A stretch of DNA of 64,000 nucleotides from contig NZ_SLZN01000005.1 in assembly GCF_004346035.1 (NCBI RefSeq), positions 62,001-126,000 of the forward strand, given 5' to 3'. The notes below the pieces were generated by a model that was given only the letters and a program-made list of their open reading frames with translations, ran no database searches and was not told where the DNA came from. The stretch's first letter is position 1; each line of letters opens with the position of its first letter. Source of the DNA: Acidomonas methanolica. Lineage in GTDB: Bacteria; Pseudomonadota; Alphaproteobacteria; Acetobacterales; Acetobacteraceae. Shown piece by piece: positions 1 through 64,000 of this stretch. Position numbers and translations under genes: made by a program.

Positions 1-1
1 C

Positions 2-1129
2 GGCGTGCAGGACGGCGACCTGCTCATCGTGGACGGCACGACGGGCATCGTCACCGTGCATCCCGACGAGACCGCCCTGGCCGAGGCGCAGGAGGCGATG
101 GCCGCCGAGGCGCGCGCCCGGCGCGACATCGGACGCCTCCGCCGCCTGCCCGCGAAGCTGGTGGACGGCGAGACGGTGACGCTGCTCGCCAATATGGAAC
201 TCCCCGCCGAACTCCCGCAGATCCGGCAGAACGGCGCGCAGGGCATCGGGCTGCTGCGCTCCGAATTCCTCTTCGAGGAGGCAGGCGCGCTGCCGGATGA
301 GGAGGCGCAATACACTGTCTACGCCTCGATCGTCGCCGGGATGGACGATCAGCCCGTCACCATCCGCGTGCTGGACTGGGGCAGCGACAAGGGCGTCGAG
401 CGCCTGCGCGACCTCGGCTACGACCTGCCGGAAGGCGGCGGCGGCGCGCTCGGCCTGCGCGGCCTGAGACTGCTCCTCGCCCATCCGCAGATTCTGGAGA
501 CCCAGTTCGCCGCCATCCTGCGCGCCTCGCTCGAAGGCAACGTGTCCGTCATGCTGCCGATGGTCACGTCCGTCACCGAGATCCAGAACTGCCGGGACAT
601 CTACGAGCGCGTCGCGCGCAGATTGCGGCGCAGAGGCATCAAGCTGCCCGCCGCCCTGCCGCCGCTGGGCATCATGGTGGAAACCCCCGCCGCCGCCGCG
701 ACCGCGGACATGCTGGTGCGGCACGCCGACTTCCTCTCCATCGGCACCAACGATCTGACGATGTACACCCTCGCGGTGGATCGCGGCACGAGCTTCCAGT
801 CGGAACTCTATTCGGCGCTCCATCCCGGCGTGCTGCGCCTGATCGCCACCACAGTGACGGCCGCCCTCCGCGCCCGCCGCCCCATCAGCATCTGCGGGGA
901 ATTCGCCGCCGATCCGCGCGCCGCCGCCCTCCTGATCGGCCTCGGCGTGCGGACGCTCTCCATGACGCCCAGCGCGATCCCGGTCGTCAAGCGCGCCATA
1001 CGCGGCCTCTCTTTCGAAGACTGCGACGCCCTCCAGCATCAGGCCCTGCTGATGTCGGACCCGCTGGCGCTCCGCGCACTGCTGGAGACGGCCGCGCCAT
1101 CCGGCGGCACCGCGACGCGAAGCGGCTGA
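2..1129 (+). CDS. ptsI: PTS enzyme I (PEP-protein phosphotransferase), 5'-truncated by window edge
   Basis: Enzyme I autophosphorylates from phosphoenolpyruvate and passes the phosphate to HPr in the cytoplasm. The reading frame is open from the window edge, so the swivelling His domain lies upstream; only the C-terminal PEP-binding barrel is visible. Family motifs seen in order are GIMVETPAAA, SIGTNDLTMYTLAVDR and SICGEFAADP; the last carries the catalytic Cys. Many alphaproteobacteria have an incomplete, regulatory PTS, but nothing here shows which type this is. Because the N-terminus is missing, the nitrogen-type paralogue PtsP (with a GAF domain) cannot be excluded. The last 91 bp overlap the convergent lipid kinase gene. 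Confidence 0.9.
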   Translation, partial: GVQDGDLLIVDGTTGIVTVHPDETALAEAQEAMAAEARARRDIGRLRRLPAKLVDGETVTLLANMELPAELPQIRQNGAQGIGLLRSEFLFEEAGALPDEEAQYTVYASIVAGMDDQPVTIRVLDWGSDKGVERLRDLGYDLPEGGGGALGLRGLRLLLAHPQILETQFAAILRASLEGNVSVMLPMVTSVTEIQNCRDIYERVARRLRRRGIKLPAALPPLGIMVETPAAAATADMLVRHADFLSIGTNDLTMYTLAVDRGTSFQSELYSALHPGVLRLIATTVTAALRARRPISICGEFAADPRAAALLIGLGVRTLSMTPSAIPVVKRAIRGLSFEDCDALQHQALLMSDPLALRALLETAAPSGGTATRSG

Positions 1130-1980
1130 CGGACCGCCGAGACCGACAGCGGCGTCCGGCCCGACGCCTCGCCGTCATGCTGGACCGGCACCGGCGCCGC
1201 CGCGCGTACCTCCACTTCCTGCGCGGCCAGACGCCGCACCACCCCTCCCCGCGCCGGCTCGCCCAGCGCGAGCCCCAGACTGACCGCGGCAACGCCTCCC
1301 GGCCCGGCCCGATCGAGCAGGGAAACGGAAAACCCTTTCTGAAACGGCGTCGCCTCCGGCGCCATGACGAAGCGCCCGCCATAATACCGCCCGTTGGAAA
1401 TCACCACGGCGAAGGCGCGCTCCTCCCGGCCGTCCAGCGTCACCAGAAGCGGCGGAAAATCATATCGCCGCAATTCGGCAATCGTCTGAAGCACATAGGC
1501 GCCCTTCCCAAGCCATCGTTTCACCGGCAGGGACAGGCCATGCACCACCTGCGCGTCAAACCCGACGCCCACCATCTGCAAGAAGAGCCGCGTCTCCCCT
1601 CCGACCGTCAGCCGGCCCGGCCAGATCGTCGCATGACACCCGGCGGCGAGATCGCGCGCATTCTGCTCCGGCACGAAGGACAGGCCGAGTTCATGCGCCA
1701 GCACGTTCGCCGTGCCGAGCGGCAGGATTCCCATCGTGACCGGCAACCCCGCGAGCCCGTCCGCCACCTCGGCGATCGTGCCGTCCCCGCCCGCCGCGAC
1801 GATATGGGTGAACGTCGCGGCCTCGCCCGCATCCTGCGCCATGAGGCGGCCATGACCCGCATGGGCCGTCGCGGCGACCGAAACCGGGACCGCCTGCTCC
1901 TGCAAACCACGCACGAAGCGCCGCAATCTGTGCAGGCGGCGCCGTCCGGCCGTCGGGTTGAAGATGACCAGAACACGCAT
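1039..1980 (-). CDS. Diacylglycerol kinase-type lipid kinase (YegS/LCB5 family)
   Basis: Predicted soluble ATP-dependent lipid kinase of 313 aa. The DAGK catalytic domain is shown by an N-terminal beta strand with NPTAGRR, the nucleotide motif GGDGT at about residues 64-68, and PLGTANVLA about 20 residues later. I chose the ATG at 1980 because GTGAGG lies about 12 nt upstream and the domain starts immediately with MRVLVIFNP; in-frame TTG (2031) and ATG (2013) codons upstream would add a basic, non-conserved leader. The C-terminal tail overlaps the 3' end of the convergent enzyme I gene by 91 bp. Substrate (diacylglycerol, sphingoid base or phosphatidylglycerol) cannot be read from sequence. 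Confidence 0.85.
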   Translation of the reverse strand: MRVLVIFNPTAGRRRLHRLRRFVRGLQEQAVPVSVAATAHAGHGRLMAQDAGEAATFTHIVAAGGDGTIAEVADGLAGLPVTMGILPLGTANVLAHELGLSFVPEQNARDLAAGCHATIWPGRLTVGGETRLFLQMVGVGFDAQVVHGLSLPVKRWLGKGAYVLQTIAELRRYDFPPLLVTLDGREERAFAVVISNGRYYGGRFVMAPEATPFQKGFSVSLLDRAGPGGVAAVSLGLALGEPARGGVVRRLAAQEVEVRAAAPVPVQHDGEASGRTPLSVSAVRQPLRVAVPPDGAAVSSSARSASGSDISRA

Positions 1981-2122
1981 GGGCCGACGCACCTCACGCT
2001 CCGCTTTCCGCATCGCCGCGATATGCGGCAAAACGGAAAGGGATGCGAGGGGAATTATATATCTTTTCGATGAAAGATCATGCAGGGGCCCAGCCGGAAG
2101 CGGCGGGGCCCCCCGCCCGCCG

Positions 2123-2545
2123 TCAGAGCAGGCTCTGGGCGCGGCTCAGCACCATGGAACACAGCTTCTGCTTCAGCGGCGCGGCAAGACTGGAGAGGGA
2201 GAAACTGTTGCTTCCCCCGGTCTGGAGCTGCCCCTGCTGCCCCGCCGCATAGTCGCCGGAGGACGTCACCCCCTCCTTCGTGGTCAGGGACTCCAGAACG
2301 GAACTCGTATTCCCGCCGTTCAGCACGTTGTTCTGCACGCAATAGCTCAACACCCCGGCGATATTGCCGGTGCTGGAGGAGGCCAGACTCGGCAGCATGG
2401 AGCCCGCAATGCCCCCCATGCCGCCGCCTCCGCCCAGCCCCCCCAGACCCGGCACGCTCCCCATACCGGGAATGGACTGCGCGACGGCCGGGACGGCAAG
2501 AAGCGCAAATCCGGCCAGCGCGCCGGACATGAAGTGTTTCCGCAT
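2123..2545 (-). CDS. DUF2501 (YjjA-like) secreted small protein
   Basis: About 140 aa with a clear Sec signal peptide (basic MRKHF start, hydrophobic core, AVAQS cleavage region), then a Gly/Met-rich low-complexity stretch and a conserved C-terminal half with two cysteines (SYCVQNN and KQKLCSM) that could form a periplasmic disulfide. This layout matches the DUF2501 family, whose E. coli member is YjjA; function unknown. I chose the ATG at 2545 because GGAAGG sits 8 nt upstream; an in-frame ATG five codons earlier would place that ribosome site inside the gene. Family assignment is by recalled pattern. Confidence 0.75.
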   Translation of the reverse strand: MRKHFMSGALAGFALLAVPAVAQSIPGMGSVPGLGGLGGGGGMGGIAGSMLPSLASSSTGNIAGVLSYCVQNNVLNGGNTSSVLESLTTKEGVTSSGDYAAGQQGQLQTGGSNSFSLSSLAAPLKQKLCSMVLSRAQSLL

Positions 2546-2601
2546 GAGTTTTCCTTCCATCTTCCGGACCGTTTCCTGTTCGGCCCATTCAGCCGGAGCC
2601 T

Positions 2602-3204
2602 TCAGATCAGCCCCTCTTCCGCCATCGCCGCCCGGGCGGCGGGACGGGACAGCACGCGATCGCGCAACCCCACGGCCTTCGGCCAGGGCGAAAAATCGAG
2701 CCCCAGCGGCTTCTCCCAGCCCAGGACCACCGCGAGCAGCACATCCGCCTGCGAAAAACCGCTCTCAAGCAGGAATTCGCGCCCACCGATCGAGGCCTCG
2801 ACCTGCCCCATCCGGCGCCCGGCCGCCGATTTGAGCCGCGCCCGGGCGGCATCCGGCAGATCCGGCGCGAAGAGCGGGCCGAGCGCTGCATGCACATCCT
2901 CGCAGAACCCCAGCGCCTCCAGCAGCCGCGCACGTCCGATCCCCGGCGCCGGAGTGAAGGCCGCAACGCCCGAATGCTCACCCAGCCACGGCAGGACGGC
3001 GACATTCTGCGTCAGCACCCCGCCGCCCGGCAACCCGATCGCCGGCACGGCGCCGCGCGGATTGATCGCGAGATAGTCCCTGCCGTCGCCATACGTCTTT
3101 TTCCTGAGATCGACCTTTTCGTACTGGCAGTTCATCTCCGCTTCCCGGATGACGATGTGCGACGCCAGAGAACACGCGCCCGGTGCGTAATAGAGTGTCA
3201 ACAT
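2602..3204 (-). CDS. Glutathione S-transferase family protein
   Basis: Cytosolic GST-fold protein of 200 aa. The N-terminal thioredoxin-like domain shows YYAPGACSLASH, the usual beta/gamma-class active-site region, and the cis-proline segment NPRGAVPA; the alpha-helical C-terminal domain follows from about residue 85. Such enzymes conjugate glutathione to electrophiles or reduce peroxides; the substrate cannot be told. It is a single-gene unit, with a dispersed repeat 110 bp upstream of its start. Confidence 0.88.
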   Translation of the reverse strand: MLTLYYAPGACSLASHIVIREAEMNCQYEKVDLRKKTYGDGRDYLAINPRGAVPAIGLPGGGVLTQNVAVLPWLGEHSGVAAFTPAPGIGRARLLEALGFCEDVHAALGPLFAPDLPDAARARLKSAAGRRMGQVEASIGGREFLLESGFSQADVLLAVVLGWEKPLGLDFSPWPKAVGLRDRVLSRPAARAAMAEEGLI

Positions 3205-3313
3205 GCCAGAACCCCGCAGGACTTGCCCTTACACTGCCACGAAACGCCCCGCAGGCCAATGCGGCATTTGCCGCCCTCACGGGTCGTGCGTATCAGTGGC
3301 GGGAAGCGCCGTT

Positions 3314-3429
3314 GTTCTTTTTTGAAAAAAGAACCAAAAAACTTTTTCGACCTTGCCTGGGAGTCCCCAGTGACGCTCCGAAGCCAAAGAATCAAAAGTC
3401 TTTTTGCTTCTTTTTCTTCAGAAAAAGAA
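3314..3429 (+). repeat. Dispersed ~116-bp palindromic repeat, copy 1
   Basis: AT-rich block in otherwise GC-rich DNA. Its left end is a hairpin with arms GTTCTTTTTT and AAAAAAGAAC around a single G. Its right end is a hairpin with arms TTCTTTTTC and GAAAAAGAA around TTCA (3408-3429). The two ends are also inverted copies of each other, so the unit is an inverted repeat of hairpins around a GC-rich centre. A second copy in the same orientation lies at 54457-54571. It sits between the nitronate monooxygenase stop and the glutathione transferase start. It contains no transposase. Confidence 0.85.
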
Positions 3430-3455
3430 TAAACACCCACAAATAACGAACCGCG

Positions 3456-4397
3456 TTATTTGACTTGCAGGGCCGCCAGTGCCGCCTCGTATTCCGCCTT
3501 CAGGCGCGCGACCAGAGCCGCCGCCGGGACGATATCCTTCACGGCGCCGATTCCCTGCCCTGCGCCCCAGATGTCACGCCAGGCCTTGGTTTTCCCGTCC
3601 GCCAGGGTGGCGAAATCCATCTTCGACGGATCGGCATGCGCCAGCGCCGCCGGATCGAGACCGGCGGCGACGATGCTCGGCGCGAGATAGTTGCCGAGCA
3701 CGCCCGTGAAGAAACTCGAATACACGATGTCGCCCGCACCACTCTCGACGACCATCCGCTTGTAGCGCGGATCGGCATCCGCCTCGTCCGTGGCGATGAA
3801 CGCCGAGCCGATATAGGCGAGATCCGCCCCGAGCGCGCGGGCCGCCGCGATGGACCGGCCATTGGCGATGGCGCCCGACAAGGCGAGCGGACCGTCGAAC
3901 CAGTCGCGAATCTCCTGAACCAGCGCGAAGGGCGATTGCGTTCCCGCATGACCGCCCGCGCCGGCGGCAACCGCGATCAGCCCGTCGGCACCGCGCTCCA
4001 CCGCCTTGCGCGCGAATCTGTCGTCGATGACGTCATGGAACACGATGCCGCCATAGGCGTGAACCGCCTCGTTCACATCGGCCCGCGCGCCGAGCGAGGT
4101 GATGACGACCGGCACGCGATACTTCACCACCAGCGCAAGATCCTGTTCGAGCCGCGTGTTGCTCTTGTGGACGATCAGATTGACCGCGAACGGCGCATCC
4201 CCGGGCGCAAGGGCGGAGGTGATCCGCTCCAGCCACGTCTCGAGCAGTTCGATCGGCCGCGCGTTGAGGGCCGGAAAGGACCCGACGATCCCGGCCCGGC
4301 AACAGGCCAGGACCAGATCCGGATTGGAGATCAGGAACATCGGCGCCGCCATGACGGGCACGGACAATCTTCCCTCGAACAGCTTCGGCAACGCCAT
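3456..4397 (-). CDS. Nitronate monooxygenase family flavoprotein
   Basis: FMN-dependent TIM-barrel enzyme of 313 aa in the nitronate monooxygenase/2-nitropropane dioxygenase family, which oxidises alkyl nitronates; many members act on other substrates. Visible signatures are the N-terminal PVMAAPMFLISNPDLV, the central VAAGAGGHAGTQSP (phosphate/FMN-binding glycine loop with the usual His) and GGIVFHDVIDD before it. Start ATG 4397 has AAAGGAAAA just upstream and follows the thiolase stop by 20 bp, so the two form an operon. Pairing with a thiolase and a TetR regulator suggests a role in acyl-CoA or nitro-acid metabolism rather than detoxification alone. Confidence 0.85.
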   Translation of the reverse strand: MALPKLFEGRLSVPVMAAPMFLISNPDLVLACCRAGIVGSFPALNARPIELLETWLERITSALAPGDAPFAVNLIVHKSNTRLEQDLALVVKYRVPVVITSLGARADVNEAVHAYGGIVFHDVIDDRFARKAVERGADGLIAVAAGAGGHAGTQSPFALVQEIRDWFDGPLALSGAIANGRSIAAARALGADLAYIGSAFIATDEADADPRYKRMVVESGAGDIVYSSFFTGVLGNYLAPSIVAAGLDPAALAHADPSKMDFATLADGKTKAWRDIWGAGQGIGAVKDIVPAAALVARLKAEYEAALAALQVK

Positions 4398-4417
4398 GGC
4401 CGCTTTTCCTTTATGAT

Positions 4418-5632
4418 TCAGAGTTCGACGGCGACCGCGATGGCCTCGCCACCCCCGATACAGGCCGAGGCGACCCCACGCCTTCCGCCCCGCGACGCCA
4501 GGGCATGGATCAGCGTCGTGACGAGACGCGCGCCCGTGGCGCCGATCGGATGGCCGAGGGCGCACGCGCCGCCATTGACGTTCAGGCGATCCGGGGGAAT
4601 GCCGAGTTCGCGCCGGGCGATCATCGCCGTCACGGCGAACGCCTCGTTGACCTCGAAGAGATCGACATCGCCGACGCTCCAGCCGACCCGGTCGAGCAGT
4701 GTCTTCATCGCGGGCACGGGCGCGATGGTGAAATCGCGCGGTTCCATGCCATGCGTCGCCCAGCCGACGAGACGGGCGCGAACCGGCAGGCCGAGTTCCT
4801 CCGCCATGCGCCTGCGGGTGAGAACCAGCGCGGACGCGCCATCCGCGATCCCCGAAGAACTCGCGGCCGTGATCGTCCCGTCCTTGCCGAACGCAGGTTT
4901 GAGCGTCGGAATTTTCGCGGGATTCGCTTGCGACGGGTTCTCGTCCTGCATGACGACCGTCTCCCCCGCCGCCTTGCCCCGGGCCCGCGAACGCACCGTA
5001 ACGGGCTCGATCTCCGCCGCGAAAGCGCCGCTCTCCGCCGCATTCCGCGCGCGTTCGAGGCTCAGGGCGGCGAACGCATCCTGCTCTTCGCGCCCGATCC
5101 CATACTGCCGGGCCGTCGCCTCGGCGAAATGACCCATGAGCGTCCCCGTCTCATAGGCGTCCTCCAGACCGTCGCGAAACATGTGATCGAGGACCTGCCC
5201 ATGGCCGAGTCGCTGCCCCGCACGCATCGCGGGCAGCAGATACGGCGCATTGCTCATCGATTCGCAGCCGCCGGCGACCACGATTTTCGCCGATCCGGCG
5301 AGGAGGGCGTCGGACGCGAAGGCCATGGCCATCATGCCCGATCCACAAATCTTGTTGATCGTCACCGTCGCGGCCCGAAAGGGAATCCCCGCGCCATGCG
5401 CCGCCTGGCGGGCCGGATTCTGGCCCAGATTGGCCCCGAGCACGCATCCCATGAAGACGGATTCCACGGCGGCGGGATCAAGCCCCGCCCGCGCCAGCGC
5501 GCCGCGAATGGCCGCCGAGCCGAGTTCCGTCGCGGGCAGATCGGCGAAAACGCCGCGAAACCAGCCGATCGGCGTCCTCGCCGCGCTGGCGATGATGACC
5601 GGATCGTCGATGACCGGATTTCTGGGGCTCAT
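4418..5632 (-). CDS. Acetyl-CoA C-acyltransferase (thiolase II type)
   Basis: Thiolase of 404 aa joining or cleaving beta-ketoacyl-CoA. The acylated Cys lies in NKICGSGM (about residue 96), the His motif is GGACALGHPIGATGAR, and the C-terminal Cys motif is CIGGGEA; all three are intact. ATG 5632 is preceded by GGAAG at 8 nt; an in-frame TTG five codons upstream is less likely. It is the first gene of a two-gene operon with the nitronate monooxygenase. The TAACATATGTTA palindrome lies 56 bp upstream and a TetR gene is divergent. It is distinct from the FadA at 44.8 kb, so it may serve acetoacetyl-CoA or a special acyl chain. Confidence 0.88.
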   Translation of the reverse strand: MSPRNPVIDDPVIIASAARTPIGWFRGVFADLPATELGSAAIRGALARAGLDPAAVESVFMGCVLGANLGQNPARQAAHGAGIPFRAATVTINKICGSGMMAMAFASDALLAGSAKIVVAGGCESMSNAPYLLPAMRAGQRLGHGQVLDHMFRDGLEDAYETGTLMGHFAEATARQYGIGREEQDAFAALSLERARNAAESGAFAAEIEPVTVRSRARGKAAGETVVMQDENPSQANPAKIPTLKPAFGKDGTITAASSSGIADGASALVLTRRRMAEELGLPVRARLVGWATHGMEPRDFTIAPVPAMKTLLDRVGWSVGDVDLFEVNEAFAVTAMIARRELGIPPDRLNVNGGACALGHPIGATGARLVTTLIHALASRGGRRGVASACIGGGEAIAVAVEL

Positions 5633-5687
5633 GAGATTGTCTTCCAAAACCGCGGGGGCTTGCCGTTCACCGGCGCGGCGCCCAATC

Positions 5688-5699
5688 TAACATATGTTA
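5688..5699. promoter_or_regulatory. Perfect 12-bp palindrome, candidate TetR operator
   Basis: TAACATATGTTA is a perfect palindrome in the spacer between the thiolase operon (ATG 56 bp away) and the TetR gene. The flank adds a further half site (ATGTT). Position and symmetry fit a TetR-type operator controlling the thiolase operon and possibly the regulator itself; binding is inferred. Confidence 0.55.
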
Positions 5700-5932
5700 T
5701 GTTGGACGCTAGGCACTCCCTTCCCCTTTGTCGAGATCACATGCCCGCGTCTGGAAATCACGGTTGATTGAAGAATCAGCCCAAAAATCTTGCAAACACT
5801 TCAAAAAATGAAAAAATTCTTTTCATTTCCCTCCCCTCATATGGGCTTTGCCGCTTTCCGGCTCTAGACTGGAATCGAACGCTCGTATGAAGCATCGTGT
5901 CGACACCTTTCTGCCCGGAACACCCCAACATC

Positions 5933-6667
5933 ATGCCGCGCCCGCCCGCCTCCCGCACCTCGCCCGCACGCTCCGAACCCCGGAGCGCATCGGAGAACAC
6001 CACCCAGGCGGCCCGCCGTCAGGAAATCCTCGAGGTCGCCGCCCAGCTTTTCGCCACGCGCGGCTACAAGGCGACCTCCATCCGCCAGATCGCCGAGGAA
6101 CTGGGCATGATGGCGGGCTCGCTTTATTACCATATCCGCTCGAAAGAGACGCTCTTCGTGGAAATCCACAACCGCGCGCTGGACGCGGCGGCGAGCCGGA
6201 TCTTCTCCGCCCTGGCGCCGCACACCTCGCCCTGGGCGCGCCTCGAGGCAGCCTGCCGGGAGCTGCTGGACATCCAGCTCAGCCCGAGTTCGCTCACGCT
6301 GCCGCTGATGAACACCATCCGCTCGGTACCCCCGGAGGTGCGCAACGCCCTCATCAAGAAGCGCGACGAGTTCGAAGCGATCTTCCGCAATATCGTCGAG
6401 GATCTGCCGCTGCCGCCGACGATCGACCGGGACGTTTACCGCATCATCCTCCTGCGCGTCCTGAATACGGCCAATGACTGGTACCACCCGGGCCGTCTGT
6501 CCCGCGAAGAGATCGCCCGGCAGATCTTCGACATCTTCCGGCATACCCAGTCCGAGACCGACGCGACCAGCCCCCCGGGCAAGTCGTCGGACGACGCCCC
6601 CGGTGCCTCCCGCAGCCGCGGCCGGCCAGCCTCCCCCCGCAAAAGCCGCGCCGCGGTCATGAACTGA
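5933..6667 (+). CDS. TetR/AcrR family transcriptional regulator
   Basis: DNA-binding repressor-type protein of 244 aa. The helix-turn-helix lies at about residues 28-75, with ILEVAAQLFATRGY, TSIRQIAEELGMMAGSLYYHI and SKETLF, a textbook TetR N-terminus. The ligand domain follows, and the last 40 residues are Ser/Pro/Arg-rich and probably disordered. ATG 5933 is preferred; a GTG at 5897 in frame is possible, and neither has a strong ribosome site. Divergent from the thiolase-monooxygenase operon, which it probably represses through the palindrome in between. The ligand is likely an acyl-CoA or related acid, by context only. Confidence 0.88.
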   Translation: MPRPPASRTSPARSEPRSASENTTQAARRQEILEVAAQLFATRGYKATSIRQIAEELGMMAGSLYYHIRSKETLFVEIHNRALDAAASRIFSALAPHTSPWARLEAACRELLDIQLSPSSLTLPLMNTIRSVPPEVRNALIKKRDEFEAIFRNIVEDLPLPPTIDRDVYRIILLRVLNTANDWYHPGRLSREEIARQIFDIFRHTQSETDATSPPGKSSDDAPGASRSRGRPASPRKSRAAVMN

Positions 6668-6756
6668 AGGATCTGGAGTGATTGTCCTTGTGGGACAGTT
6701 TGGCTGACTTGTCCTGCCACTCTTTGGGAATACGCCCTGCACGCAAATCCGCTTTC

Positions 6757-6996
6757 TCACAGCCAGACCGTTTTGGCATCCGGCATGCGGTCCGACAGCC
6801 CTAATCCCAGAAAACGCATGAAGGATAGGCGGTCGTTGATCAGATAGTCCCTCCGCTCGTCGGAGAGATTGTTCAGCGTCTGGATCACCAGGACCTTGAA
6901 CATCAGCACCGGATCAAACGGCGGACGCCCGCCTTTGCTCCCATCCGAATACGCCAGTGCCTTGTCCAGATCAGGGCGGAACACTTCACAATCCAC
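6757..6996 (-). pseudogene. IS5-family transposase remnant (N-terminal part)
   Basis: About 79 codons matching the N-terminal region of IS5-type transposases: VFRPDLDKALAYSDG, GGRPPFDPVLMFKVLV, IQTLNNLSDER, DRLSFMRFLGL and DAKTVWL. Similarity stops at a TGA right after KTVWL, where an intact element would go on to the DDE catalytic core, and an in-frame stop lies just upstream of the start. No terminal inverted repeats were found. It is an inactive scar at the edge between the TetR region and the catabolic island. The flanks 6668-6756 and 6997-7137 hold nothing else I can recognise. Confidence 0.8.
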
Positions 6997-7137
6997 AGTC
7001 CGGGAAAAGGCTTAAAGCTGATCACCAAGACCGCTCAATCCAACCTTTAGGCCGCGATCGGGGCCAGATGCCGGCCGGCAAGCCAGCGGCGGCGGCGGAC
7101 GTGATCGCGGCGTCGCCGATACCTGTGGATGATAAAA

Positions 7138-8064
7138 TCAGTAGCCGATCGTCCGATCGACCAGACCGATCAGCGGTTCTCCCGTGCGATATCGTTTCAC
7201 GTTTTCCACGATCGACCTGCCGCCGGTATCCGCCTGCGTAATGCTGGCCGTGTGGGGTGTGATCAGGACGTCCGGGCGGCTCCACAGCGCATGACCAGCC
7301 GGAAGCGGTTCGGGATCGGTGACGTCCACGATGGCGCCGCCGAGCATACCCTCGTCCAGGGCCGCCATCAGGTCGTCCAGCACCAGTTGCCGGCCGCGTC
7401 CGCAGTGAACCAGGGCCGCCCCGCGCGGAAGGCGCGCGAAAAGTGGCCGCGCGAGCAACCCCGCCGTCTCGGCCGTCAGCGGCAGGAGGCAGACCAGAAT
7501 GTCCGTTCCCGCCAGGAACGCATCGCGTTCGTCGGGCCCCGCGAAGGTCCGGACCCCAGCGATGTCCCGCCGGCTCCGGGCCCAGCCCTGACAACCATAG
7601 CCCAGCGCCCGGATGGCCTGAAGCACGGGCAGGCCGAGTTGCCCGAGCCCCATCACGCCCACCGTCAGCGTCGATGCCGGTCGGTAGGCATGCGCCTGCC
7701 ACACCTGTTCGCGCTGCTGCGCCACGTAGCGCAGCATGCCGCGATGCAGGGCGAGAACCGAGAACCGCACATAATCCACCATGCCGTCGGTCAGGCCGGA
7801 CTCGATCATGCGCACGACCTGCACATGGTCCGGGACTCCGGACAGGTCGAGCTGATCCACGCCCGCGCCCACCGAGAACAGCACCTTCAGGTTAGGAAAA
7901 ATCCGTCCGAGATCCGGGGGCGGCACCCAGGCGGCCAGGAATTCGACCGCCTCGGGATCGGCGATGTCGGGCCAGATCTCGATTTTTTCGTCCGGCAGGT
8001 GCGCGGCGAACAGCGCGGACCAGATCTCGGCGCGTTCCGCCGTGGATTTGATGACGAAGGACAT
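7138..8064 (-). CDS. GhrA-like D-2-hydroxyacid dehydrogenase
   Basis: NAD(P)-dependent 2-hydroxyacid dehydrogenase of 308 aa, closest in pattern to glyoxylate/hydroxypyruvate reductase A. The Rossmann motif is VGVMGLGQLGLPV, and the catalytic triad appears as Arg in HCGRGRQL, Glu in DPEPLP and His in TPHTAS. It is the last gene of the minus arm of the island, 8 bp after the GNAT gene, so it is probably co-transcribed and reduces or oxidises a 2-oxo/2-hydroxy acid released from the island's substrate. Confidence 0.87.
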   Translation of the reverse strand: MSFVIKSTAERAEIWSALFAAHLPDEKIEIWPDIADPEAVEFLAAWVPPPDLGRIFPNLKVLFSVGAGVDQLDLSGVPDHVQVVRMIESGLTDGMVDYVRFSVLALHRGMLRYVAQQREQVWQAHAYRPASTLTVGVMGLGQLGLPVLQAIRALGYGCQGWARSRRDIAGVRTFAGPDERDAFLAGTDILVCLLPLTAETAGLLARPLFARLPRGAALVHCGRGRQLVLDDLMAALDEGMLGGAIVDVTDPEPLPAGHALWSRPDVLITPHTASITQADTGGRSIVENVKRYRTGEPLIGLVDRTIGY

Positions 8065-8072
8065 GGCGGTTC

Positions 8073-8939
8073 CTATCCCAGAGCCTGGCTGCCGAGGGCG
8101 AAGGTCGTCGCCGCCTCCCGTGCTGGCTCGTCAGCGTTCGCGGTGCGCATCGTCGTGACCGTGTCGACTCTTGGCAATCCGACCTCGTCCAGCCATGCGC
8201 CCAAGCCGCACGCGGCCGGTATGTCGAGCCGCGTGAACTGCCCGGCGCAACTGCCGATCCAGTGCGCGATCATCGCCGCGGCGAACGGCTCCGCGGTGGC
8301 GATCACAGGGCCGACCACCTTGCCCCAGCCAAAAGCGCGGCAGATCGAATACCCCATGATCGCCCCGCCAGCATCCACGACGATGCCCTTGCCGACGCTC
8401 AGAAGGGCACGCAGCAGGGCGGCGCGCTCCATGCCGTTCGCCGCACGATCGAGTGCCGCGATCGCCGTCAGATCGTTTCCACCCGCCGGCCGCAGGCGCA
8501 TGCCGTCGGGCAGCGGGATCAGCGGCTGGGTCACGGCGATGGCCTGACGCTGCTCGACAAGGCCGCACGGGCGGAACCCGAGCTTCTCATAAAGCGGCAC
8601 ACCGCCCGGCGTGGCATTGAGATGCAGCGTGCGCCCGGGCAGCGCCGCGCGCGCCCCTGTCATCAGGCGACGCCCGATCCCGTGACCCTGCCAGGCGCCG
8701 GCGACGATCACCATCCCCACCGGCGCATCGCGCGTGCCGAAACTCCACCACAGGGTCGTGCCCACCAGTTCCCCAGCGGGGGTCACGGCGACGAGTCCCT
8801 GGCCGGCTCCCAGCAGGAAGTGCCAGTCCTCGCTCCGGTGCGGCCAGCCCAGCGCCTTCGACAGTCCGCTGGCGGCGTCGATGTCGCGGTCCTCCATGGC
8901 GCGGAGAATGATCGCGGAAGGGCTGTCTGTGGCGGTCAT
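8073..8939 (-). CDS. GNAT family N-acetyltransferase, two-domain
   Basis: Acetyl-CoA-dependent acyltransferase of 288 aa. The first GNAT domain spans about residues 10-140, with the acetyl-CoA loop GAWQGHGIGRRLM and the later motif NATPGGVPLYEKLGF. A second domain with VVDAGGAIMGYSICR and a C-terminal beta segment resembles the YitH/Acetyltransf_18 type. ATG 8939 is chosen for the GAGGGG 7 nt upstream; GTG 8999 or ATG 8957 in frame would add a leader without family similarity. Lies between the semialdehyde dehydrogenase and the hydroxyacid dehydrogenase. It may acetylate the substrate or an intermediate amine; the acceptor is unknown. Confidence 0.82.
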   Translation of the reverse strand: MTATDSPSAIILRAMEDRDIDAASGLSKALGWPHRSEDWHFLLGAGQGLVAVTPAGELVGTTLWWSFGTRDAPVGMVIVAGAWQGHGIGRRLMTGARAALPGRTLHLNATPGGVPLYEKLGFRPCGLVEQRQAIAVTQPLIPLPDGMRLRPAGGNDLTAIAALDRAANGMERAALLRALLSVGKGIVVDAGGAIMGYSICRAFGWGKVVGPVIATAEPFAAAMIAHWIGSCAGQFTRLDIPAACGLGAWLDEVGLPRVDTVTTMRTANADEPAREAATTFALGSQALG

Positions 8940-9005
8940 GTCGGTCCCCTCGGGCATGGCGGCGTTCCGGCGGTTCAGGACGGTATCGGAAACGGTCACG
9001 AGGCG

Positions 9006-10472
9006 TCATCCCTCATCGCTGAGGCCGCCCATATGAAAACTCTTGATTTCGAGGAACTCGTCCAGTCCGGGATGACCGCCTTCCCGACCCAGGCCCGATT
9101 GCTTGACCCCGCCGAACGGTGCCGATTCCATCGAGATCGCCCCGGTATTCAGCCCGACCATGCCGAATTCCAGCGCCTCCCCCACCCGCCAGGCGCGGTC
9201 GAGGCTGGTGGTGAAGAAATAGCCGGCCAGCCCGAACGGCGTGGCGTTGGCGAGGCGCACGGCCTCGGCCTCCGTCTCGAAGCGGAAGACCGGCAGGACG
9301 GGGCCGAAGGTTTCCTCCCGCGCGATCCGCATGTCCGCCGTCACGCCGGTCAGGACCACGGGGCTGACGAAACGCCCCTCGACGCGCAACGGCGCGGAGG
9401 CATACTGCGCCCCCTGTGCCAGCGCGTCCTCCACATGCGCGCGCACCTTGGCGACGGCGGCATCGTTGATCAGCGGCCCCAGCGTCGAGGCGGGGTCGAG
9501 GCCGGGCCCGACCCGCAGCGCCGCCACGGCCTCGAGCAACTGCGCGACGAACCGGTCATGGATGCCGGACTGGACCAGCACCCGGTTGGCGCAGATGCAG
9601 GTCTGCCCGGCATTGCGGAACTTGCTGGCCATCGCGCCCTGCACCGCCAGGTCGCACGCCGCGTCGTCGAACACGAGGAACGGCGCGTTGCCGCCGAGTT
9701 CGAGGCTCAGGCGCTTGATGGTATCGGCCGATTGCTTCATCAGGATCGCCCCCACGCGGGTCGAGCCGGTAAAGGACAGCTTGCGCACGATCGGGTTGGC
9801 GGTCAGTTCCGCGCCGATGGCGTCCGGCATGCCGGTGACGACGCTGATCAGCCCCGCGGGCACGCCGGCGCGCTCGCCCAGCCGCGCCACGGCAAGGGCG
9901 GAAAACGGCGTGAGATCGGAGGGCTTGATGACCATGCTGCATCCCGCCGCCAGGGCCGGGGCGCATTTGCGGGTGATCATGGCCAGGGGGAAATTCCACG
10001 GCGTAATCGCCGCACTCACCCCCACGGGCTCCTTCAGCACCAGGATGCGGCGGTCGCGCGTGGGCGCGGGCAGGACGGCCCCATCGACGCGCCGTGCTTC
10101 CTCGGCGAACCATTTGAAGAACGACGCGGCATAGCGCACCTCGCCCAGCGCCTCGCTCAGAACCTTGCCCTGCTCGACGGTCATGATCCGCGCCAGGTCG
10201 TCGCCATGTTCCAGCATCAGATCGTGCCAAGCCATCAGCACGGCCGCGCGTTCGGCAGGCACGCGACGCTTCCACTCCGCCTGGGCGCGAGCGGCGGCGT
10301 CGATCGCGGCGCGGGTCTCGGCGGTGCCGCAGGCCGGCACATGGCCGATGATGTCGCCCGTGGCGGGATCGTCCACCTCGATCGCGCGGCCGTCGGCGGC
10401 ATCGACCCACGCGCCGGCCACGAAGGCCCGCTGGCGGAACAGGTCCGGGTCATTCAGGTGCAAGGCGGTCAT
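9006..10472 (-). CDS. gabD: Succinate-semialdehyde dehydrogenase family aldehyde dehydrogenase
   Basis: NAD(P)-dependent aldehyde dehydrogenase of 488 aa with the GabD pattern: ITPWNFPLAMITRKCAPALAAG, the general base Glu in LELGGNAPF, the nucleophile Cys in NAGQTCICANR, and the C-terminal GGVKQSGLGREGG. It would oxidise succinate semialdehyde or a similar omega-acid aldehyde, feeding carbon to succinate. Start 10472 fits GGAG nine nt upstream; the in-frame ATG at 10481 directly abuts that site. Lies 68 bp after the ABC ATPase gene in the same orientation. Glutarate-semialdehyde is an alternative substrate. Confidence 0.87.
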   Translation of the reverse strand: MTALHLNDPDLFRQRAFVAGAWVDAADGRAIEVDDPATGDIIGHVPACGTAETRAAIDAAARAQAEWKRRVPAERAAVLMAWHDLMLEHGDDLARIMTVEQGKVLSEALGEVRYAASFFKWFAEEARRVDGAVLPAPTRDRRILVLKEPVGVSAAITPWNFPLAMITRKCAPALAAGCSMVIKPSDLTPFSALAVARLGERAGVPAGLISVVTGMPDAIGAELTANPIVRKLSFTGSTRVGAILMKQSADTIKRLSLELGGNAPFLVFDDAACDLAVQGAMASKFRNAGQTCICANRVLVQSGIHDRFVAQLLEAVAALRVGPGLDPASTLGPLINDAAVAKVRAHVEDALAQGAQYASAPLRVEGRFVSPVVLTGVTADMRIAREETFGPVLPVFRFETEAEAVRLANATPFGLAGYFFTTSLDRAWRVGEALEFGMVGLNTGAISMESAPFGGVKQSGLGREGGHPGLDEFLEIKSFHMGGLSDEG

Positions 10473-10540
10473 GCGGTTCATCTCCGTGAAAAGGTCGCCT
10501 GCCGGCGGATCGTGGGGGCGGCCCGATAGCGATGTGGATA

Positions 10541-12391
10541 TCATGCGTCGATCGTGGAATTGCCCGGCGCCAGCACCGGAAGGTCGCCGGGGGGAAGATG
10601 GCACGCGATCCGGCCGCCATCCGCGGTGGCGACGACCGGCGGGCGGACGCGCTCGCACACGCCTGCGATCCGCGTCACGCAGCGCGACACGAACGGGCAG
10701 CCCTCCCCGACCGCCGTCGGGACGAACGGCGCTGCCGCCGCGCTTCGCTGCGCCACGACCTCATCAAGCCATCCCGGGCGCATCTCGGGGACGGAGGACA
10801 CCAGAAGGCGGGTATAAGGATGGTGTGCGCCGCGCATCAGGGCGGCGGCGTCGCACTGTTCCACCACATGGCCGCCCAGCAGGACGGCCACCCGGTCACA
10901 CACCGCCCGCAGCGCATGGAGATCGTGGGTGATGAAGATGCAGGACAGGCCAAGCGTTTCCTGAAGATCCGACATCAGCGTCAGGATCGCCGCCGCCACC
11001 ACGGGGTCCAGCGCCGCCGTGATCTCGTCGCACAGCACCAGCTCGGGCCGCGCCGCCAGGGCACGCGCAAAATTGACCCGCTGCTTCTGCCCTCCCGACA
11101 GTTCCGGCGGCCGGCGGTCGAACACGGCATGCGGCAATTGCACGATGTCCAGCAGCCGCAACGCTTCCGCCCGGGCGACGGCGCCGCGCAGATTATGGAA
11201 AAAGCGCAGCACGCGCTCCAGAATGGCGCCCACGGTCCAGGCGGGATTGAGCACGAGATCGGCATTCTGCGCCACGATCTGCACGCGGCGTCGCTGTTCG
11301 GGCGTGCGCCGCGCCACGCGGCCGGCCAGGGTCTCCCCACGAAACCGCACCGTGCCGGCCGCCGGAGGTTGAAGGCCCGCGCTGGCGCGCGCCAGCGTGC
11401 TCTTGCCGCATCCCGATTCCCCGATGATGCCCAGGGTGCGTCCGCGCGTGACGGACAGGTCGATTCCGTCCAGAATCCGGTGCGCCGGCAGCCCATTCGC
11501 ATCCACGCGTCCATAGCCCACGACGATATCGGAAAGGGTGAGCACCGGCTCGGGCGCCGTGCCAGACGCCGCATCGACCGCCGGATCGAGCCCCTTGGGA
11601 CGCACCGGCAGGTGGCACGCCGCAACCAGTTCACGCGTATAGGGCGTGCGCGGACGGGCCAGCACCTCGGGTGTGTCGCCGCTTTCGCACACCGCCCCGT
11701 GGCGCAGCACGACGGCACGATCCGCGACCTGCGCCACGACGGCGAGGTCATGCGTGACGTAAATCCCGGTGATGCCGCGATGAACCAGCACGGTCCGAAA
11801 AGCCTCCAGGACCTCGATCTGCGTCGTCACGTCCAGGGCCGTGGTCGGCTCGTCGAACACCACCACTTCGGGTTCCGTGATCAACGCCATCGCCGCCATC
11901 AGACGCTGGAGCTGCCCGCCGGACAATTGATGCGGATAGCGCGCGCCGATGGTCTCGGGGTGCGGCAGGGCCATCGCCCGGAACAATTCGATCGCGCGGC
12001 GTTCCGCGTCACGGCGCGGCAGCACCCAGTGGGCCAGCGCGGGCTCGATCACCTGCTGATGCAGGGTCAGCGCGGGATTGAAGGCCGAACCCGCGTTCTG
12101 CGCCACGTAGCTGATCGTCCGCCCCCTGAAGCTCCTTAGTTCGCCGGCGTCCATCTGGTCCACCCGATGGCCGGCCACCGCGATCGCGCCGCCAGAAATG
12201 CGGCATCCGGCGCGGGCATAACCCATCAGCGCGAGGGCGATCGTGGTCTTGCCCGAACCGGATTCCCCCACCAGGGCCAGCACCTCGCCCCGTCTGGCCT
12301 CCAGACTGACATCGCGCACGATCGGCACCTCGCCGCCGTCCCCGCGTCGTCCCACCACATGCAGGCCACGGACCGAAATCATGTGCGTCAT
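10541..12391 (-). CDS. Peptide/opine-type ABC importer, fused twin ATPase
   Basis: 616-aa protein with two complete ABC ATPase domains of the Dpp/Opp class joined head to tail, equivalent to DppD plus DppF. The first half has Walker A GESGSGKTT, signature LSGGQLQR and Walker B VVVFDEPTTALD. The second has GESGCGKST, LSGGQKQR and LVLCDEITAALD, where Ile replaces the usual Pro after DE. Oligopeptide-type C-terminal extensions with CPFVSRC follow. The start overlaps the permease stop by ATGA, showing translational coupling. It powers import through the two permeases and binding protein encoded just upstream. Confidence 0.92.
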   Translation of the reverse strand: MTHMISVRGLHVVGRRGDGGEVPIVRDVSLEARRGEVLALVGESGSGKTTIALALMGYARAGCRISGGAIAVAGHRVDQMDAGELRSFRGRTISYVAQNAGSAFNPALTLHQQVIEPALAHWVLPRRDAERRAIELFRAMALPHPETIGARYPHQLSGGQLQRLMAAMALITEPEVVVFDEPTTALDVTTQIEVLEAFRTVLVHRGITGIYVTHDLAVVAQVADRAVVLRHGAVCESGDTPEVLARPRTPYTRELVAACHLPVRPKGLDPAVDAASGTAPEPVLTLSDIVVGYGRVDANGLPAHRILDGIDLSVTRGRTLGIIGESGCGKSTLARASAGLQPPAAGTVRFRGETLAGRVARRTPEQRRRVQIVAQNADLVLNPAWTVGAILERVLRFFHNLRGAVARAEALRLLDIVQLPHAVFDRRPPELSGGQKQRVNFARALAARPELVLCDEITAALDPVVAAAILTLMSDLQETLGLSCIFITHDLHALRAVCDRVAVLLGGHVVEQCDAAALMRGAHHPYTRLLVSSVPEMRPGWLDEVVAQRSAAAAPFVPTAVGEGCPFVSRCVTRIAGVCERVRPPVVATADGGRIACHLPPGDLPVLAPGNSTIDA

Positions 12392-13221
12392 GGCCGTTGC
12401 CGATCCAGCGCGAAATTGAGGCCGACCGTCAGCAGGGCCAGGACGATGGTCGGCACCACGACCGCCGGCGCGCCATAGACCATGCCCAGCACGTTCTCGC
12501 GCACCAGCGACCCCAGATCGACCAGCGGCGGCTGCACCCCGAGACCCAGGAAGCTGAGATTGCTGAGCAGCAGCACGGCATAGACGAAGCGCAGGCCGAT
12601 ATCGGACAGCAGCGGCCCGGTCATGTTCGGCAGGATCTCGCGCAGGATGACGAAAATCCGACCCTCACCGCGCGCCAGAGCCGCCATGACATAATCCGCC
12701 TGCGCGATCCGCAGCGCCAGGGCGCGGCTGGTCCGGTACGACCCGGGCATGTAGATCACGCCCATCGTCAGGATCAGTGCGGGAACGGACTCGCCGGCCG
12801 CCGCGATGACCAGCAGGGCAAAAAGGAGGCTCGGGATCGACAGCAGGCCGTCCATCAGACGCCCCAGCACACGTTCCACCCACACGGACATCGCCGTCGC
12901 GGCGATGCCGAGCATGATGCCGAATCCGCAGGACAGCAGCGTCGAAAGGGTGCAGATCAACACGGTATAGCGCACCGCCCAGAGCAGCCGGCTGCCCAGG
13001 TCGCGCCCCAGATAATCCGTGCCGAGCCAGTGGCGGGCGGAAAAGCCGGCAAAGACGTCGCGATCGACGATCTCGCCCGGCGCGTGCGGGGCAAGCAGCG
13101 GCCCCACGATCGCGATGACGAACCAGAAGGCCAGAAGCGCCAGCGCGCGGCGTGGCCCGGGCGCCAGCCGAGCGGCAAAGGCGGCCCCGCGCCGCGCCGC
13201 GCCCGCCAGGGACATGCCCAT
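12388..13221 (-). CDS. Peptide-type ABC importer permease (DppC-like)
   Basis: Inner-membrane permease of 277 aa with an N-terminal membrane segment, the GTDYLGRDLGSRLLWAVRY motif typical of DppC/OppC, several hydrophobic helices and the ATPase-contact EAA-like loop near AALARGEGRIFVILREILPN. The stop overlaps the ATPase start by ATGA. I chose the ATG at 13221, five bases after the preceding permease stop; ATG 13215 is also possible. Forms the translocation pore with the DppB-like neighbour. Confidence 0.9.
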   Translation of the reverse strand: MGMSLAGAARRGAAFAARLAPGPRRALALLAFWFVIAIVGPLLAPHAPGEIVDRDVFAGFSARHWLGTDYLGRDLGSRLLWAVRYTVLICTLSTLLSCGFGIMLGIAATAMSVWVERVLGRLMDGLLSIPSLLFALLVIAAAGESVPALILTMGVIYMPGSYRTSRALALRIAQADYVMAALARGEGRIFVILREILPNMTGPLLSDIGLRFVYAVLLLSNLSFLGLGVQPPLVDLGSLVRENVLGMVYGAPAVVVPTIVLALLTVGLNFALDRQRP

Positions 13222-13226
13222 GGCGG

Positions 13227-14183
13227 TCAATGCGCGCGTCCCCGCATGGTGGAGGCCGCCGCCACGATGTCGGCCAGCGTCGTCAGCGACAGGTAGGCCA
13301 CGCAGAAAATCAGCGCGCAGCACTGGACCACCGGCACGTCGCGCGCCGCGACGGAATCCACCATGAGCCCCGCCATGCCGGGATAGTTGAACACCGTTTC
13401 CACCACCACGACACCCCCCAGCAGCGACGACAGGCTGAGCGCGATCGCATTCACGACCGATCCTATGGCGTTCGGCAGGGCGTGGAACAGCACGATCCGG
13501 ACCGGGGCCACGCCTTTCAGGACGGCCATCTCGATCCACGGCGCGGAAAACACGTCGATCAGGCAGGCGCGGATCATGCGGCTCATCTGCGCCGTCGTCG
13601 CTCCCGCCAGCGCCACCACGGGCATGAGGAAGACGCGGATGAACTGTAGCGGCGAATGGACCGCATTGATGTCGGCCAGCGCCGGGGCGACGTGGAACTG
13701 AACCGCGAACACGAACACCGCGACGGTCGCGATCAGGAATACCGGGACGGACACGGTGCCCAGCATCAGCAGCGTCACCACCCGGTCGAACAGCGTTCCG
13801 CGCGCCATGGTGCAGGCAAGGCCCAGAACCAGCGACACGGGGACCGACACCGCCGCCGTCGCCGCGGCCAGCAGCAATGAATTGTATAGCCGGGGCCCCA
13901 CCAGCTCCGCGACGGGGCGGCCGGTCATCAGCGACCGGCCGGGATCGGCATGCAGCATCCCCCACACCCAGCGTCCGAACCGTACCCATGCCGGCTGGTC
14001 CAGGCCCATGGCGTGGCGCAGCGCGGCCGTCGCCTCCCGCGTGGCCGACTGGCCCAGCAGCGTATCCGCCACATCGCCCGGCAGCGCCGCGGTGATCGCG
14101 AAGATCGTCACGACGACGAAGGCCAGGGAAAAGGCCGAGGCCGCCAGGCGGTTGAGGATCAGCCGTCCCACATCTCGCCTCAT
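13227..14183 (-). CDS. Peptide-type ABC importer permease (DppB-like)
   Basis: Inner-membrane permease of 318 aa. The N-terminal helix precedes ALPGDVADTLLG and the DppB-type loop RHAMGLDQPAWVRFGRWVWG; five further hydrophobic segments and an EAA-type loop (AVLKGVAPVRIVLFHALPNA) follow. ATG 14183 overlaps the stop of the binding-protein gene as ATGA, which decides the start over an upstream in-frame codon. Partner of the DppC-like protein. Confidence 0.9.
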   Translation of the reverse strand: MRRDVGRLILNRLAASAFSLAFVVVTIFAITAALPGDVADTLLGQSATREATAALRHAMGLDQPAWVRFGRWVWGMLHADPGRSLMTGRPVAELVGPRLYNSLLLAAATAAVSVPVSLVLGLACTMARGTLFDRVVTLLMLGTVSVPVFLIATVAVFVFAVQFHVAPALADINAVHSPLQFIRVFLMPVVALAGATTAQMSRMIRACLIDVFSAPWIEMAVLKGVAPVRIVLFHALPNAIGSVVNAIALSLSSLLGGVVVVETVFNYPGMAGLMVDSVAARDVPVVQCCALIFCVAYLSLTTLADIVAAASTMRGRAH

Positions 14184-15727
14184 GGAGACACGCCGCCGCC
14201 GTCCAGCCACACCCACCGGGTGAAGCCATATCCCATCAATTGCCCCGCCCGGTTCGGCCGGAGCCCCCGCACCTTCGGATCGAACGCGTCCAGACTGGTG
14301 GTAAAGGCCGGGATGCAGACGCCGGAACCGTCGCGCACCATGGCCTGCATGTCGTGATAGATGCGCCTGCGCACCGCGTCGTCGCGCTCGCCGCGCGCCT
14401 GGAGCAGCAGCGCGTCGAAACGCGGATTCCGCCAGCGCGATTCATTCATCGTGGCGCGGGAGAAGAAACTCAGCGCAAAGGTCATGTCGACGGAGGGACG
14501 CGCGTTCGTGTTGCCGAAACTCATCGGCGTTCTCATCCAGTACTGGCTCCAGTAGCCGTCCACCGGCATGCGGCGAATGCCCAGATCGAGCCCCGCGGCA
14601 CGCTGGGCCGCATATTGCAGCAGCACCGCGATATCCACCGAGGCCAGCGCGGCCGGCGAGCAGAACAGCGCCAGTTCGCCACTGCCGAGCCCGGCGCGTT
14701 TCAGGTGGAAACGCGCCCGGTCCGGGTCATAGACCCGTTGCGGCAGGTCGGCGGCGAAATAAGGGTCTTCCGGCGGAATCGGATGGTCGTTGGCGATGCG
14801 CGCGAAACCGAGAAACACGGAATCGCGGACCTGTTCGCGATTGAACAGATATTTCATGCCCATGACGAAATCGGCGCTGTGGCCCGGGGACTGGTCCAGC
14901 CGGATGGCCAGATCCGTATAGGTCCCGACGGGGCTTTCCATGATCCCGAATCGCCGCGCGCGCAGCAGCCGGACGAGACGGGGATTGGCCGAGGCGATGA
15001 TGTCCACGTCGCCGGACAGCAGGGCATCATGGCGCGCCATGTCGTCGGAAATCGCGATCAGGTCGATCGTCTCGAGCCACGCGGGCTGCCCCCAATACTC
15101 GGGGTTGCGCCGCCCGGTGGTCCGGATGCCGGGCTGGAAGCCGGTGCAGATGAAGGGCCCCGTGCCGTTCGCCGTCGAAAAATCCTTCGTTCCATCACGG
15201 ATGATCGCGAAATTATCCATTCCGAGAATCGCGGGGAAATCGACATTCGGCCCCACCAGCCCGATTTCGACCGTCAGAGGCCCGGTTGCGCGGATGTCCC
15301 GCATCTCCATCGCCACGATCCGCTGGTGGGAGGCGATGGCCGGGTCCTTGTGCCGATTCAGGGAATACACGACGTCCGACGCCGTCAGCGGCGCACCGTC
15401 ATGAAAGCATACATCCCGGCGCAGCGTGATGTGCCATGTCCGGAAATCGTCGGTGTCCAGACGTTCCGCCAGCCCGGGACGCGGGGCCATCGTGTCATCC
15501 AGAGCCACGAGCCCGTCATAGAACGATTTCCCCCGCACGAAATCATTCACCGCCGACATCCGCGCGGGGTCCAGCGTATCGGCGGTCGACCCGGCGAAGC
15601 CGGCAAGACGCAAATGACCGCCACGCCGGGGTGTGTCCGGCGTTTGCGCCCCTGCGCGGGGTCCGGCCGCGAGGATACCCGCGCCGCCGAGGCCGAACCC
15701 CAGGGCGGCCCGGCGGGACAGGGACAT
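14180..15727 (-). CDS. ABC importer substrate-binding protein, Tat signal
   Basis: Periplasmic solute-binding protein of 515 aa in family SBP_bac_5 (peptide, nickel, opine and glycoside binders). The N-terminus SRRAALGFGLGGAGILAAG followed by AGAQ fits a twin-arginine signal peptide. Then come DTLDPARM, HITLRRDVCFHDGAPLTASDVVYS and NGTGPFICTGF, all typical of the family. The C-terminal part has the usual RRRIYHDMQAMVRD helix. ATG 15727 has AGGA five bases upstream. First gene of the transporter set, 37 bp after the FAD oxidoreductase gene. The ligand is unknown; context favours an amine- or amino-acid-derived compound. Confidence 0.88.
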   Translation of the reverse strand: MSLSRRAALGFGLGGAGILAAGPRAGAQTPDTPRRGGHLRLAGFAGSTADTLDPARMSAVNDFVRGKSFYDGLVALDDTMAPRPGLAERLDTDDFRTWHITLRRDVCFHDGAPLTASDVVYSLNRHKDPAIASHQRIVAMEMRDIRATGPLTVEIGLVGPNVDFPAILGMDNFAIIRDGTKDFSTANGTGPFICTGFQPGIRTTGRRNPEYWGQPAWLETIDLIAISDDMARHDALLSGDVDIIASANPRLVRLLRARRFGIMESPVGTYTDLAIRLDQSPGHSADFVMGMKYLFNREQVRDSVFLGFARIANDHPIPPEDPYFAADLPQRVYDPDRARFHLKRAGLGSGELALFCSPAALASVDIAVLLQYAAQRAAGLDLGIRRMPVDGYWSQYWMRTPMSFGNTNARPSVDMTFALSFFSRATMNESRWRNPRFDALLLQARGERDDAVRRRIYHDMQAMVRDGSGVCIPAFTTSLDAFDPKVRGLRPNRAGQLMGYGFTRWVWLDGGGVSP

Positions 15728-15764
15728 GTCCTGCAAGGAGGCAGGCACGGTCAGCCGCCCCCCG

Positions 15765-17057
15765 TCACGAGAGCGCGTCCTTGATCCGGTACCAGGCTCC
15801 GACCGCGGGCAGGAACCAGGGCTTGCCATAATGCCCCCGTATGGCCGGCCACGTTCCCTGGTCCCAGACGACATCCGAGCGCGTGCCGAGCATGACATCC
15901 GCCATGGCCGCGCCCAGATGCACGGACATCTGCGTGCCGTGGCCGCTGAAGCCCGTCGCGAAGAACAGGCCGCCATGCTGTCCGGCATGGGGCAGGCGGT
16001 CGGCGGACATGTCCACGACCCCGCCCCAGCAATAGGCAATGGGCGTCTGCGCGAGTTCGGGGAACATCCCCGCCATGGCGCGCCGGAGCACGACGCCGCT
16101 CTTCACGTCGTCGCGCGGGCCGGGCAGCGCGAAACGGGCGCGCCCGCCGAAGATCAGCCGTTCGTCCGGTGTGGCGCGGAAGAAATTGCCGATCAGCCGC
16201 GTGGTCGTGCAGGTGCGCGCGCCCGGAAGGAGGCGCTGCCGCAGGTCGCCCGGCAGCGGTTCCGTGGCGATGATGAAGCTGCCGATCGGCACGATCCGTC
16301 GCCGGAACCAGCCGAAAGGCCCTTTTTCCGAAGCGCCGGTGGCGATCAGCACCCGATCCGCCTCCACCACGCCGCGCGTCGAGGTCACGCGGAAGCGCGA
16401 GCCGCCGCGATGTTCGAGCCGGCTGACGAAGGCATGTTCAAAGACCTGCGCGCCCCGCCGTGTCGCGGCATTGGCCAGACCGACGCCGAAGCGCCCGACA
16501 TGCATCGAGGCGCTGCGCCGGAACAGCAACGCGCCATGAAAAGCCTCCGAAGCAACCTCGCGCCGCGTTTCCGCCGCATCGAGAAACACGACGTCGGCGT
16601 CCACCTCCCGGCGCAGCAGTTCGGCGCTGGTTTCCAGCTTGGCCACATGGGCGGGCTTGACCGCCAGCTTCAGCTTGCCACCGCGCCGAAAGTCGCAATC
16701 GATGCCCTCGTCGCGGACCAGGGTCTCGACACTGGTCACGGCCGCGTCGAAATCGCGGTAGAAGGCGCGGGCCCGATCCAGCCCGTACGCGCCGGCCATG
16801 GACCCGAAATCCTGGGCCAGTCCATTATTGCACTGCCCGCCATTGCGGCCCGACGCCGCCTGGACCGCGCGACCGGCCTCCAGCACCACGACCCGGGCGC
16901 CCGCCAGCGCCAGGGCGCGCGCGGCCGCAAGCCCGGTATAGCCGCCTCCGATCACGACCGCGTCCGCCCGGGCCGGAACGGGCCCACGAACGCCGCCGTC
17001 AAAGGCGGGCGCGGTGTCGATCCAGTAGCTGTCTGGCCAGTAGCTGTCCGGCTTCAT
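15765..17057 (-). CDS. FAD-dependent amine/amino-acid oxidoreductase (DAO family, PuuB-like)
   Basis: 430-aa flavoprotein resembling gamma-glutamylputrescine oxidase PuuB. The dinucleotide fold is VVIGGGYTGLAAARALA with the acid end VVVLEAG, then SGRNGGQCNNG, a family hallmark near the flavin. The C-terminal flavin motif is FFATGFSGHGTQMS. It would oxidise a secondary or primary amine to an aldehyde. A 15-bp tandem duplication (17022-17051) doubles DSYWP at the N-terminus. In the same run as the ABC importer and HAD gene. No PuuA glutamine-synthetase homologue is present here, so the classical Puu route is not shown. Confidence 0.87.
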   Translation of the reverse strand: MKPDSYWPDSYWIDTAPAFDGGVRGPVPARADAVVIGGGYTGLAAARALALAGARVVVLEAGRAVQAASGRNGGQCNNGLAQDFGSMAGAYGLDRARAFYRDFDAAVTSVETLVRDEGIDCDFRRGGKLKLAVKPAHVAKLETSAELLRREVDADVVFLDAAETRREVASEAFHGALLFRRSASMHVGRFGVGLANAATRRGAQVFEHAFVSRLEHRGGSRFRVTSTRGVVEADRVLIATGASEKGPFGWFRRRIVPIGSFIIATEPLPGDLRQRLLPGARTCTTTRLIGNFFRATPDERLIFGGRARFALPGPRDDVKSGVVLRRAMAGMFPELAQTPIAYCWGGVVDMSADRLPHAGQHGGLFFATGFSGHGTQMSVHLGAAMADVMLGTRSDVVWDQGTWPAIRGHYGKPWFLPAVGAWYRIKDALS

Positions 17058-17129
17058 GCGTCTTTTCCCGTCGCCAGAGCTCGCCGCCTTCGGGGCGGAC
17101 GATGCCCAAAGGCCAAGGCCCCTGCCTTT

Positions 17130-17798
17130 CTACAGCCCAAGCACGCCCGGCAGGCCGCCGATATCGCGAATCTCGGTATAGCCATATTCCGGCGTGGAGG
17201 GTTCGTGGCCACGGGCGACGAACACCTTGTTCTTCACGCCCAGGTCGCGCGCCGGCATCAGGTCGTAGCGCAACGAGGAGGAGACATGCAGGATGTCTTC
17301 CGGCCCACACCCAAGCGAGTCGAACATGTATTCGAAGGCTCGCATCCGCGGCTTGTAGGCGCGGGCGTCCTCGGCCGTCAGGACACGGTGGAACGGCACG
17401 CCGATATTCGCCACATTGGAATGAATCTGCGAGTTCATGGCGTTCGACAGGATCACCAGCGGAAATTCCTTCGCGACGCGGGCCAGAGGCTCGCGGACGT
17501 CCGGCCACGGCCCCCAGCTTGGCACCGCGTCATAGAACTGGTTGGCCAGCGCGACGTCGAACGCGATGTTCCACCGTCGGCAGGTGCGTTCGACGGCATT
17601 CAGCACCACGTTGCGATAGGGTTTCCACTCGCCCAGCACTTCGTCGAGCCGATAGCCCGCGAAATCGGCGACGAACTGGTCCATGCCGGCGGCCGGGACG
17701 AGATCGGCGAAAAGCCGGCGCGCCGTGGGCCCCATCGCGAAATTGACCAGGGTGCCGTAGCAGTCGAACGTAACGAATTTCGGTTTGAAAAGAGACAT
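17130..17798 (-). CDS. HAD-type II hydrolase (L-2-haloacid dehalogenase-like)
   Basis: 222-aa cytoplasmic hydrolase. Motif I is FDCYGTL with the nucleophile Asp at about residue 12, motif II is ILSNAM, and motif III is AYKP; the later SSSLRYDL takes the motif IV place. The pattern matches haloacid dehalogenase type II. Many relatives act on phosphate esters or other acids, so dehalogenation is not established. It lies 72 bp upstream of the FAD oxidoreductase in the same orientation and probably belongs to the island pathway. Confidence 0.85.
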   Translation of the reverse strand: MSLFKPKFVTFDCYGTLVNFAMGPTARRLFADLVPAAGMDQFVADFAGYRLDEVLGEWKPYRNVVLNAVERTCRRWNIAFDVALANQFYDAVPSWGPWPDVREPLARVAKEFPLVILSNAMNSQIHSNVANIGVPFHRVLTAEDARAYKPRMRAFEYMFDSLGCGPEDILHVSSSLRYDLMPARDLGVKNKVFVARGHEPSTPEYGYTEIRDIGGLPGVLGL

Positions 17799-17952
17799 GG
17801 CTGATCAGAACCTTCTGCGGCGTGGTGGGTAGTAGACCATGGGTTCCGGGCGAGGCTACGTCGGTTTTTGCCAAAGCCGGAACAGAATGTGCCGAATTGG
17901 GAAAGACTGGCGGCATTCCGTGCCACAGGGCGCGGCGGACGCCCCCGCGGCC

Positions 17953-20370
17953 TCAGAGCTTGAGATTGACCTGAAAATAGTAAAACCCGCCATTGTACCC
18001 GATCTGTTCGATGTTCACGTCGTAGGCATAGGCGCCAAGATAACGGAATTGCTCAGGGATCTTCCTTTGCTTGGCATTGCCGACATTGTTCGCGCCCAGA
18101 GCCACGCGCCACCGTGGCGTGACCTGATAGCCAAGGACAAGATTGGTCTCATAACGCGGGGTGTTGACGAACCGCATGAACTGCGTGTTCGAGTAGGCAT
18201 AGGGGCCGGTATAGTACGACAGTTCCGACGTCGCGCGTCCATAGCGGATTTCATGGAGGTTGAAATCCAGATTGCCATGGCGCCATACGCCGCCGAAGAT
18301 GACGCGGTTGCGCGGCGTGTAGCTCGTGATGTAAGCCCGCTGCTGCTGGTTGAGCAGGGAGTTGCCGTTTCCGTCCTCGCCCACATGACGGATATTGGTC
18401 TGGTTGAAATTGGCCGCCAGGTCCCAGTTGATGCGTCCGAACCGTCCCAGGCGCGTGAGGTAGTTCGCGGTGATATCGAGGCCGCGCGTGCGCGTGCTGG
18501 CGGCATTGGCATAATATTGCGCCGTGACCGCCGTCGGCGAAATCCCGGACGGAATGTCGAAGCCGTTCATCTCCAGCGCCTCGATGGCGCGCGTGCCGTT
18601 ATAGACGCCGGCCGCCATGATCCTGTCGCGCAGATCGATCTGATAGGCGTCCACGGTGACATGCAGCGCCGTGATCGGATTGACGACGAAACCGGCGCTG
18701 AAGCTCGTCGAACGCTCGGGCTTCAGCGGCTTCGCGCCCAGCAGTTGCGCGCCCGCCGAGTTGACGGGGATATAGCCGGCGGCCGCCGTGGGTGACACGG
18801 ACATGTTCGACCAATGCTCTTCCGCCAGGGTCGGGGCACGGAAGCCGCTGGCGACCGTGCCGCGCAGGCCGAAATAGCGGTTCACGTCGTAGCGCGAGGA
18901 GACCTTGCCGGTCTCGGTGTCGCCCGCATCGGTATAATGCTCGAAACGTCCCGCCAGGTCGATCTGCCATTTCGGGAGAAGCCGGGTGGAGACGTCGATA
19001 TAACCGGCGGTCACGTCGCGATTGCTGTCGCTGGCATTGGCGGGACTCAGGCCGTGGAAGGCCGACGCGCCCGTGCCGTACCACGATCCCATGTCCCCCG
19101 CCCCGATATGGTAGCTGTCGTAGCGATATTGCGCGCCGAGCGCGAGATTGAGGGGGGCAGCCAGCAGGGGCACGTTGAAGGCGCGCCGCACGGCGGCGTC
19201 GTTCGTCCACTGGGTATTGGCAAAGGAAAACAGGTGAAAGCGCGTGGGGGAATACCCGAAATTCTGGAGCATCGACGTGTTGATGCTGTCGAACAGGCCC
19301 ATGCGCTCGGAATCGCCGCCATAGGTCGTGCTGATATCCCAGTCCCAGTTGAATTTGCGCCCCTTGAAGCCGATCGTCACGCTGTAATCGTTCTCGTCAA
19401 TGGTCTCCTGCGGGGAGAAGCCATAGGGATACATCGGCAGGCTCGGCGTCGGGACGCGATAATCCTGATAGCTTTCGCCGTTCCGATGCCCGTAGGTCGC
19501 AAAGGAATACAGCTTCACCGCGTCCGTGATCGCATATTCCATGTTGTAGCCGATCGTCTCGCGCTCCTGGCGCGGATCGCCGATATCCATGAAATCGTAA
19601 CGGCCCGTGCGGCTGTCGGGCGTGGCGCGGAACGTGTGGTCCTGATATTTATACTCGGCGTTCAGGTCGAAAAATCCCCGTCCGTAGAGGGATGTTCCCC
19701 AGTTGAGCGATTCGCCCGACGTAAATCCGTCCCCGGCGTAACGCCCGCCATTGATCGCCTGCGCCGCCAGTCCATGCGTGTCGTGCTTGAGAATGATGTT
19801 GACCACGCCGGCGATCGCGTCCGAGCCATATTGCGCCGCCGCGCCATCTTGCAGGATTTCGATGTGATCGACGGCGGAAACCGGGATCATGTCGATGTCG
19901 ACGGGCGTCGTACCCTGCTGGGGACCGGCATTGTTCGACAGGACCGCCGTCGTGTGCCGCCGCTTTCCATTCACCAGGATCAGGGTCTGGTTCGGGGTCA
20001 GGCCGCGCAGGCTGATGGCGTCGGTCATGTTCGCGCTGCCATTCACGCGGATGGACCGCGCGACGGACGGAGCCAGCTGGATCAGCGCGTCGCGAATGTC
20101 GGCCTGGCCAGTGGCGGCAAGCTGCGCCGATGTTACGACCTGAATAGGGCTGACGCTGCTGCGCGCGGTCTGATGCGGATCGCGGGTGCCGGTGACGATC
20201 ACCTGTTCGTCGCGGTCCGCATCGACGGCGCGCGGCGTCCGCTGGGGGGTGACCGCGCGGATCGCGGCGGAAGCCGTCGCCGATTGCGCCAGGGAGCGGG
20301 CCGGCGCCGCGAAGGCCGCCATCGTTGCCAGCGCCGTCGTGGCGGAAAGAAGGATGGTTGTTCGGCGCAA
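17953..20370 (-). CDS. TonB-dependent outer-membrane receptor
   Basis: 805-aa receptor with a signal peptide, a TonB box-like DEQVIVTGTR at about residues 54-63, and a plug domain with ALIQLAPSVARSIRVNG, GLTPNQTLILVNGKRRH and IEILQDGAAAQYGSDAIAGVVNI; a long beta-barrel follows and ends in QVNLKL. Start is TTG, decided by AGGAG seven bases upstream; no in-frame ATG lies near. The non-siderophore plug style (VNGKRRHTT, QQGTTPVDI) resembles receptors for organic nutrients. The position beside the peptide-type ABC importer suggests uptake of the same substrate across the outer membrane. Confidence 0.9.
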   Translation of the reverse strand: MRRTTILLSATTALATMAAFAAPARSLAQSATASAAIRAVTPQRTPRAVDADRDEQVIVTGTRDPHQTARSSVSPIQVVTSAQLAATGQADIRDALIQLAPSVARSIRVNGSANMTDAISLRGLTPNQTLILVNGKRRHTTAVLSNNAGPQQGTTPVDIDMIPVSAVDHIEILQDGAAAQYGSDAIAGVVNIILKHDTHGLAAQAINGGRYAGDGFTSGESLNWGTSLYGRGFFDLNAEYKYQDHTFRATPDSRTGRYDFMDIGDPRQERETIGYNMEYAITDAVKLYSFATYGHRNGESYQDYRVPTPSLPMYPYGFSPQETIDENDYSVTIGFKGRKFNWDWDISTTYGGDSERMGLFDSINTSMLQNFGYSPTRFHLFSFANTQWTNDAAVRRAFNVPLLAAPLNLALGAQYRYDSYHIGAGDMGSWYGTGASAFHGLSPANASDSNRDVTAGYIDVSTRLLPKWQIDLAGRFEHYTDAGDTETGKVSSRYDVNRYFGLRGTVASGFRAPTLAEEHWSNMSVSPTAAAGYIPVNSAGAQLLGAKPLKPERSTSFSAGFVVNPITALHVTVDAYQIDLRDRIMAAGVYNGTRAIEALEMNGFDIPSGISPTAVTAQYYANAASTRTRGLDITANYLTRLGRFGRINWDLAANFNQTNIRHVGEDGNGNSLLNQQQRAYITSYTPRNRVIFGGVWRHGNLDFNLHEIRYGRATSELSYYTGPYAYSNTQFMRFVNTPRYETNLVLGYQVTPRWRVALGANNVGNAKQRKIPEQFRYLGAYAYDVNIEQIGYNGGFYYFQVNLKL

Positions 20371-20499
20371 TTTCCCGCTCCTTGCTGCATGATTGAAAAA
20401 ATCGTGTGCTGCGTACGCCGGCTCCGGGGTCGGCCTTGCAGGTCATCGCACCGCCCATATTCATGGCCGCTGACCGGATTATTATGGACACAGAACGAG

Positions 20500-20514
20500 C
20501 GACACATCGTGTCG
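20500..20514. promoter_or_regulatory. Inverted repeat upstream of TonB receptor
   Basis: CGACAC-ATC-GTGTCG, a perfect 6-bp inverted repeat with a 3-nt spacer, lies about 130 bp upstream of the TonB receptor start in the only large gap (20371-20598) of the minus arm. It could be an operator; nothing else in this gap was recognised. Confidence 0.3.
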
Positions 20515-20598
20515 ATTTCGCATCGAGATGAAGAAGAAGCTGCGGTTGGAAACGGGGATTCGGGAGAAGTCGACCTCCCGAATCGCGCCGGAGCGGCC

Positions 20599-21675
20599 TC
20601 AGGCGATGCGATCGAGCGCCGCTACGATCGCATCGCCGCACGCCGACGTGGAGGCATGGCCGCCGATATCCGCGGTGCGCACGGCCGCGGACGGGTCCGC
20701 CGTCACGCATTCGATGGCGCACAGCACCAGGGCCGCGGCCTCGCTCTCGCCCAGATGGTCGAGCATCATCGAGGCCGCCCAGATCTGGCCGATCGGGTTC
20801 GCGATGTTGCGGCCCGCGATGTCCGGCGCGGAGCCGTGGACGGGTTCGAACATGGACGGGAAACGTTTTTCGGGATTGATGTTCGCCGACGGCGCGACCG
20901 CGATCGTCCCTGTCACGCCCGGTCCCAGATCGGACAGGATATCGCCGAACAGATTGCTTCCCACGACGATATCGAAACGATCCGGATTCATGACGAAACG
21001 CGCGGCGAGGATGTCGATATGGTGAACGTCGGTGCGCACCTGCGGGTATTCGGCGGCCATTTTCGCGAACCGCTCGTCCCAGTAGGGCATGGAATGGAAC
21101 AGGCCATTCGACTTTGTGGCCGACGAGACATGCGGGCGGTCCAGCCGGCTCGCGAGATCGAAGGCATAGCGCATGATGCGATCCGTGCCGCGACGCGTGA
21201 AGATCGCGGTCTGCGCGACACCTTCCGCCGCGCTGCCCTCGGCGAAACGGCCGCCGATCTGCGAGTATTCGCCTTCGGTGTTCTCGCGCACGATCCAGAA
21301 ATCGATATCGCCGGGACCGCGTCCGGCCAGCGGGCATGGAATTCCCGGCAACAGGCGAACGGGGCGCAGATTGACGTATTGGTCGAAGTCCCGGCGGATC
21401 GGGATCAGCATGCCCCACAGCGAGATATGATCCGGCACGCTGGGATAGCCCACGGCGCCAAGCAGGATCGCATCGTGCTGCGACAGGCGCTGCATGCCGT
21501 CCGGCGGCATCATGCGGCCGGTGGCGAGCCAGGTCTCGCAACTCCAGTCGAACGGCGAGAACTCGAATTTCATGTCGAAGATGTCCCCGATGCGGCCCAG
21601 AATCTTCAGGGCCTCGGGCATGACTTCCCGACCGATTCCGTCACCGGGAAGAACGGCGATGCGATGCCTGGTCAT
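20599..21675 (-). CDS. Tartrate/D-malate-type dehydrogenase (isopropylmalate dehydrogenase family)
   Basis: NAD-dependent beta-decarboxylating dehydrogenase of 358 aa. Motifs are LPGDGIGREVMPEAL, the substrate loop NLRPVRLLPG, VRENTEGEYSQIGG, the Lys-containing TKSNGLFH, and the metal-binding Asp region GSNLFGDILSDLGPG, then EPVHGSAPDIAG. The YVNLRP and DWSCETWLATG segments point to tartrate dehydrogenase/decarboxylase or D-malate dehydrogenase rather than LeuB. The start overlaps the amidohydrolase stop by ATGA. It may convert a 2-hydroxy dicarboxylate formed by the pathway to a 2-oxo acid plus CO2. Confidence 0.86.
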   Translation of the reverse strand: MTRHRIAVLPGDGIGREVMPEALKILGRIGDIFDMKFEFSPFDWSCETWLATGRMMPPDGMQRLSQHDAILLGAVGYPSVPDHISLWGMLIPIRRDFDQYVNLRPVRLLPGIPCPLAGRGPGDIDFWIVRENTEGEYSQIGGRFAEGSAAEGVAQTAIFTRRGTDRIMRYAFDLASRLDRPHVSSATKSNGLFHSMPYWDERFAKMAAEYPQVRTDVHHIDILAARFVMNPDRFDIVVGSNLFGDILSDLGPGVTGTIAVAPSANINPEKRFPSMFEPVHGSAPDIAGRNIANPIGQIWAASMMLDHLGESEAAALVLCAIECVTADPSAAVRTADIGGHASTSACGDAIVAALDRIA

Positions 21676-22850
21676 TCATGGGTATCCTTCTGTTGCGCCT
21701 CGGAGAGGCAATGGCGGGCCAGCGCCGCCCAATAGGCGATGCCGCGGGGAATGATCCGGTCGTTGAAATCGTAATCCGGCGCATGCAGCGGCGCCGACGG
21801 ACCATTGCCGATCATCGCATAGGCGCCAGGGCGCCGCTCCAGCATGAAACCGAAATCTTCGGACGCCAGGCTTGGCGGAAGATCGAGGTCGGCCGGCGCC
21901 TCGTCCGTCGAGGCGTCCAGCCCCGTCATGACCGCACCGGCGAGCGCGGTCTCGGCGGGAGAATTGACCGTGACAGGATAGGGGCTGTGAAACAGGAGTG
22001 CGATCCGGACGCCGAACGCGCGCTCCGTGCCCTCGGCCACCTCGCGCAGCCCCTCCTTCAGCGCCTCCAGCGCCCCGGGGGCCAGGGCGCGGAGTGTCCC
22101 CGCGATCTCGGCGCGGTCGGGCAGGATGTTGTCGGTGCTGCCGGCGTGAAACATGCAGATCGACACGACGGCGGGCACCAGCGGATCGGTGCGGCGGGCG
22201 ACCAGATGCTGCGCGGCCTGCACGAAGGCGGCGCCGGCCACCACAGGGTCGATGGCGCGATGAGGCTGGGCCGCATGGGCGCCCCGGCCGCTCACCGTGG
22301 CGGAAAAACGCCAGCCGCCCGCCATGATGGGTCCGGCCCGCACCCCGAAGCGGCCGACGGCCAGGCCGGGCCAGTTATGCAGGCCGAAGCAGCGCTGGGA
22401 CGGAAACAGGTCGAACAGGCCTTCGCGAATCATGACATCCGCGCCCGCCCCGCCTTCCTCGGCGGGCTGAAAGACGAAATGGACCCGGCCGCGCGCGGGG
22501 GGCCGTGCGGCCAGTTCGGCGGCTGCCCCCAGCAGCATGACGGTATGGCCGTCATGGCCGCAGGCATGCATCCGTCCCGCATGGCGCGAGACATGGTCGT
22601 GCTCCGCGCGCTCGGTGACCGGCAGCGCGTCCATATCGGCGCGCAGAAGGATCGACGGCCCCGGGCGGCCGGTATCCAGGCTGGCCACGACGCCCGTTTT
22701 CGCAAGCCCGCGATGCGGCCGGTAGCCCCATTGGGCAAGCTGGTCCGCCACGATGCCGGCGGTCCGCACCTCCTCGAAGCGCAGTTCGGGATGTGCGTGC
22801 AGATCGCGGCGGAGCGCGACCAGATGGTCGATCACAGGGGTCACGCGCAT
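21672..22850 (-). CDS. M20 family amidohydrolase (HipO/IAA-amino acid hydrolase type)
   Basis: Metal-dependent amidohydrolase of 392 aa. It starts with LRRDLHAHPELRFEE, followed by LLRADMDALPVTE, HACGHDGHTVMLLGAA and VFQPAEEGGAGA, the metal and catalytic residues of the M20D group, and a dimerisation domain with GRGAHAAQPH. Enzymes of this type release an amino acid or amine from an N-acyl conjugate. ATG 22850 shares a base with the aldehyde dehydrogenase stop (TGATG), and its own stop overlaps the next start by ATGA, so the three genes are one coupled unit. Confidence 0.88.
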   Translation of the reverse strand: MRVTPVIDHLVALRRDLHAHPELRFEEVRTAGIVADQLAQWGYRPHRGLAKTGVVASLDTGRPGPSILLRADMDALPVTERAEHDHVSRHAGRMHACGHDGHTVMLLGAAAELAARPPARGRVHFVFQPAEEGGAGADVMIREGLFDLFPSQRCFGLHNWPGLAVGRFGVRAGPIMAGGWRFSATVSGRGAHAAQPHRAIDPVVAGAAFVQAAQHLVARRTDPLVPAVVSICMFHAGSTDNILPDRAEIAGTLRALAPGALEALKEGLREVAEGTERAFGVRIALLFHSPYPVTVNSPAETALAGAVMTGLDASTDEAPADLDLPPSLASEDFGFMLERRPGAYAMIGNGPSAPLHAPDYDFNDRIIPRGIAYWAALARHCLSEAQQKDTHE

Positions 22851-24334
22851 CAGCCTCCGAACGCCATGAGCACGCTCTTGTGGCGCAGATTGGCCTCGAC
22901 CGCCTGCCGCCCCAGATCCTTGCCGATCCCGGAACCGCCGAATCCGCCGGTCGGGATCACGAAATCCGCCGAGCGTCCGTAGCGGTTGACCCACACAGTG
23001 CCCGCCTTCAATGCCCGGACCGCCCGCATCGCCCGTCCGAGATCGGCGGTATGAACCCCGGCGGCCAGACCGTAGGCCGGATGAGCGGCCAGAGACAGTG
23101 CCTCATCCTCGTCCTCGAAGGTCTGGACGGTCAGGACGGGACCGAAGATTTCCTCCTGTACCGCCGCGGTCTGCGGCGTGACGTTCGTCAGCACGGACGG
23201 CGCGAGGAAACATCCGTCGCCCGCGACATCCAGTCGCGTCAACGGGGCGGCGGCGACGGCGCCCGAGGCCAGGCTGCGCGCGACGATCGCCTCGATGCGC
23301 GCGGCCTGGGGGGCGGATATGATGGGCGCGTAACGGGCGTCGCCGCTCCAGGTCGGGCCGGGAACGACGGTGCCCGCCAGGACCAGCAGGCGCTCGACGA
23401 GGGCGTCGGCGACGCGGCGATGGACGATCAGGCGCGATCCGGCCACGCAGACCTGGCCGGCATTGCCGGTGAAGGCACGGAACACCCGCTCCGCGACCTC
23501 GTCCACCGAACGGATATCGTCATGCACGATCTGGGGACTCTTGCCGCCCAGCTCCAGCGTGACCGGCTTGGGTCCGCTCTCCGCCGCCGCCGTCATCACG
23601 GCGATCCCGGTCCGTGTCGAACCGGTGAAGGTCAGCTTGCCGCACAGCGGATGCCGCGACAGGGCCTCCCCCGCGACGGCGCCCGTGCCCTGCACGACAT
23701 TGAACAGCCCGGCCGGAAGCCCGGCCTCGATGCCCAGCCGCGCGAGACAGGCCATCGAGAAGGGTGTCATCTCCGAAGGCTTGAGCACCACCGCGTTGCC
23801 CGCGACCAGCGCCGGCGCGACTTTCCAGCTTCCCATGACCAGCGGGAAATTCCACGGCGCGATCGCGCCCACCACGCCGTATGGCTCGCCGATCGTCATG
23901 CCCAGCAGGTCACTCTGGGTGGCGGCGACCTCTCCCCCCAGCTTGTCCGCGTATTCCGCGAAGAAGCGAAGCCCCTCGGCCGTGAAGGGCACGTCCCAGC
24001 TCATGGTCTCGGCGATCGGCCGCGTGGAGCAGACGGATTCGATGCGCGCCAGTTCCTCGCGATGGGTTTCCACCAGATCCGCCCAGCGGCGGATGACGCG
24101 GGCGCGGTCGCGCGGCGGGCAGGTCGCCCACCCGCTCGTCCGCTGCGCATGTGCCGCGTTGCGCACCGCACGGTCCACCAGATCGGCGTCGCCCGCGGGA
24201 ATGCGCCCGCGCACGGCACCGTCCGATGGCGCATGAACGTCGATCGCCTCCGTTCCGCGCAGCAACTCGCCCCCGATGAAATGCCCGCCGGGCAGCGGAA
24301 TCGCGGCAGGATCGAACGACGATGAAGCGGACAT
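22850..24334 (-). CDS. NAD(P)-dependent aldehyde dehydrogenase (PuuC-like)
   Basis: 494-aa aldehyde dehydrogenase. The nucleotide site is GAIAPWNFPLVMGSWK, the general base is in LELGGKSPQ, the nucleophile Cys in NAGQVCVAGSRL, and EEIFGPVLTV follows. The pattern fits broad aminoaldehyde dehydrogenases such as PuuC/gamma-glutamyl-gamma-aminobutyraldehyde dehydrogenase. ATG 24334 lies 5 nt after GGAGG; the GTG just before it is a less likely start. First gene of the minus arm, divergent from the [2Fe-2S] oxidase operon. Confidence 0.88.
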   Translation of the reverse strand: MSASSSFDPAAIPLPGGHFIGGELLRGTEAIDVHAPSDGAVRGRIPAGDADLVDRAVRNAAHAQRTSGWATCPPRDRARVIRRWADLVETHREELARIESVCSTRPIAETMSWDVPFTAEGLRFFAEYADKLGGEVAATQSDLLGMTIGEPYGVVGAIAPWNFPLVMGSWKVAPALVAGNAVVLKPSEMTPFSMACLARLGIEAGLPAGLFNVVQGTGAVAGEALSRHPLCGKLTFTGSTRTGIAVMTAAAESGPKPVTLELGGKSPQIVHDDIRSVDEVAERVFRAFTGNAGQVCVAGSRLIVHRRVADALVERLLVLAGTVVPGPTWSGDARYAPIISAPQAARIEAIVARSLASGAVAAAPLTRLDVAGDGCFLAPSVLTNVTPQTAAVQEEIFGPVLTVQTFEDEDEALSLAAHPAYGLAAGVHTADLGRAMRAVRALKAGTVWVNRYGRSADFVIPTGGFGGSGIGKDLGRQAVEANLRHKSVLMAFGG

Positions 24335-24631
24335 CACATCCTCCGTGGGGTATGACCCGTGGCGGGCCTCGACCGGGCAAAAGGGTGGGTGCAGTGTAGG
24401 AGATCGGGAGGGCGCCCCGAGACCACAATGTTGCGTAGTTGCAACCGAAACGGCACGTTATGCTTTCCTCGCGGGATTTTCGTTCGATACATTCCGCGCC
24501 GCGTGACCGAGGATCGAAAGCGCCTCTGCTTCGATCGCCTGTCACCCGTGGCACGGGGTGCGGGCGGATCAGGGGCCGCCGTATGTTTCCTGCCCGGACC
24601 CATGAGCCGGGCCGCAACGCAGAGAGGCTCG
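24335..24631. promoter_or_regulatory. Divergent promoter region of the catabolic island
   Basis: 297 bp with no credible gene, between the two arms of the island. It holds an inverted repeat TTGC-N6-GCAA (24431-24444) near the middle, and a near-perfect stem-loop around 24513-24540 with arms resembling GATCGAAGC/GCTTCGATC in the leader of the plus arm. The single Lrp-type regulator of the island is the natural candidate to act here, but no Lrp consensus can be asserted. Confidence 0.5.
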
Positions 24632-24931
24632 ATGACGGCTTTATTTCGACGCGTGGACGAGACCGGCCGCCGGGGCGTCCGGCTGGTGGTGGACGGATAC
24701 GAAGTCACGGCGCTGGAAGGCGACACGGTGCTGACCGCGCTGCTGACCAACGGTTCCCGGTTGCGCCGGAACGAGTTCGACGGAAAGCCCCGCGCCGGGT
24801 TCTGCCTGATGGGCGCCTGCCAGGAGTGCTGGGTCTGGACCGAGAGCGGCGAGGAACTGCGTGCCTGCTCGACCGACGTGCGCGACGGGATGCGACTCGT
24901 GACGAAGGAGGTTCCATGGCTGACCCGGTAA
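24632..24931 (+). CDS. [2Fe-2S] small subunit of HcnABC/opine oxidase-type enzyme
   Basis: 99-aa ferredoxin-like subunit. The plant-type cluster motif is CLMGACQECWV with a further Cys in LRACST; the fold precursor VDGYEVTALEGDTVLTALL is typical of HcnA, OoxA-linked and D-hydroxyproline dehydrogenase gamma subunits. ATG 24632 has GAGAGG five bases upstream. It overlaps the next gene by 16 bp, where the downstream ribosome site is inside this gene. It would pass electrons between the two flavoprotein subunits. Confidence 0.85.
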   Translation: MTALFRRVDETGRRGVRLVVDGYEVTALEGDTVLTALLTNGSRLRRNEFDGKPRAGFCLMGACQECWVWTESGEELRACSTDVRDGMRLVTKEVPWLTR

Positions 24932-26283
24932 TCGTCGTCGGCGCCGGACCCGCGGGCACCCGTGCGGCGCAGCGCCTGGTGCAGGCCGGCCTGCGGCCTG
25001 TCGTCGTGGACGAAAACGAACGCCAGGGCGGCCAGATCTACCGTCGGCAGTCGGAAAATTTCTCGCGTCCGGCCGAAAAGCTCTATGGCGCCGAGGCCGC
25101 GCGCGCCCGCGCGCTGCACACCGATTTCGAGGCCCTGCGGCCCCATATCGACTATCGCCCCGGCACCATGGTGTGGGGCGTGGCGGAGGAGGGGCTGCTG
25201 ACCGTCCGTGACCGCGCGGTCGCGACGCTGCCGTTCTCGGCCATCATCATCGCGTCCGGCGCGACCGACCGGATCATGCCCGTTCCGGGATGGACCCTCC
25301 CGGGCGTCTACAGCCTGGGCGCGTCGCAGATCGCGCTGAAGGCGCAGGCCTGCGCCGTTGGCGGCGCGCCGGTGTTCATGGGCACCGGCCCCCTGCTCTA
25401 TCTCGTGGCGTGGCAGTATCTGCGGGCCGGGGTGAAACCGGCGGCCGTGCTTGATACCAACAGCCTCGCGACCCGCCTGCGCGGCCTGCGCGGCATGATG
25501 ACGCGGGCCCGGGTCTTGGCCCATGGCGTGCGTTACATGGCGGAGCTGATCCGCGCGGGCGTGCCGCTCCATACCGGGATCACCCCTGCCCGCATCGAGG
25601 GGCGCGAGGACGGCGTGACCGCAATCGTGTGGCAGGACGCGCGCGGGCGTCTTCGCCGGACCGCCTGCGATGCGGTGGCCACCGGCTTTGGCCTGCGCGC
25701 GGAAACCCAGTTGGCGGACCTGCTGAAATGCGATTTCGTATTTGACCGCCGCTTCACCCAGTGGCGCCCGCGGGTCGATCCGGACGGGCGCGCCAGCCGC
25801 GCCAATGTCTATCTGGCCGGCGACGGCGTGCTCCTGCGCGGCGCGGACGCCGCCGAGACGGCCGGCCGGCTGGCCGCGTGCGCCCTGCTGCAGGACCGGG
25901 CCCTTCCCGTCGGCACGGACGAGATCGCGGATCTGCGCGGGATTCTCGCCACCATGGACCGCTTTGCCGAGGGAATCGCGTCAGCCTTCCCCTGGCCCGC
26001 CCATATGGCCGCCGCGCTGCCGGACGATACGGTCGTCTGCCGCTGCGAGAACGTCACGGCCGGTGACATCCGCCATGCCGCGACGGCGCTCGATTCCCCC
26101 GAGATCAATCGGGCCAAGGCCCTGACGCGACCGGGCATGGGGCGCTGCCAGGGCCGCATGTGCGGGCTTGCGGCCGCCGAAATCCTCGCCGCCGCCCGCG
26201 GAGTCCCGGTCGAGCAGGTCGGGCGCATCCGCACCGCGGCGCCGCTGAAACCCCTTCCACTCGATTGTACGGTCACGCCATGA
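24916..26283 (+). CDS. NAD/FAD-fold subunit of HcnABC/opine oxidase-type enzyme
   Basis: 455-aa flavoprotein with N-terminal VIVVGAGPAGTRAA and an internal dinucleotide fold near GAPVFMGTGPLLY, plus YLAGDGVLLRGADAAE near the flavin. The C-terminal Cys cluster CRCENVTAGDI ... GMGRCQGRMC is a BFD/SoxA-type [2Fe-2S] or Fe-S site seen in HcnB, OoxA and LhpE-type subunits. A near-ideal AAGGAGG precedes ATG 24916. The stop overlaps the next start by ATGA. Together with its neighbours it forms an amine-cleaving dehydrogenase complex feeding electrons to the chain. Confidence 0.86.
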   Translation: MADPVIVVGAGPAGTRAAQRLVQAGLRPVVVDENERQGGQIYRRQSENFSRPAEKLYGAEAARARALHTDFEALRPHIDYRPGTMVWGVAEEGLLTVRDRAVATLPFSAIIIASGATDRIMPVPGWTLPGVYSLGASQIALKAQACAVGGAPVFMGTGPLLYLVAWQYLRAGVKPAAVLDTNSLATRLRGLRGMMTRARVLAHGVRYMAELIRAGVPLHTGITPARIEGREDGVTAIVWQDARGRLRRTACDAVATGFGLRAETQLADLLKCDFVFDRRFTQWRPRVDPDGRASRANVYLAGDGVLLRGADAAETAGRLAACALLQDRALPVGTDEIADLRGILATMDRFAEGIASAFPWPAHMAAALPDDTVVCRCENVTAGDIRHAATALDSPEINRAKALTRPGMGRCQGRMCGLAAAEILAAARGVPVEQVGRIRTAAPLKPLPLDCTVTP

Positions 26284-27458
26284 ACGATTTTGCACGAGAC
26301 CCCGTCCGGGCGGACGTCATCGTCGTGGGTGGCGGCTTCATGGGCGCCGCCACCGCTTTTTTCCTGCGCACGCACGGCCTGTCGGTGATCCTGCTCGAAC
26401 GCGACCTGATCGGACAGGCGGCAAGCGGGACCAATTTCGGCAATGTGCGCCGGCAGGGGCGCTATTTGCCGCAACTGCCTCTCGCGCACCGTTCCCGCGA
26501 CATCTGGGGACGCCTGCCCGAGCTGATCGGGGAAGACGTCGAATTCCTCCCCTCCGGCCATCTCCTCGTGACCACCCGTTCGGACGACGGGGCCCGGCTG
26601 GAGCAGTATGCCGTCGACTGCAAGGCGTGGGGCCTGGACCTGACGATGATGACCGGGGACCAGGCGCGCGCGATGTTCCCGATGGTGGGCCCGGAGATTC
26701 ATACGGTGTCCTATTCTCCGCATGACGGGCATGCCAACCCGCGCCTGGCGGCTCCCGCCTTCGGCCGGGCCGCCAGGCGGGCGGGCGCGCATGTCGTCGA
26801 ACAGGCGCCCGTCCTGTCGATCACGAAAGATTCGACGGATTTCATCGCCGAGACGGCGGATGGCCGCGTTTATCGCGCACCCATGCTTCAGGTTTCAAGC
26901 GGAGCGTGGGGGCGCAAGATGGCGGCCCTGTTCGGCGAGGATGTCCCCATGGCCCCGCAGGGGCCGCAAATGGGCGTGACCGAACCCATGCCCTATCGCG
27001 TCGCGCCCGTGATCGGGTCGGCCTCGAGCGTCACCGATGAGGGCGTGTATCTGCGGCAGGTCAAGCGCGGCAACATCGTGTTCGGCGGTGGACGACGCAG
27101 CACCGCCGACCTGGAGACGAAACGGGCCCGGCTCGATCCGATGAACACGCTGCGCCAGATGCCCCAACTGGCGCGCCTGCTGCCGGCCATCGCGCGCCTG
27201 CGGGTCATCCGCACATGGTCGGGGGTCGAGGGGTATGTCCAGGACAGCCTGCCGATCATGGGGCCCAGCGAGCGCGTCTCGGGCCTGTTCTACGCGTTCG
27301 GCTTCTGTGGTCACGGCTTTCAGCTTGGCCCCGGCGTCGGGGCCACTATGGCGGAACTGATCGCGACCGGGCATACGGACATTCCACTGGAGCCTTTTCG
27401 TGTCGGACGTTTCCAGCGCAACGCGGCAAACGCGGCTGCGTATTCTCCCCACGCGTAG
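26280..27458 (+). CDS. Catalytic FAD subunit (HcnC/DAO-like) of the three-subunit oxidase
   Basis: 392-aa D-amino-acid-oxidase-fold flavoprotein. The ADP loop is VIVVGGGFMGAATAFFL with VILLERDLIGQAASG, and the C-terminal flavin motif is YAFGFCGHGFQLGPGVG. It matches the substrate-oxidising subunit of HcnABC, octopine/nopaline oxidases and D-hydroxyproline dehydrogenase; sequence alone does not separate these. ATGA overlap with the preceding gene shows a coupled operon. It oxidises a secondary or primary amine carbon, giving imine that hydrolyses to oxo acid and amine. Confidence 0.86.
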   Translation: MNDFARDPVRADVIVVGGGFMGAATAFFLRTHGLSVILLERDLIGQAASGTNFGNVRRQGRYLPQLPLAHRSRDIWGRLPELIGEDVEFLPSGHLLVTTRSDDGARLEQYAVDCKAWGLDLTMMTGDQARAMFPMVGPEIHTVSYSPHDGHANPRLAAPAFGRAARRAGAHVVEQAPVLSITKDSTDFIAETADGRVYRAPMLQVSSGAWGRKMAALFGEDVPMAPQGPQMGVTEPMPYRVAPVIGSASSVTDEGVYLRQVKRGNIVFGGGRRSTADLETKRARLDPMNTLRQMPQLARLLPAIARLRVIRTWSGVEGYVQDSLPIMGPSERVSGLFYAFGFCGHGFQLGPGVGATMAELIATGHTDIPLEPFRVGRFQRNAANAAAYSPHA

Positions 27459-27508
27459 GCATCGTGATCCAGCGCGGAGCCCGCATCGTGAACCGAGGTG
27501 ACTGATCT

Positions 27509-28006
27509 ATGCCGCCATTGCCGAAGCTCGACCGGATCGACCTGCGCATCCTGGCGCAACTCCAGAGCAATGGCCGCCTGACGAATGTCGAACTGGCGCG
27601 CCGCGTCGGGCTTTCGGCCAGCCCCTGCCTCATTCGCGTCAAGCGACTGGAAAAGAGCGGCTATATCGTCAGTTACGGGGCCCAGATCAATCTCCAGAAG
27701 ATCAGCAGCCTGCTGACGGTGTTCACGGAAGTCACCCTCTCCGATCATCGGCGCGACGATTTTTCACGATTCGAGACCCGCATCCAGAAGATTCCCTCGG
27801 TCATGGAGTGCCATCTGGTCAGCGGCGGCTACGATTATCTGCTGAAATTCATGACCCGCAGCGTCGAACATTATCAGGGCGTGATCGAGGCGATGCTCGA
27901 CGCCAATATCGGCATCGAGAAATATTTCAGCTACATCGTCATCAAGTCTCCGATCATCAAACCGGCAATCGCAATCGACAGCATCATCGACTCTTCCCCG
28001 CCCTGA
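27509..28006 (+). CDS. Lrp/AsnC family transcriptional regulator
   Basis: 165-aa regulator. The helix-turn-helix is in LDRIDLRILAQLQSNGRLTNVELARRVGLSASPCLIRVKRLE, and the C-terminal RAM/AsnC ligand domain has TEVTLSDHRRDDFSRFE and MECHLVSGGYDYLLKF. ATG 27509 follows GAGGTGA by 8-9 nt. It lies 50 bp after the oxidase operon and before the transaminase, so it is probably the local regulator sensing an amino acid substrate or product. Confidence 0.93.
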   Translation: MPPLPKLDRIDLRILAQLQSNGRLTNVELARRVGLSASPCLIRVKRLEKSGYIVSYGAQINLQKISSLLTVFTEVTLSDHRRDDFSRFETRIQKIPSVMECHLVSGGYDYLLKFMTRSVEHYQGVIEAMLDANIGIEKYFSYIVIKSPIIKPAIAIDSIIDSSPP

Positions 28007-28145
28007 CGACTATGGGCGGATCCGACTGATCGCGTCCGCGAAACGGCACGATCTTTTCCCGCGGACGAGATTTCCCGCCACATCGTCTGTGCCGCTGGGG
28101 CACAATCCGGTTCTGGACGACGCCACTGCCGGGATCGCGCACGAC

Positions 28146-29504
28146 ATGAACACAGAAACGCTTCTCCGGACCGACCGGGATCATCTCATTCATCCCGTCT
28201 CCTCCTGGAAGGATCACGAGGCCGCCGGCGCCCGCATCCTGCGCTCCGGCAAGGGCGCCTGGGTCACGGACAGCGAGGGCCGGGACCTTCTTGACGGGTT
28301 TTCGGGCCTGTGGTGCGTCAATGTCGGCTATGGTTGCCAGAGCGTGGTCGATGCCGCCACGGAACAGATGAGCCGCCTGCCCTATGCCACGGGCTATTTC
28401 GGCTTCGCGAACGAGGCGGCCATCGCGCTTGCCGGTCGTCTGGCAGCCAAGGCGCCGGGGGATCTGAACCGCGTCTTCTTTTCCCAAGGCGGGTCGGATG
28501 CGGTGGACAGCGCCCTGCGCTTCATCCGCTTTTACCAGCACGCGCGCGGCACTCCGCAGAAACGGCATGTCATCGGTCTGTCGCGCGGGTATCATGGATC
28601 GACCTATACCGGCGCGGGATTGACCGCCCTGTCCGTCTTCCATCGCGATGCGGACGTGCCGCTGGCGTGGCAGCACCATATTCCCAGTCCCTATCCTTAC
28701 CGCCATGCCGGCGACGGGCAGCCGGAAACGATCATCGCGGAATCGGTGGCGTCCCTGCGCCGAAAGGTCGAGGAACTCGGCGCGGATCAGGTCGCGGCCT
28801 TCTTTTGCGAACCGATACAGGGATCGGGCGGCGTGATCGTGCCGCCCGCCGGCTGGCTGGCCGCGATGCGGCATACGTGCACGGAACTCGGCATCCTGTT
28901 CGTCGCGGATGAGGTCATCACGGGTTTCGGCAGGACCGGCCCCCTCTTCGCGTGCGAGACCGAGCAGGTCGTCCCCGACATGATGACGGTCGCGAAAGGC
29001 CTGACGGCCGGTTACGCCCCGATGGGCGCGGTCTTCATGTCCGACGCCATCTACACGACCATTCGCGACAACACGCCCGCCGGCGTTCCCATCGGGCACG
29101 GCATGACCTACAGCGCCCATCCCGTCAGCGCCGCGATCGGCCTCGCGGTTCTCGACCTGTATGAAGGGGGCATGCTGGAGAATGGCCGGCGGGCCGGCGC
29201 GCATCTCGCGGAGCGCCTGCGCGCGATGGCCGACCATCCCCTGATCGGCGACGTGCGCGTCAGCGGCCTGCTGGCCGGGATCGAACTGGTCGCCGACAAG
29301 GCCACCAAACGCAAGCCCGCCGCTGATCTCCAGCTTGCGTCCACGCTGTCGAGGGCCGGCTACGAGGCCGGAATATTGTTCCGGGCTTTCGGGGACGACA
29401 TTATCGGCCTCGCTCCGCCCCTGTGCTGCTCGACCGCGGAAATCGACCTGCTGTGCGACCGCCTGTATCGCGTCATCGACGATCTGCGTCCGACGATGCG
29501 GTAG
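28146..29504 (+). CDS. Class III omega-aminotransferase (SpuC-like)
   Basis: PLP-dependent transaminase of 452 aa, near in pattern to putrescine/beta-alanine:pyruvate aminotransferases. Features are GLWCVNVGYG and PYATGYFGFAN near the substrate pocket, FFSQGGSDAVDSALR for the PLP phosphate, the Asp of VADEVITGFGRTG that contacts the PLP ring, and the Schiff-base Lys in MMTVAKGLTAGYAPMGA. The ATG at 28146 begins the family's N-terminus; its ribosome site is weak. It would pass an omega-amino group to pyruvate and deliver an aldehyde to one of the island's two aldehyde dehydrogenases. Confidence 0.9.
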   Translation: MNTETLLRTDRDHLIHPVSSWKDHEAAGARILRSGKGAWVTDSEGRDLLDGFSGLWCVNVGYGCQSVVDAATEQMSRLPYATGYFGFANEAAIALAGRLAAKAPGDLNRVFFSQGGSDAVDSALRFIRFYQHARGTPQKRHVIGLSRGYHGSTYTGAGLTALSVFHRDADVPLAWQHHIPSPYPYRHAGDGQPETIIAESVASLRRKVEELGADQVAAFFCEPIQGSGGVIVPPAGWLAAMRHTCTELGILFVADEVITGFGRTGPLFACETEQVVPDMMTVAKGLTAGYAPMGAVFMSDAIYTTIRDNTPAGVPIGHGMTYSAHPVSAAIGLAVLDLYEGGMLENGRRAGAHLAERLRAMADHPLIGDVRVSGLLAGIELVADKATKRKPAADLQLASTLSRAGYEAGILFRAFGDDIIGLAPPLCCSTAEIDLLCDRLYRVIDDLRPTMR

Positions 29505-29693
29505 CGTTCCTCGCTCCTTCCCGGCTCCCGTTTTCCGTTCAACATCATGAGTTTGTCACACGTGCGGGAAGGAGGGCGATGACGTCGCTCGCCTCCGGCA
29601 CGCGCGTCATGCCGTGCCTGTCGTCCGTCCGCCGTGCGTCACGGGGTTCGTATCACCGGGTTGTGTACTCGACCCGTCCAAAGGGAGCGGAGC

Positions 29694-29715
29694 GGCGGAG
29701 CAGGATCGCTCCGCC
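29694..29715. terminator. GC-rich hairpin between transaminase and gcd
   Basis: Perfect 8-bp stem GGCGGAGC/GCTCCGCC with loop AGGATC, located between the convergent ends of the transaminase and glucose dehydrogenase genes. Position suits a bidirectional terminator, but the T-run on either side is poor. The rest of 29505-29738 shows nothing else. Confidence 0.5.
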
Positions 29716-29738
29716 TTGAGCATTTCCTTATCCGCTTG

Positions 29739-32165
29739 TCATTTCGTGTCGGGAAGAGACCACGCGATCAGGTAATCGCCGAGCTTGGTCGGGAACGAAC
29801 CATGACCGCCGACATAGGAGACGACATACTGCTTGCCGTTCACGGCATACGTCATGGGTGTGGACTGCCCGCCGGCGGGAAGCGATTGCTGCCATAGCAC
29901 CCGGCCCGTCGTCACGTCGTAGGCGCGTATGTAGTAGTCCATCGAGCCCGTGAGGAACGCGACGTTACCCGCGGTGACCAGCGGCCCACCAAGCGCCGGC
30001 ACGCCAATCTTCACCGGCGGGAGGGTGATCGGCAGTGAACTTCCATACAGGCTGTTCTGCATAGTGCCGTTGCGGTGCTTCCAGACCACCTTGTTGGTGG
30101 TCAGGTCGATACCGACCATATAGCCCCAGGGCGGATTACGGCAGGGCAGATTCAGCCCGACCTTGGCCAGCACCGGGTCGATGAACGGGGTGAGTTCCAC
30201 GGCGTACGGGATACCGTAATTATGCTGGATGCCGCTCTCTCCTCCGGTTCCGCCCGCGCTGCCCGGAGACGGCCAGAGCGGATTGTTCGGCCCACGCGGA
30301 ACGAGACGCGAGACGAACGGCAGCGAAAGGGTATCGGCGACAGCGATCTGGCGCAGCGGGTCGACGGCGAGACCGCCCCACTCAAAGATCCCGAGATTGC
30401 CGGGGAAGACGAGCGTGCCCCGGGTCGAGGGAGGCGTAAAGGTGCCCTCGTAGCGCAGCTGATGGAAGGCGATCCGGCAGATCATCTGGTCGAAGATTGT
30501 GCCGCCCCACATGTCGGCGCCTGTCAGCAGCGCCTTGGGACGGAGGGAGAGATCGGAGAAAGGCTGCGTCGGCGAGGCGTGATCGCCGGGCGCGGCGCCT
30601 TGCGGGACCGGCAGTTCGTGAGCGGGGACGATCAGCTTTCCCGTGCGGCGGTCGAGGACGAAGATATTGCCCGTCTTGCCCGGTGCGTAGATCGCGGGGA
30701 TGACCGTCCCGTCCTTCTGCCTGATATCGACCAGGCTCGGCTGCGAGGGAACGTCCATGTCCCAAAGGTCGTGATGGACGGCCTGGTAGAACCAGGCGAG
30801 TTTGCCGGTATCGGCGTTGAGCGCGAGGATGCCGGAGGCGTAGCGTTCGGAATACTGGTTGCGGTTGCCCCCCCATTCGTCGGGGGTCTGCACGCCGGTC
30901 GGGATGTAGATCAGGTTGAGCGCGGCGTCGTAAGACGAGGTGATCCACGAGTTCGGCGAGTTCGCCACGAATTTGTGGTCCGGACCCGGCATCTGGTTCG
31001 GATCGGGATTGCCTGTGTCGAAGACCCAGACGAGCTTGCCGGTATAGAGGTCGTACGCGCGGGTGACGCCCGAGGGCTCATGCACCGAGCCGTTATCCGT
31101 CACAGCGCCCGACTGGATGACGAGCCTGTCGGTGACAACGGGTGGGGACGTGGCCTCCCATTCTCCGACCTGGGTGAAGGGCATCCCCTCGACGCGCAGG
31201 TTGAGCTCGCCGTTATTGCCGAAACTGGAGCAGCGCGATCCGTCATCGGCGTTGATGGCGATCAGGCGGCCGTCATTGGTCGGCAGAAAGAGGCGGCGGG
31301 CGCATTCCGTCGGCGCGGGCTGCCCGTCGATCGTCAGCGCGCCCGCAGGCGTGGCATGATAGGTCACGCCGCGGCAGGTCAGATGCTGGAAACCGGGATT
31401 GACGTAGAGATGGGGGTCGAACACCCATTTCGTCTTGCCGGTCGTCGCGTCGACCGCGAACAGCTTCTGATGGGTCGAGCAGAGATAGAGGGTCCCGTTC
31501 GCCATGACCGGCGTGCCCTCGTTCGTCGTCTCGCCGGGATCGTTCGCCGTCTTGAGATCCCCGGTCCGCATGATCCAGGCGACTTTCAGCCTGCCCACGT
31601 TCGAGGCGTCAATCTGCTTCAGCGGCGAGAAGCGGTTTCCATACTGTGTGCGGCCCCAATCGTGCCATTCGGAATCGGGCATCGCGGCGGCGTCGCCCGG
31701 CGCGGCGTTGGCGACCTGCGTCGGCAGCGTGCCGTCAAGGGAATAAGGGTCCTGCGTGAGCGAGAACGCGACGACGAGAACCGCCAGCACGAGGCTCGCG
31801 CCCAGCGGGACGATCGTCGCGCGGGTGGCCCCCAGCGGACGCCTGATGAACGGCAGGAGCAGCCATATGCCGACGATGACGATCACGTCGCCACGCGGAA
31901 CGAGAGACCAGAAATCGAAGCCGGCTTCGGCGATGGCCCAGATCAGGCTGCCGAGCGTGATCGCCGCATAGACCCAGAGAGCCGCCGCCTTGCCGCGATA
32001 GAGGAGAAAAGCGGTCGCCAGCATCGCGATGCCGCAGACGAGATAATAGGGCGTGTCGCCGTAGGTCGTCAGCCACGCCCCACCAATGGTGAGGGCGAGG
32101 CCGATCAACGCGACGAGCAGCGCCGTCAGCATAACCGGCATCGGTAGGCGAGGGAGCGTGTTCAT
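29739..32165 (-). CDS. gcd: Membrane-bound PQQ-dependent glucose dehydrogenase
   Basis: 808-aa quinoprotein, the usual size for mGDH. About five membrane helices fill the first 140 residues; the periplasmic eight-bladed propeller follows from SEWHDWGRTQYGNRFSPLKQI, with the tryptophan-docking type repeats (TGKTKWVFD, TGKLVWVFD, TGKLAWFYQ, TGKLIVP, TGRVLWQQS) and VQTPDEWGGNRNQYSERY near the PQQ site. It oxidises D-glucose to gluconolactone in the periplasm and reduces ubiquinone. ATG 32165 lies 6 nt after GGAG. Last gene of an operon after the mutarotase and porin, so it shares their LacI operator. Confidence 0.95.
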   Translation of the reverse strand: MNTLPRLPMPVMLTALLVALIGLALTIGGAWLTTYGDTPYYLVCGIAMLATAFLLYRGKAAALWVYAAITLGSLIWAIAEAGFDFWSLVPRGDVIVIVGIWLLLPFIRRPLGATRATIVPLGASLVLAVLVVAFSLTQDPYSLDGTLPTQVANAAPGDAAAMPDSEWHDWGRTQYGNRFSPLKQIDASNVGRLKVAWIMRTGDLKTANDPGETTNEGTPVMANGTLYLCSTHQKLFAVDATTGKTKWVFDPHLYVNPGFQHLTCRGVTYHATPAGALTIDGQPAPTECARRLFLPTNDGRLIAINADDGSRCSSFGNNGELNLRVEGMPFTQVGEWEATSPPVVTDRLVIQSGAVTDNGSVHEPSGVTRAYDLYTGKLVWVFDTGNPDPNQMPGPDHKFVANSPNSWITSSYDAALNLIYIPTGVQTPDEWGGNRNQYSERYASGILALNADTGKLAWFYQAVHHDLWDMDVPSQPSLVDIRQKDGTVIPAIYAPGKTGNIFVLDRRTGKLIVPAHELPVPQGAAPGDHASPTQPFSDLSLRPKALLTGADMWGGTIFDQMICRIAFHQLRYEGTFTPPSTRGTLVFPGNLGIFEWGGLAVDPLRQIAVADTLSLPFVSRLVPRGPNNPLWPSPGSAGGTGGESGIQHNYGIPYAVELTPFIDPVLAKVGLNLPCRNPPWGYMVGIDLTTNKVVWKHRNGTMQNSLYGSSLPITLPPVKIGVPALGGPLVTAGNVAFLTGSMDYYIRAYDVTTGRVLWQQSLPAGGQSTPMTYAVNGKQYVVSYVGGHGSFPTKLGDYLIAWSLPDTK

Positions 32166-32252
32166 GTCGTCTCCAGGACTGTCGGATGGGAAGAATGGGC
32201 GCGTCGCCAATGCGCGATCAATCCGAGCCCGGCACGGCTCGGATTGATCGCA

Positions 32253-33422
32253 TCACTGATTCGAAAACCGATAGATCGTCGTATAGTCGAATTCCTGCCC
32301 CGGACGAAGCACAGTCGTCGGGAAGGACGGATGGTTCGGGCTGTCGGGAAAATGCTCGGCCTCGAAGGCGATGGCATCGGTCTGGCGATAGGCCTTGCCG
32401 GAGAGACCGGCGTAGCCGCCGTCCAGCGAGTTCGACGTATAGACCTGCAAGCCCGGCTGGTTCGTCAGGACGTCCATCGACCGCCCGGAGCGAGGGTCGT
32501 AGAGATGTGCCGCCGGACGGGGGACGGCGCCGGACGGCCCATCGATCACCCAGTTATGGTCGTATCCGCGCGCGTACATCATCTGGACGAATGAATCGCG
32601 CAGGCGGTCGCCGATCACGCGGGGCATGGTGAAGTCGAGCGGCGTGCCGGTGACGGGCGCGATCTCGCCCGTCGGAATCGATGTCGGATCGGTGGGCGTA
32701 TAACGGCCGGCGTCGATCTGTAATATTTCCGGAGCAATCGATCCGGACCCCTCGCCATCGAGGTTCCAGTAGCTATGGTTCGTCAGGTTGAGGACCGTCG
32801 GGGCATCGGTCGTCGCCGTGTAGTGGAGCGTCAGGGCGTTGGTATCATCGAGGCTGTAGGTAACCTTCGTCGTCAGCTTTCCGGGAAAGCCCTGATCGCC
32901 ATCCGGCGAGACGAGCGCCAGCGTGACGGAAGCCGCCCTGCCATCCGCCCTGTGCGCGGCGAGCGTCCAGAGTTTCTTGTCGAAGCCCTGCGTGCCCCCA
33001 TGCAGTGCATTGGGCGGCGCGGTCACGGCGATATGGTAGCTCTTGCCGTCGAGCGTGAAATTGCCGCCCGCGAGGCGGTTGGCGTAACGGCCGATCATCG
33101 CTCCGAAGAACAGCCCCCCTTTCGCGGAATCGACCGTATATCCCTTGAGCGCGCCGAAGCCGAGCACGATGTCGCCGGGATGCCCTTCGTGGTCCGGGGT
33201 CACGACGGACTGGATGATGCCGCCATAAGTGATGACCCGCACCGTCACATCCCTGTCGTTCTTCAAGGTAACGATCTGGACCTTGCGCCCATCGGCCAGT
33301 TGCCCCCAGGGCGCCACGGATACCGTCGGCGCGGCGGTCGCGACGCCGTATGCGAACGGGACGACGGACCCCATCACGGCGACGCGCCTGATATGGCGAC
33401 GAAAGGAAAGATGAACCGACAT
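32253..33422 (-). CDS. galM: Periplasmic aldose 1-epimerase
   Basis: 389-aa mutarotase with a signal peptide ending around ATAAP, so it is exported. Family residues seen are RYANRLAGGNF, the substrate His region NALHGGTQGFDKK, the catalytic acid His in NHSYWNLDG, and the base Glu in FEAEHFPDSPNHPSFP. It interconverts alpha- and beta-glucose outside the cytoplasm, which suits the beta-anomer preference of the neighbouring glucose dehydrogenase. It is 87 bp upstream of gcd and 47 bp downstream of the porin, in one operon. Confidence 0.93.
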   Translation of the reverse strand: MSVHLSFRRHIRRVAVMGSVVPFAYGVATAAPTVSVAPWGQLADGRKVQIVTLKNDRDVTVRVITYGGIIQSVVTPDHEGHPGDIVLGFGALKGYTVDSAKGGLFFGAMIGRYANRLAGGNFTLDGKSYHIAVTAPPNALHGGTQGFDKKLWTLAAHRADGRAASVTLALVSPDGDQGFPGKLTTKVTYSLDDTNALTLHYTATTDAPTVLNLTNHSYWNLDGEGSGSIAPEILQIDAGRYTPTDPTSIPTGEIAPVTGTPLDFTMPRVIGDRLRDSFVQMMYARGYDHNWVIDGPSGAVPRPAAHLYDPRSGRSMDVLTNQPGLQVYTSNSLDGGYAGLSGKAYRQTDAIAFEAEHFPDSPNHPSFPTTVLRPGQEFDYTTIYRFSNQ

Positions 33423-33469
33423 CGTGATGGATCCTTGCGATTTGACTGCAACTGAATGGATGGCGGGGC

Positions 33470-35053
33470 TCAGAACGTCGTCCCCAGTTCCATGTCGAGC
33501 AGCAGGGCGTTGCGGTAGCGGTTCGTGCCGCCCGGATGCCAGATATATTGGACGCCCGGACGCAGGGCGAGCCAGGGTGCCGGGCGATAGCCGTAGTTGA
33601 TCTCGCCGGCATGCTCCCCGCTGGGCTTGAGGATGTCGGTGTACCCCTCCTGCTGAAGGGCGGTGGCGTAAATCCCGAGTTTGGGGTTTACGAAATTGAA
33701 TTTGCCACCGAAGCTGACCGTGTCGTTCGGGCGGTTCCAGAACGTGCCCTTCCGGACGATGCCCCAGGTGATGTAATAGGGCGCGATCGCCGTTCTGGGA
33801 TCGCCCCAGGTGAAGGACAGGAAAGCGATCGTCGAGCGATTCGGATCGGCGCGGTCACGCTGCAGCATCCTGTCACCCTCGAACCATCCGCCGAACCGAC
33901 CGCGGACCTTCTCGATCGGCAGGTTGCCCACGTCTGCCCCGGCGATCTGGAATCCCCTGAACTGGCCGTAGACGTTATTGACTTCGGACGTATCCCAATA
34001 GCCGCCGACCTTGAGATTCGTCGGCAGCGCGCCGTGCGTGTCCGTGCCGCCGAAATGCCAGCCGATCTGGAACGGCAGAAAGGCGCCCGTCGATCCGTGC
34101 AGCCACATCTTCCAGGCATAGCCCGTATTCGAGATTGTCGGATCGGCGTTGTAGATACCGGCGGACACAAGCATACGCTCGTCTCCAAAAGGAAAGACCT
34201 TGATATAGGCGCCGGGATGGGCGGTCGGGTAATAGCCATAACCGGAATTACTGGCGATCGCCTGCGGCATGCCGCAAATTGCATTGGTCTGGAACTGGCA
34301 ATACAGATTCATGCCCCAATGGGAGGTGGATTGGGCGAAGTCGTTTTCCGAATTGATCCACCCGATCTCGGCATCGACATATCGTCCGAACTGTCTTTCG
34401 AACGAGAGCCGCGTGAAACGGATCGTCTCTCCCGATCCGAAGATCTCCTGCGGACTGTTCAGAGCCGGCAGTTGCTGCCCGATACCTTGCCCGGCGCGCT
34501 CCGTCATAAGGACATGGAAAATGCCGATATTATGACCCGTGAGCTGGGCAAAATTCACATCGGCGCCGATCGCCACTTCATGCGCGTACCGCACGGTGCG
34601 GCCACGACCACCGATCGGGTTTCCGGCACTGTCCTCGAGATAATGACCGAAGATGTTGATGCCTTCGTTCTGGAGCCGCACGCGCTCGCCGCCCCAGTCG
34701 CCCGTCATGGTCTTCTGCGTCAGCCAGCCCGCGAACGACGCCGGAAAGAAAGGCTCGTCCGGGACAGGCGTCACGGCATGGCGCGTCGTGCCCAGGGAGG
34801 CCGGCGAACGGTTATAGGGATTACCGAAGAAGATAGGAGGATCATCCGGGGAGACGGCAGGCCCGGACGATGACGGGTCGAGCGTCGCGCCCGCTGTCAT
34901 GGTCTCATGAGGCCTGCTGTCATCGTGCCGGGTCGGGGACGGTCCCGAGACCTGCGCGTGGGCCGACGCGCTGACTGCCACGCAATATCCGATCAGCGCC
35001 GCCATGCTCATTCTCATCGTGTTGCGCCACTGCCTGAATGCCCGGCTCGTCAT
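33470..35053 (-). CDS. oprB: OprB-type carbohydrate-selective porin
   Basis: 527-aa outer-membrane porin with a signal peptide ending near SAHAQ, an extended Pro/Ser-rich segment, then the OprB domain starting at KTMTGDWGGERVRLQNEGINI and running through strands such as RFGGWFEGDRMLQRD to the C-terminal aromatic ELGTTF. It lets glucose into the periplasm, where the mutarotase and dehydrogenase act. ATG 35053 has AGGGA upstream. The LacI-type operator at 35086-35101 lies 33 bp before the start. Confidence 0.92.
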   Translation of the reverse strand: MTSRAFRQWRNTMRMSMAALIGYCVAVSASAHAQVSGPSPTRHDDSRPHETMTAGATLDPSSSGPAVSPDDPPIFFGNPYNRSPASLGTTRHAVTPVPDEPFFPASFAGWLTQKTMTGDWGGERVRLQNEGINIFGHYLEDSAGNPIGGRGRTVRYAHEVAIGADVNFAQLTGHNIGIFHVLMTERAGQGIGQQLPALNSPQEIFGSGETIRFTRLSFERQFGRYVDAEIGWINSENDFAQSTSHWGMNLYCQFQTNAICGMPQAIASNSGYGYYPTAHPGAYIKVFPFGDERMLVSAGIYNADPTISNTGYAWKMWLHGSTGAFLPFQIGWHFGGTDTHGALPTNLKVGGYWDTSEVNNVYGQFRGFQIAGADVGNLPIEKVRGRFGGWFEGDRMLQRDRADPNRSTIAFLSFTWGDPRTAIAPYYITWGIVRKGTFWNRPNDTVSFGGKFNFVNPKLGIYATALQQEGYTDILKPSGEHAGEINYGYRPAPWLALRPGVQYIWHPGGTNRYRNALLLDMELGTTF

Positions 35054-35085
35054 TCATATCCCTGTTGATAGTCATTATGAGCATC

Positions 35086-35101
35086 ATGTTAACGCTAACA
35101 T
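35086..35101. promoter_or_regulatory. LacI-family operator at the oprB-galM-gcd promoter
   Basis: ATGTTAACGCTAACAT is a near-perfect palindrome with the central CG typical of LacI-family sites. The 14-bp core TGTTAACGCTAACA occurs again, base for base, at 36626-36639 between the regulator and the MFS gene. The two copies flank exactly the units a local LacI repressor would control. Confidence 0.8.
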
Positions 35102-35249
35102 AGCTCGCTGGAAAGGCGGCCGGCCAACCGGGCACGAATAAGTGATTCCGGGATGAAACCGATAACCCCCTGTCCGGGAGCCGCCGACGCAGACGGCGTC
35201 GGGCCGTTTCAGGAAGCCCGGCGCGATGTCCGGCGTGAGCGCACGGCGC

Positions 35250-36536
35250 TCATCGGGGCGACGGAATCGGCTCGATCCGTCCCAGGACGACGACATAGAA
35301 GAAGATGCCGACGAGCAGCATCACGCCCGCGACGAGGAAGGCTGTCTCGAAATGATGGGTGGCGCCGACGATGAATCCGGTGACGATCGGCGCGATGACG
35401 CCCATCATATTGTTGAGGAAGTTCATGATTCCTCCGATGGTGGCCGTGCCGCCCTTCGGCGCGATGAGCGAGGGGATGGACCAGCCGATGGGGGCCGAGG
35501 CCGCGAGACCGGACAAGGCGATGGAGATCCAGAAGATCGCCCAGCGGGGATCGGTGGTTTGTGTGGCGTTGAACACGGAGAGGCCGAACAGCATCCCGAC
35601 CACCAGCACGGTCTTGCGCACTTTGGTCTCGTCATGCCCGGCCGCGATCAGGCGGTCGACCAGCACGCCGCCGAAGACGATGTCCGACACTGTGGCGCAG
35701 GCCCAGGGAATGGCGGCGTAACCGGCGGATTCAAGGATGCTCATGTGCATCGCCTGAACCAGATAGCCAGGCAGCCAGGTAAGGAAGAGGTAGAAGGTGT
35801 AGCCATAGGCGGCGAAGCCGAGGCTCAGGCCCCAGACTTTCCGTTGGCCGAACAGGTAAACCAGCATGGAGCCGGCGCCGCTCGCGGCCTCACCCTCCGG
35901 GGTGGCGCCCCCTTCGAGGATATAGGCGTGCTCCTCGCGCGAAAGGTTCTTCTCCGCCGAAGGATCTCGATAGATAAAATAATAGGCCACGAAATAGGCG
36001 AAGCTCAGCGCGGCGGTGACACCGAAGCCCCAGCGCCAACCGAAATTCACCACCACGACGGCGCCAAGGGGCACGCCGATGACATTGGCGAATTTCGCCG
36101 CCGCATCGAAGAGCGAGGTGGCGACAGAACGCTCCTGACGCGGAAACCAGTAGCCGGTGGCCTTGGCGTTGGCGGGGAAGCAGGGCGCCTCGGCCGCGCC
36201 CAACAGCAGACGGGCCATGAAGATGCCGCCGAATCCGCTGGCGAACGCCACCGTCGCCGAGGCAATGGACCACAGGAACGCGCCCCAGCGCCCCACGGAT
36301 GTGACCCCGAACCGGTCGAGAATCATGCCGGCCGGGATCGTCAGCAGCGCGTAGGACCAGAAGAAGGCGCTGAAAAGCAGCCCGATATCGGTCGCTGTGA
36401 GGTGGAACTCCGCCATGAGCTGCGGTGCTGCGACCGAGAGATTGATGCGATCGATATAATTGACAAGCACGCCCCCACCGAGCAATCCGCCGATAATCCA
36501 GCGGCGCCGTGGGATCTGCGCGGAAAGGCCGGTCAT
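35250..36536 (-). CDS. MFS transporter, sugar-acid (ACS) family
   Basis: 428-aa inner-membrane protein with 12 predicted helices. The N-terminal INLSVAAPQLMAEFHLTATDIGLL and the loop LDRFG, with AAEAPCFPANAKATGYWFP in the central domain, are typical of the anion:cation symporter group that takes up galactonate, glucarate and gluconate-like acids. ATG 36536 follows GGGGGA closely. It lies between the LacI gene and the oprB operon and has the operator 90 bp upstream. It likely imports the sugar acid made in the periplasm; the exact substrate is inferred. Confidence 0.88.
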   Translation of the reverse strand: MTGLSAQIPRRRWIIGGLLGGGVLVNYIDRINLSVAAPQLMAEFHLTATDIGLLFSAFFWSYALLTIPAGMILDRFGVTSVGRWGAFLWSIASATVAFASGFGGIFMARLLLGAAEAPCFPANAKATGYWFPRQERSVATSLFDAAAKFANVIGVPLGAVVVVNFGWRWGFGVTAALSFAYFVAYYFIYRDPSAEKNLSREEHAYILEGGATPEGEAASGAGSMLVYLFGQRKVWGLSLGFAAYGYTFYLFLTWLPGYLVQAMHMSILESAGYAAIPWACATVSDIVFGGVLVDRLIAAGHDETKVRKTVLVVGMLFGLSVFNATQTTDPRWAIFWISIALSGLAASAPIGWSIPSLIAPKGGTATIGGIMNFLNNMMGVIAPIVTGFIVGATHHFETAFLVAGVMLLVGIFFYVVVLGRIEPIPSPR

Positions 36537-36624
36537 ACTTCCCCCGATATGTTGATTATGGAGCTTCGCCTGATTGTCGATTATGAAGCTGCTGTTCGTA
36601 CCTTGATTGTTGATTTTTGGCACA

Positions 36625-36640
36625 TTGTTAACGCTAACAT
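36625..36640. promoter_or_regulatory. LacI-family operator between lacI-type gene and MFS gene
   Basis: Second copy of the 14-bp core TGTTAACGCTAACA, 40 bp before the regulator start and 90 bp before the MFS start. Its position in the divergent spacer (36537-36679) suggests control of both directions, including autoregulation. The spacer is AT-rich and holds no gene. Confidence 0.8.
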
Positions 36641-36679
36641 GTTTTGTCTGCAACGCGGAAACTGAGGGACACCTGATCG

Positions 36680-37702
36680 ATGGCCGGCCGGAAACCACGC
36701 ATGCCCGTCAAGGGCCGCGTGACGATCGAAGACGTGGCGGCGGCGGCCGGCACCAGCATGATCAGCGTCTCTCGCGCGTTCCGAGACCCCGCCCGACTGA
36801 GTCCGGACCTGCGGGCGCGGATCGAGAGAGCCGCGGCGGCGCTGGGCTACGTGCCCGACCGGGCAGCCAGCGCGCTGGCCTCCGCGCGGTCCATGAATGT
36901 CGCGGTACTGGTCCCGTCCATCACCAACATGGTATTCGTGGAAATGCTGGCCGGCATCGACGAGGTGCTGTCGCCGGAGCGCTATCAGATCATCATGGCG
37001 ACCACCAATTATTGCCCGATGGAAGAGGAGCGGCAATTGCGCGGACTGCTGGCCTTCCGGCCGGATGGAGTGCTGCTGACCGGCATCGACCATCTGCCCG
37101 GAACGCTGAATCTGCTGAAAACACCCGCTCTGCCGGTCGTGCAGATGATGGAACTGTGCGGCCGGGCGGGCAGCTATTCGGTGGGCTTCTCGCAGGAAGA
37201 TGGCGGCGCCGCCATCGCGCGGCACTTCGCAGGGCACGGTTATGAGCGGACCGGTTTCGTGGCGGCGCAACTGGATCCTCGGACCCTGGCGCGCGGGGCA
37301 GGTTTCCGGCGCGCGCTGAAGGAGGCCGGATTGGACGCCCCCTACGAGCTGATGGTGCCGGATCGGTCTTCCGTAGCCCTTGGCGCCGCGCTGTTGGACC
37401 GCGTTCTGGCGGAGTGCCCGGATATTGAAGCCGTGTTCTTTTGCAATGACGATTTGGCGCAAGGCGCGCTGTTCCATTGCCAGAGACGGAGGATCGCCGT
37501 GCCGCAACAGCTTGCGATCGCGGGGTTCAACGATCTTCCGGCCTCGGCCTGGACGGTGCCGGCGCTGAGCACCGTCGCCACGCCACGCTACGAGATCGGC
37601 AGAAAATCCGCGGCGATGCTGCTGGACCTGATGTGCGGCCGGGCACCCGAGGCCGCCCGGCTCGACCTGGGGTTCACGCTTCACGCACGGGAAAGCAGCT
37701 AG
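36680..37702 (+). CDS. LacI/GntR-type sugar-acid regulator
   Basis: 340-aa repressor of standard length. The N-terminal helix-turn-helix VTIEDVAAAAGTSMISVSRAFRD and hinge ALGYVPDRAASALASARS resemble the gluconate-repressor branch, and the periplasmic-binding-protein-like domain includes FFCNDDLAQGALFHC and AIAGFNDLPAS. ATG 36680 has GAGGGA about 11 nt upstream. Its two likely operators are identical 14-mers. The TAG stop is part of the CTAG at which the adjacent IS composite begins. The effector is probably gluconate or a related acid (inference). Confidence 0.92.
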   Translation: MAGRKPRMPVKGRVTIEDVAAAAGTSMISVSRAFRDPARLSPDLRARIERAAAALGYVPDRAASALASARSMNVAVLVPSITNMVFVEMLAGIDEVLSPERYQIIMATTNYCPMEEERQLRGLLAFRPDGVLLTGIDHLPGTLNLLKTPALPVVQMMELCGRAGSYSVGFSQEDGGAAIARHFAGHGYERTGFVAAQLDPRTLARGAGFRRALKEAGLDAPYELMVPDRSSVALGAALLDRVLAECPDIEAVFFCNDDLAQGALFHCQRRRIAVPQQLAIAGFNDLPASAWTVPALSTVATPRYEIGRKSAAMLLDLMCGRAPEAARLDLGFTLHARESS

Positions 37703-38673
37703 TCACCCGAATCTGAAGTTCGCTTCATTGTCTTGAGGCAGAAGCGTTTGACGGAGGCGATGATCTCTTCGGCGGGTTTGACCCACCGATATGGCCTTGG
37801 GTTTTCGTTGTGCACCTCGATAAAGGCCGTGATATCGGCTTCGAGATCGGCCGTGGAGCGATGCACGCCGCGTTGAAGTTGCTTGCGCGTCAGTTCGGCG
37901 AACCAGCGCTCGACCTGATTGATCCAGGAGGCCGATGTCGGCGTGAAGTGGACATGCCAATGCGGTCGACGCGCAAGCCAGGTCTTGATCATGGGCGTCT
38001 TGTGTGTGGCGTAATTGTCCATGACGAGATGGACGTCCTGACCCTCAGGCATCCCGACATCGATGCGCTTCAGGAAATCCAGAAATTCGGTCGCGCGATG
38101 GCGCTTGTAGCATTTTCCGATCACAGCCCCTGTCGCGATATCGAGGGCGGCAAACAGCGACGTCGTGCCATTCCGGCTGTGAACCGGCGTGGAAAATTGA
38201 CCCTGCTGGAGGGGTAATCGGCGCCGAAAACTGACCCCTCTGATGCATGGGCTCACAGTGGTCTTCGTGATCTTGCCCGCGGACCCGGTATATTGCCGTC
38301 CTACCCCGCACCATGCAGTCCCCTTCTTGAGAAAACCAGTCTCGTCGACCACCAGCACCGCGTCGGTATCCCCCAGATGCTCGACGACATGATCGCGCAC
38401 GACGTCCCGCAACGCATCGGCGTCCCAATGCCCGCGTCCAAGCAGGGCCTGCTGTCGCCATGGCCCCGGATCGCCCGCGGCTTCCGCGCGCATCCAGCCG
38501 GTCTTGCGCGGTTCGTTGCCCAGCAGTGTTTCCAGAAACCGCCCTGCCGACAACGCCACCCGCTCCTGGCCGAATACAGGGCGCATCCGCGCTTTGGCGT
38601 CCCGCAGCGCCTCCAGCGTCAGGGTAAGAACATCCTCAACCGAGCCCGCACCATTCATCTCGTTCAGAATCAT
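37699..38673 (-). pseudogene. Chimeric transposase frame: IS701 N-terminal part joined to IS630 C-terminal part
   Basis: One open frame of 324 codons made of unlike pieces. Residues 1-134 match IS701-family transposase (ALSAGRFLETLLGNEPRKTG, HWDADALRDVVRDHVVEHLG, VLVVDETGFLKKGT, GRQYTGSAGKIT). About 30 residues are read through an IS21-like end. The rest matches IS630 (NGTTSLFAALDIATG, HLVMDNYATHKTP, TPTSASWINQVERWF). The IS701 catalytic core and the IS630 N-terminus are missing, so activity is unlikely. The stop is the TAG of the left CTAG. Confidence 0.8.
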
Positions 38674-38722
38674 GGTTACCCATAGATTCAGAACGCTCAG
38701 ATAAACGCAACTGTAGTGCTAG
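37699..38722. mobile_element. Composite IS scar (IS630 + IS21-type end + IS701) bounded by CTAG
   Basis: A ~1.0-kb block bounded on each side by CTAG (37699-37702 and 38719-38722). Its right end shows CAACTGTAGTGCTA, like an IS701-type inverted-repeat end; its left end begins TCACCCGAATCTGAAG, apparently an IS630 end. In the middle (about 38178-38260) two short repeats, GGCGTGGAAAATTGACCCT and GGCGCCGAAAACTGACCCC, look like the multiple terminal repeats of IS21-type elements. CTAG fits the 4-bp YTAR target of IS701 elements; IS630 elements target TA. No intact element remains. Confidence 0.65.
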
Positions 38723-39327
38723 TCTTCGACGCCGAGAATGCCGTTGCGATAGCTTTCGGTCGGCGCGGCCGGACCGACGAGGGACGCAACAAGCGCCTTC
38801 CCGAAATCCGGATTGTCGATATGGACGATCTCCTTGCCGCCGCGCTGGACGCTCACGCCCTGATCGGTGATCAGGATCGTCTGCGACGTGCCACCCTCGG
38901 CGGCCGTCTGATGCGCCATGAACGTGGCGTAGGCCGCCTCATTCTTCTCGCCGCACGCATTCACCTTGCAATATCGCGCGTGGATGGCGTCGTACTCCTC
39001 CCTGATGCGGTGTTCGGACGCATCATGCAGGAACTGCGTGTAGATGACCTTGGGATTGGGCTCGTTCATGACGGCCTCGGCGTCGTGAGCCGGAGTGACG
39101 ACATATAATCCCGTGGCATAGCCGTTCACCAGGTGGAAAAATACGCGAACACCGACACCGTTGAGCTTCAGCACGGTCCCGCCGACCGGGAGGGTTTCGG
39201 GGAATACGACGCCGGCGACCTTGCGCCCCTCATCGGCTCTGGCCAATGGCGCGGCCAGCACGCCACAAGACAGACTCACCGTGAGAAAAAGGAAGGCGCG
39301 GCGTGCGCCCGAACGACTCAAGACCAT
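38719..39327 (-). CDS. Chalcone isomerase-like secreted protein
   Basis: 202-aa exported protein: signal peptide (basic RSGARRAFLFL, hydrophobic core, LARADE), then a chalcone-isomerase-like domain with GGTVLKLNGVGVRVFFHLVNGYATGLYV near its start and PNPKVIYTQFLHDASEHRIRE. Bacterial members are periplasmic and of unknown function, and may bind fatty acids or hydrophobic ligands. ATG 39327 is chosen from the signal peptide, with AGAGGA 10 nt upstream. Its stop TAG is the right-hand CTAG of the IS composite, but the gene is full length. Confidence 0.82.
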   Translation of the reverse strand: MVLSRSGARRAFLFLTVSLSCGVLAAPLARADEGRKVAGVVFPETLPVGGTVLKLNGVGVRVFFHLVNGYATGLYVVTPAHDAEAVMNEPNPKVIYTQFLHDASEHRIREEYDAIHARYCKVNACGEKNEAAYATFMAHQTAAEGGTSQTILITDQGVSVQRGGKEIVHIDNPDFGKALVASLVGPAAPTESYRNGILGVED

Positions 39328-39504
39328 GAGGTTTGTCCTCTGAATAGGGGGGTGCGATTCGTGACGTGCACGCTCCGGCTCCGGCGAATCCCGCCAGGAT
39401 GTATCGAAAACGCCGCGCCATGCCTTTCGCTTCCTGTGTTGAACCCTTCGTGTACGCCGCCGTGCCCGGATTGATTCCCGGCGCGGCGGCTCATAGAATT
39501 CAAA

Positions 39505-39514
39505 CAAACGTTCG
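39505..39514. promoter_or_regulatory. CNAACGTTNG-type palindrome, fatty-acid regulon site 1
   Basis: CAAACGTTCG with a perfect AACGTT core, in the 289-bp spacer between the chalcone isomerase-like gene and the acyl-CoA thioesterase, about 100 bp upstream of the latter. Three more sites of the same form lie at other fatty-acid promoters in this window. Confidence 0.5.
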
Positions 39515-39616
39515 TCATATTAACAACCCGTATAACAGGCGCGCGGGATCACGATTCCGCCGCTGCCAACCCACTTTCTGCTTCTGCCGACCCACCCCGC
39601 AAGGATGCGAAGAACG

Positions 39617-40036
39617 ATGTCCGACGATCAGACCATAGCGACACCCCCGCCCTACGAGCCGATGATCCGCGTGATCGCCATGCCGGCGGACACGAACCCG
39701 GCGGGAGATATTTTCGGCGGCTGGCTCGTGTCGCAGATGGACCTCGCGGCCGGCACCCTCGCCGCCAAGCACGCGCGAGGCCGCTGCGTGACCATCGCGA
39801 TCGACCGTCTGATCTTCCACCTGCCCGTCGCCGTCGGCGACGAAATCAGCATCTATACGAAAATCGTGAAGACGGGACGCAGCTCGATGGTCATCCACGT
39901 CCAGACCTGGCGCCGCCCCCGCCATGACGACCAGGCGTTCCTGGTCACGGAAGGCACCTTCACCTTCGTCGCCATCGACGAGAACCGTCGCCCCCGCACG
40001 CTGCCGGAGACGACGCCCGCCGGTCCGCCCGCCTGA
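39617..40036 (+). CDS. Acyl-CoA thioesterase (YciA/BACH type)
   Basis: 139-aa hot-dog-fold thioesterase hydrolysing acyl-CoA. The family core is MPADTNPAGDIFGGWLVSQMDLA with the catalytic Asp/Asn region, then VTIAIDRLIFHLPVAVGDEI. ATG 39617 gives the normal N-terminus; an ATG four codons upstream lies directly on the AAGG ribosome site. Stands convergent to the second thioesterase and next to the beta-oxidation operon, where it may adjust CoA pools. Confidence 0.9.
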   Translation: MSDDQTIATPPPYEPMIRVIAMPADTNPAGDIFGGWLVSQMDLAAGTLAAKHARGRCVTIAIDRLIFHLPVAVGDEISIYTKIVKTGRSSMVIHVQTWRRPRHDDQAFLVTEGTFTFVAIDENRRPRTLPETTPAGPPA

Positions 40037-40062
40037 GCGGGGCTTTCATGCGGGCGGACCTC

Positions 40063-40578
40063 TCAATCGTCCGCCTGAAGAAACTCCCTGAGCAACTGCC
40101 CCGTATCGGGGCCGTCGGGATCGGCGGCCAGACGGCGATAGAGCCCGCTCGCCCGCGCGATCGGCTCCCCGTCGACCATGGCGAGCCCCTGGACGAACGC
40201 CACGGTCCGGGTCACGCGCAGAACATCGGCCGAGAAGCCGATCCATTTTCCCAGAAGCCCCGGCGCGAGGAAATCGACCGTCAGGGACATGGTCGGCATG
40301 ATCGGAACCTGCAAATGATTGGCGAACATCGCCGCCATGGCGAGATACCCGTCGAAGACGGTCGCGATCATGCCGCCGTGACAGACGCCGACATGATTGC
40401 AGTGCCTCGGCTCGACGACGAAACCGGCCAGCAGCTTCCCGTCCCGCGCCGCGACGTCGAACCCGCCGGACGCTTCATGAAAGCCGGGCTCCCCGACACC
40501 GAGCCCCTTTGGAAGAGGCAACGCGCGGAACCCCGGCGGCCGCGCGCAAGAACCGTTCCCGGCCTCTGTGGAGGTCAT
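40063..40578 (-). CDS. PaaI-type hot-dog thioesterase
   Basis: 171-aa hot-dog protein of the 4HBT/PaaI group. The conserved helix segment is NHVGVCHGGMIATVFDGYLA, followed by TMSLTVDFLAPG and VDGEPIARASGLYRRL. It likely hydrolyses acyl- or aryl-acyl-CoA thioesters. It is 96 bp downstream of the acyl-CoA dehydrogenase in the same orientation, so it may be the tail gene of the fadA-fadB-fadE operon. Confidence 0.84.
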   Translation of the reverse strand: MTSTEAGNGSCARPPGFRALPLPKGLGVGEPGFHEASGGFDVAARDGKLLAGFVVEPRHCNHVGVCHGGMIATVFDGYLAMAAMFANHLQVPIMPTMSLTVDFLAPGLLGKWIGFSADVLRVTRTVAFVQGLAMVDGEPIARASGLYRRLAADPDGPDTGQLLREFLQADD

Positions 40579-40674
40579 CGCATTGCTCCATATGAAAGAT
40601 CCGCCCTTCCTTCGGCGCCGCCTGTGCGACGCCGCCTGTGCACCGCCGAAGGAAAAAAGCGGAACGACGCGGGA

Positions 40675-42465
40675 TCAGAACGCCTCGTCCGGCAGCGCCA
40701 TCATCGACGCCTTGCCGGACTTGATCTTCAGATAAAGCGCCGCCGATTCCGGCAGGACGCGCTCGTAGAAGAACCGGGCGGACGAGATCTTCGCCGCATA
40801 GAAGGCCTGATCCGGCCCGGGGGCGAAGGATTTCGGCACCGCGATCACGACAGCCTTCGCCCAGAGATAGGCCAGCCCGACGAGACCCATGAGGCGCAGA
40901 TAGTCGGTCGCGGCAGCGCCCGCCTCCTCCGGATCACGCATCCCCCGTTCGGCGATCTGCGCGGTCGAAAGCTGCAACGCACCCAGCGCGCGTTCGAGCC
41001 CGGTGATCATCTCGCCGAGCATCGGATTTTCCTTGTTCTCGGCGATGAACGCCGCGATCGGATGGAAGAACCCACGCAGATTGCGGCCCATATGAGCAGG
41101 AAGCTTGCGACCGACGAGATCGAGCGCCTGCACGCCGTTCGTGCCTTCATAGATCATCGCGATCCGCGCATCGCGCACGTATTGCTCGACGCCATGATCG
41201 ACGATGTACCCATGCCCGCCATAGGTCTGCACGGCCAGATTGGCGGATTCGAAGCCGAGATCGGTGAACATCGCCTTCACGACCGGCGTCATGAGCGCCA
41301 CGAAATCCTCGGCGTCGCGACGCTGGCGCTCATCGGCCGCATGTTCGGAAATGTCGAGCTGCATGGCCACCCACGCGCCGAGCGCGCGGCAGCCTTCGGC
41401 ATTCACGCGCATGGTCATCAGCATGCGGCGCACGTCCGGATGCACGATGATCGGATCGGCCGGCAGTTCCGGATGTTTCGCACCCGCGAGCGAACGGCCC
41501 TGGAGACGTTCCTTCGCATAGGCGACGGCGCTCTGATAGGCGGTCTCCGCGATGCCGAGGCCCTGAATGCCCACGCCGAGGCGCTCGGTGTTCATCATGG
41601 CGAACATGGCCTGCATGCCCTTGTGCGGCGCGCCGATCAGCCACCCCTTCGCGTCGTCGAAGGCAAGCTGACACGTGGCCGAGGCCTTGATGCCCATCTT
41701 GTGCTCGATGCCGGTGCACAGCACGCCGTTGCGCTCGCCCGGCGCGCCGTTCTCGTCGGGGAGGAATTTCGGCACCAGAAAGAGGCTGATCCCCTTGATG
41801 CCGGGCGGGGCGTCGGGCAGGCGCGCGAGCACCAGATGGACGATATTGTCGGACAGGTCGTGTTCGCCGGCCGAGATGAAGATCTTCGAACCGCTGACGC
41901 GATAGCTCCCATCCTCCTGCGGGACGGCGCGCGTCCGCAGAAGGCCGAGATCGGTACCGCAATGCGCCTCGGTCAGACACATGCTGCCGGACCATTCGCC
42001 GCTGATCATCTTCGGCAGGTAGAAGGATTTCAGCTCGTCCGAACCGTATTTGCGCAGCGCCACCGTGGCGCCGCCGGTCAGGCCGGGATACAGGCCGAAG
42101 GACAGGTTGGTGGCGCAGATCATCTCCGAGATCATCAGTCCGATGGTCTCGGGCAGGCCCTGGCCGCCGAATTCCGGCGGCGCCGAGACGGCGGACCACC
42201 CGCCCTCGCAGAACTGCCTGTAGGCCTCCTTGAACCCGCGAGGCGTCCTGACGACGCCGTTCTCGATCGTACAGCCCTCCTTGTCGCCGGTCGCGTTCAG
42301 CGGCAGCAGCACCTCGGAGGTGAACTTGCCCCCCTCCTCCAGCACCGTCGCCGCCAGATCGGCATCGACCTCGGAAAACGCTTCAAGCGCGGTCAACTGC
42401 GAGAAATCATGCAACTCCGTCAGCACGAACGCCATGTCGCGCAGGGGCGGCGTATAGGTTTGCAT
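40675..42465 (-). CDS. fadE: Acyl-CoA dehydrogenase (three-domain, long form)
   Basis: 596-aa FAD enzyme making trans-2-enoyl-CoA and passing electrons to ETF. The N-terminal extension is typical of the long FadE5/DmdC-like class; then FAD and substrate motifs MCLTEAHCGTDLG and KIFISAGEHDL, catalytic Glu in MIYEGTNGVQALDL, and the C-terminal helical extension. It lies 18 bp downstream of the FadB gene. Electron acceptor genes etfBA and ETF-QO are encoded in the same region. Confidence 0.93.
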   Translation of the reverse strand: MQTYTPPLRDMAFVLTELHDFSQLTALEAFSEVDADLAATVLEEGGKFTSEVLLPLNATGDKEGCTIENGVVRTPRGFKEAYRQFCEGGWSAVSAPPEFGGQGLPETIGLMISEMICATNLSFGLYPGLTGGATVALRKYGSDELKSFYLPKMISGEWSGSMCLTEAHCGTDLGLLRTRAVPQEDGSYRVSGSKIFISAGEHDLSDNIVHLVLARLPDAPPGIKGISLFLVPKFLPDENGAPGERNGVLCTGIEHKMGIKASATCQLAFDDAKGWLIGAPHKGMQAMFAMMNTERLGVGIQGLGIAETAYQSAVAYAKERLQGRSLAGAKHPELPADPIIVHPDVRRMLMTMRVNAEGCRALGAWVAMQLDISEHAADERQRRDAEDFVALMTPVVKAMFTDLGFESANLAVQTYGGHGYIVDHGVEQYVRDARIAMIYEGTNGVQALDLVGRKLPAHMGRNLRGFFHPIAAFIAENKENPMLGEMITGLERALGALQLSTAQIAERGMRDPEEAGAAATDYLRLMGLVGLAYLWAKAVVIAVPKSFAPGPDQAFYAAKISSARFFYERVLPESAALYLKIKSGKASMMALPDEAF

Positions 42466-42483
42466 CGTTCGGTTCCCCTTGCG

Positions 42484-44834
42484 TCAGTTTCTGAGCGGCT
42501 TGCCGGTTTCGAGCATGTGCTCGATCCGGTCCAGCGTCGGCACGGTCTGGACCAGGGCGTAGAACGCCTCCTGTTCGAGCCCGAGCACCTGCTCCTCGGT
42601 CAGCGTTTCCGTCATGTCGTGATCGCCCCCCGTCAGGATGGTCGCCAGCCACCCGGCGACCGTGACGTCATGCGGGGTCGCGATGCCCTGCCGGAGCATG
42701 CCGTCCACCGCCATGTTCAGCGCCAGCTTCCCGCCGGCCCCGGCCGGATGGAACTCCGGCTTCGCCGGCGGCGTGTAGCCGTCGACGAGCGCCAGCGCGC
42801 GCGCCTTGGCGTCCGCCAGAAGACGGTCGCGGTTCATGGTGATGCCGTCGCCGTCGCGGAGGATATGCATCCGCCGCGCCTCGGCCGCGGATTTCGACAC
42901 GCGCGCGGTGGCGATCATCTCGAACACCTCGCGCACCGGCGGCATCGGCCCTTTCGGCGTCCGCTTGTCCGCCGCCAGACGCAGCAGCATCTCGCCGCAG
43001 CCGCCCCAGCCCGGAATCAGACCCACGCCGCATTCCACCAGACCGATATAGCTTTCCGCATGGGCCTGGATGGCGTCCGCGTGCAGCGTGATCTCGCATC
43101 CGCCGCCGAGCGCCAGCCCCGCGGGCGCCGCGACGACCGGGAAAGGAGCATATTTGAGCGATTTGAACACCGTCTGGCCGCGCGCGATCAGCTTCTTGAT
43201 CTCGCCGAACGCCGCCATGTTGGCCGCGAACTGCGCCAGACCCAGATTGGCCCCGGCCGAGAACTGCGTCGCGTCGGTGTAGATCACCAGCGCCTTGAAA
43301 TTCTCCTTCACGTGCTCGATGGACTTCTCGAGGATCGCCAGCACGCGCTCCTCGAAAGTGTTCATCTTCGTCGTGATCTCGAAACAGGCCACGCCGTCGC
43401 CGATATCCCAGAGCGCGCCGGCCTTGCTCGACAGGACGGGCTTGCCCTTCCGGCGTACGTCGCTCAGCAGCAGCACGCCCTCCGGACGCGGCACCGGACG
43501 ATACTCGCCGTCAGCCCCCAGCTCGTTCGGAACGCCGTCGATATCCTTGTAGAACTTTCGGTCGCCGGCCGTCTCGATCAACGCGGGCACGGCGATGCCT
43601 TCCTGCTTCAGCAGGGCGGCGAATTTCGCCGCGCCGATCTGGTCGATCAGGGCGAACGGCCCCATCTTCCAGTTGAAGCCAAGCTCCATCGCCCTGTCGA
43701 TCCCGGAGATATCGTCGGAAATCTCCGGCACCAGCGACGCCGCATAGGCGAGCGTCTCGCCCATCACCTTGCGCGCATAGGCGCCGAGCCTGTCCTGCGC
43801 GCCCAGCAGACCCGCCGCGTCCCGGCCTTCCGGCGGCAGCGAAGCCCGCCGCGACGGCGCGTATGCGCCGGTCTTGAGATCGATGGATTCCTTGACCTTG
43901 CCGCCGCCTTCCCGGTTGATCCGGTAGAACCCGCCCTTGCCCTTGCGGCCGGTATAGCCGTCCGCGATCATCTTCGGGACGAGCGGCAGTTCCCCGGCGA
44001 ACGCATGGTAGCGATCCCCCTCGGCCAGCAGCGAGGTCATCGAAGCCGCGATATGCGGCATCAGGTCGATGCCCACGAGATCGAGCAGCCCGAACACGCC
44101 CGTCTTGGGAATGCCGAACGGACGGCCGATGACGGCGTCGACTTCCTCGACGGTCAGCCCCTGCTCGACCGCGACGCCGGCCGCGACCTGCATCCAGAAC
44201 GTGCCGATGCGGTTGGCGATGAAGCCCGGCGTGTCCTTGGCCTTCACCACCGTCTTGCCGAGCGAGCGGTCGCAGAACGCCGTGAGCCGGGCGACATGCG
44301 CCGGATCGGTGAGCGGGCCGCCGACGATTTCGAGCAGCCGCATGTAGCGCGGCGGATTGAAGAAATGGGTGATGAGGAAATCACGCGCGAACCGCTCCGG
44401 CATCCCCTCGACCAGTCTGGCCAGCGGAATGGTGGAGGTGTTCGACGAGACGGGCGTGCCGGGACGGCGCACCTCGTCGAGCCGGCGATACAGCCCCTGC
44501 TTGAGGTCGAGGCGCTCGATGATGACCTCGACCACCCAGTCGCAGTCCGCGACCTTGCCGAGATCGTCCTCGATCGTGCCCGTCGTGATGAGCTTCGCCG
44601 CCGCCGGGTCCATGAAGGCCGCCGGATCGGCCTTGAGCGCCTTGGCGATCGCCCCGTCGGCAAGCGCGTTGGGATTGGACCCCTCCGCCTTGCGATCGAG
44701 CAGCAGGACGGGAACGCCGGCATTGGCGATCTGGGCGGCGATCCCCGCGCCCATCACCCCCGATCCGATCACGCAGACGCGGGAGAATGGCGACGCAACG
44801 CCGCCTTCCCCGCCGGATTTCATAGCCTCGGTCA

Positions 44835-44835
<1 letters not shown>
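42484..44835 (-). CDS. fadB: 3-hydroxyacyl-CoA dehydrogenase/enoyl-CoA hydratase
   Basis: 783-aa bifunctional beta-oxidation enzyme with domain order dehydrogenase then hydratase, as in FadN-type proteins rather than E. coli FadB. NAD site VCVIGSGVMGAGIAAQIA, dehydrogenase motif LITHFFNPPRYMRLLEIV and DTPGFIANRIG come first; the crotonase part has SAGANLGLAQF, LALGGGCEI and ESYIGLVECGVGLIPGWGG with the catalytic Glu. ATG 44835 shares one base with the thiolase stop (TGATG), so translation is coupled to fadA. Confidence 0.93.
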
Positions 44836-45974
<1,139 letters not shown>

Positions 45975-46033
45975 TGGATATGCTCCTGAAGCTGGGCCTG
46001 AAAACTGGGCCTGAAGCTGGCGCCGGATTATGT

Positions 46034-46043
46034 CTAACGTTTG
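46034..46043. promoter_or_regulatory. CNAACGTTNG-type palindrome, fatty-acid regulon site 2
   Basis: CTAACGTTTG lies 60 bp upstream of the fadA start, a good place for a repressor site of the fadA-fadB-fadE operon. It shares the AACGTT core and flanking C/G with the sites at 39505, 46260 and 50390. Confidence 0.55.
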
Positions 46044-46259
46044 TAAGTCCAGCCCTCATGTTCCCACTTCCCTATCGAATAATGAGTCGAACGCCCGAAG
46101 CAAAGACGCTTTATGTCGATTACACGATTCGTTGATCACCTTCCGCGGCTTGAGCCACCCACGCCATATGCGGCAAAAGTCAGTAAAAATCATGCATTAT
46201 CAATATATTGGCTTAAATCCGCGCCATCTTCCGCCGCCGAGCCGGCGCAAAAAAAGAAT

Positions 46260-46269
46260 TGAACGTTCG
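46260..46269. promoter_or_regulatory. CNAACGTTNG-type palindrome, fatty-acid regulon site 3
   Basis: TGAACGTTCG, with a perfect GAACGTTC palindrome, lies in the AT-rich part of the same spacer, 326 bp upstream of the ETF-QO start. The outer base differs from the other three sites, so this is the weakest of the four. Confidence 0.4.
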
Positions 46270-46594
46270 TTAGATTCGCGCACCGCCACCGCCAAAAAAC
46301 AACCTCCCCGGCGAGACGGACAGAGTCTCTTCCTTGCCCCCACAAGACGGATCGGGGAGGAGTAAAGAACGATCTCAAACATGTGAGGACAAGACCTTCT
46401 CAAAAAATAATCCTTTCCTATCAAATATCTATCCGAAAATCCCGCGTCCATCCCTCTCCGAGCCTCCGCCCGCACCCCGCGCAAATGTACCTATCGACTG
46501 TTCGAAAGCACGCGACGGCGATATACAGACCCCCGCCGAGGCCCTTAACCGCGCCCCGCACCCTGTCGAGACTCGTACCATCCGGAGAAGCTGC

Positions 46595-48226
46595 ATGACC
46601 GAACGGGAGACCATGACGTTCGATGTCCTCATCGTCGGTGGAGGGCCGTCCGGCCTCGCGGCGGCGATCCGGCTCAAGCAGCTCCTGCCCGACCTCGCCG
46701 TCTGCCTGGTCGAGAAAGGCAGCGAGATCGGCGCCCATATCGTGTCGGGCGCCGTCATCGACCCCCACGCCCTGGGGGAACTCCTCCCGGACTGGCGCGA
46801 TCGCGACTCCCCGCTCACGACGCCGGTCACGGATGAGGACATGTACTACCTCACGCAGAACCGGGCCTTTCGCGTGCCGGCCCTCGGCCTGCTGATGCCG
46901 CATCTCGCCAATCACGGAAATTTCGTCATCAGCCTCGGCGATTTCTGCCGCTGGCTCGCCGCACAGGCGGAGCAGCTCGGCGTCGAGATCTATCCCGGAT
47001 TCGCCGCGGCGGACGTGCTGATCGAGGAGGGCCGCGTCGCCGGCGTGCTCACGGGCGACATGGGCATCACCCGCGCGGGCGAAGAGGGGCCGAACTACGC
47101 GCCGGGGATGGAACTCCGCGCGACCTATACGCTCTTCGCCGAAGGATGCCGCGGCTCGCTCACCAAGACGCTCATGGCCCGCTACGCCCTGCGCGAGGGC
47201 GCCGATCCCCAGACCTACGGGCTCGGCATCAAGGAGGTCTGGGAAATCCCGGCGGACCGGCACCGGCCGGGCCACGTCGTGCACAGCTTCGGCTGGCCGC
47301 TGGACGATCACACCTATGGCGGCGCATGGCTCTACCATTTCGGCAGGAATCTCGTCTCCTACGGCTTCGTGACGGGGCTCGCCTACAGCAACCCGTGGCT
47401 GTCGCCCTATGACGAAATGCAACGCACCAAGCTGCACCCGCTCTTCCGCCCCATTTTCGAGGGCGGACGCCGCCTGATCTACGGCGCGCGCGCCCTGTCC
47501 GAAGGCGGCCTGCAATCCATTCCGCGCCTCACCTTCCCCGGCGGCGCGCTGGTCGGCGACGCGGCGGGATTCCTCAACACGCCGAAAATCAAGGGCACGC
47601 ATACCGCGATGAAATCGGGCATGCTCGCCGCCGAGGCGATTGCCGACGCCCTTGCGGGGAAGGAAGCGGAACCCGTGTCCTACACGGCGCGTTTCCGTTC
47701 CTCCTGGCTGCACGAGGAGTTGCATGGCGCGCGCAACATCCGCCCGGCCTTCGCGAAATGGGGGACGCGGCGCGGCGCGCTCTATGCGGGATTCGACGCG
47801 GCCCTCCTGCGTGGACGCGCCCCATGGACCCTGCATTTCACCCATGGCGACAACGAGGCGCTCGCCCCGGCCGCATCTTCTCCGAAGCCCGCCTATCCGA
47901 AGCCGGACGGCAAGATCACGTTCGACAAGCTGTCCTCGGTCTTCCTGTCGAACACCAATCACGAGGAAGACCAGCCGGTCCATCTCAGGCTGCGCGACCC
48001 GGATCTGTGGCGGCCCGTCAACTGGGACCGGTTCCGCGCGCCCGAGAGCCGCTATTGCCCGGCCGGCGTGTACGAGGTAGCCGATGCGGAGACGGAACCA
48101 AGGCTCGTGATCAACGCGCAGAATTGCGTTCACTGCAAGACCTGCGACATCAAGGACCCGGACCAGAACATCGACTGGCGCACGCCGGAAGGCGGCGGCG
48201 GTCCGAACTACCCCGGCGGCATGTAG
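46595..48226 (+). CDS. Electron-transfer flavoprotein:ubiquinone oxidoreductase
   Basis: 543-aa membrane-associated flavoprotein that moves electrons from reduced ETF to ubiquinone. FAD loop [18 protein letters not shown], the family segment [40 protein letters not shown], and the C-terminal [4Fe-4S] ligands YCPAGVYE plus [12 protein letters not shown] are all intact. ATG 46595 follows GGAGAAG at 5-6 nt. Links the acyl-CoA dehydrogenase and etfBA products to respiration. Confidence 0.95.
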
Positions 48227-48247
48227 AGGCGCCGGGACTTTCGAGGC

Positions 48248-48284
48248 TCCGGAGCGACATCCGACCGGATGGAATCGCTCCGGA
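48248..48284. repeat. Hairpin 1 between ETF-QO and etfBA
   Basis: Outer stem TCCGGAGCG/CGCTCCGGA (9 bp) and inner stem CATCC/GGATG with loop GACC. It begins 22 bp after the ETF-QO stop. Could act as a terminator or mRNA-stabilising structure; no T-run follows. Confidence 0.6.
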
Positions 48285-48296
48285 CTCAATGATCTG

Positions 48297-48337
48297 GAGC
48301 CCCTCTCCCGCTCCATCGCGGATCGGGAGAGGGGCTC
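48297..48337. repeat. Hairpin 2 between ETF-QO and etfBA (14-bp stem)
   Basis: Perfect 14-bp stem GAGCCCCTCTCCCG/CGGGAGAGGGGCTC with a 13-nt loop, the strongest hairpin seen in the window. It lies 100 bp upstream of etfB and only 12 bp after hairpin 1. It may be a terminator, attenuator or a dispersed palindromic unit; only this copy was found here. Confidence 0.65.
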
Positions 48338-48437
48338 AGGGGTCGTCCCGGCGGGAGGACCCCGGCTTGTCGTTTACGAGGCTGAATCACGCGTCTGGCC
48401 GCTTCAGCCCGAACCCATCGGACTCCAGGGAGGTGTC

Positions 48438-49187
48438 ATGAAAATTCTCGTCCCCATCAAACGCGTCGTGGACTACAACGTGAAGGTCCGCGTCAAGATG
48501 GACGGCTCCGGCGTCGATCTGACCGGCGTGAAGATGTCGATGAACCCCTTCGACGAGATCGCCGTCGAGGAGGCCATCCGCCTCCGCGAGAAAGGCGCCG
48601 CCACGGAGGTCGTCGTCGTGTCCGTCGGCGTCGCGCAGGCCGCCGACACGCTGCGGACGGCAATGGCCATGGGCGCGGACCGCGCGATTCTCGTCCAGTC
48701 CGAGGAAAGCCCGGAGCCGCTCGCCGTCGCCAAGATCCTCAAGGCGCTCGTCACGCGCGAATCGCCCGATCTCGTCATCCTCGGCAAACAGGCCATCGAC
48801 GACGACATGAACGCGACGGGCCAGATGCTCGCCGGCCTGCTCGACTGGCCGCAGGCGACCTTCGCCAGCAAGATCGAGAAAACCGGCGACGGCATCGAGG
48901 TCACGCGCGAGGTCGATGGCGGCTCCGAGACGCTCGCCCTCGCCCTGCCGGCCGTCGTGACGGCCGATCTGCGCCTCAACGAGCCGCGCTACGCGTCGCT
49001 GCCCAACATCATGAAGGCGAAGAAAAAGCCGCTCGAAACCCTTCAGGCCGCCGATCTCGGCGTCGATATGGGCCGCCGCCTGACCGTCGTGTCCGTCGCG
49101 GAACCCCCGGGCCGCAAGGCAGGCGTCAAGGTCGGCAGCGCCGCCGAACTCGTCGAGAAACTGCGCAACGAAGCCAAGGTGATCTGA
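48438..49187 (+). CDS. etfB: Electron-transfer flavoprotein beta subunit
   Basis: 249-aa AMP-binding subunit of ETF. Starts [19 protein letters not shown], carries [16 protein letters not shown] and the recognition-loop segment [23 protein letters not shown], with no gaps. GGGAGG lies just before ATG 48438. Three bases separate it from etfA. Accepts electrons from acyl-CoA dehydrogenases. Confidence 0.96.
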
Positions 49188-49190
49188 CTC

Positions 49191-50126
49191 ATGACCGCAC
49201 TCGTCCTTCTGGATGCCGAAGGCGGCTCCATCCTCCAGACCTCCCGCTCCGCCATCGCGGCGGCGGCCAGGCTCGGCGAGATCGACGCCCTCGTGATCGG
49301 CAGCCCCGACACGATCGAGGCCGCCGCCGCGGACGCCGCGCGGATTCCCGGCCTCCGCAAGGTGCTGACGGCCGCCTCCGACGCCTTCGCGCACAGCCTC
49401 GCCGAACCGCTGGCCGCCCTGATCGTCTCGCTCGCGCCGTCCTACGACCATATTGTCGCGGCCTCGACCGCCATCGGCAAGAACGCGCTTCCCCGCGCGG
49501 CCGCCCTGCTCGACGTGCAGATCATTCCCGACGTGATGGAAATCGTGGACGCGGAGACATTCGTGCGTCCGATCTTCGCCGGCAATGCGATCGTCACGCT
49601 GCGCTCGTCGGACGCAAAGAAAGTCCTGACCATCCGCACCACGAATTTCGACCCCGCTCCCGCCGAGGGCGGCAGCGCGCCGATCGAATCCGTCGCCGCG
49701 CCCGCCCATGCGGACACGTCGCGCTTCGTTTCGGAGGCGCATTCCGAGAGCGGCCGCCCGCAGCTCGAAACCGCGCGCATCATCGTCTCCGGCGGCCGCG
49801 GCATGCAAAGCGCCGAGGGCTTCAAGATCCTCGATCCCCTCGCCGACAAGCTGGGCGCCGCCATCGGCGCGTCGCGAGTCGCCGTCGATTCGGGCTTCGT
49901 GCCCAACGATTATCAGGTGGGCCAGACCGGCAAGATCGTGGCGCCGGATCTCTACATCGCCTGCGGCATTTCGGGCGCGATCCAGCATCTCGCCGGCATG
50001 AAGGACAGCAAGGTCATCGTCGCGATCAACAAGGACGAGGACGCGCCGATCTTCCAGGTCGCCGATTACGGCATCGTCGGCGATCTCTTCACCGTGGTGC
50101 CCGAGCTGGAAAAAGCGCTCGGCTGA
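49191..50126 (+). CDS. etfA: Electron-transfer flavoprotein alpha subunit
   Basis: 311-aa FAD-binding subunit. The C-terminal FAD domain shows [54 protein letters not shown] and [20 protein letters not shown], the family signature. Translationally close to etfB. Forms the heterodimer oxidised by the ETF-QO encoded just upstream. Confidence 0.96.
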
Positions 50127-50143
50127 GCAACGTCTCCCAACAT

Positions 50144-50183
50144 ATGGGCCGGTTGCCCGCGCGCGACGCGGCGTCCGGCCCAT
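50144..50183. terminator. Hairpin after etfBA, candidate terminator
   Basis: Perfect 9-bp stem ATGGGCCGG/CCGGCCCAT with a long GC-rich loop, 17 bp after the etfA stop and followed by a smaller CCC-GAAA-GGG hairpin. It separates etfBA from fadL. No clear T-run. Confidence 0.5.
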
Positions 50184-50388
50184 CCTCGCCCGAAAGGGCC
50201 GGGACAGGCGCGCCGCCGCGTTCATGATTCTAACAACCGCTCGCTTCATATAAGGGCGTCAATCAAGAGAGTGTGAAGCCGAGGAAGGCAGTTTCGGCCC
50301 GCCGGTTTCTTGCACAATGTTCATCTGCGGCTCATAATTCGCACATCGCTTGACTCCAGTCAGAGGATCAATGCCCTCCAATAGACTA

Positions 50389-50400
50389 CCAAACGTTTGG
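50389..50400. promoter_or_regulatory. Perfect CCAAACGTTTGG palindrome, fatty-acid regulon site 4
   Basis: A perfect 12-bp palindrome 38 bp upstream of the fadL start and just before its ribosome site, the best of the four CNAACGTTNG sites. The remainder of the 50127-50437 gap holds the etfBA terminator-like hairpin and nothing else recognised. Confidence 0.65.
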
Positions 50401-50437
50401 TTTGATCCAACGCGGTCATCTCCAGGAGGCGATTACG

Positions 50438-51745
50438 ATGATGATGAAAACAACCTCCCGTTCCGCGACCTGCGGCGCCCTGACCGCCCTCTCCCTGCTC
50501 GTGCCGCTCCGCTCGGCCCTGGCCTCCGGCTTCGCCCTGCGCGAGACCGACGCCATGTCCGTCGGCAGCGCCTATATCGGCGGCGTCAGCCGCGCGAATG
50601 ACGCCGCCACCGTCGTCCTCAATCCGGCCGGCATGTCTTTCCTCGACCACAGCGAGATCGAGAACAATCTGTTCTACGCCGATCCCAACGCCCGCTTCCG
50701 CGGCCAGAACTTCATGGGCCCCGGAGTCACGACCTCTGGCGTGCAAGGCAATCGCGGCATCACCGACGCCGCCACGGGCGCGGCCTACGGCGTCTGGAAG
50801 ATCAATTCCCGCTGGGCCGTCGGTTACGGATTCTACACCCCGTACGGCCAGCGCGCGAACTATCCCCAGAACTGGGTCGGCCGCTACCAGAGCCTCGTGA
50901 CCTCCATCACCGATTACGAACTGTCGGTCATGGCGTCCTATCGCGTCACCAAACGGCTCTCCATCGGCGCGGGTCCCCGGCTCGGCTATCTCGCCGGACG
51001 TTTCACGCAAGCGGTCAATCTCGGCCCGATCAACACCATCTTCGGCGACACGACCGCGGACCTGACCGCCAACGCCTTCGCGTTCGGCTATGACGTCGGG
51101 GCGATCTACAAGGTGGACGACGCGACCCAGATCGGCGTCAACTACCAGTCGCGCATGAGTTACAACATGTCGTCGCGCACGAAATTCTCGCCCCCGCCGG
51201 CCCTCGCCGCCATTTCCTCGATCAACAACCTGCTCATCGCCGAAAGCGGCCACGGCTCGCTTCAGGTCACGCTGCCCGACAGTGTCTCGTTCGGTATTAC
51301 CCGCGTCCTCTCGCCCCGCTGGACCCTGATGCTCGAAGGCCAGTGGACGCACTGGTCCCTCATCCAGTCGCTGAACAACATCTCCGATCACGGGGGCGCG
51401 AACACCACGGTGCCGGTCGGCTGGCGCAACACGTGGTTCGGCGGCATATCGGCGACCTACAAGGTTTCGAACGCCATTCTGCTCCGCGGCGGCGTGAGCT
51501 ACGACGAAAGCCCGGCGACCCTCGCCAACCGCAACACCCGCACGCCTGACACCAATCGTTTCGATCTCGGCTTCGGCGTCGATTACCGTCCGTTCGATCG
51601 CGTCACCGTGACGCTCGGATACGCGCATATCTTCGGCACGAACCCCCATATCGACAACAGCGCCTCGAACATGTCGGGCCGAATCGTCGGCGTCTACAAC
51701 GACTACGCCAACGTCGTCGTGATCGGCACGCATCTGCGTTTCTGA
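50438..51745 (+). CDS. fadL: FadL-type outer-membrane fatty-acid transporter
   Basis: 435-aa outer-membrane protein of the FadL/TodX family. Signal peptide ends near ALASGF; the mature start SGFALRETDAMSVGSAYIGG and NDAATVVLNPAGMSFLDHSEIE are family hallmarks of the hatch domain; beta-strands continue to a terminal HLRF. The ATG at 50438 is the first of three in a row, after GGAGG at 7-8 nt. It would bring long-chain fatty acids to FadD, encoded next. Confidence 0.94.
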   Translation: MMMKTTSRSATCGALTALSLLVPLRSALASGFALRETDAMSVGSAYIGGVSRANDAATVVLNPAGMSFLDHSEIENNLFYADPNARFRGQNFMGPGVTTSGVQGNRGITDAATGAAYGVWKINSRWAVGYGFYTPYGQRANYPQNWVGRYQSLVTSITDYELSVMASYRVTKRLSIGAGPRLGYLAGRFTQAVNLGPINTIFGDTTADLTANAFAFGYDVGAIYKVDDATQIGVNYQSRMSYNMSSRTKFSPPPALAAISSINNLLIAESGHGSLQVTLPDSVSFGITRVLSPRWTLMLEGQWTHWSLIQSLNNISDHGGANTTVPVGWRNTWFGGISATYKVSNAILLRGGVSYDESPATLANRNTRTPDTNRFDLGFGVDYRPFDRVTVTLGYAHIFGTNPHIDNSASNMSGRIVGVYNDYANVVVIGTHLRF

Positions 51746-51823
51746 CCTTCATCTTCCTCGCGATGTCGGCCGGGCCGCCCGCAAGAGGTCCAGCCGACCC
51801 TCTCGCCACCGAAAGACTTCCCG

Positions 51824-53485
51824 ATGAACACCATGACCAGCACGACGATCCCGCGAGAGTCCTCTCCCGACGCCCTGCCCCGAGACCTCTTCGCCCTGCT
51901 CGACGGCACCGCCGCCCAGCGCCCCGACGCACGCGCGCTCGATTTCATGGGCAGGACGATGACCTATCGCGAGTTGCACCGCACGGTGGAACGCGTGGCC
52001 GCCGGTCTCCAGGATCTGGGCGTGAAAAAGGGGGACCGTGTCGGCCTGTCATTGCCGAACACCCCCTATTCCGTGATCTTCTTTTTCGCCGTGCAGCGGC
52101 TGGGCGCGATCGTCGTCAATCTCAACCCGCTCTATGTTCAGCACGAGGTGAAGCAGATTCTCATCGCCTCCGGCGTCTCGGTCCTCGTGCTTTCGGATCT
52201 CAAGGCGATCGCCCAGGGCACGTTCCTCGCGACGGAAAAGACGCAGGTCCGCCATATCGTCGTCTGCCCGTTCGCCGCCGCGCTCCCGCCGGTGAAATCC
52301 ATCCTCTTCCGGATCGCCAAGGCCAAGGACATCTGGCGCGTCCCCGAGGACGAGCGGATCGTCCCCTATTCCGTCCTGGCCCGCAGCGATTCGACATTGC
52401 GGCCGGTCGCGATCGACCCGTCGCGCGATGTCGCGGTCCTTCAGTTCACCGGCGGCACGACCGGCACGCCCAAGGCCGCCATGCTGACGCACGGCAATCT
52501 CCTGTCCAACATCCAGCAGGTGCAGGGCATGGTCCGGGAGGCGCTGGCCCAGCCCCCGGTCACGCTCGGCATCCTGCCGCTCTTCCATGTGTTCGCGCTG
52601 ATGGCGGTCATGCTGCTGACGGTCGTGGCAGGCGGCGAAATCGTCCTCCTCCCCCGCTTCGACGCGAAGACGACCCTCGGCACGCTGCGCCGCACCCGGG
52701 TCTCCATCCTTCCCGCGGTGCCGACGATCCTCACGGCGCTCCTGCGGGAAAAGGCACTCACCCCCGATCTCTTCACGCATATGCGCGCCGTGATCTCGGG
52801 CGGCGCGCCCTTGCCGGTCGCGCTGAGAAAGCGCTTCGAGGAAACCGCCCGATGCCCCGTCGTGGAAGGGTACGGCCTCAGCGAGACCTCGCCGGTGCTG
52901 ACCCTCAACCCGCTGGGCGCCGTGCGCGACGGCTCCTGCGGCAAGATCGTGATGAACACCGATCTGCAGATCCGCAGCCTCGATAACGTGGCCGAGCAGG
53001 TGCCCCAGGGCCAGAAGGGCGAGGTCTGCGTCCGCGGCCCGCAGGTGATGCCCGGCTACTGGCGCGGCGACGAGATCGCATCCCCCTTCACCGAAGACGG
53101 CTATTTCCGCACCGGCGACGTCGGCTATGTCGATGCGGACGGGTATCTCTTCCTCGTCGACCGGCTGAAGGACATCATCATCTGCGGCGGCTACAACGTC
53201 TACCCGCACGCGATCGAGGAAGCGCTGCACAAGCACCCCGCCGTGCTGGAGACCATCGTCCTGGGCGTGCCCGACTCCTATCGCGGCCAGGCGCCGAAAG
53301 CCTTCGTCGTTCTGCGGCCCGGCGCCCGGGCGACGGCCGAGGAACTCGCCACGCATCTGGAGGAGTATCTCTCGAAGATCGAACGCCCGAAGGAAATCGT
53401 CTTCCGCGACACGCTGCCCAAGACGCTCATCGGGAAGCTCTCCCGCAAGGATCTGATGATTCAGGAAGGTCTCACCTCCTCCTGA
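51824..53485 (+). CDS. fadD: Long-chain acyl-CoA synthetase
   Basis: 553-aa AMP-forming ligase. P-loop-like LQFTGGTTGTPKAAMLTHGN, A5 motif VEGYGLSETSP, A7 YFRTGDVGYVDADGYL, A8 DRLKDIIICGGYNVYP and the C-terminal catalytic Lys in PKTLIGKLSRKDL are all present. Activates fatty acids delivered by FadL. Its stop TGA directly abuts the TCA (stop on the other strand) of the convergent lipase. Confidence 0.93.
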   Translation: MNTMTSTTIPRESSPDALPRDLFALLDGTAAQRPDARALDFMGRTMTYRELHRTVERVAAGLQDLGVKKGDRVGLSLPNTPYSVIFFFAVQRLGAIVVNLNPLYVQHEVKQILIASGVSVLVLSDLKAIAQGTFLATEKTQVRHIVVCPFAAALPPVKSILFRIAKAKDIWRVPEDERIVPYSVLARSDSTLRPVAIDPSRDVAVLQFTGGTTGTPKAAMLTHGNLLSNIQQVQGMVREALAQPPVTLGILPLFHVFALMAVMLLTVVAGGEIVLLPRFDAKTTLGTLRRTRVSILPAVPTILTALLREKALTPDLFTHMRAVISGGAPLPVALRKRFEETARCPVVEGYGLSETSPVLTLNPLGAVRDGSCGKIVMNTDLQIRSLDNVAEQVPQGQKGEVCVRGPQVMPGYWRGDEIASPFTEDGYFRTGDVGYVDADGYLFLVDRLKDIIICGGYNVYPHAIEEALHKHPAVLETIVLGVPDSYRGQAPKAFVVLRPGARATAEELATHLEEYLSKIERPKEIVFRDTLPKTLIGKLSRKDLMIQEGLTSS

Positions 53486-54334
53486 TCACCTCTCCCGGAC
53501 CGGGCCGGACAGCCACGCCTCCAGCGTCTCGAAAACGATCTCCCCCGCAGGGGGAGGTTCGTTGAAGATCTCGTGGTAGAGCCCCTCGAAAAGATGCAGC
53601 TCCACACGGCCAGCCGGAGCGGCGGCGGCGAAATCGATGCTGCCCTGAGGATCGACGACCCGGTCGGCCCCCGCCGCCAGCAGCAGGGTGGGCACATCCA
53701 GCGCGGGCGCGTCACGAATGCACGCCTCTCCGGCCCGGAGAAAATAATCGACCAGCGACAGGGTGATCCATCCCGTCCCGAGCGGATCGCTCCGCGCGGC
53801 CTGCCCGAAAGCGGCGTCATGCGACAAATCGGCCGGAGAAATGCCCGCGCGGAGCGGCAGACCAGGCACGACGCGGGCAAGCAGCCGCGCCACATGGCTC
53901 AGCGCGCGGCCGACGGGTAGACGCAGGGCGGGCGAGCTGAGAATCAGGCGGGGCGGGGCGACACGCCCGTCCAGCACGGCCCGGGCCGCCGTCAACCCGC
54001 CCATGCTATGCCCGAACAGCAACGGCTCATGCGGCAATTCCTGCGCGAAGGCGCGATAGACCGTCGTCAGATCGCGCGGCAGATCGTCGAGACGACGGAT
54101 CGCCCCGCGCCGCCCGGGAGAAAGGCCATGCCCCCGATGATCGTAACTTCTGACCGCATAACCGCGCGCGCGGAACCACGCCGCCAGATGGGCATAACGG
54201 CCGCTATGTTCCCCATAGCCATGGACGAGCAGAACGCCGCGCTCCGCGCCCGGAAGCGGCCAGTCCCGCCGGGCGAGCGCCACGCCATCCTCCATCACCT
54301 GCCGGTCAACTCGTCCCGGATCGTCTTCAGCCAT
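53486..54334 (-). CDS. Alpha/beta hydrolase, monoacylglycerol lipase-like
   Basis: 282-aa serine hydrolase of the Hydrolase_4 group. LLVHGYGEHSGRYAHLA carries the oxyanion HG motif, YDHRGHGLSPGRRG follows, the nucleophile elbow is GHSMGG, and LLLAAGADRVVD plus GLYHEIFNEP give Asp and His. These features match monoglyceride lipases/lysophospholipases, so it may release fatty acid for the neighbouring FadD. ATG 54334 chosen; codons further upstream run into the dispersed repeat. Confidence 0.88.
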   Translation of the reverse strand: MAEDDPGRVDRQVMEDGVALARRDWPLPGAERGVLLVHGYGEHSGRYAHLAAWFRARGYAVRSYDHRGHGLSPGRRGAIRRLDDLPRDLTTVYRAFAQELPHEPLLFGHSMGGLTAARAVLDGRVAPPRLILSSPALRLPVGRALSHVARLLARVVPGLPLRAGISPADLSHDAAFGQAARSDPLGTGWITLSLVDYFLRAGEACIRDAPALDVPTLLLAAGADRVVDPQGSIDFAAAAPAGRVELHLFEGLYHEIFNEPPPAGEIVFETLEAWLSGPVRER

Positions 54335-54456
54335 GCGTCGACCGCCCTTCGAACCCGTCCCCGGAGCGGCAAGACCGCGCTCACGCGGCGATGCCTCCTT
54401 ATTACGCGGCCGGGAGGCGCGCTTCAAGGTTCGGGGGGCGACGGTCAGGAAACAGC

Positions 54457-54571
54457 GTTCTTTTTTGAAAAAAGAACCAAAAAACTTTTTCGACCTGCGG
54501 TACAGTCCCCCGGTGACGCTCCGCCGCCAAAGGATCAAAATCTTTTTGCTTCTTTTTCTGGAGAACAAGAA
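54457..54571 (+). repeat. Dispersed ~115-bp palindromic repeat, copy 2
   Basis: Same orientation and layout as the copy at 3314-3429. The first 40 bases are identical, the middle shares GTGACGCTCC and CAAAG-ATCAAAA blocks, and the right hairpin has one mismatch (TTCTTTTTC/GAACAAGAA around TGGA). It lies between the divergent lipase and histidine phosphatase genes. Confidence 0.85.
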
Positions 54572-54627
54572 GGCCATCCCCACCGGCAACCGGAACAGCC
54601 CATATTTCTGACATGAGGCAGGTCAAC

Positions 54628-55251
54628 ATGCAGCCTTTTACCGTGATTCTCGTCCGCCATGGCCATGTCGAGGGCATAGAACCGCCGAGATTCCGCGGCA
54701 GGATCGACCTGCCCCTGACCGAACGCGGACGCCGACAGGCCGTCGCCACGGCTGATTTCATTTCATCCCGCTGGACGGCATCCGCCATTTATTCCAGCCC
54801 GCTGAGCCGGTGCATGGACACCGCCGAAGCCATAGCAAAAAAACAGACCGTTCCCGTGCTCCCCCTGCCGGACCTGCTCGATATCGACTACGGAACATGG
54901 CAGGGCAGGACACGGGATGAGGTCAAATCCGCCGCGCCCGAACTGTTCAAGGCGTGGATGGAGCAGCCTCACCTCACCGTCATCGACAGGGCCGAGACGT
55001 TGCAGGACGTCCAGGCCCGTCTGATCAGGGCCTTCGATCTCATGCGCAGAGCCCATCCCGACGGCACGGTCATCGCGATCGGACATGACAGCACGAACCG
55101 CATCTTCGTGAGCCTGGCCCTCGACCTGTCCCTGTCGCATTACTGGCGTCTCCAGCAAGATCCCTGCGCCATCAACGTCTTGCGCTTCGACGATGCCGGC
55201 AGCCACGTCGTCTCGATCAACCAAACCGCCCATCTGGCCGCCGACCTCTGA
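54628..55251 (+). CDS. Histidine phosphatase family protein
   Basis: 207-aa phosphatase/mutase-fold protein. Catalytic VRHGHVEG (RHG), the second phosphate-pocket Arg in YSSPLSRCMDTAEAI, the acid Glu region is unusual (LLDIDYGTWQG), and the second His is IAIGHDS. Substrate unknown; relatives include alpha-ribazole phosphatase and phosphoglycerate mutase-like enzymes. ATG 54628 has GAGGCAGG upstream; an ATG five codons earlier overlaps that site. Confidence 0.85.
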   Translation: MQPFTVILVRHGHVEGIEPPRFRGRIDLPLTERGRRQAVATADFISSRWTASAIYSSPLSRCMDTAEAIAKKQTVPVLPLPDLLDIDYGTWQGRTRDEVKSAAPELFKAWMEQPHLTVIDRAETLQDVQARLIRAFDLMRRAHPDGTVIAIGHDSTNRIFVSLALDLSLSHYWRLQQDPCAINVLRFDDAGSHVVSINQTAHLAADL

Positions 55252-55287
55252 CGCCCCAACCCGCGCTTTCCTTCCGGCCGATCTCAC

Positions 55288-56094
55288 CTATCCACGCAGC
55301 CGGGCCTGAATCCAGTCGCCGATGAGACCGACGACCTTGTCTTCGATGCCGTAATAGCCGTGCGGCGTGAGAGAGCCGCAATCCCTCCGGGACCGGGTGA
55401 TCCCGCCCGAAACCACCTGTACATCGACACGCGGGCTGTTGGTCATGGCGGCGGCGATCCTCGGCGCCATGCCGGCCGGAGCCACGTCGCATCGGTCGTC
55501 GCGATTGGCCACCACCAGAGCCGGAACGCGTACGCCCGCCGGGTCCGCGTCGAAAACGGTTTCATGGCTGCCGCCCATCAGGGAGACGGACTCGGTCAGG
55601 ATCACGCCGGCCAGATCTCCGGGCCGCGCATGTGACGCGCCGTTCATCGCTGCGATCGACCCCTGACTCGTGCCGAGAAGAAACGCGGGGACGGCCGCCT
55701 CGTCATGCGCGAGCCGGATCAGACGCTCCACTACGCCGCCATATCGCACCGAACTGCGCAAACCCCTGAGATTGGCGCGATCGACCGTATCGGGGATCAG
55801 CACGGCATAGCCGCGGGCCGCCCAGAGCGCCCGCGTCCGGACCGTGAAATTATCGCCATGGCGGATCTCGCCGTCGCGGGAAAGACCGACATCGCCCGCG
55901 CCGCCGGGCAGCATGACGATGATCGCTCTCGGGCGATCCGGCATGACGAGGAGCGCGCGCTGACGCCCGCCCTCCGCGAGAGGCATCTCCATCAACCGCT
56001 CCACCAGCGGCTGCGCCCGCGTCGCCGGGGCGAGTGCTGCGACCGAGAAAAGGGCAAGAACCGTCACCCCCGATCGGACGCTCATGACCGACAT
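55288..56094 (-). CDS. Secreted alpha/beta hydrolase-like protein
   Basis: 268-aa exported protein with a signal peptide ending near ATRAQP. A hydrolase fold is suggested by IIVMLPGGAGDVGL (oxyanion region), GTSQGSIAAM as the nucleophile elbow, VVANRDDRCDV for the acid and TPHGYYGIE for the His. Three of its Cys could form disulfides. Substrate unknown. Two start codons (56094 and 56085) are possible. It converges on the histidine phosphatase gene with 36 bp between. Confidence 0.78.
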   Translation of the reverse strand: MSVMSVRSGVTVLALFSVAALAPATRAQPLVERLMEMPLAEGGRQRALLVMPDRPRAIIVMLPGGAGDVGLSRDGEIRHGDNFTVRTRALWAARGYAVLIPDTVDRANLRGLRSSVRYGGVVERLIRLAHDEAAVPAFLLGTSQGSIAAMNGASHARPGDLAGVILTESVSLMGGSHETVFDADPAGVRVPALVVANRDDRCDVAPAGMAPRIAAAMTNSPRVDVQVVSGGITRSRRDCGSLTPHGYYGIEDKVVGLIGDWIQARLRG

Positions 56095-56313
56095 GTCTCG
56101 TTTCCCTTCGTGCCTCTCACGCGCGCCCCCTGCCGCCTGTTTTCATTGATGCAGCACGATCATTTCCGCAACAGGACCGTTGACCGTTTTCCTTCCCCAA
56201 GCCAAAAGGAAACGTAACGCCCCAAGGCGAACGCGAACGGCGCGCGTATCTGGGGGAAACATTCACCACCCCGCAACGGGAGCGGTTCAAAAAACGGCGG
56301 AACCCCGCCGATC

Positions 56314-56388
56314 GCCGGGTTAGCACAGCGGTAGTGCAGCGGTTTTGTAAACCGAAGGTCGGGGGTTCAAATCCCTCACCCGGCACCA
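56314..56388 (+). tRNA. tRNA-Thr (anticodon TGT)
   Basis: Cloverleaf read by hand: acceptor GCCGGGT/ACCCGGC, D-arm GCAC-AGCGGTA-GTGC, anticodon loop TTTGTAA giving TGT, T-arm with GTTCAAAT, discriminator A and an encoded CCA. One mismatch at the base of the anticodon stem (G-A). Reads ACA codons. It lies 78 bp before the MlaE gene. The upstream gap 56095-56313 shows nothing else. Confidence 0.95.
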
Positions 56389-56466
56389 GAGTTGGCCGCA
56401 CGGCCGGGATCGAGACCGCCGCACATGTCGCGGCTTCCGTCACCATGCAGGGAGGAACCGCCAGAG

Positions 56467-57609
56467 GTGTCAGAGTCCGCGTCGCGTTGGACACCGCCGA
56501 GTTGGACACTGGACGCAGGAAACGGCGCGCCGGTCATGGCGCTGACGGGGCGATGGATGACGCGGGACGCCGCCCTGCCGGTTCTCCCCGACGATGCGCT
56601 GGACGCCCTGCCGAAGGGCGACACTCTGGGTTTCGACATCGCCGGACTCGAAAGCTGGGACAGCGGTTTCGTCGCCTTTCTCTGGGACGTCAAGCGCGCC
56701 GGGCAGAAGACAGGCGTGACCCTGCGGACGGAGACGCTCCCCCCTGCGGCGGCGCGCCTGCTGGGGCTCCTGCCGGATCAGGCAGCCGAGCCGCCCGCCC
56801 AGACCGGGCGCAAACCGGGCTTCGTCGAGCAGATCGGCGACCGGACCTTCGCCGCCCTGACGGAAACCGGGATCATCGCCGAACTCGGCGCGCAGGCGGT
56901 CAAGGGCGGCCTCCAGGCCGTGGCCGGGCGCGGACGGATGCGCATGGCCGATCTGCTGGCCAACCTTACCGATGCCGGGCCGCGCGCCCTGCTCATCGTC
57001 GGCGTGGTGAATTTCCTCCTCGGCGCGATTCTCGCCTTCGTCGGCGCGGTGCAACTCGAGAAATTCGCCGCCGGGATCTATGTCGCCAGCCTCGTCGGCA
57101 TCGCCATGGTGCGCGAGATGGCCGCCGTGATGACCGCCATCATCATGGCCGGGCGCACGGGCGGCGCCTATGCGGCGCGCATCTCCACCATGCTCGGCAA
57201 TGAGGAGATCGACGCGCTGGAGGTCTTCAGCATTCCGGTCTCCAGCTATCTCGTGCTGCCCGCCGTGCTGTCGCTCACCATCACCATGCCTTTCCTCTAC
57301 CTCTATGGCTGCCTGATCGGCATGCTCGGCGGTTTCGTGGTGGCGATCGCCATGCTCGACGTCACCGGCGCGGGCTATTTCCACTACACCGTGACGGCTT
57401 TCGGCATCGGGCAGTTCCTGTTCGGCCTGAGCAAGAGCATCGTCTTCGGCGCCTTCATCGGCCTGACGAGTTGCCGCATCGGCCTCAAGGCCGGACGGTC
57501 CGCCGCCGATGTGGGCGTGGCCGCCACCCGCGCCGTGGTCGTCGGCATCGTGGGGGTGATCGCCCTCGACGCGCTCTTCGCCGTCATCGCCGACGTGCTG
57601 AATATCTGA
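56467..57609 (+). CDS. mlaE: Lipid-transport ABC permease MlaE with N-terminal STAS (MlaB-like) domain
   Basis: 380-aa inner-membrane permease. The first ~110 residues form a STAS-like domain (LTGRWMTRDAALPVLP, DIAGLESWDSGFVAFLW), which in E. coli is the separate MlaB. The MlaE domain follows, with IYVASLVGIAMVREMAAVMTAIIMAGRTGGAYAA and ALEVFSIPVSSYLVLPAV, the family signature. GTG 56467 is chosen with GGAGG 11 nt before it; ATG 56425 is possible. The stop overlaps the ATPase start (TGATG). Transports phospholipid between membranes. Confidence 0.9.
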   Translation: MSESASRWTPPSWTLDAGNGAPVMALTGRWMTRDAALPVLPDDALDALPKGDTLGFDIAGLESWDSGFVAFLWDVKRAGQKTGVTLRTETLPPAAARLLGLLPDQAAEPPAQTGRKPGFVEQIGDRTFAALTETGIIAELGAQAVKGGLQAVAGRGRMRMADLLANLTDAGPRALLIVGVVNFLLGAILAFVGAVQLEKFAAGIYVASLVGIAMVREMAAVMTAIIMAGRTGGAYAARISTMLGNEEIDALEVFSIPVSSYLVLPAVLSLTITMPFLYLYGCLIGMLGGFVVAIAMLDVTGAGYFHYTVTAFGIGQFLFGLSKSIVFGAFIGLTSCRIGLKAGRSAADVGVAATRAVVVGIVGVIALDALFAVIADVLNI

Positions 57610-58394
57610 TGCCCGACGCCCCGATGACCCCCGACACGCTCCTCTCCATGCGCGACGTGACGCTCGCTTTCGGCCCGAAGCTGATCCAGCGCGGCATCTC
57701 GCTGGACATCCGGCGCGGCAGCATCTTCGCGGTGATGGGCGGGTCCGGCTGCGGCAAATCCACGCTGCTCAAGAGCATGATCGGCCTCCTGCGCCCCGTC
57801 GAAGGCCGCTTCGAGGTGCAGGGCGAGGACTACTGGGCCGCGACGCCCGCCCGGCGCGAGGCGATCAACCACCGCTTCGGCGTGCTGTTCCAGAGCGGCG
57901 CGCTGTGGAGTTCCATGACCATCGGCGAGAACGTCGCCCTGCCGATGCAGATGCTGACGGACCTGCCGCCCGCGACCGTCTCGCGCATGGTGGCGCTGAA
58001 GCTCGGCTTCGTCGGCCTGTCGAATGCCGTCGATCTCTTCCCCTCGGAGATCAGCGGCGGCATGCGCAAGCGCGCCGGGCTAGCGCGCGCGCTCGCGCTG
58101 GACCCCGATATCCTGTTCTTCGACGAACCCTCGGCCGGGCTGGACCCGATCACCTCGGCGCGGCTCGACGACCTCATCCTGAACCTGCGCGACGGGCTGG
58201 GCGCGACCATCGTCATCGTCAGCCACGAACTGCCCAGCCTCTTCCGCATCGCCGACAGCGGCATCTTCCTCGATGCCCGGAGCAAGACGCCGATCGCCCA
58301 TGGGTCCCCCGCCGAACTGCGCGACCATTGCGCCGATCCCCAGGTCCATGCCTTCATGACCCGCGAGCGCGAGGAGGGAGACAGCACTCCATGA
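57609..58394 (+). CDS. mlaF: Lipid-transport ABC ATPase MlaF
   Basis: 261-aa ATPase. Walker A GGSGCGKST, signature SEISGGMRKRAGLARALA (the MlaF form), Walker B ILFFDEPSAGLDP and the switch His in VSHEL. Coupled by TGATG to the permease and by ATGA to the MCE protein. Powers the Mla-type complex. Confidence 0.94.
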   Translation: MPDAPMTPDTLLSMRDVTLAFGPKLIQRGISLDIRRGSIFAVMGGSGCGKSTLLKSMIGLLRPVEGRFEVQGEDYWAATPARREAINHRFGVLFQSGALWSSMTIGENVALPMQMLTDLPPATVSRMVALKLGFVGLSNAVDLFPSEISGGMRKRAGLARALALDPDILFFDEPSAGLDPITSARLDDLILNLRDGLGATIVIVSHELPSLFRIADSGIFLDARSKTPIAHGSPAELRDHCADPQVHAFMTREREEGDSTP

Positions 58395-59353
58395 AGAAAG
58401 AAACACTCGTCGGCGCCTTCGTGCTGGGCGGGGTCGCGTTGCTGCTGGCGGCCTTCGTGCTGTTCGGGCGCTTCCACCCGTTCGAGCATAAGCTGTATGC
58501 GACGCTGATCTTCGAAGGCGCGAGTTCCGGCCTCACGGTCGGTTCGCCGGTGACGTTCCGCGGCGTGCAGGTCGGCACGGTGGACAAGGTGTCGATCGAA
58601 TACGACCCGCCGACGCGGCGCGCCTATATCCCCGTGCATATCACGCTTCAGCCCGCCAACATCTCGCTGACCGCCGGCAGGAACTCGACGCTGCCCACCA
58701 TCCCCGAACTCGTGGCGCAGGGGTTGCGCGGGGAGATGAACCTCAAGAGCTTCGTCACCGGCTCCTCGGAGATCAATCTGGATTTCGCGCCGCAGACCCG
58801 CGCCGTGCTGCATCCCGATCTCGTCTCCGGCAACGAGATCCCCACGCGCCAGTCCACCATGCAGCAGATGACGCAGACCCTGACGCAGCTTCCCCTGCGC
58901 CAGCTCGCCGACAATGCCGACAAGACCCTCGCCAGCCTCCGCGCCCTGTCGGACCGGATGGACACCTCCCTCCCCCAGCTCGTGGACAGCCTGCGCGAGA
59001 CCTCCGACCACACGCGCCAGATGATGGACACCGCGAACGCCACGCTGGCCACGCTCCAGCCGGAACTGACGCGCACGCTGGAGACGATCGACCGCCTCGC
59101 CGCGGCCGGCACGGCGCAGATGAACGGGCGCGGCGCGCAGTTGAACGCCCTGCTGGCCAGGGCGGACACGATGCTGCGGAAAGCCGATCACTCGCTGGAC
59201 GGGATCACCTCCCTGACCTCGCCCCGCTCGCCGGAGCGCGCCGATCTCGAAGCCAGCCTGCGCGACATCGCCGCCGCCGCCGCCGCGCTGCGCGGCTTCG
59301 CCAGCGATGTCGAACGCAATCCGCAACTCCTTCTCACGGGACGCCGCCCATGA
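58391..59353 (+). CDS. mlaD: MCE-domain lipid-binding protein (MlaD-like)
   Basis: 320-aa membrane-anchored periplasmic protein: one N-terminal helix (VGAFVLGGVALLLAAFVLF), the MCE domain with GLTVGSPVTFRGVQVGTV and PELVAQGLRGEM, then a long helical C-terminal region rich in heptad-like LRALSDRM repeats, longer than E. coli MlaD and closer to PqiB/Yrb-like single-MCE proteins. ATGA overlaps on both sides. Confidence 0.92.
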   Translation: MKKETLVGAFVLGGVALLLAAFVLFGRFHPFEHKLYATLIFEGASSGLTVGSPVTFRGVQVGTVDKVSIEYDPPTRRAYIPVHITLQPANISLTAGRNSTLPTIPELVAQGLRGEMNLKSFVTGSSEINLDFAPQTRAVLHPDLVSGNEIPTRQSTMQQMTQTLTQLPLRQLADNADKTLASLRALSDRMDTSLPQLVDSLRETSDHTRQMMDTANATLATLQPELTRTLETIDRLAAAGTAQMNGRGAQLNALLARADTMLRKADHSLDGITSLTSPRSPERADLEASLRDIAAAAAALRGFASDVERNPQLLLTGRRP

Positions 59354-59925
59354 ACCGCGCCTTGCCCGGCCTCGCCCTGCTGGTCCTGCTCGCCGGGTGT
59401 GCCTCGCCGCCCCTGCGCTATTACACGCTCGGCGCGCCCGCGATCTCCACCGGCGCGACCAGCGCGCGGACGGCCCGGATGCTGACGGTCCAGCGCGTCT
59501 CCCTGCCGGATTATCTCGACACGCAGGAGATCACCTCGCGCGACGACGACCGCATCCTGCGCAGCGCCGGCGGACGCTGGGCCGAGCGCCTTTCCGTCGC
59601 CGCGACGGCGCTGCTCGCCGCGCATCTCCAGACGGACTGGCCGGACATGCTCGTGACCACCCAGCGCCCGGAGGGCGCGCCCCCCGCCGACCGTCTCGCC
59701 GTCACCATCACCCGCCTCGACATCACGAAGGACGGGCACGGTGCGCTGGATGCCCTCTGGCGCCTGATTCCCGCCGATCCGCACCGCCCGATCGCGCAGG
59801 GTCAGACCCGGCTGACGGCGGACGGCAACGCGACGACCGATGACGGCGTCGTGACCCTCACACGGAAGCTTGTGGACGGCCTCGCCGCCCGGATCGCAAC
59901 ACAGAGCGGCGCGACGCTTCGCTGA
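59350..59925 (+). CDS. PqiC-type ABC transport auxiliary lipoprotein
   Basis: 191-aa lipoprotein with lipobox LLAGC at about residue 18. The body begins YYTLGAP, followed by VQRVSLPDYLD, DRILRSAGGRWAERL, features of the ABC_trans_aux (DUF330/PqiC) family. It presumably sits at the outer membrane and receives the MCE tunnel. It takes the place at which E. coli has mlaC. Start overlaps the MCE gene by ATGA. Confidence 0.88.
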   Translation: MNRALPGLALLVLLAGCASPPLRYYTLGAPAISTGATSARTARMLTVQRVSLPDYLDTQEITSRDDDRILRSAGGRWAERLSVAATALLAAHLQTDWPDMLVTTQRPEGAPPADRLAVTITRLDITKDGHGALDALWRLIPADPHRPIAQGQTRLTADGNATTDDGVVTLTRKLVDGLAARIATQSGATLR

Positions 59926-59937
59926 GTTTCGCTGAAC

Positions 59938-60375
59938 TCAGCCGATCTTCCGTCGCAGCGCCCCCAGCGGCCCGTCCAGCACCGAGGGCTGATAGGCCGT
60001 GTGAAACCGCGCCAGTTCACGCCGCCAGGGCGCTTCATCCGCTTCGTCGGGCAGCATGACCGCATCGACGCCGCAGCGGCGGAGATAATTGGCCTGATCG
60101 GGCAGGACATGGCCGCTCGCGCGGATCTCGCCGCCGAATTTGCCGTATTCCCGCACGGCGCGCGCCTGGGTGAACCCCCGCCCGTCGCGGAAGAGCGGGA
60201 AGATGACGACCACCAGATCGAGCCGGTCGAGAAACGGCGCGATCTGCGGGAAGTCGATCTCCGGCGAGAGGATGACGCCCCGCGCGCCGGGCATCGTCTC
60301 CAGCTCCGCGAACGGAACGGCCTCGACGGTCGCCGGCGTCGCGACGGAACGCCCCCCGAGTTCAAGCCGCTTCAT
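59938..60375 (-). CDS. DUF934 sulfite-reduction partner protein
   Basis: 145-aa small protein of family DUF934, regularly encoded after ferredoxin-type sulfite reductases in proteobacteria; its precise role is not known. Conserved stretches are VVIFPLFRDGRGFTQARAVRE and GHVLPDQANYLRRCGVDAV. Its first 14 bases overlap the end of the cysI-type gene, supporting a shared function. Confidence 0.88.
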   Translation of the reverse strand: MKRLELGGRSVATPATVEAVPFAELETMPGARGVILSPEIDFPQIAPFLDRLDLVVVIFPLFRDGRGFTQARAVREYGKFGGEIRASGHVLPDQANYLRRCGVDAVMLPDEADEAPWRRELARFHTAYQPSVLDGPLGALRRKIG

Positions 60376-62035
60376 AGGCTGCCTCCTTGAACGGCGCGTC
60401 GCCGAGACGGGACAGCGTGTCGAGGAAGCTCTCCCCCATGTCCCGCAGGCTCAGATAACGGTCGACGATGCGGGCGATGGCGTCCACCGTCTCGTCCTCG
60501 CGCAGGGCCGGGCCGAGAATCTCGCCGATCGCCGCCTTCTCGTCGGACCGTCCGCCCAGCGTGATCTGGAAGAACTCCTCCCCACGCTTGTCCACGCCCA
60601 GCAGCCCGATATGGCCCGCATGATGATGGCCGCAGGCGTTGATGCAGCCCGAGATGTTGACGCGCAGCACGCCGATCTCCTCCTGCAACGCCACATCGCC
60701 GAAGCGCGCGCTCAGCTTCCGCGCGATCGGAATGGAGCGGGCATTGGCCAGCGCGCAGTAATCCAGCCCCGGACAGGCGATGATGTCGCCGATCCGGCTG
60801 ACATTCGGCGTGCCGAGCCCGATCTCGCGCAGTTCCGACCACAGCGCGAACAGACGGTCCTGCCGCACATGCGCCAGCACGATGTTCTGCATATGCGTGA
60901 TGCGCAGTTCGCCGAAGGAATGGCTGTCGGCCAGATCGGCCAGGCGATCCATCTGCGCCGAGGTCGCATCGCCCGGACTGCCGCCGGTCGGCTTCAGCGA
61001 CACGGTGACGGCGATGAAGCCCGGCGCGCGATGCGGATGGGTGTTCGCATGCACCCAGCGGTCGAAGGCCGCATCGCGCCGGCGATCCGCCTCCAGCCGC
61101 GCCGCCGCATCCGCCGGAGCGTCCAGCACGGGCGAGGCGAAGCGGGCGCGGATCGCCCCGACCATCTCCGGCGTCAGACGATAATGCGCGCGATCCATCT
61201 GCGCGAGTTCCGCCAGCACCGCCGCGCGATAGGCCTCGATGCCCAGCGCCTCGACGAGAACCTTGATGCGCGCCTTGTAGATATTGTCCCGGCGACCATG
61301 GGCGTTATAGACGCGGATGATCGCCTCCAGCGTCATCAACAGGTCTTCCTCCGGCACGGAATCGAAAATCTCCTTGCCGACGAACGGCGTCCGCCCCAGA
61401 CCGCCGCCCACGAAGATGCGGAAGAGCGGCTTTCCATCCGCCCCCGGCCGCGTGACGAGGCCGATATCATGGAAGCGCGCGGCGACGCGGTCCTGCGGAC
61501 TGCCGGAAATCGCGATCTTGAACTTGCGCGGCAGGAAGGTGAATTCCGGATGCAGCGTGGACCATTGCCGCAGGATTTCGGCATGAATGCGCGGATCGAG
61601 CAGCTCGTCCGCCGCCGCGCCCGCGAACTGGTCCGAGGTGACGTTGCGGATGCAGTTGCCGCTGGTCTGGATCGCATGCATGTCCACGCTGGCCAGCTTG
61701 CGGAGGATCTCCGGCGTCTCCTCCAGCTTGATCCAGTTGAACTGGATGTTCTGCCGCGTGGTGAAATGCCCGTAATCGCGATCATGCACGCGCGCGATCT
61801 CGGCCAGCATCCGCATCTGCCGGCTGTCCAGCGTGCCGTAGGGAATGGCGATGCGGAGCATGTAGGCGTGAAGCTGGAGATACAGGCCGTTCATCAGACG
61901 GAACGGCTTGAACTCGTCCTCGGTCAGCGCGCCGCTGAGACGGCGGCCGACCTGATCGGCGAATTCCTCGATCCGCGAGGCGAGAAAATCGCGGTCCACC
62001 GCGTCATACTGGTAGTGGCCGATGGGGGCGTTCAT
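60362..62035 (-). CDS. cysI: Nitrite/sulfite reductase (ferredoxin-type hemoprotein)
   Basis: 557-aa siroheme/[4Fe-4S] enzyme reducing sulfite to sulfide. Siroheme-binding motifs are TTRQNIQFNWIKLEETPEIL and the Cys pairs CPGLDYCALANARS and NISGCINACGHHHAGHIG, which carry the four cluster ligands. No CysJ flavoprotein is nearby, so electrons probably come from ferredoxin. Context with cysNC and DUF934 favours sulfite over nitrite. 12 bp separate it from the DUF2849 gene. Confidence 0.93.
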   Translation of the reverse strand: MNAPIGHYQYDAVDRDFLASRIEEFADQVGRRLSGALTEDEFKPFRLMNGLYLQLHAYMLRIAIPYGTLDSRQMRMLAEIARVHDRDYGHFTTRQNIQFNWIKLEETPEILRKLASVDMHAIQTSGNCIRNVTSDQFAGAAADELLDPRIHAEILRQWSTLHPEFTFLPRKFKIAISGSPQDRVAARFHDIGLVTRPGADGKPLFRIFVGGGLGRTPFVGKEIFDSVPEEDLLMTLEAIIRVYNAHGRRDNIYKARIKVLVEALGIEAYRAAVLAELAQMDRAHYRLTPEMVGAIRARFASPVLDAPADAAARLEADRRRDAAFDRWVHANTHPHRAPGFIAVTVSLKPTGGSPGDATSAQMDRLADLADSHSFGELRITHMQNIVLAHVRQDRLFALWSELREIGLGTPNVSRIGDIIACPGLDYCALANARSIPIARKLSARFGDVALQEEIGVLRVNISGCINACGHHHAGHIGLLGVDKRGEEFFQITLGGRSDEKAAIGEILGPALREDETVDAIARIVDRYLSLRDMGESFLDTLSRLGDAPFKEAAYEAA

Positions 62036-62047
62036 CTCAGGCGATCC

Positions 62048-62329
62048 TCATACCGTCGGCCCGAAGGCCCTGATCCTCTCCCGCATCGTCGCGGGAACCG
62101 GCGGCGCGCCGGGCGTGACGGCGACCTTGTAGACGCCGACCACGCCGTCCTTCTGCGCGTCCACTCCGGCCAGCGCCGCCTCGGCCTCGTCGGCATCGAG
62201 CAGCGCGGCCCTGTCGAAGGCGGACCACCACGCGCCGGCGGCATCACGCCAGACGATGACTCCATCCAGCAGGCGGTTGGCCGTCAGGGCGAGCTTCTGT
62301 CCGGCGCCAAGGCGGGCGGGATGCAGCAT
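62048..62329 (-). CDS. DUF2849 domain protein
   Basis: 93-aa protein of family DUF2849, common next to sulfite reductase genes in alphaproteobacteria; function unknown. Conserved features include LTANRLLDGVIVWRDAAGAW and FDRAALLDADEAEAAL. Start ATG 62329 shares a base with the cysNC stop (TGATG). No domain beyond the family is visible. Confidence 0.85.
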   Translation of the reverse strand: MLHPARLGAGQKLALTANRLLDGVIVWRDAAGAWWSAFDRAALLDADEAEAALAGVDAQKDGVVGVYKVAVTPGAPPVPATMRERIRAFGPTV

Positions 62330-64000
62330 CAGAGCGCGACTTCGCGGCGGATGAAGGCGGCGAGCCGCTCGGCCAGCGCCGCCGCATCCCCGTCGGCCAG
62401 AACCAGCGCCGGCGCGTCGGGCGCTTCATACGGCGCGCTGACGCCGGTGAACTCGGGGATCTTCCCCGCCTTCGCCGCCGCATAGAGCCCCTTCGGATCG
62501 CGCGCCTCGCAGGTGGCGAGCGGCGTGTCCACGAAAATCTCGTGGAAGGACTCGCCGACGATTTGCCGCGCCATCTCCCGGTCCGCGCGCAGCGGGGAGA
62601 CGAGCGCCACGATCACCGCCTGACCGCTCTCGGCGAGAATCTTCGCCACATGCGCCGCACGGCGGATGTTCTCGCGCCGCTCCTCGGGAGAGAAGCCGAG
62701 ATCTGAGCAGAGCCCGGCCCGCAGCGTGTCGCCGTCGAGCACGGTGACGGCGCTTCCCCCGGCGGCCAGATCCTCTTCCGCCCGGCGCGCGAGCGTGCTC
62801 TTGCCGGAGCCGGGCAGGCCGGTCAGCCAGAACACCGCCGCGCGATGCCCGCGCGCCTTCGCCCGGGCATGGGCGTCGATGCGGCTGGCGGTCGGATGGA
62901 TGGCGCGCGCGCCATCGGGCAGCGCGGCCGCGCCGATCAGCGGCGCCCCGGCGACGATGCGCTGGAAGCGATCGACCAGCACGCCGCGCCCGTCGCTCAG
63001 CCCCGGCTGGAACGGATCGAACAGCACCGCATGCGCCGCCGCCAGCGTGACCTCCGCGAACCCGTCCGCCGGCACGGAGTCGCCGGGATTGAGCATGAGC
63101 GTGTCGAGATCGACCACCGCGTCGATGCTCGCCACCGTCACGTCATGCTCGGCGGTGGACAGCCGCAGCGTGAAGCTCTCGCCCACGCGCAACGGCTCGC
63201 TCCGCAGCCAGAACAGGCGCGTGCGGATGCGGGCGGCGCGTTCGGGCGCGGCGGCCGCGTCATCGGCGGGAAACAGCAGATCGCCGCGATCGGGCACGAG
63301 ATCCGGCTCCAGACGCAGGGCGACGGATTCGCCCGCCCCCGCCACCGTGCTCTCCGGCGCATGCCAGCGGCTGATCTCCACCACCGTCGCGACCTGCCCC
63401 TGCGCGCCGATCACGATGCGGTCCCCCGTGCGGACCGCCCCGCGCTCGACACGCCCGGCGACATAGCGCACATCGTCGAAACGATAGACATCCTGCACCG
63501 GCATGCGGAAGGGCAGCGCCGCGCGCGAGCCGGGCGGCGGCACCTGCGCCAGCGCCTCGGTCAGGGTGGGGCCTTCGTACCACGGCGCTTTCTCCGAGCG
63601 CGCGGCGATGTTGTCTCCATCGCGGGCGGAAGCGGGAATCACGGCCTCGACCGCGATCTCCAGACGCCCGAGCAGGGCGCGCACATCCGCCTCGGCCTGC
63701 GCGATCCGCGCCTCGTCGAAACCCAGCAGGTCGGATTTGTTGAGCAGCACGATGACATGGCGGATGCCGATGAGCCGCAGCAGCATCGCATGGCGGCGCG
63801 TCTGCTCCTGCGCGCCTTCCTGCGCGTCCACAACCAGCACGGCGGCCTCCGCGTCGGCCGCGCCGGTGATCATGTTGCGCAGGAACTGGCGATGGCCCGG
63901 CGCATCGACGATCACATATTCCCGCCCGCCGAGATGAAAGGGAATCCGCGTGGAATCCACGGTCACGCCCTGGTCGCGCTCGATCTGCAAACTGTCGAGC
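62329..64000 (-). CDS. cysNC: Bifunctional sulfate adenylyltransferase subunit 1/APS kinase, N-terminus off window
   Basis: 557 codons visible; the frame continues past the right edge. The GTPase part shows the G3 motif VDAPGHRQFLRNMITGAADA and the G4 NKSD; the G1 loop lies outside. EF-Tu-like domains follow, then an APS kinase domain with P-loop TGLPGSGKST and LVSPLRADREMAR. It makes APS from sulfate with CysD (expected just beyond the edge) and then phosphorylates it to PAPS. TGATG-coupled to DUF2849. Confidence 0.93.
   Translation of the reverse strand, partial: LDSLQIERDQGVTVDSTRIPFHLGGREYVIVDAPGHRQFLRNMITGAADAEAAVLVVDAQEGAQEQTRRHAMLLRLIGIRHVIVLLNKSDLLGFDEARIAQAEADVRALLGRLEIAVEAVIPASARDGDNIAARSEKAPWYEGPTLTEALAQVPPPGSRAALPFRMPVQDVYRFDDVRYVAGRVERGAVRTGDRIVIGAQGQVATVVEISRWHAPESTVAGAGESVALRLEPDLVPDRGDLLFPADDAAAAPERAARIRTRLFWLRSEPLRVGESFTLRLSTAEHDVTVASIDAVVDLDTLMLNPGDSVPADGFAEVTLAAAHAVLFDPFQPGLSDGRGVLVDRFQRIVAGAPLIGAAALPDGARAIHPTASRIDAHARAKARGHRAAVFWLTGLPGSGKSTLARRAEEDLAAGGSAVTVLDGDTLRAGLCSDLGFSPEERRENIRRAAHVAKILAESGQAVIVALVSPLRADREMARQIVGESFHEIFVDTPLATCEARDPKGLYAAAKAGKIPEFTGVSAPYEAPDAPALVLADGDAAALAERLAAFIRREVAL

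Follow-up and report, generated by a model that had tools for sequence, protein, structure and literature searches.

What kind of element is an intergenic inverted repeat whose two arms are themselves hairpins, and which recurs 51 kb away in the same DNA? The question arises from a stretch of 64,000 nt of Acidomonas methanolica (the window, which hereafter means this whole stretch), in which an initial annotation, made from the letters alone, likened such a repeat to REP/BIME or MITE units and proposed that its AT-rich arms could bind a nucleoid protein or terminate transcription in both directions. The importance of acetic acid bacteria lies in vinegar, cellulose and plant nitrogen fixation. 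In the open-access literature on repeats, MITEs and palindromes of these bacteria, no description of the repeat was found, and the repeats treated in the accessible text of PMC6528568 are CRISPR repeats.

The repeat unit comprises about 117 nt, with one hairpin at its left end, another at its right end and, between them, an inner A/T stem that encloses a variable GC hairpin (Table 1). In copy 1, the left hairpin is composed of GTTCTTTTTT-G-AAAAAAGAAC and the right hairpin of CTTCTTTTTC-TTCA-GAAAAAGAAT, and the arm AAAAGTCTTTTTG, together with the T-run after it, constitutes a U-rich tract on the + strand. Most of the architecture initially proposed was borne out by the analysis: each arm forms a hairpin (I3 and I4, 10 nt each, 100% complementary), the inner arms repeat each other in inverted form (I1, 22 nt, 82%), the second copy is present in the same orientation as copy 1, and minus-strand gene starts are close by, that of the GST-like gene at 110 nt from copy 1 and the called start of the hydrolase gene at 162 nt from copy 2. 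The end of the unit, initially placed at 3429, was corrected by one position. A GC-rich centre is indeed present, but GTGACGCTCC, which had been singled out in it, falls in the most variable part of the alignment of copies and does not characterise the family. Compared with shuffled sequences, the folding z-scores of the window copies are moderate (-2.1 and -2.9 for copy 1; -1.5 and -1.9 for copy 2); of 11 other strands that were folded, 10 reached values of -4.0 to -10.9, and the remaining one, from L017, reached -2.6.

Table 1. Parts of the two repeat copies in the window and their neighbouring genes (window positions).
Feature	Position	Strand	Basis
Copy 1, whole unit (GTTC...GAAT)	3314..3430	+	BLAST family; covariance model R2 match C5:65314-65430, E 4.3e-25
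Copy 1, left end hairpin GTTCTTTTTTGAAAAAAGAAC	3314..3334	.	inverted repeat I3; compensatory changes across genera
Copy 1, inner A/T arm CAAAAAACTTTT	3335..3346	.	inverted repeat I1; partner is 3394-3406
Copy 1, central GC-rich hairpin, variable part, imperfect here	3349..3385	.	alignment and folding
Copy 1, inner A/T arm AAAAGTCTTTTTG	3394..3406	.	inverted repeat I1
Copy 1, right end hairpin CTTCTTTTTCTTCAGAAAAAGAAT, one mismatch at foot	3407..3430	.	inverted repeat I4
Copy 2, right hairpin decayed, between divergent genes	54457..54572	+	R2 match C5:116457-116572, E 1.4e-17
GST-like gene, start facing copy 1	2602..3204	-	Pfam GST_N_2/GST_C; gene call
Nitronate monooxygenase-like gene, stop codon 26 nt from copy 1	3456..4397	-	Pfam NMO; gene call
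Alpha/beta hydrolase gene, start facing copy 2	53486..54295	-	Pfam Hydrolase_4; gene call
Histidine phosphatase gene, start facing copy 2	54613..55251	+	Pfam His_Phos_1; gene call

Two outcomes had been named at the outset as speaking against a structured repeat family, namely the existence of only these two copies and stem changes that are not compensatory. When copy 1 was searched with BLAST against the window genome (3.68 Mb, 96 contigs), 42 matches in 41 separate places were obtained at E<=0.01. Iterated nhmmer searches of the stretches fetched around the BLAST matches, with a model that included antisense copies and with every place counted once, gave 46 places at E<=0.001, among which the weak ones (E near 1e-4) may be chance; these split into 24 near-full copies (at least 100 of 116 positions), 12 left parts and 10 right parts. 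The right-end motif alone was matched 25 times in this genome (up to 3 mismatches) vs 0 times for a reversed control pattern, and the left-end motif 34 times vs 6 for its control. The genome thus holds many dispersed intergenic copies, so that the first of the two outcomes did not occur. One right-part copy lies directly behind a tRNA-Ala(GGC) gene.

The occurrence of the repeat in other genomes was determined with the covariance model R2 (119 positions, 44 pairs), which is based on ten good copies and a hand-written structure; a model from an automatic alignment (R1), in which the left hairpin was lost, was dropped in its favour. R2 matches were found in 8 of 23 other Acetobacteraceae genomes and in 0 of 16 genomes of other families. 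In a wider draw, with stricter filters and at most 12 candidates scored per genome, 91 of 299 sampled Acetobacteraceae genomes and 36 of 102 genera, about a third, matched at E<=1e-6. An exact 39-base pattern was present in 53 stretches of named genomes, the isolates belonging to Gluconacetobacter, Endobacter, Neokomagataea, Nguyenibacter and Novacetimonas (one species of each was looked up, and all five are Acetobacteraceae) and the MAGs comprising one Asaia MAG and others labelled Acetobacteraceae, Rhodospirillales or Alphaproteobacteria. The exact right end of the repeat also occurs on a contig labelled as a Faecalibacterium MAG (L085, JAFULE010000099.1), which is probably misbinned. Some sites can be followed across species: a copy between dnaE and an ABC-transporter gene, which we take to be lolD, is found in two Gluconacetobacter species, Neokomagataea thailandica and a bog MAG; in N. 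anthophila, this site has only the right part. At a syntenic site of two Gluconacetobacter species, a full copy (L083:3685-3804) stands opposite a degenerate single hairpin with an A-tract (L084, ~500-600). At the Rfam gathering score, no match was obtained in five loci of relatives, and the two matches around copy 1, both to plastid psbA 3'UTR models, lie below that score.

The structure of the left hairpin is supported by covariation across genera. Among 21 distinct 22-nt left-hairpin sequences, a subset of the distinct ones that leans towards pairing, seven of nine pairs have changed on both sides and 99.5% of the cells are paired, and none of 500 shuffles reached any of five measures; the second adverse outcome, stem changes without compensation, was accordingly not encountered. 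Within the window genome alone, covariation was no better than in shuffles, because the end arms hardly vary there. The right hairpin occurs in several complementary types across the copies, the shuffle test having covered the left hairpin. Our hairpin finder, which needs at least 7 contiguous pairs and whose counts therefore lean towards pairing, returned no left hairpin for 10 of the 145 copies and no right one for 5. Among 14 orthologous pairs of copies, 3 base pairs were changed on both sides and kept, 11 were changed on one side and kept, and 23 were changed on one side and broken, the random controls giving 0.8, 10.6 and 48, respectively (copies of atypical length were excluded here, as well as from the analyses of central parts and U-tracts below); compensatory changes are thus few among these pairs.

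How the two ends relate to each other is a separate matter. Their outer four bases are complementary in 18 of 131 copies, and since the ends are mostly not mutual complements, two local hairpins are favoured over one long hairpin. A single long hairpin formed from both arms is the computed energy minimum for several copies, both window copies included, and according to these models both forms may occur. In the genome G020, the flanks of the copies have the consensus AGGGAAGCG and CGCTTCCTTCCT, and in the predicted fold of L114 the outer stem formed by such flanks closes a four-way junction. An outer stem as a feature of every copy was considered and rejected, as it is conserved in G020 and elsewhere hardly above chance.

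The placement of the copies was determined relative to genes identified with a simple custom hexamer caller. As the loci had been selected for holding a copy, controls were taken from the flanks of the same loci. In G020, gaps with a copy were convergent in 24, tandem in 17 and divergent in 1 case, and gaps without a copy in 11, 92 and 18 cases, respectively (convergent, 24/42 vs 11/121, Fisher p 1e-9). The corresponding numbers were 27, 28 and 3 vs 25, 204 and 43 in a named multi-species set (27/58 vs 25/272, Fisher p 3e-10), where the enrichment persisted with one copy per orthologous site (18 convergent, 20 tandem, 3 divergent; 18/41, p 2e-7), and 15, 20 and 7 vs 40, 209 and 44 in the window genome (15/42 vs 40/293, p 0.001). 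These counts include 9 copies missing from the extracted set and leave out one copy cut by a contig end; copies overlapping a called gene by >45 nt number 3 in G020, 3 in the named set and 7 in the window genome, and copies without a neighbour on both sides, 3/45, 6/64 and 3/46 in the same order, have no context. The median distance from stop codon to element is 20, 10 and 14 nt in G020, the named set and the window genome. Copy 1, close behind the stop codon of the NMO-like gene, fits this gene-end pattern, and copy 2, between diverging genes, does not. Divergent gaps are not avoided in the window genome (7/42 vs 44/293, copy 2 being among the 7), and copy 2 is probably, like some others, a stray and decaying copy devoid of a terminator-like role.

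Furthermore, the copies carry a signal that resembles an intrinsic terminator, namely a stable hairpin followed immediately by a U-tract. Eighty of 114 copies were examined, giving 160 element strands; this signal was predicted on 159 of them with a hairpin of dG<=-10 and on 138 with dG<=-20. Shuffled copies, produced by a home-made approximation of shuffling, contained it in 39/60 cases at dG<=-10 and in 12/60 at dG<=-20, being often terminator-like themselves because the sequence is T- and A-rich; at element-free gene 3' ends it was found in 51/475 and 29/475 cases, respectively. On 154 of the 159 strands, the stem ends at 0.7-0.8 of the length, at the transition from the inner stem to the T-run of the far end hairpin. 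A simple terminator scan around copy 1 and L112, the two places tried, flagged only flank stems or the foot of an end hairpin and not the cores. The layout for termination in both directions envisaged by the initial annotation is supported by the predicted hairpins and U-tracts and by the enrichment in convergent gaps.

Taken from sequence data, our preferred reading, to which we give a probability of about 0.55, is that the repeat acts as a non-coding, lineage-amplified, bidirectional intrinsic-terminator-like 3'-end module of Acetobacteraceae. Its core, consisting of A-tract, GC hairpin and T-tract, is readable as a terminator from either strand; it is flanked by the two AU-rich end hairpins, and in some genomes the outer stem can close a four-way junction. 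The repeat sits right behind stop codons, chiefly between convergent genes; RNA polymerase would stop at it, the end hairpins might take up supercoiling or shield the 3' end of the RNA, and the copies would spread by duplication or gene conversion. The shared copy beside dnaE, the right-part copy behind the tRNA-Ala gene, the compensatory changes of the left hairpin and the likeness of copies within a genome also speak for this reading. The A-tract, GC hairpin and T-tract on both strands and the frequent position between convergent genes are shared with known bidirectional intrinsic terminators, from which the repeat differs in that its copies belong to one dispersed, conserved family, have additional hairpins at their ends and, in some genomes, are enclosed by an outer stem. 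To our knowledge, ordinary terminators are not homologous copies of one another.

The copies might alternatively be purely selfish MITE-like elements of no use to the host, moved in trans by a putative transposase with a preference for terminators or the 3' ends of genes. In line with this, copies within a genome are alike: the nearest neighbour of the central part comes from the same group in 113 of 131 copies (27 expected), and the likeness of the centres amounts to a score of 0.256 per nt within groups vs 0.001 between groups. These groups lump Gluconacetobacter species and four MAGs, so that orthologs add to the likeness there, but not in G020 or the window genome, which hold paralogs only. 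Two copies on contig C7 of the window genome, at 71650 and 77204, lie 5.5 kb from each other in different flanks and share an identical sequence of 119 nt, and copy number varies among genomes of one genus (e.g., g72 vs g112). In addition, more distant syntenic sites in G. diazotrophicus, some of them apparent phage-gene junctions, are without the copy found in other species or in the window genome, their flanks being too diverged for clean joints. Close species, however, have orthologous copies at the same sites, and the compensatory changes of the left hairpin likewise argue against an element of this kind. Target duplications, proposed in the initial annotation as a check, were not seen: among sets of 45, 44 and 18 copies, no 3-10 nt repeat of consistent size and place was detected. 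The fetched DNA (2.3 Mb, with overlapping parts included twice) contained no longer parent element with the same ends, and of 174 left ends, the 8 with the nearest right end 160-4000 nt away represent five longer copies (164-181 nt) and, in three cases, two copies next to each other. The Y1 transposase (PF01797), the sole transposase family searched, was not found in 24 of 25 genomes, including the window genome and G. diazotrophicus, and was found in G019, with 5 of 14 control genomes positive in the same search. The repeat therefore resembles bacterial MITEs, as initially suggested, in being small and dispersed, in its multiplication with copies alike within a genome, and in its inverted ends (I1, I2; the outer four bases pair in only the 18 of 131 copies mentioned above), but not in target duplication or a parent element in the fetched DNA. 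Overall, we regard a purely selfish nature as unlikely, albeit a serious competitor. Spread may occur by duplication with gene conversion or by a transposase of another kind.

The position of the copies in the chromosome differs between genomes. In G. diazotrophicus PA1 5 (G040; chromosome of 3,887,492 nt, 3.89 Mb), R2 detects 14 places at E<=0.001, and the 10 strong ones lie within 1.49-2.76 Mb (1.27 Mb; mean 2.12 Mb; arc p 0.00025, Rayleigh p 0.0001), around the chromosomal parB gene at 2.149 Mb (2148955) and the minimum of the cumulative GC skew near 2.14 Mb (from 40 samples of 20 kb each). When the four weaker matches are added, the smallest arc of all 14 is not significant (p 0.10), and that of 12 of the 14 gives p 0.0013. 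In the same chromosome, dnaA lies at 1160, about half a chromosome from parB and the skew minimum, and a stretch of 20 kb near that minimum (L160, 1944001-1964000) has 46.5% GC vs 60-72% in other samples and is likely a foreign island. Clustering near the terminus was rejected as a description, given that skew and parB place the cluster on the origin side; a search with a dif-site pattern yielded three weak matches, none of them in G. diazotrophicus. Contigs C7 and C5 make up 9.5% of the window genome and contain 18 of its 25 right-end matches (p 1e-13 for contigs picked post hoc), 13 on C7 (147.5 kb, 4% of the genome; L008-L014) and 5 on C5. C5 also carries the best parB match of this genome (C5:189215-190102, L018:1215-2102), which lies about 63 kb past the window end and has two repeat copies nearby, at distances of about 4 and 8 kb. 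Mapping C7 on the G. diazotrophicus samples gave only three matches, which does not place the contig in the chromosome. The 51 strong copies on a 3.9-Mb contig of G078, by comparison, are not clustered (Rayleigh p 0.70), although a single large gap between them is free of copies (p 0.011), which speaks against a general rule.

Two readings build on these positions. The broader one, which we consider improbable, describes an old, undescribed three-hairpin/four-way-junction repeat family of Acetobacteraceae that would be a mobile or homogenised bidirectional terminator and, in some genomes, would be kept or multiplied around the origin and parB. The narrower one, for which the probability is lower still, regards the copies as DNA sites for chromosome organisation near the origin, that is, AT-rich cruciform-capable repeats bound by a putative nucleoid or segregation protein and kept around parB. 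The clustering in G. diazotrophicus and the concentration on C7 and on C5 with its parB match are consistent with such sites; the lack of clustering in G078, the unplaced contig C7 and the loss of significance for the smallest arc of all 14 G. diazotrophicus matches speak against them, and the placement at gene ends is explained without a role at the origin. The broader reading, if true, would tie the termini of convergent transcription units to the organisation of the chromosome.

That the copies are REP/BIME units moved by a RAYT transposase is highly improbable: the repeat shares with such units its palindromic and extragenic nature, its position at gene 3' ends and the occurrence of whole and half copies, but it is too long, its end hairpins lack a GTAG or CGTC foot in the alignments, Y1_Tnp was found in 1 of 25 genomes only and not in the window genome, and, according to the accessible text of PMC3733652, Acetobacteraceae have no CGTC repeats. 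Most end hairpins instead start with GTTC or CTTC and end with GAAC or GAAG, which pair. The likeness is to short palindromic extragenic repeats that are foldable as RNA and form lineage-specific families, as the accessible text describes these (PMC3733652); REP/BIME units have 20-40 nt and a tagged foot, whereas the present repeat has about 117 nt and three hairpins without a tagged foot, and RAYT was not found in 24 of 25 genomes. A similar kind of intergenic repeat is represented by ERIC/RU-1 and other enterobacterial repeats, which the accessible text of PMC2759123 describes as 127-bp intergenic repeats with stable stem-loops. According to the same text, these have TA ends and a TA target duplication (PMC2759123), whereas for the repeat described here no duplication of 3-10 nt, the sizes covered by the scan, was seen; they also occur in different hosts, the comparison being one of descriptions.

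The repeat could be the Acetobacteraceae counterpart of the CGTC-type palindromic repeats that are reported, in the accessible text, to be lacking there (PMC3733652). As a single covariance model suffices for its detection, it might be of use for the annotation of 3' ends, as a source of terminator parts and for strain typing. It also raises the questions of how a short structured repeat spreads without RAYT, and of why copies gather on the parB side in some genomes and not in others.

Some copies in Gluconacetobacter are longer still. Three of them, of 195-203 nt (L086:5058-5252, L086:2676-2878 and L104:6723-6918), lie in apparent phage genes, and their central loop has an extra palindrome (GTATTCC...GGAATAC in L086:2676), which may represent another repeat nested within the first one.
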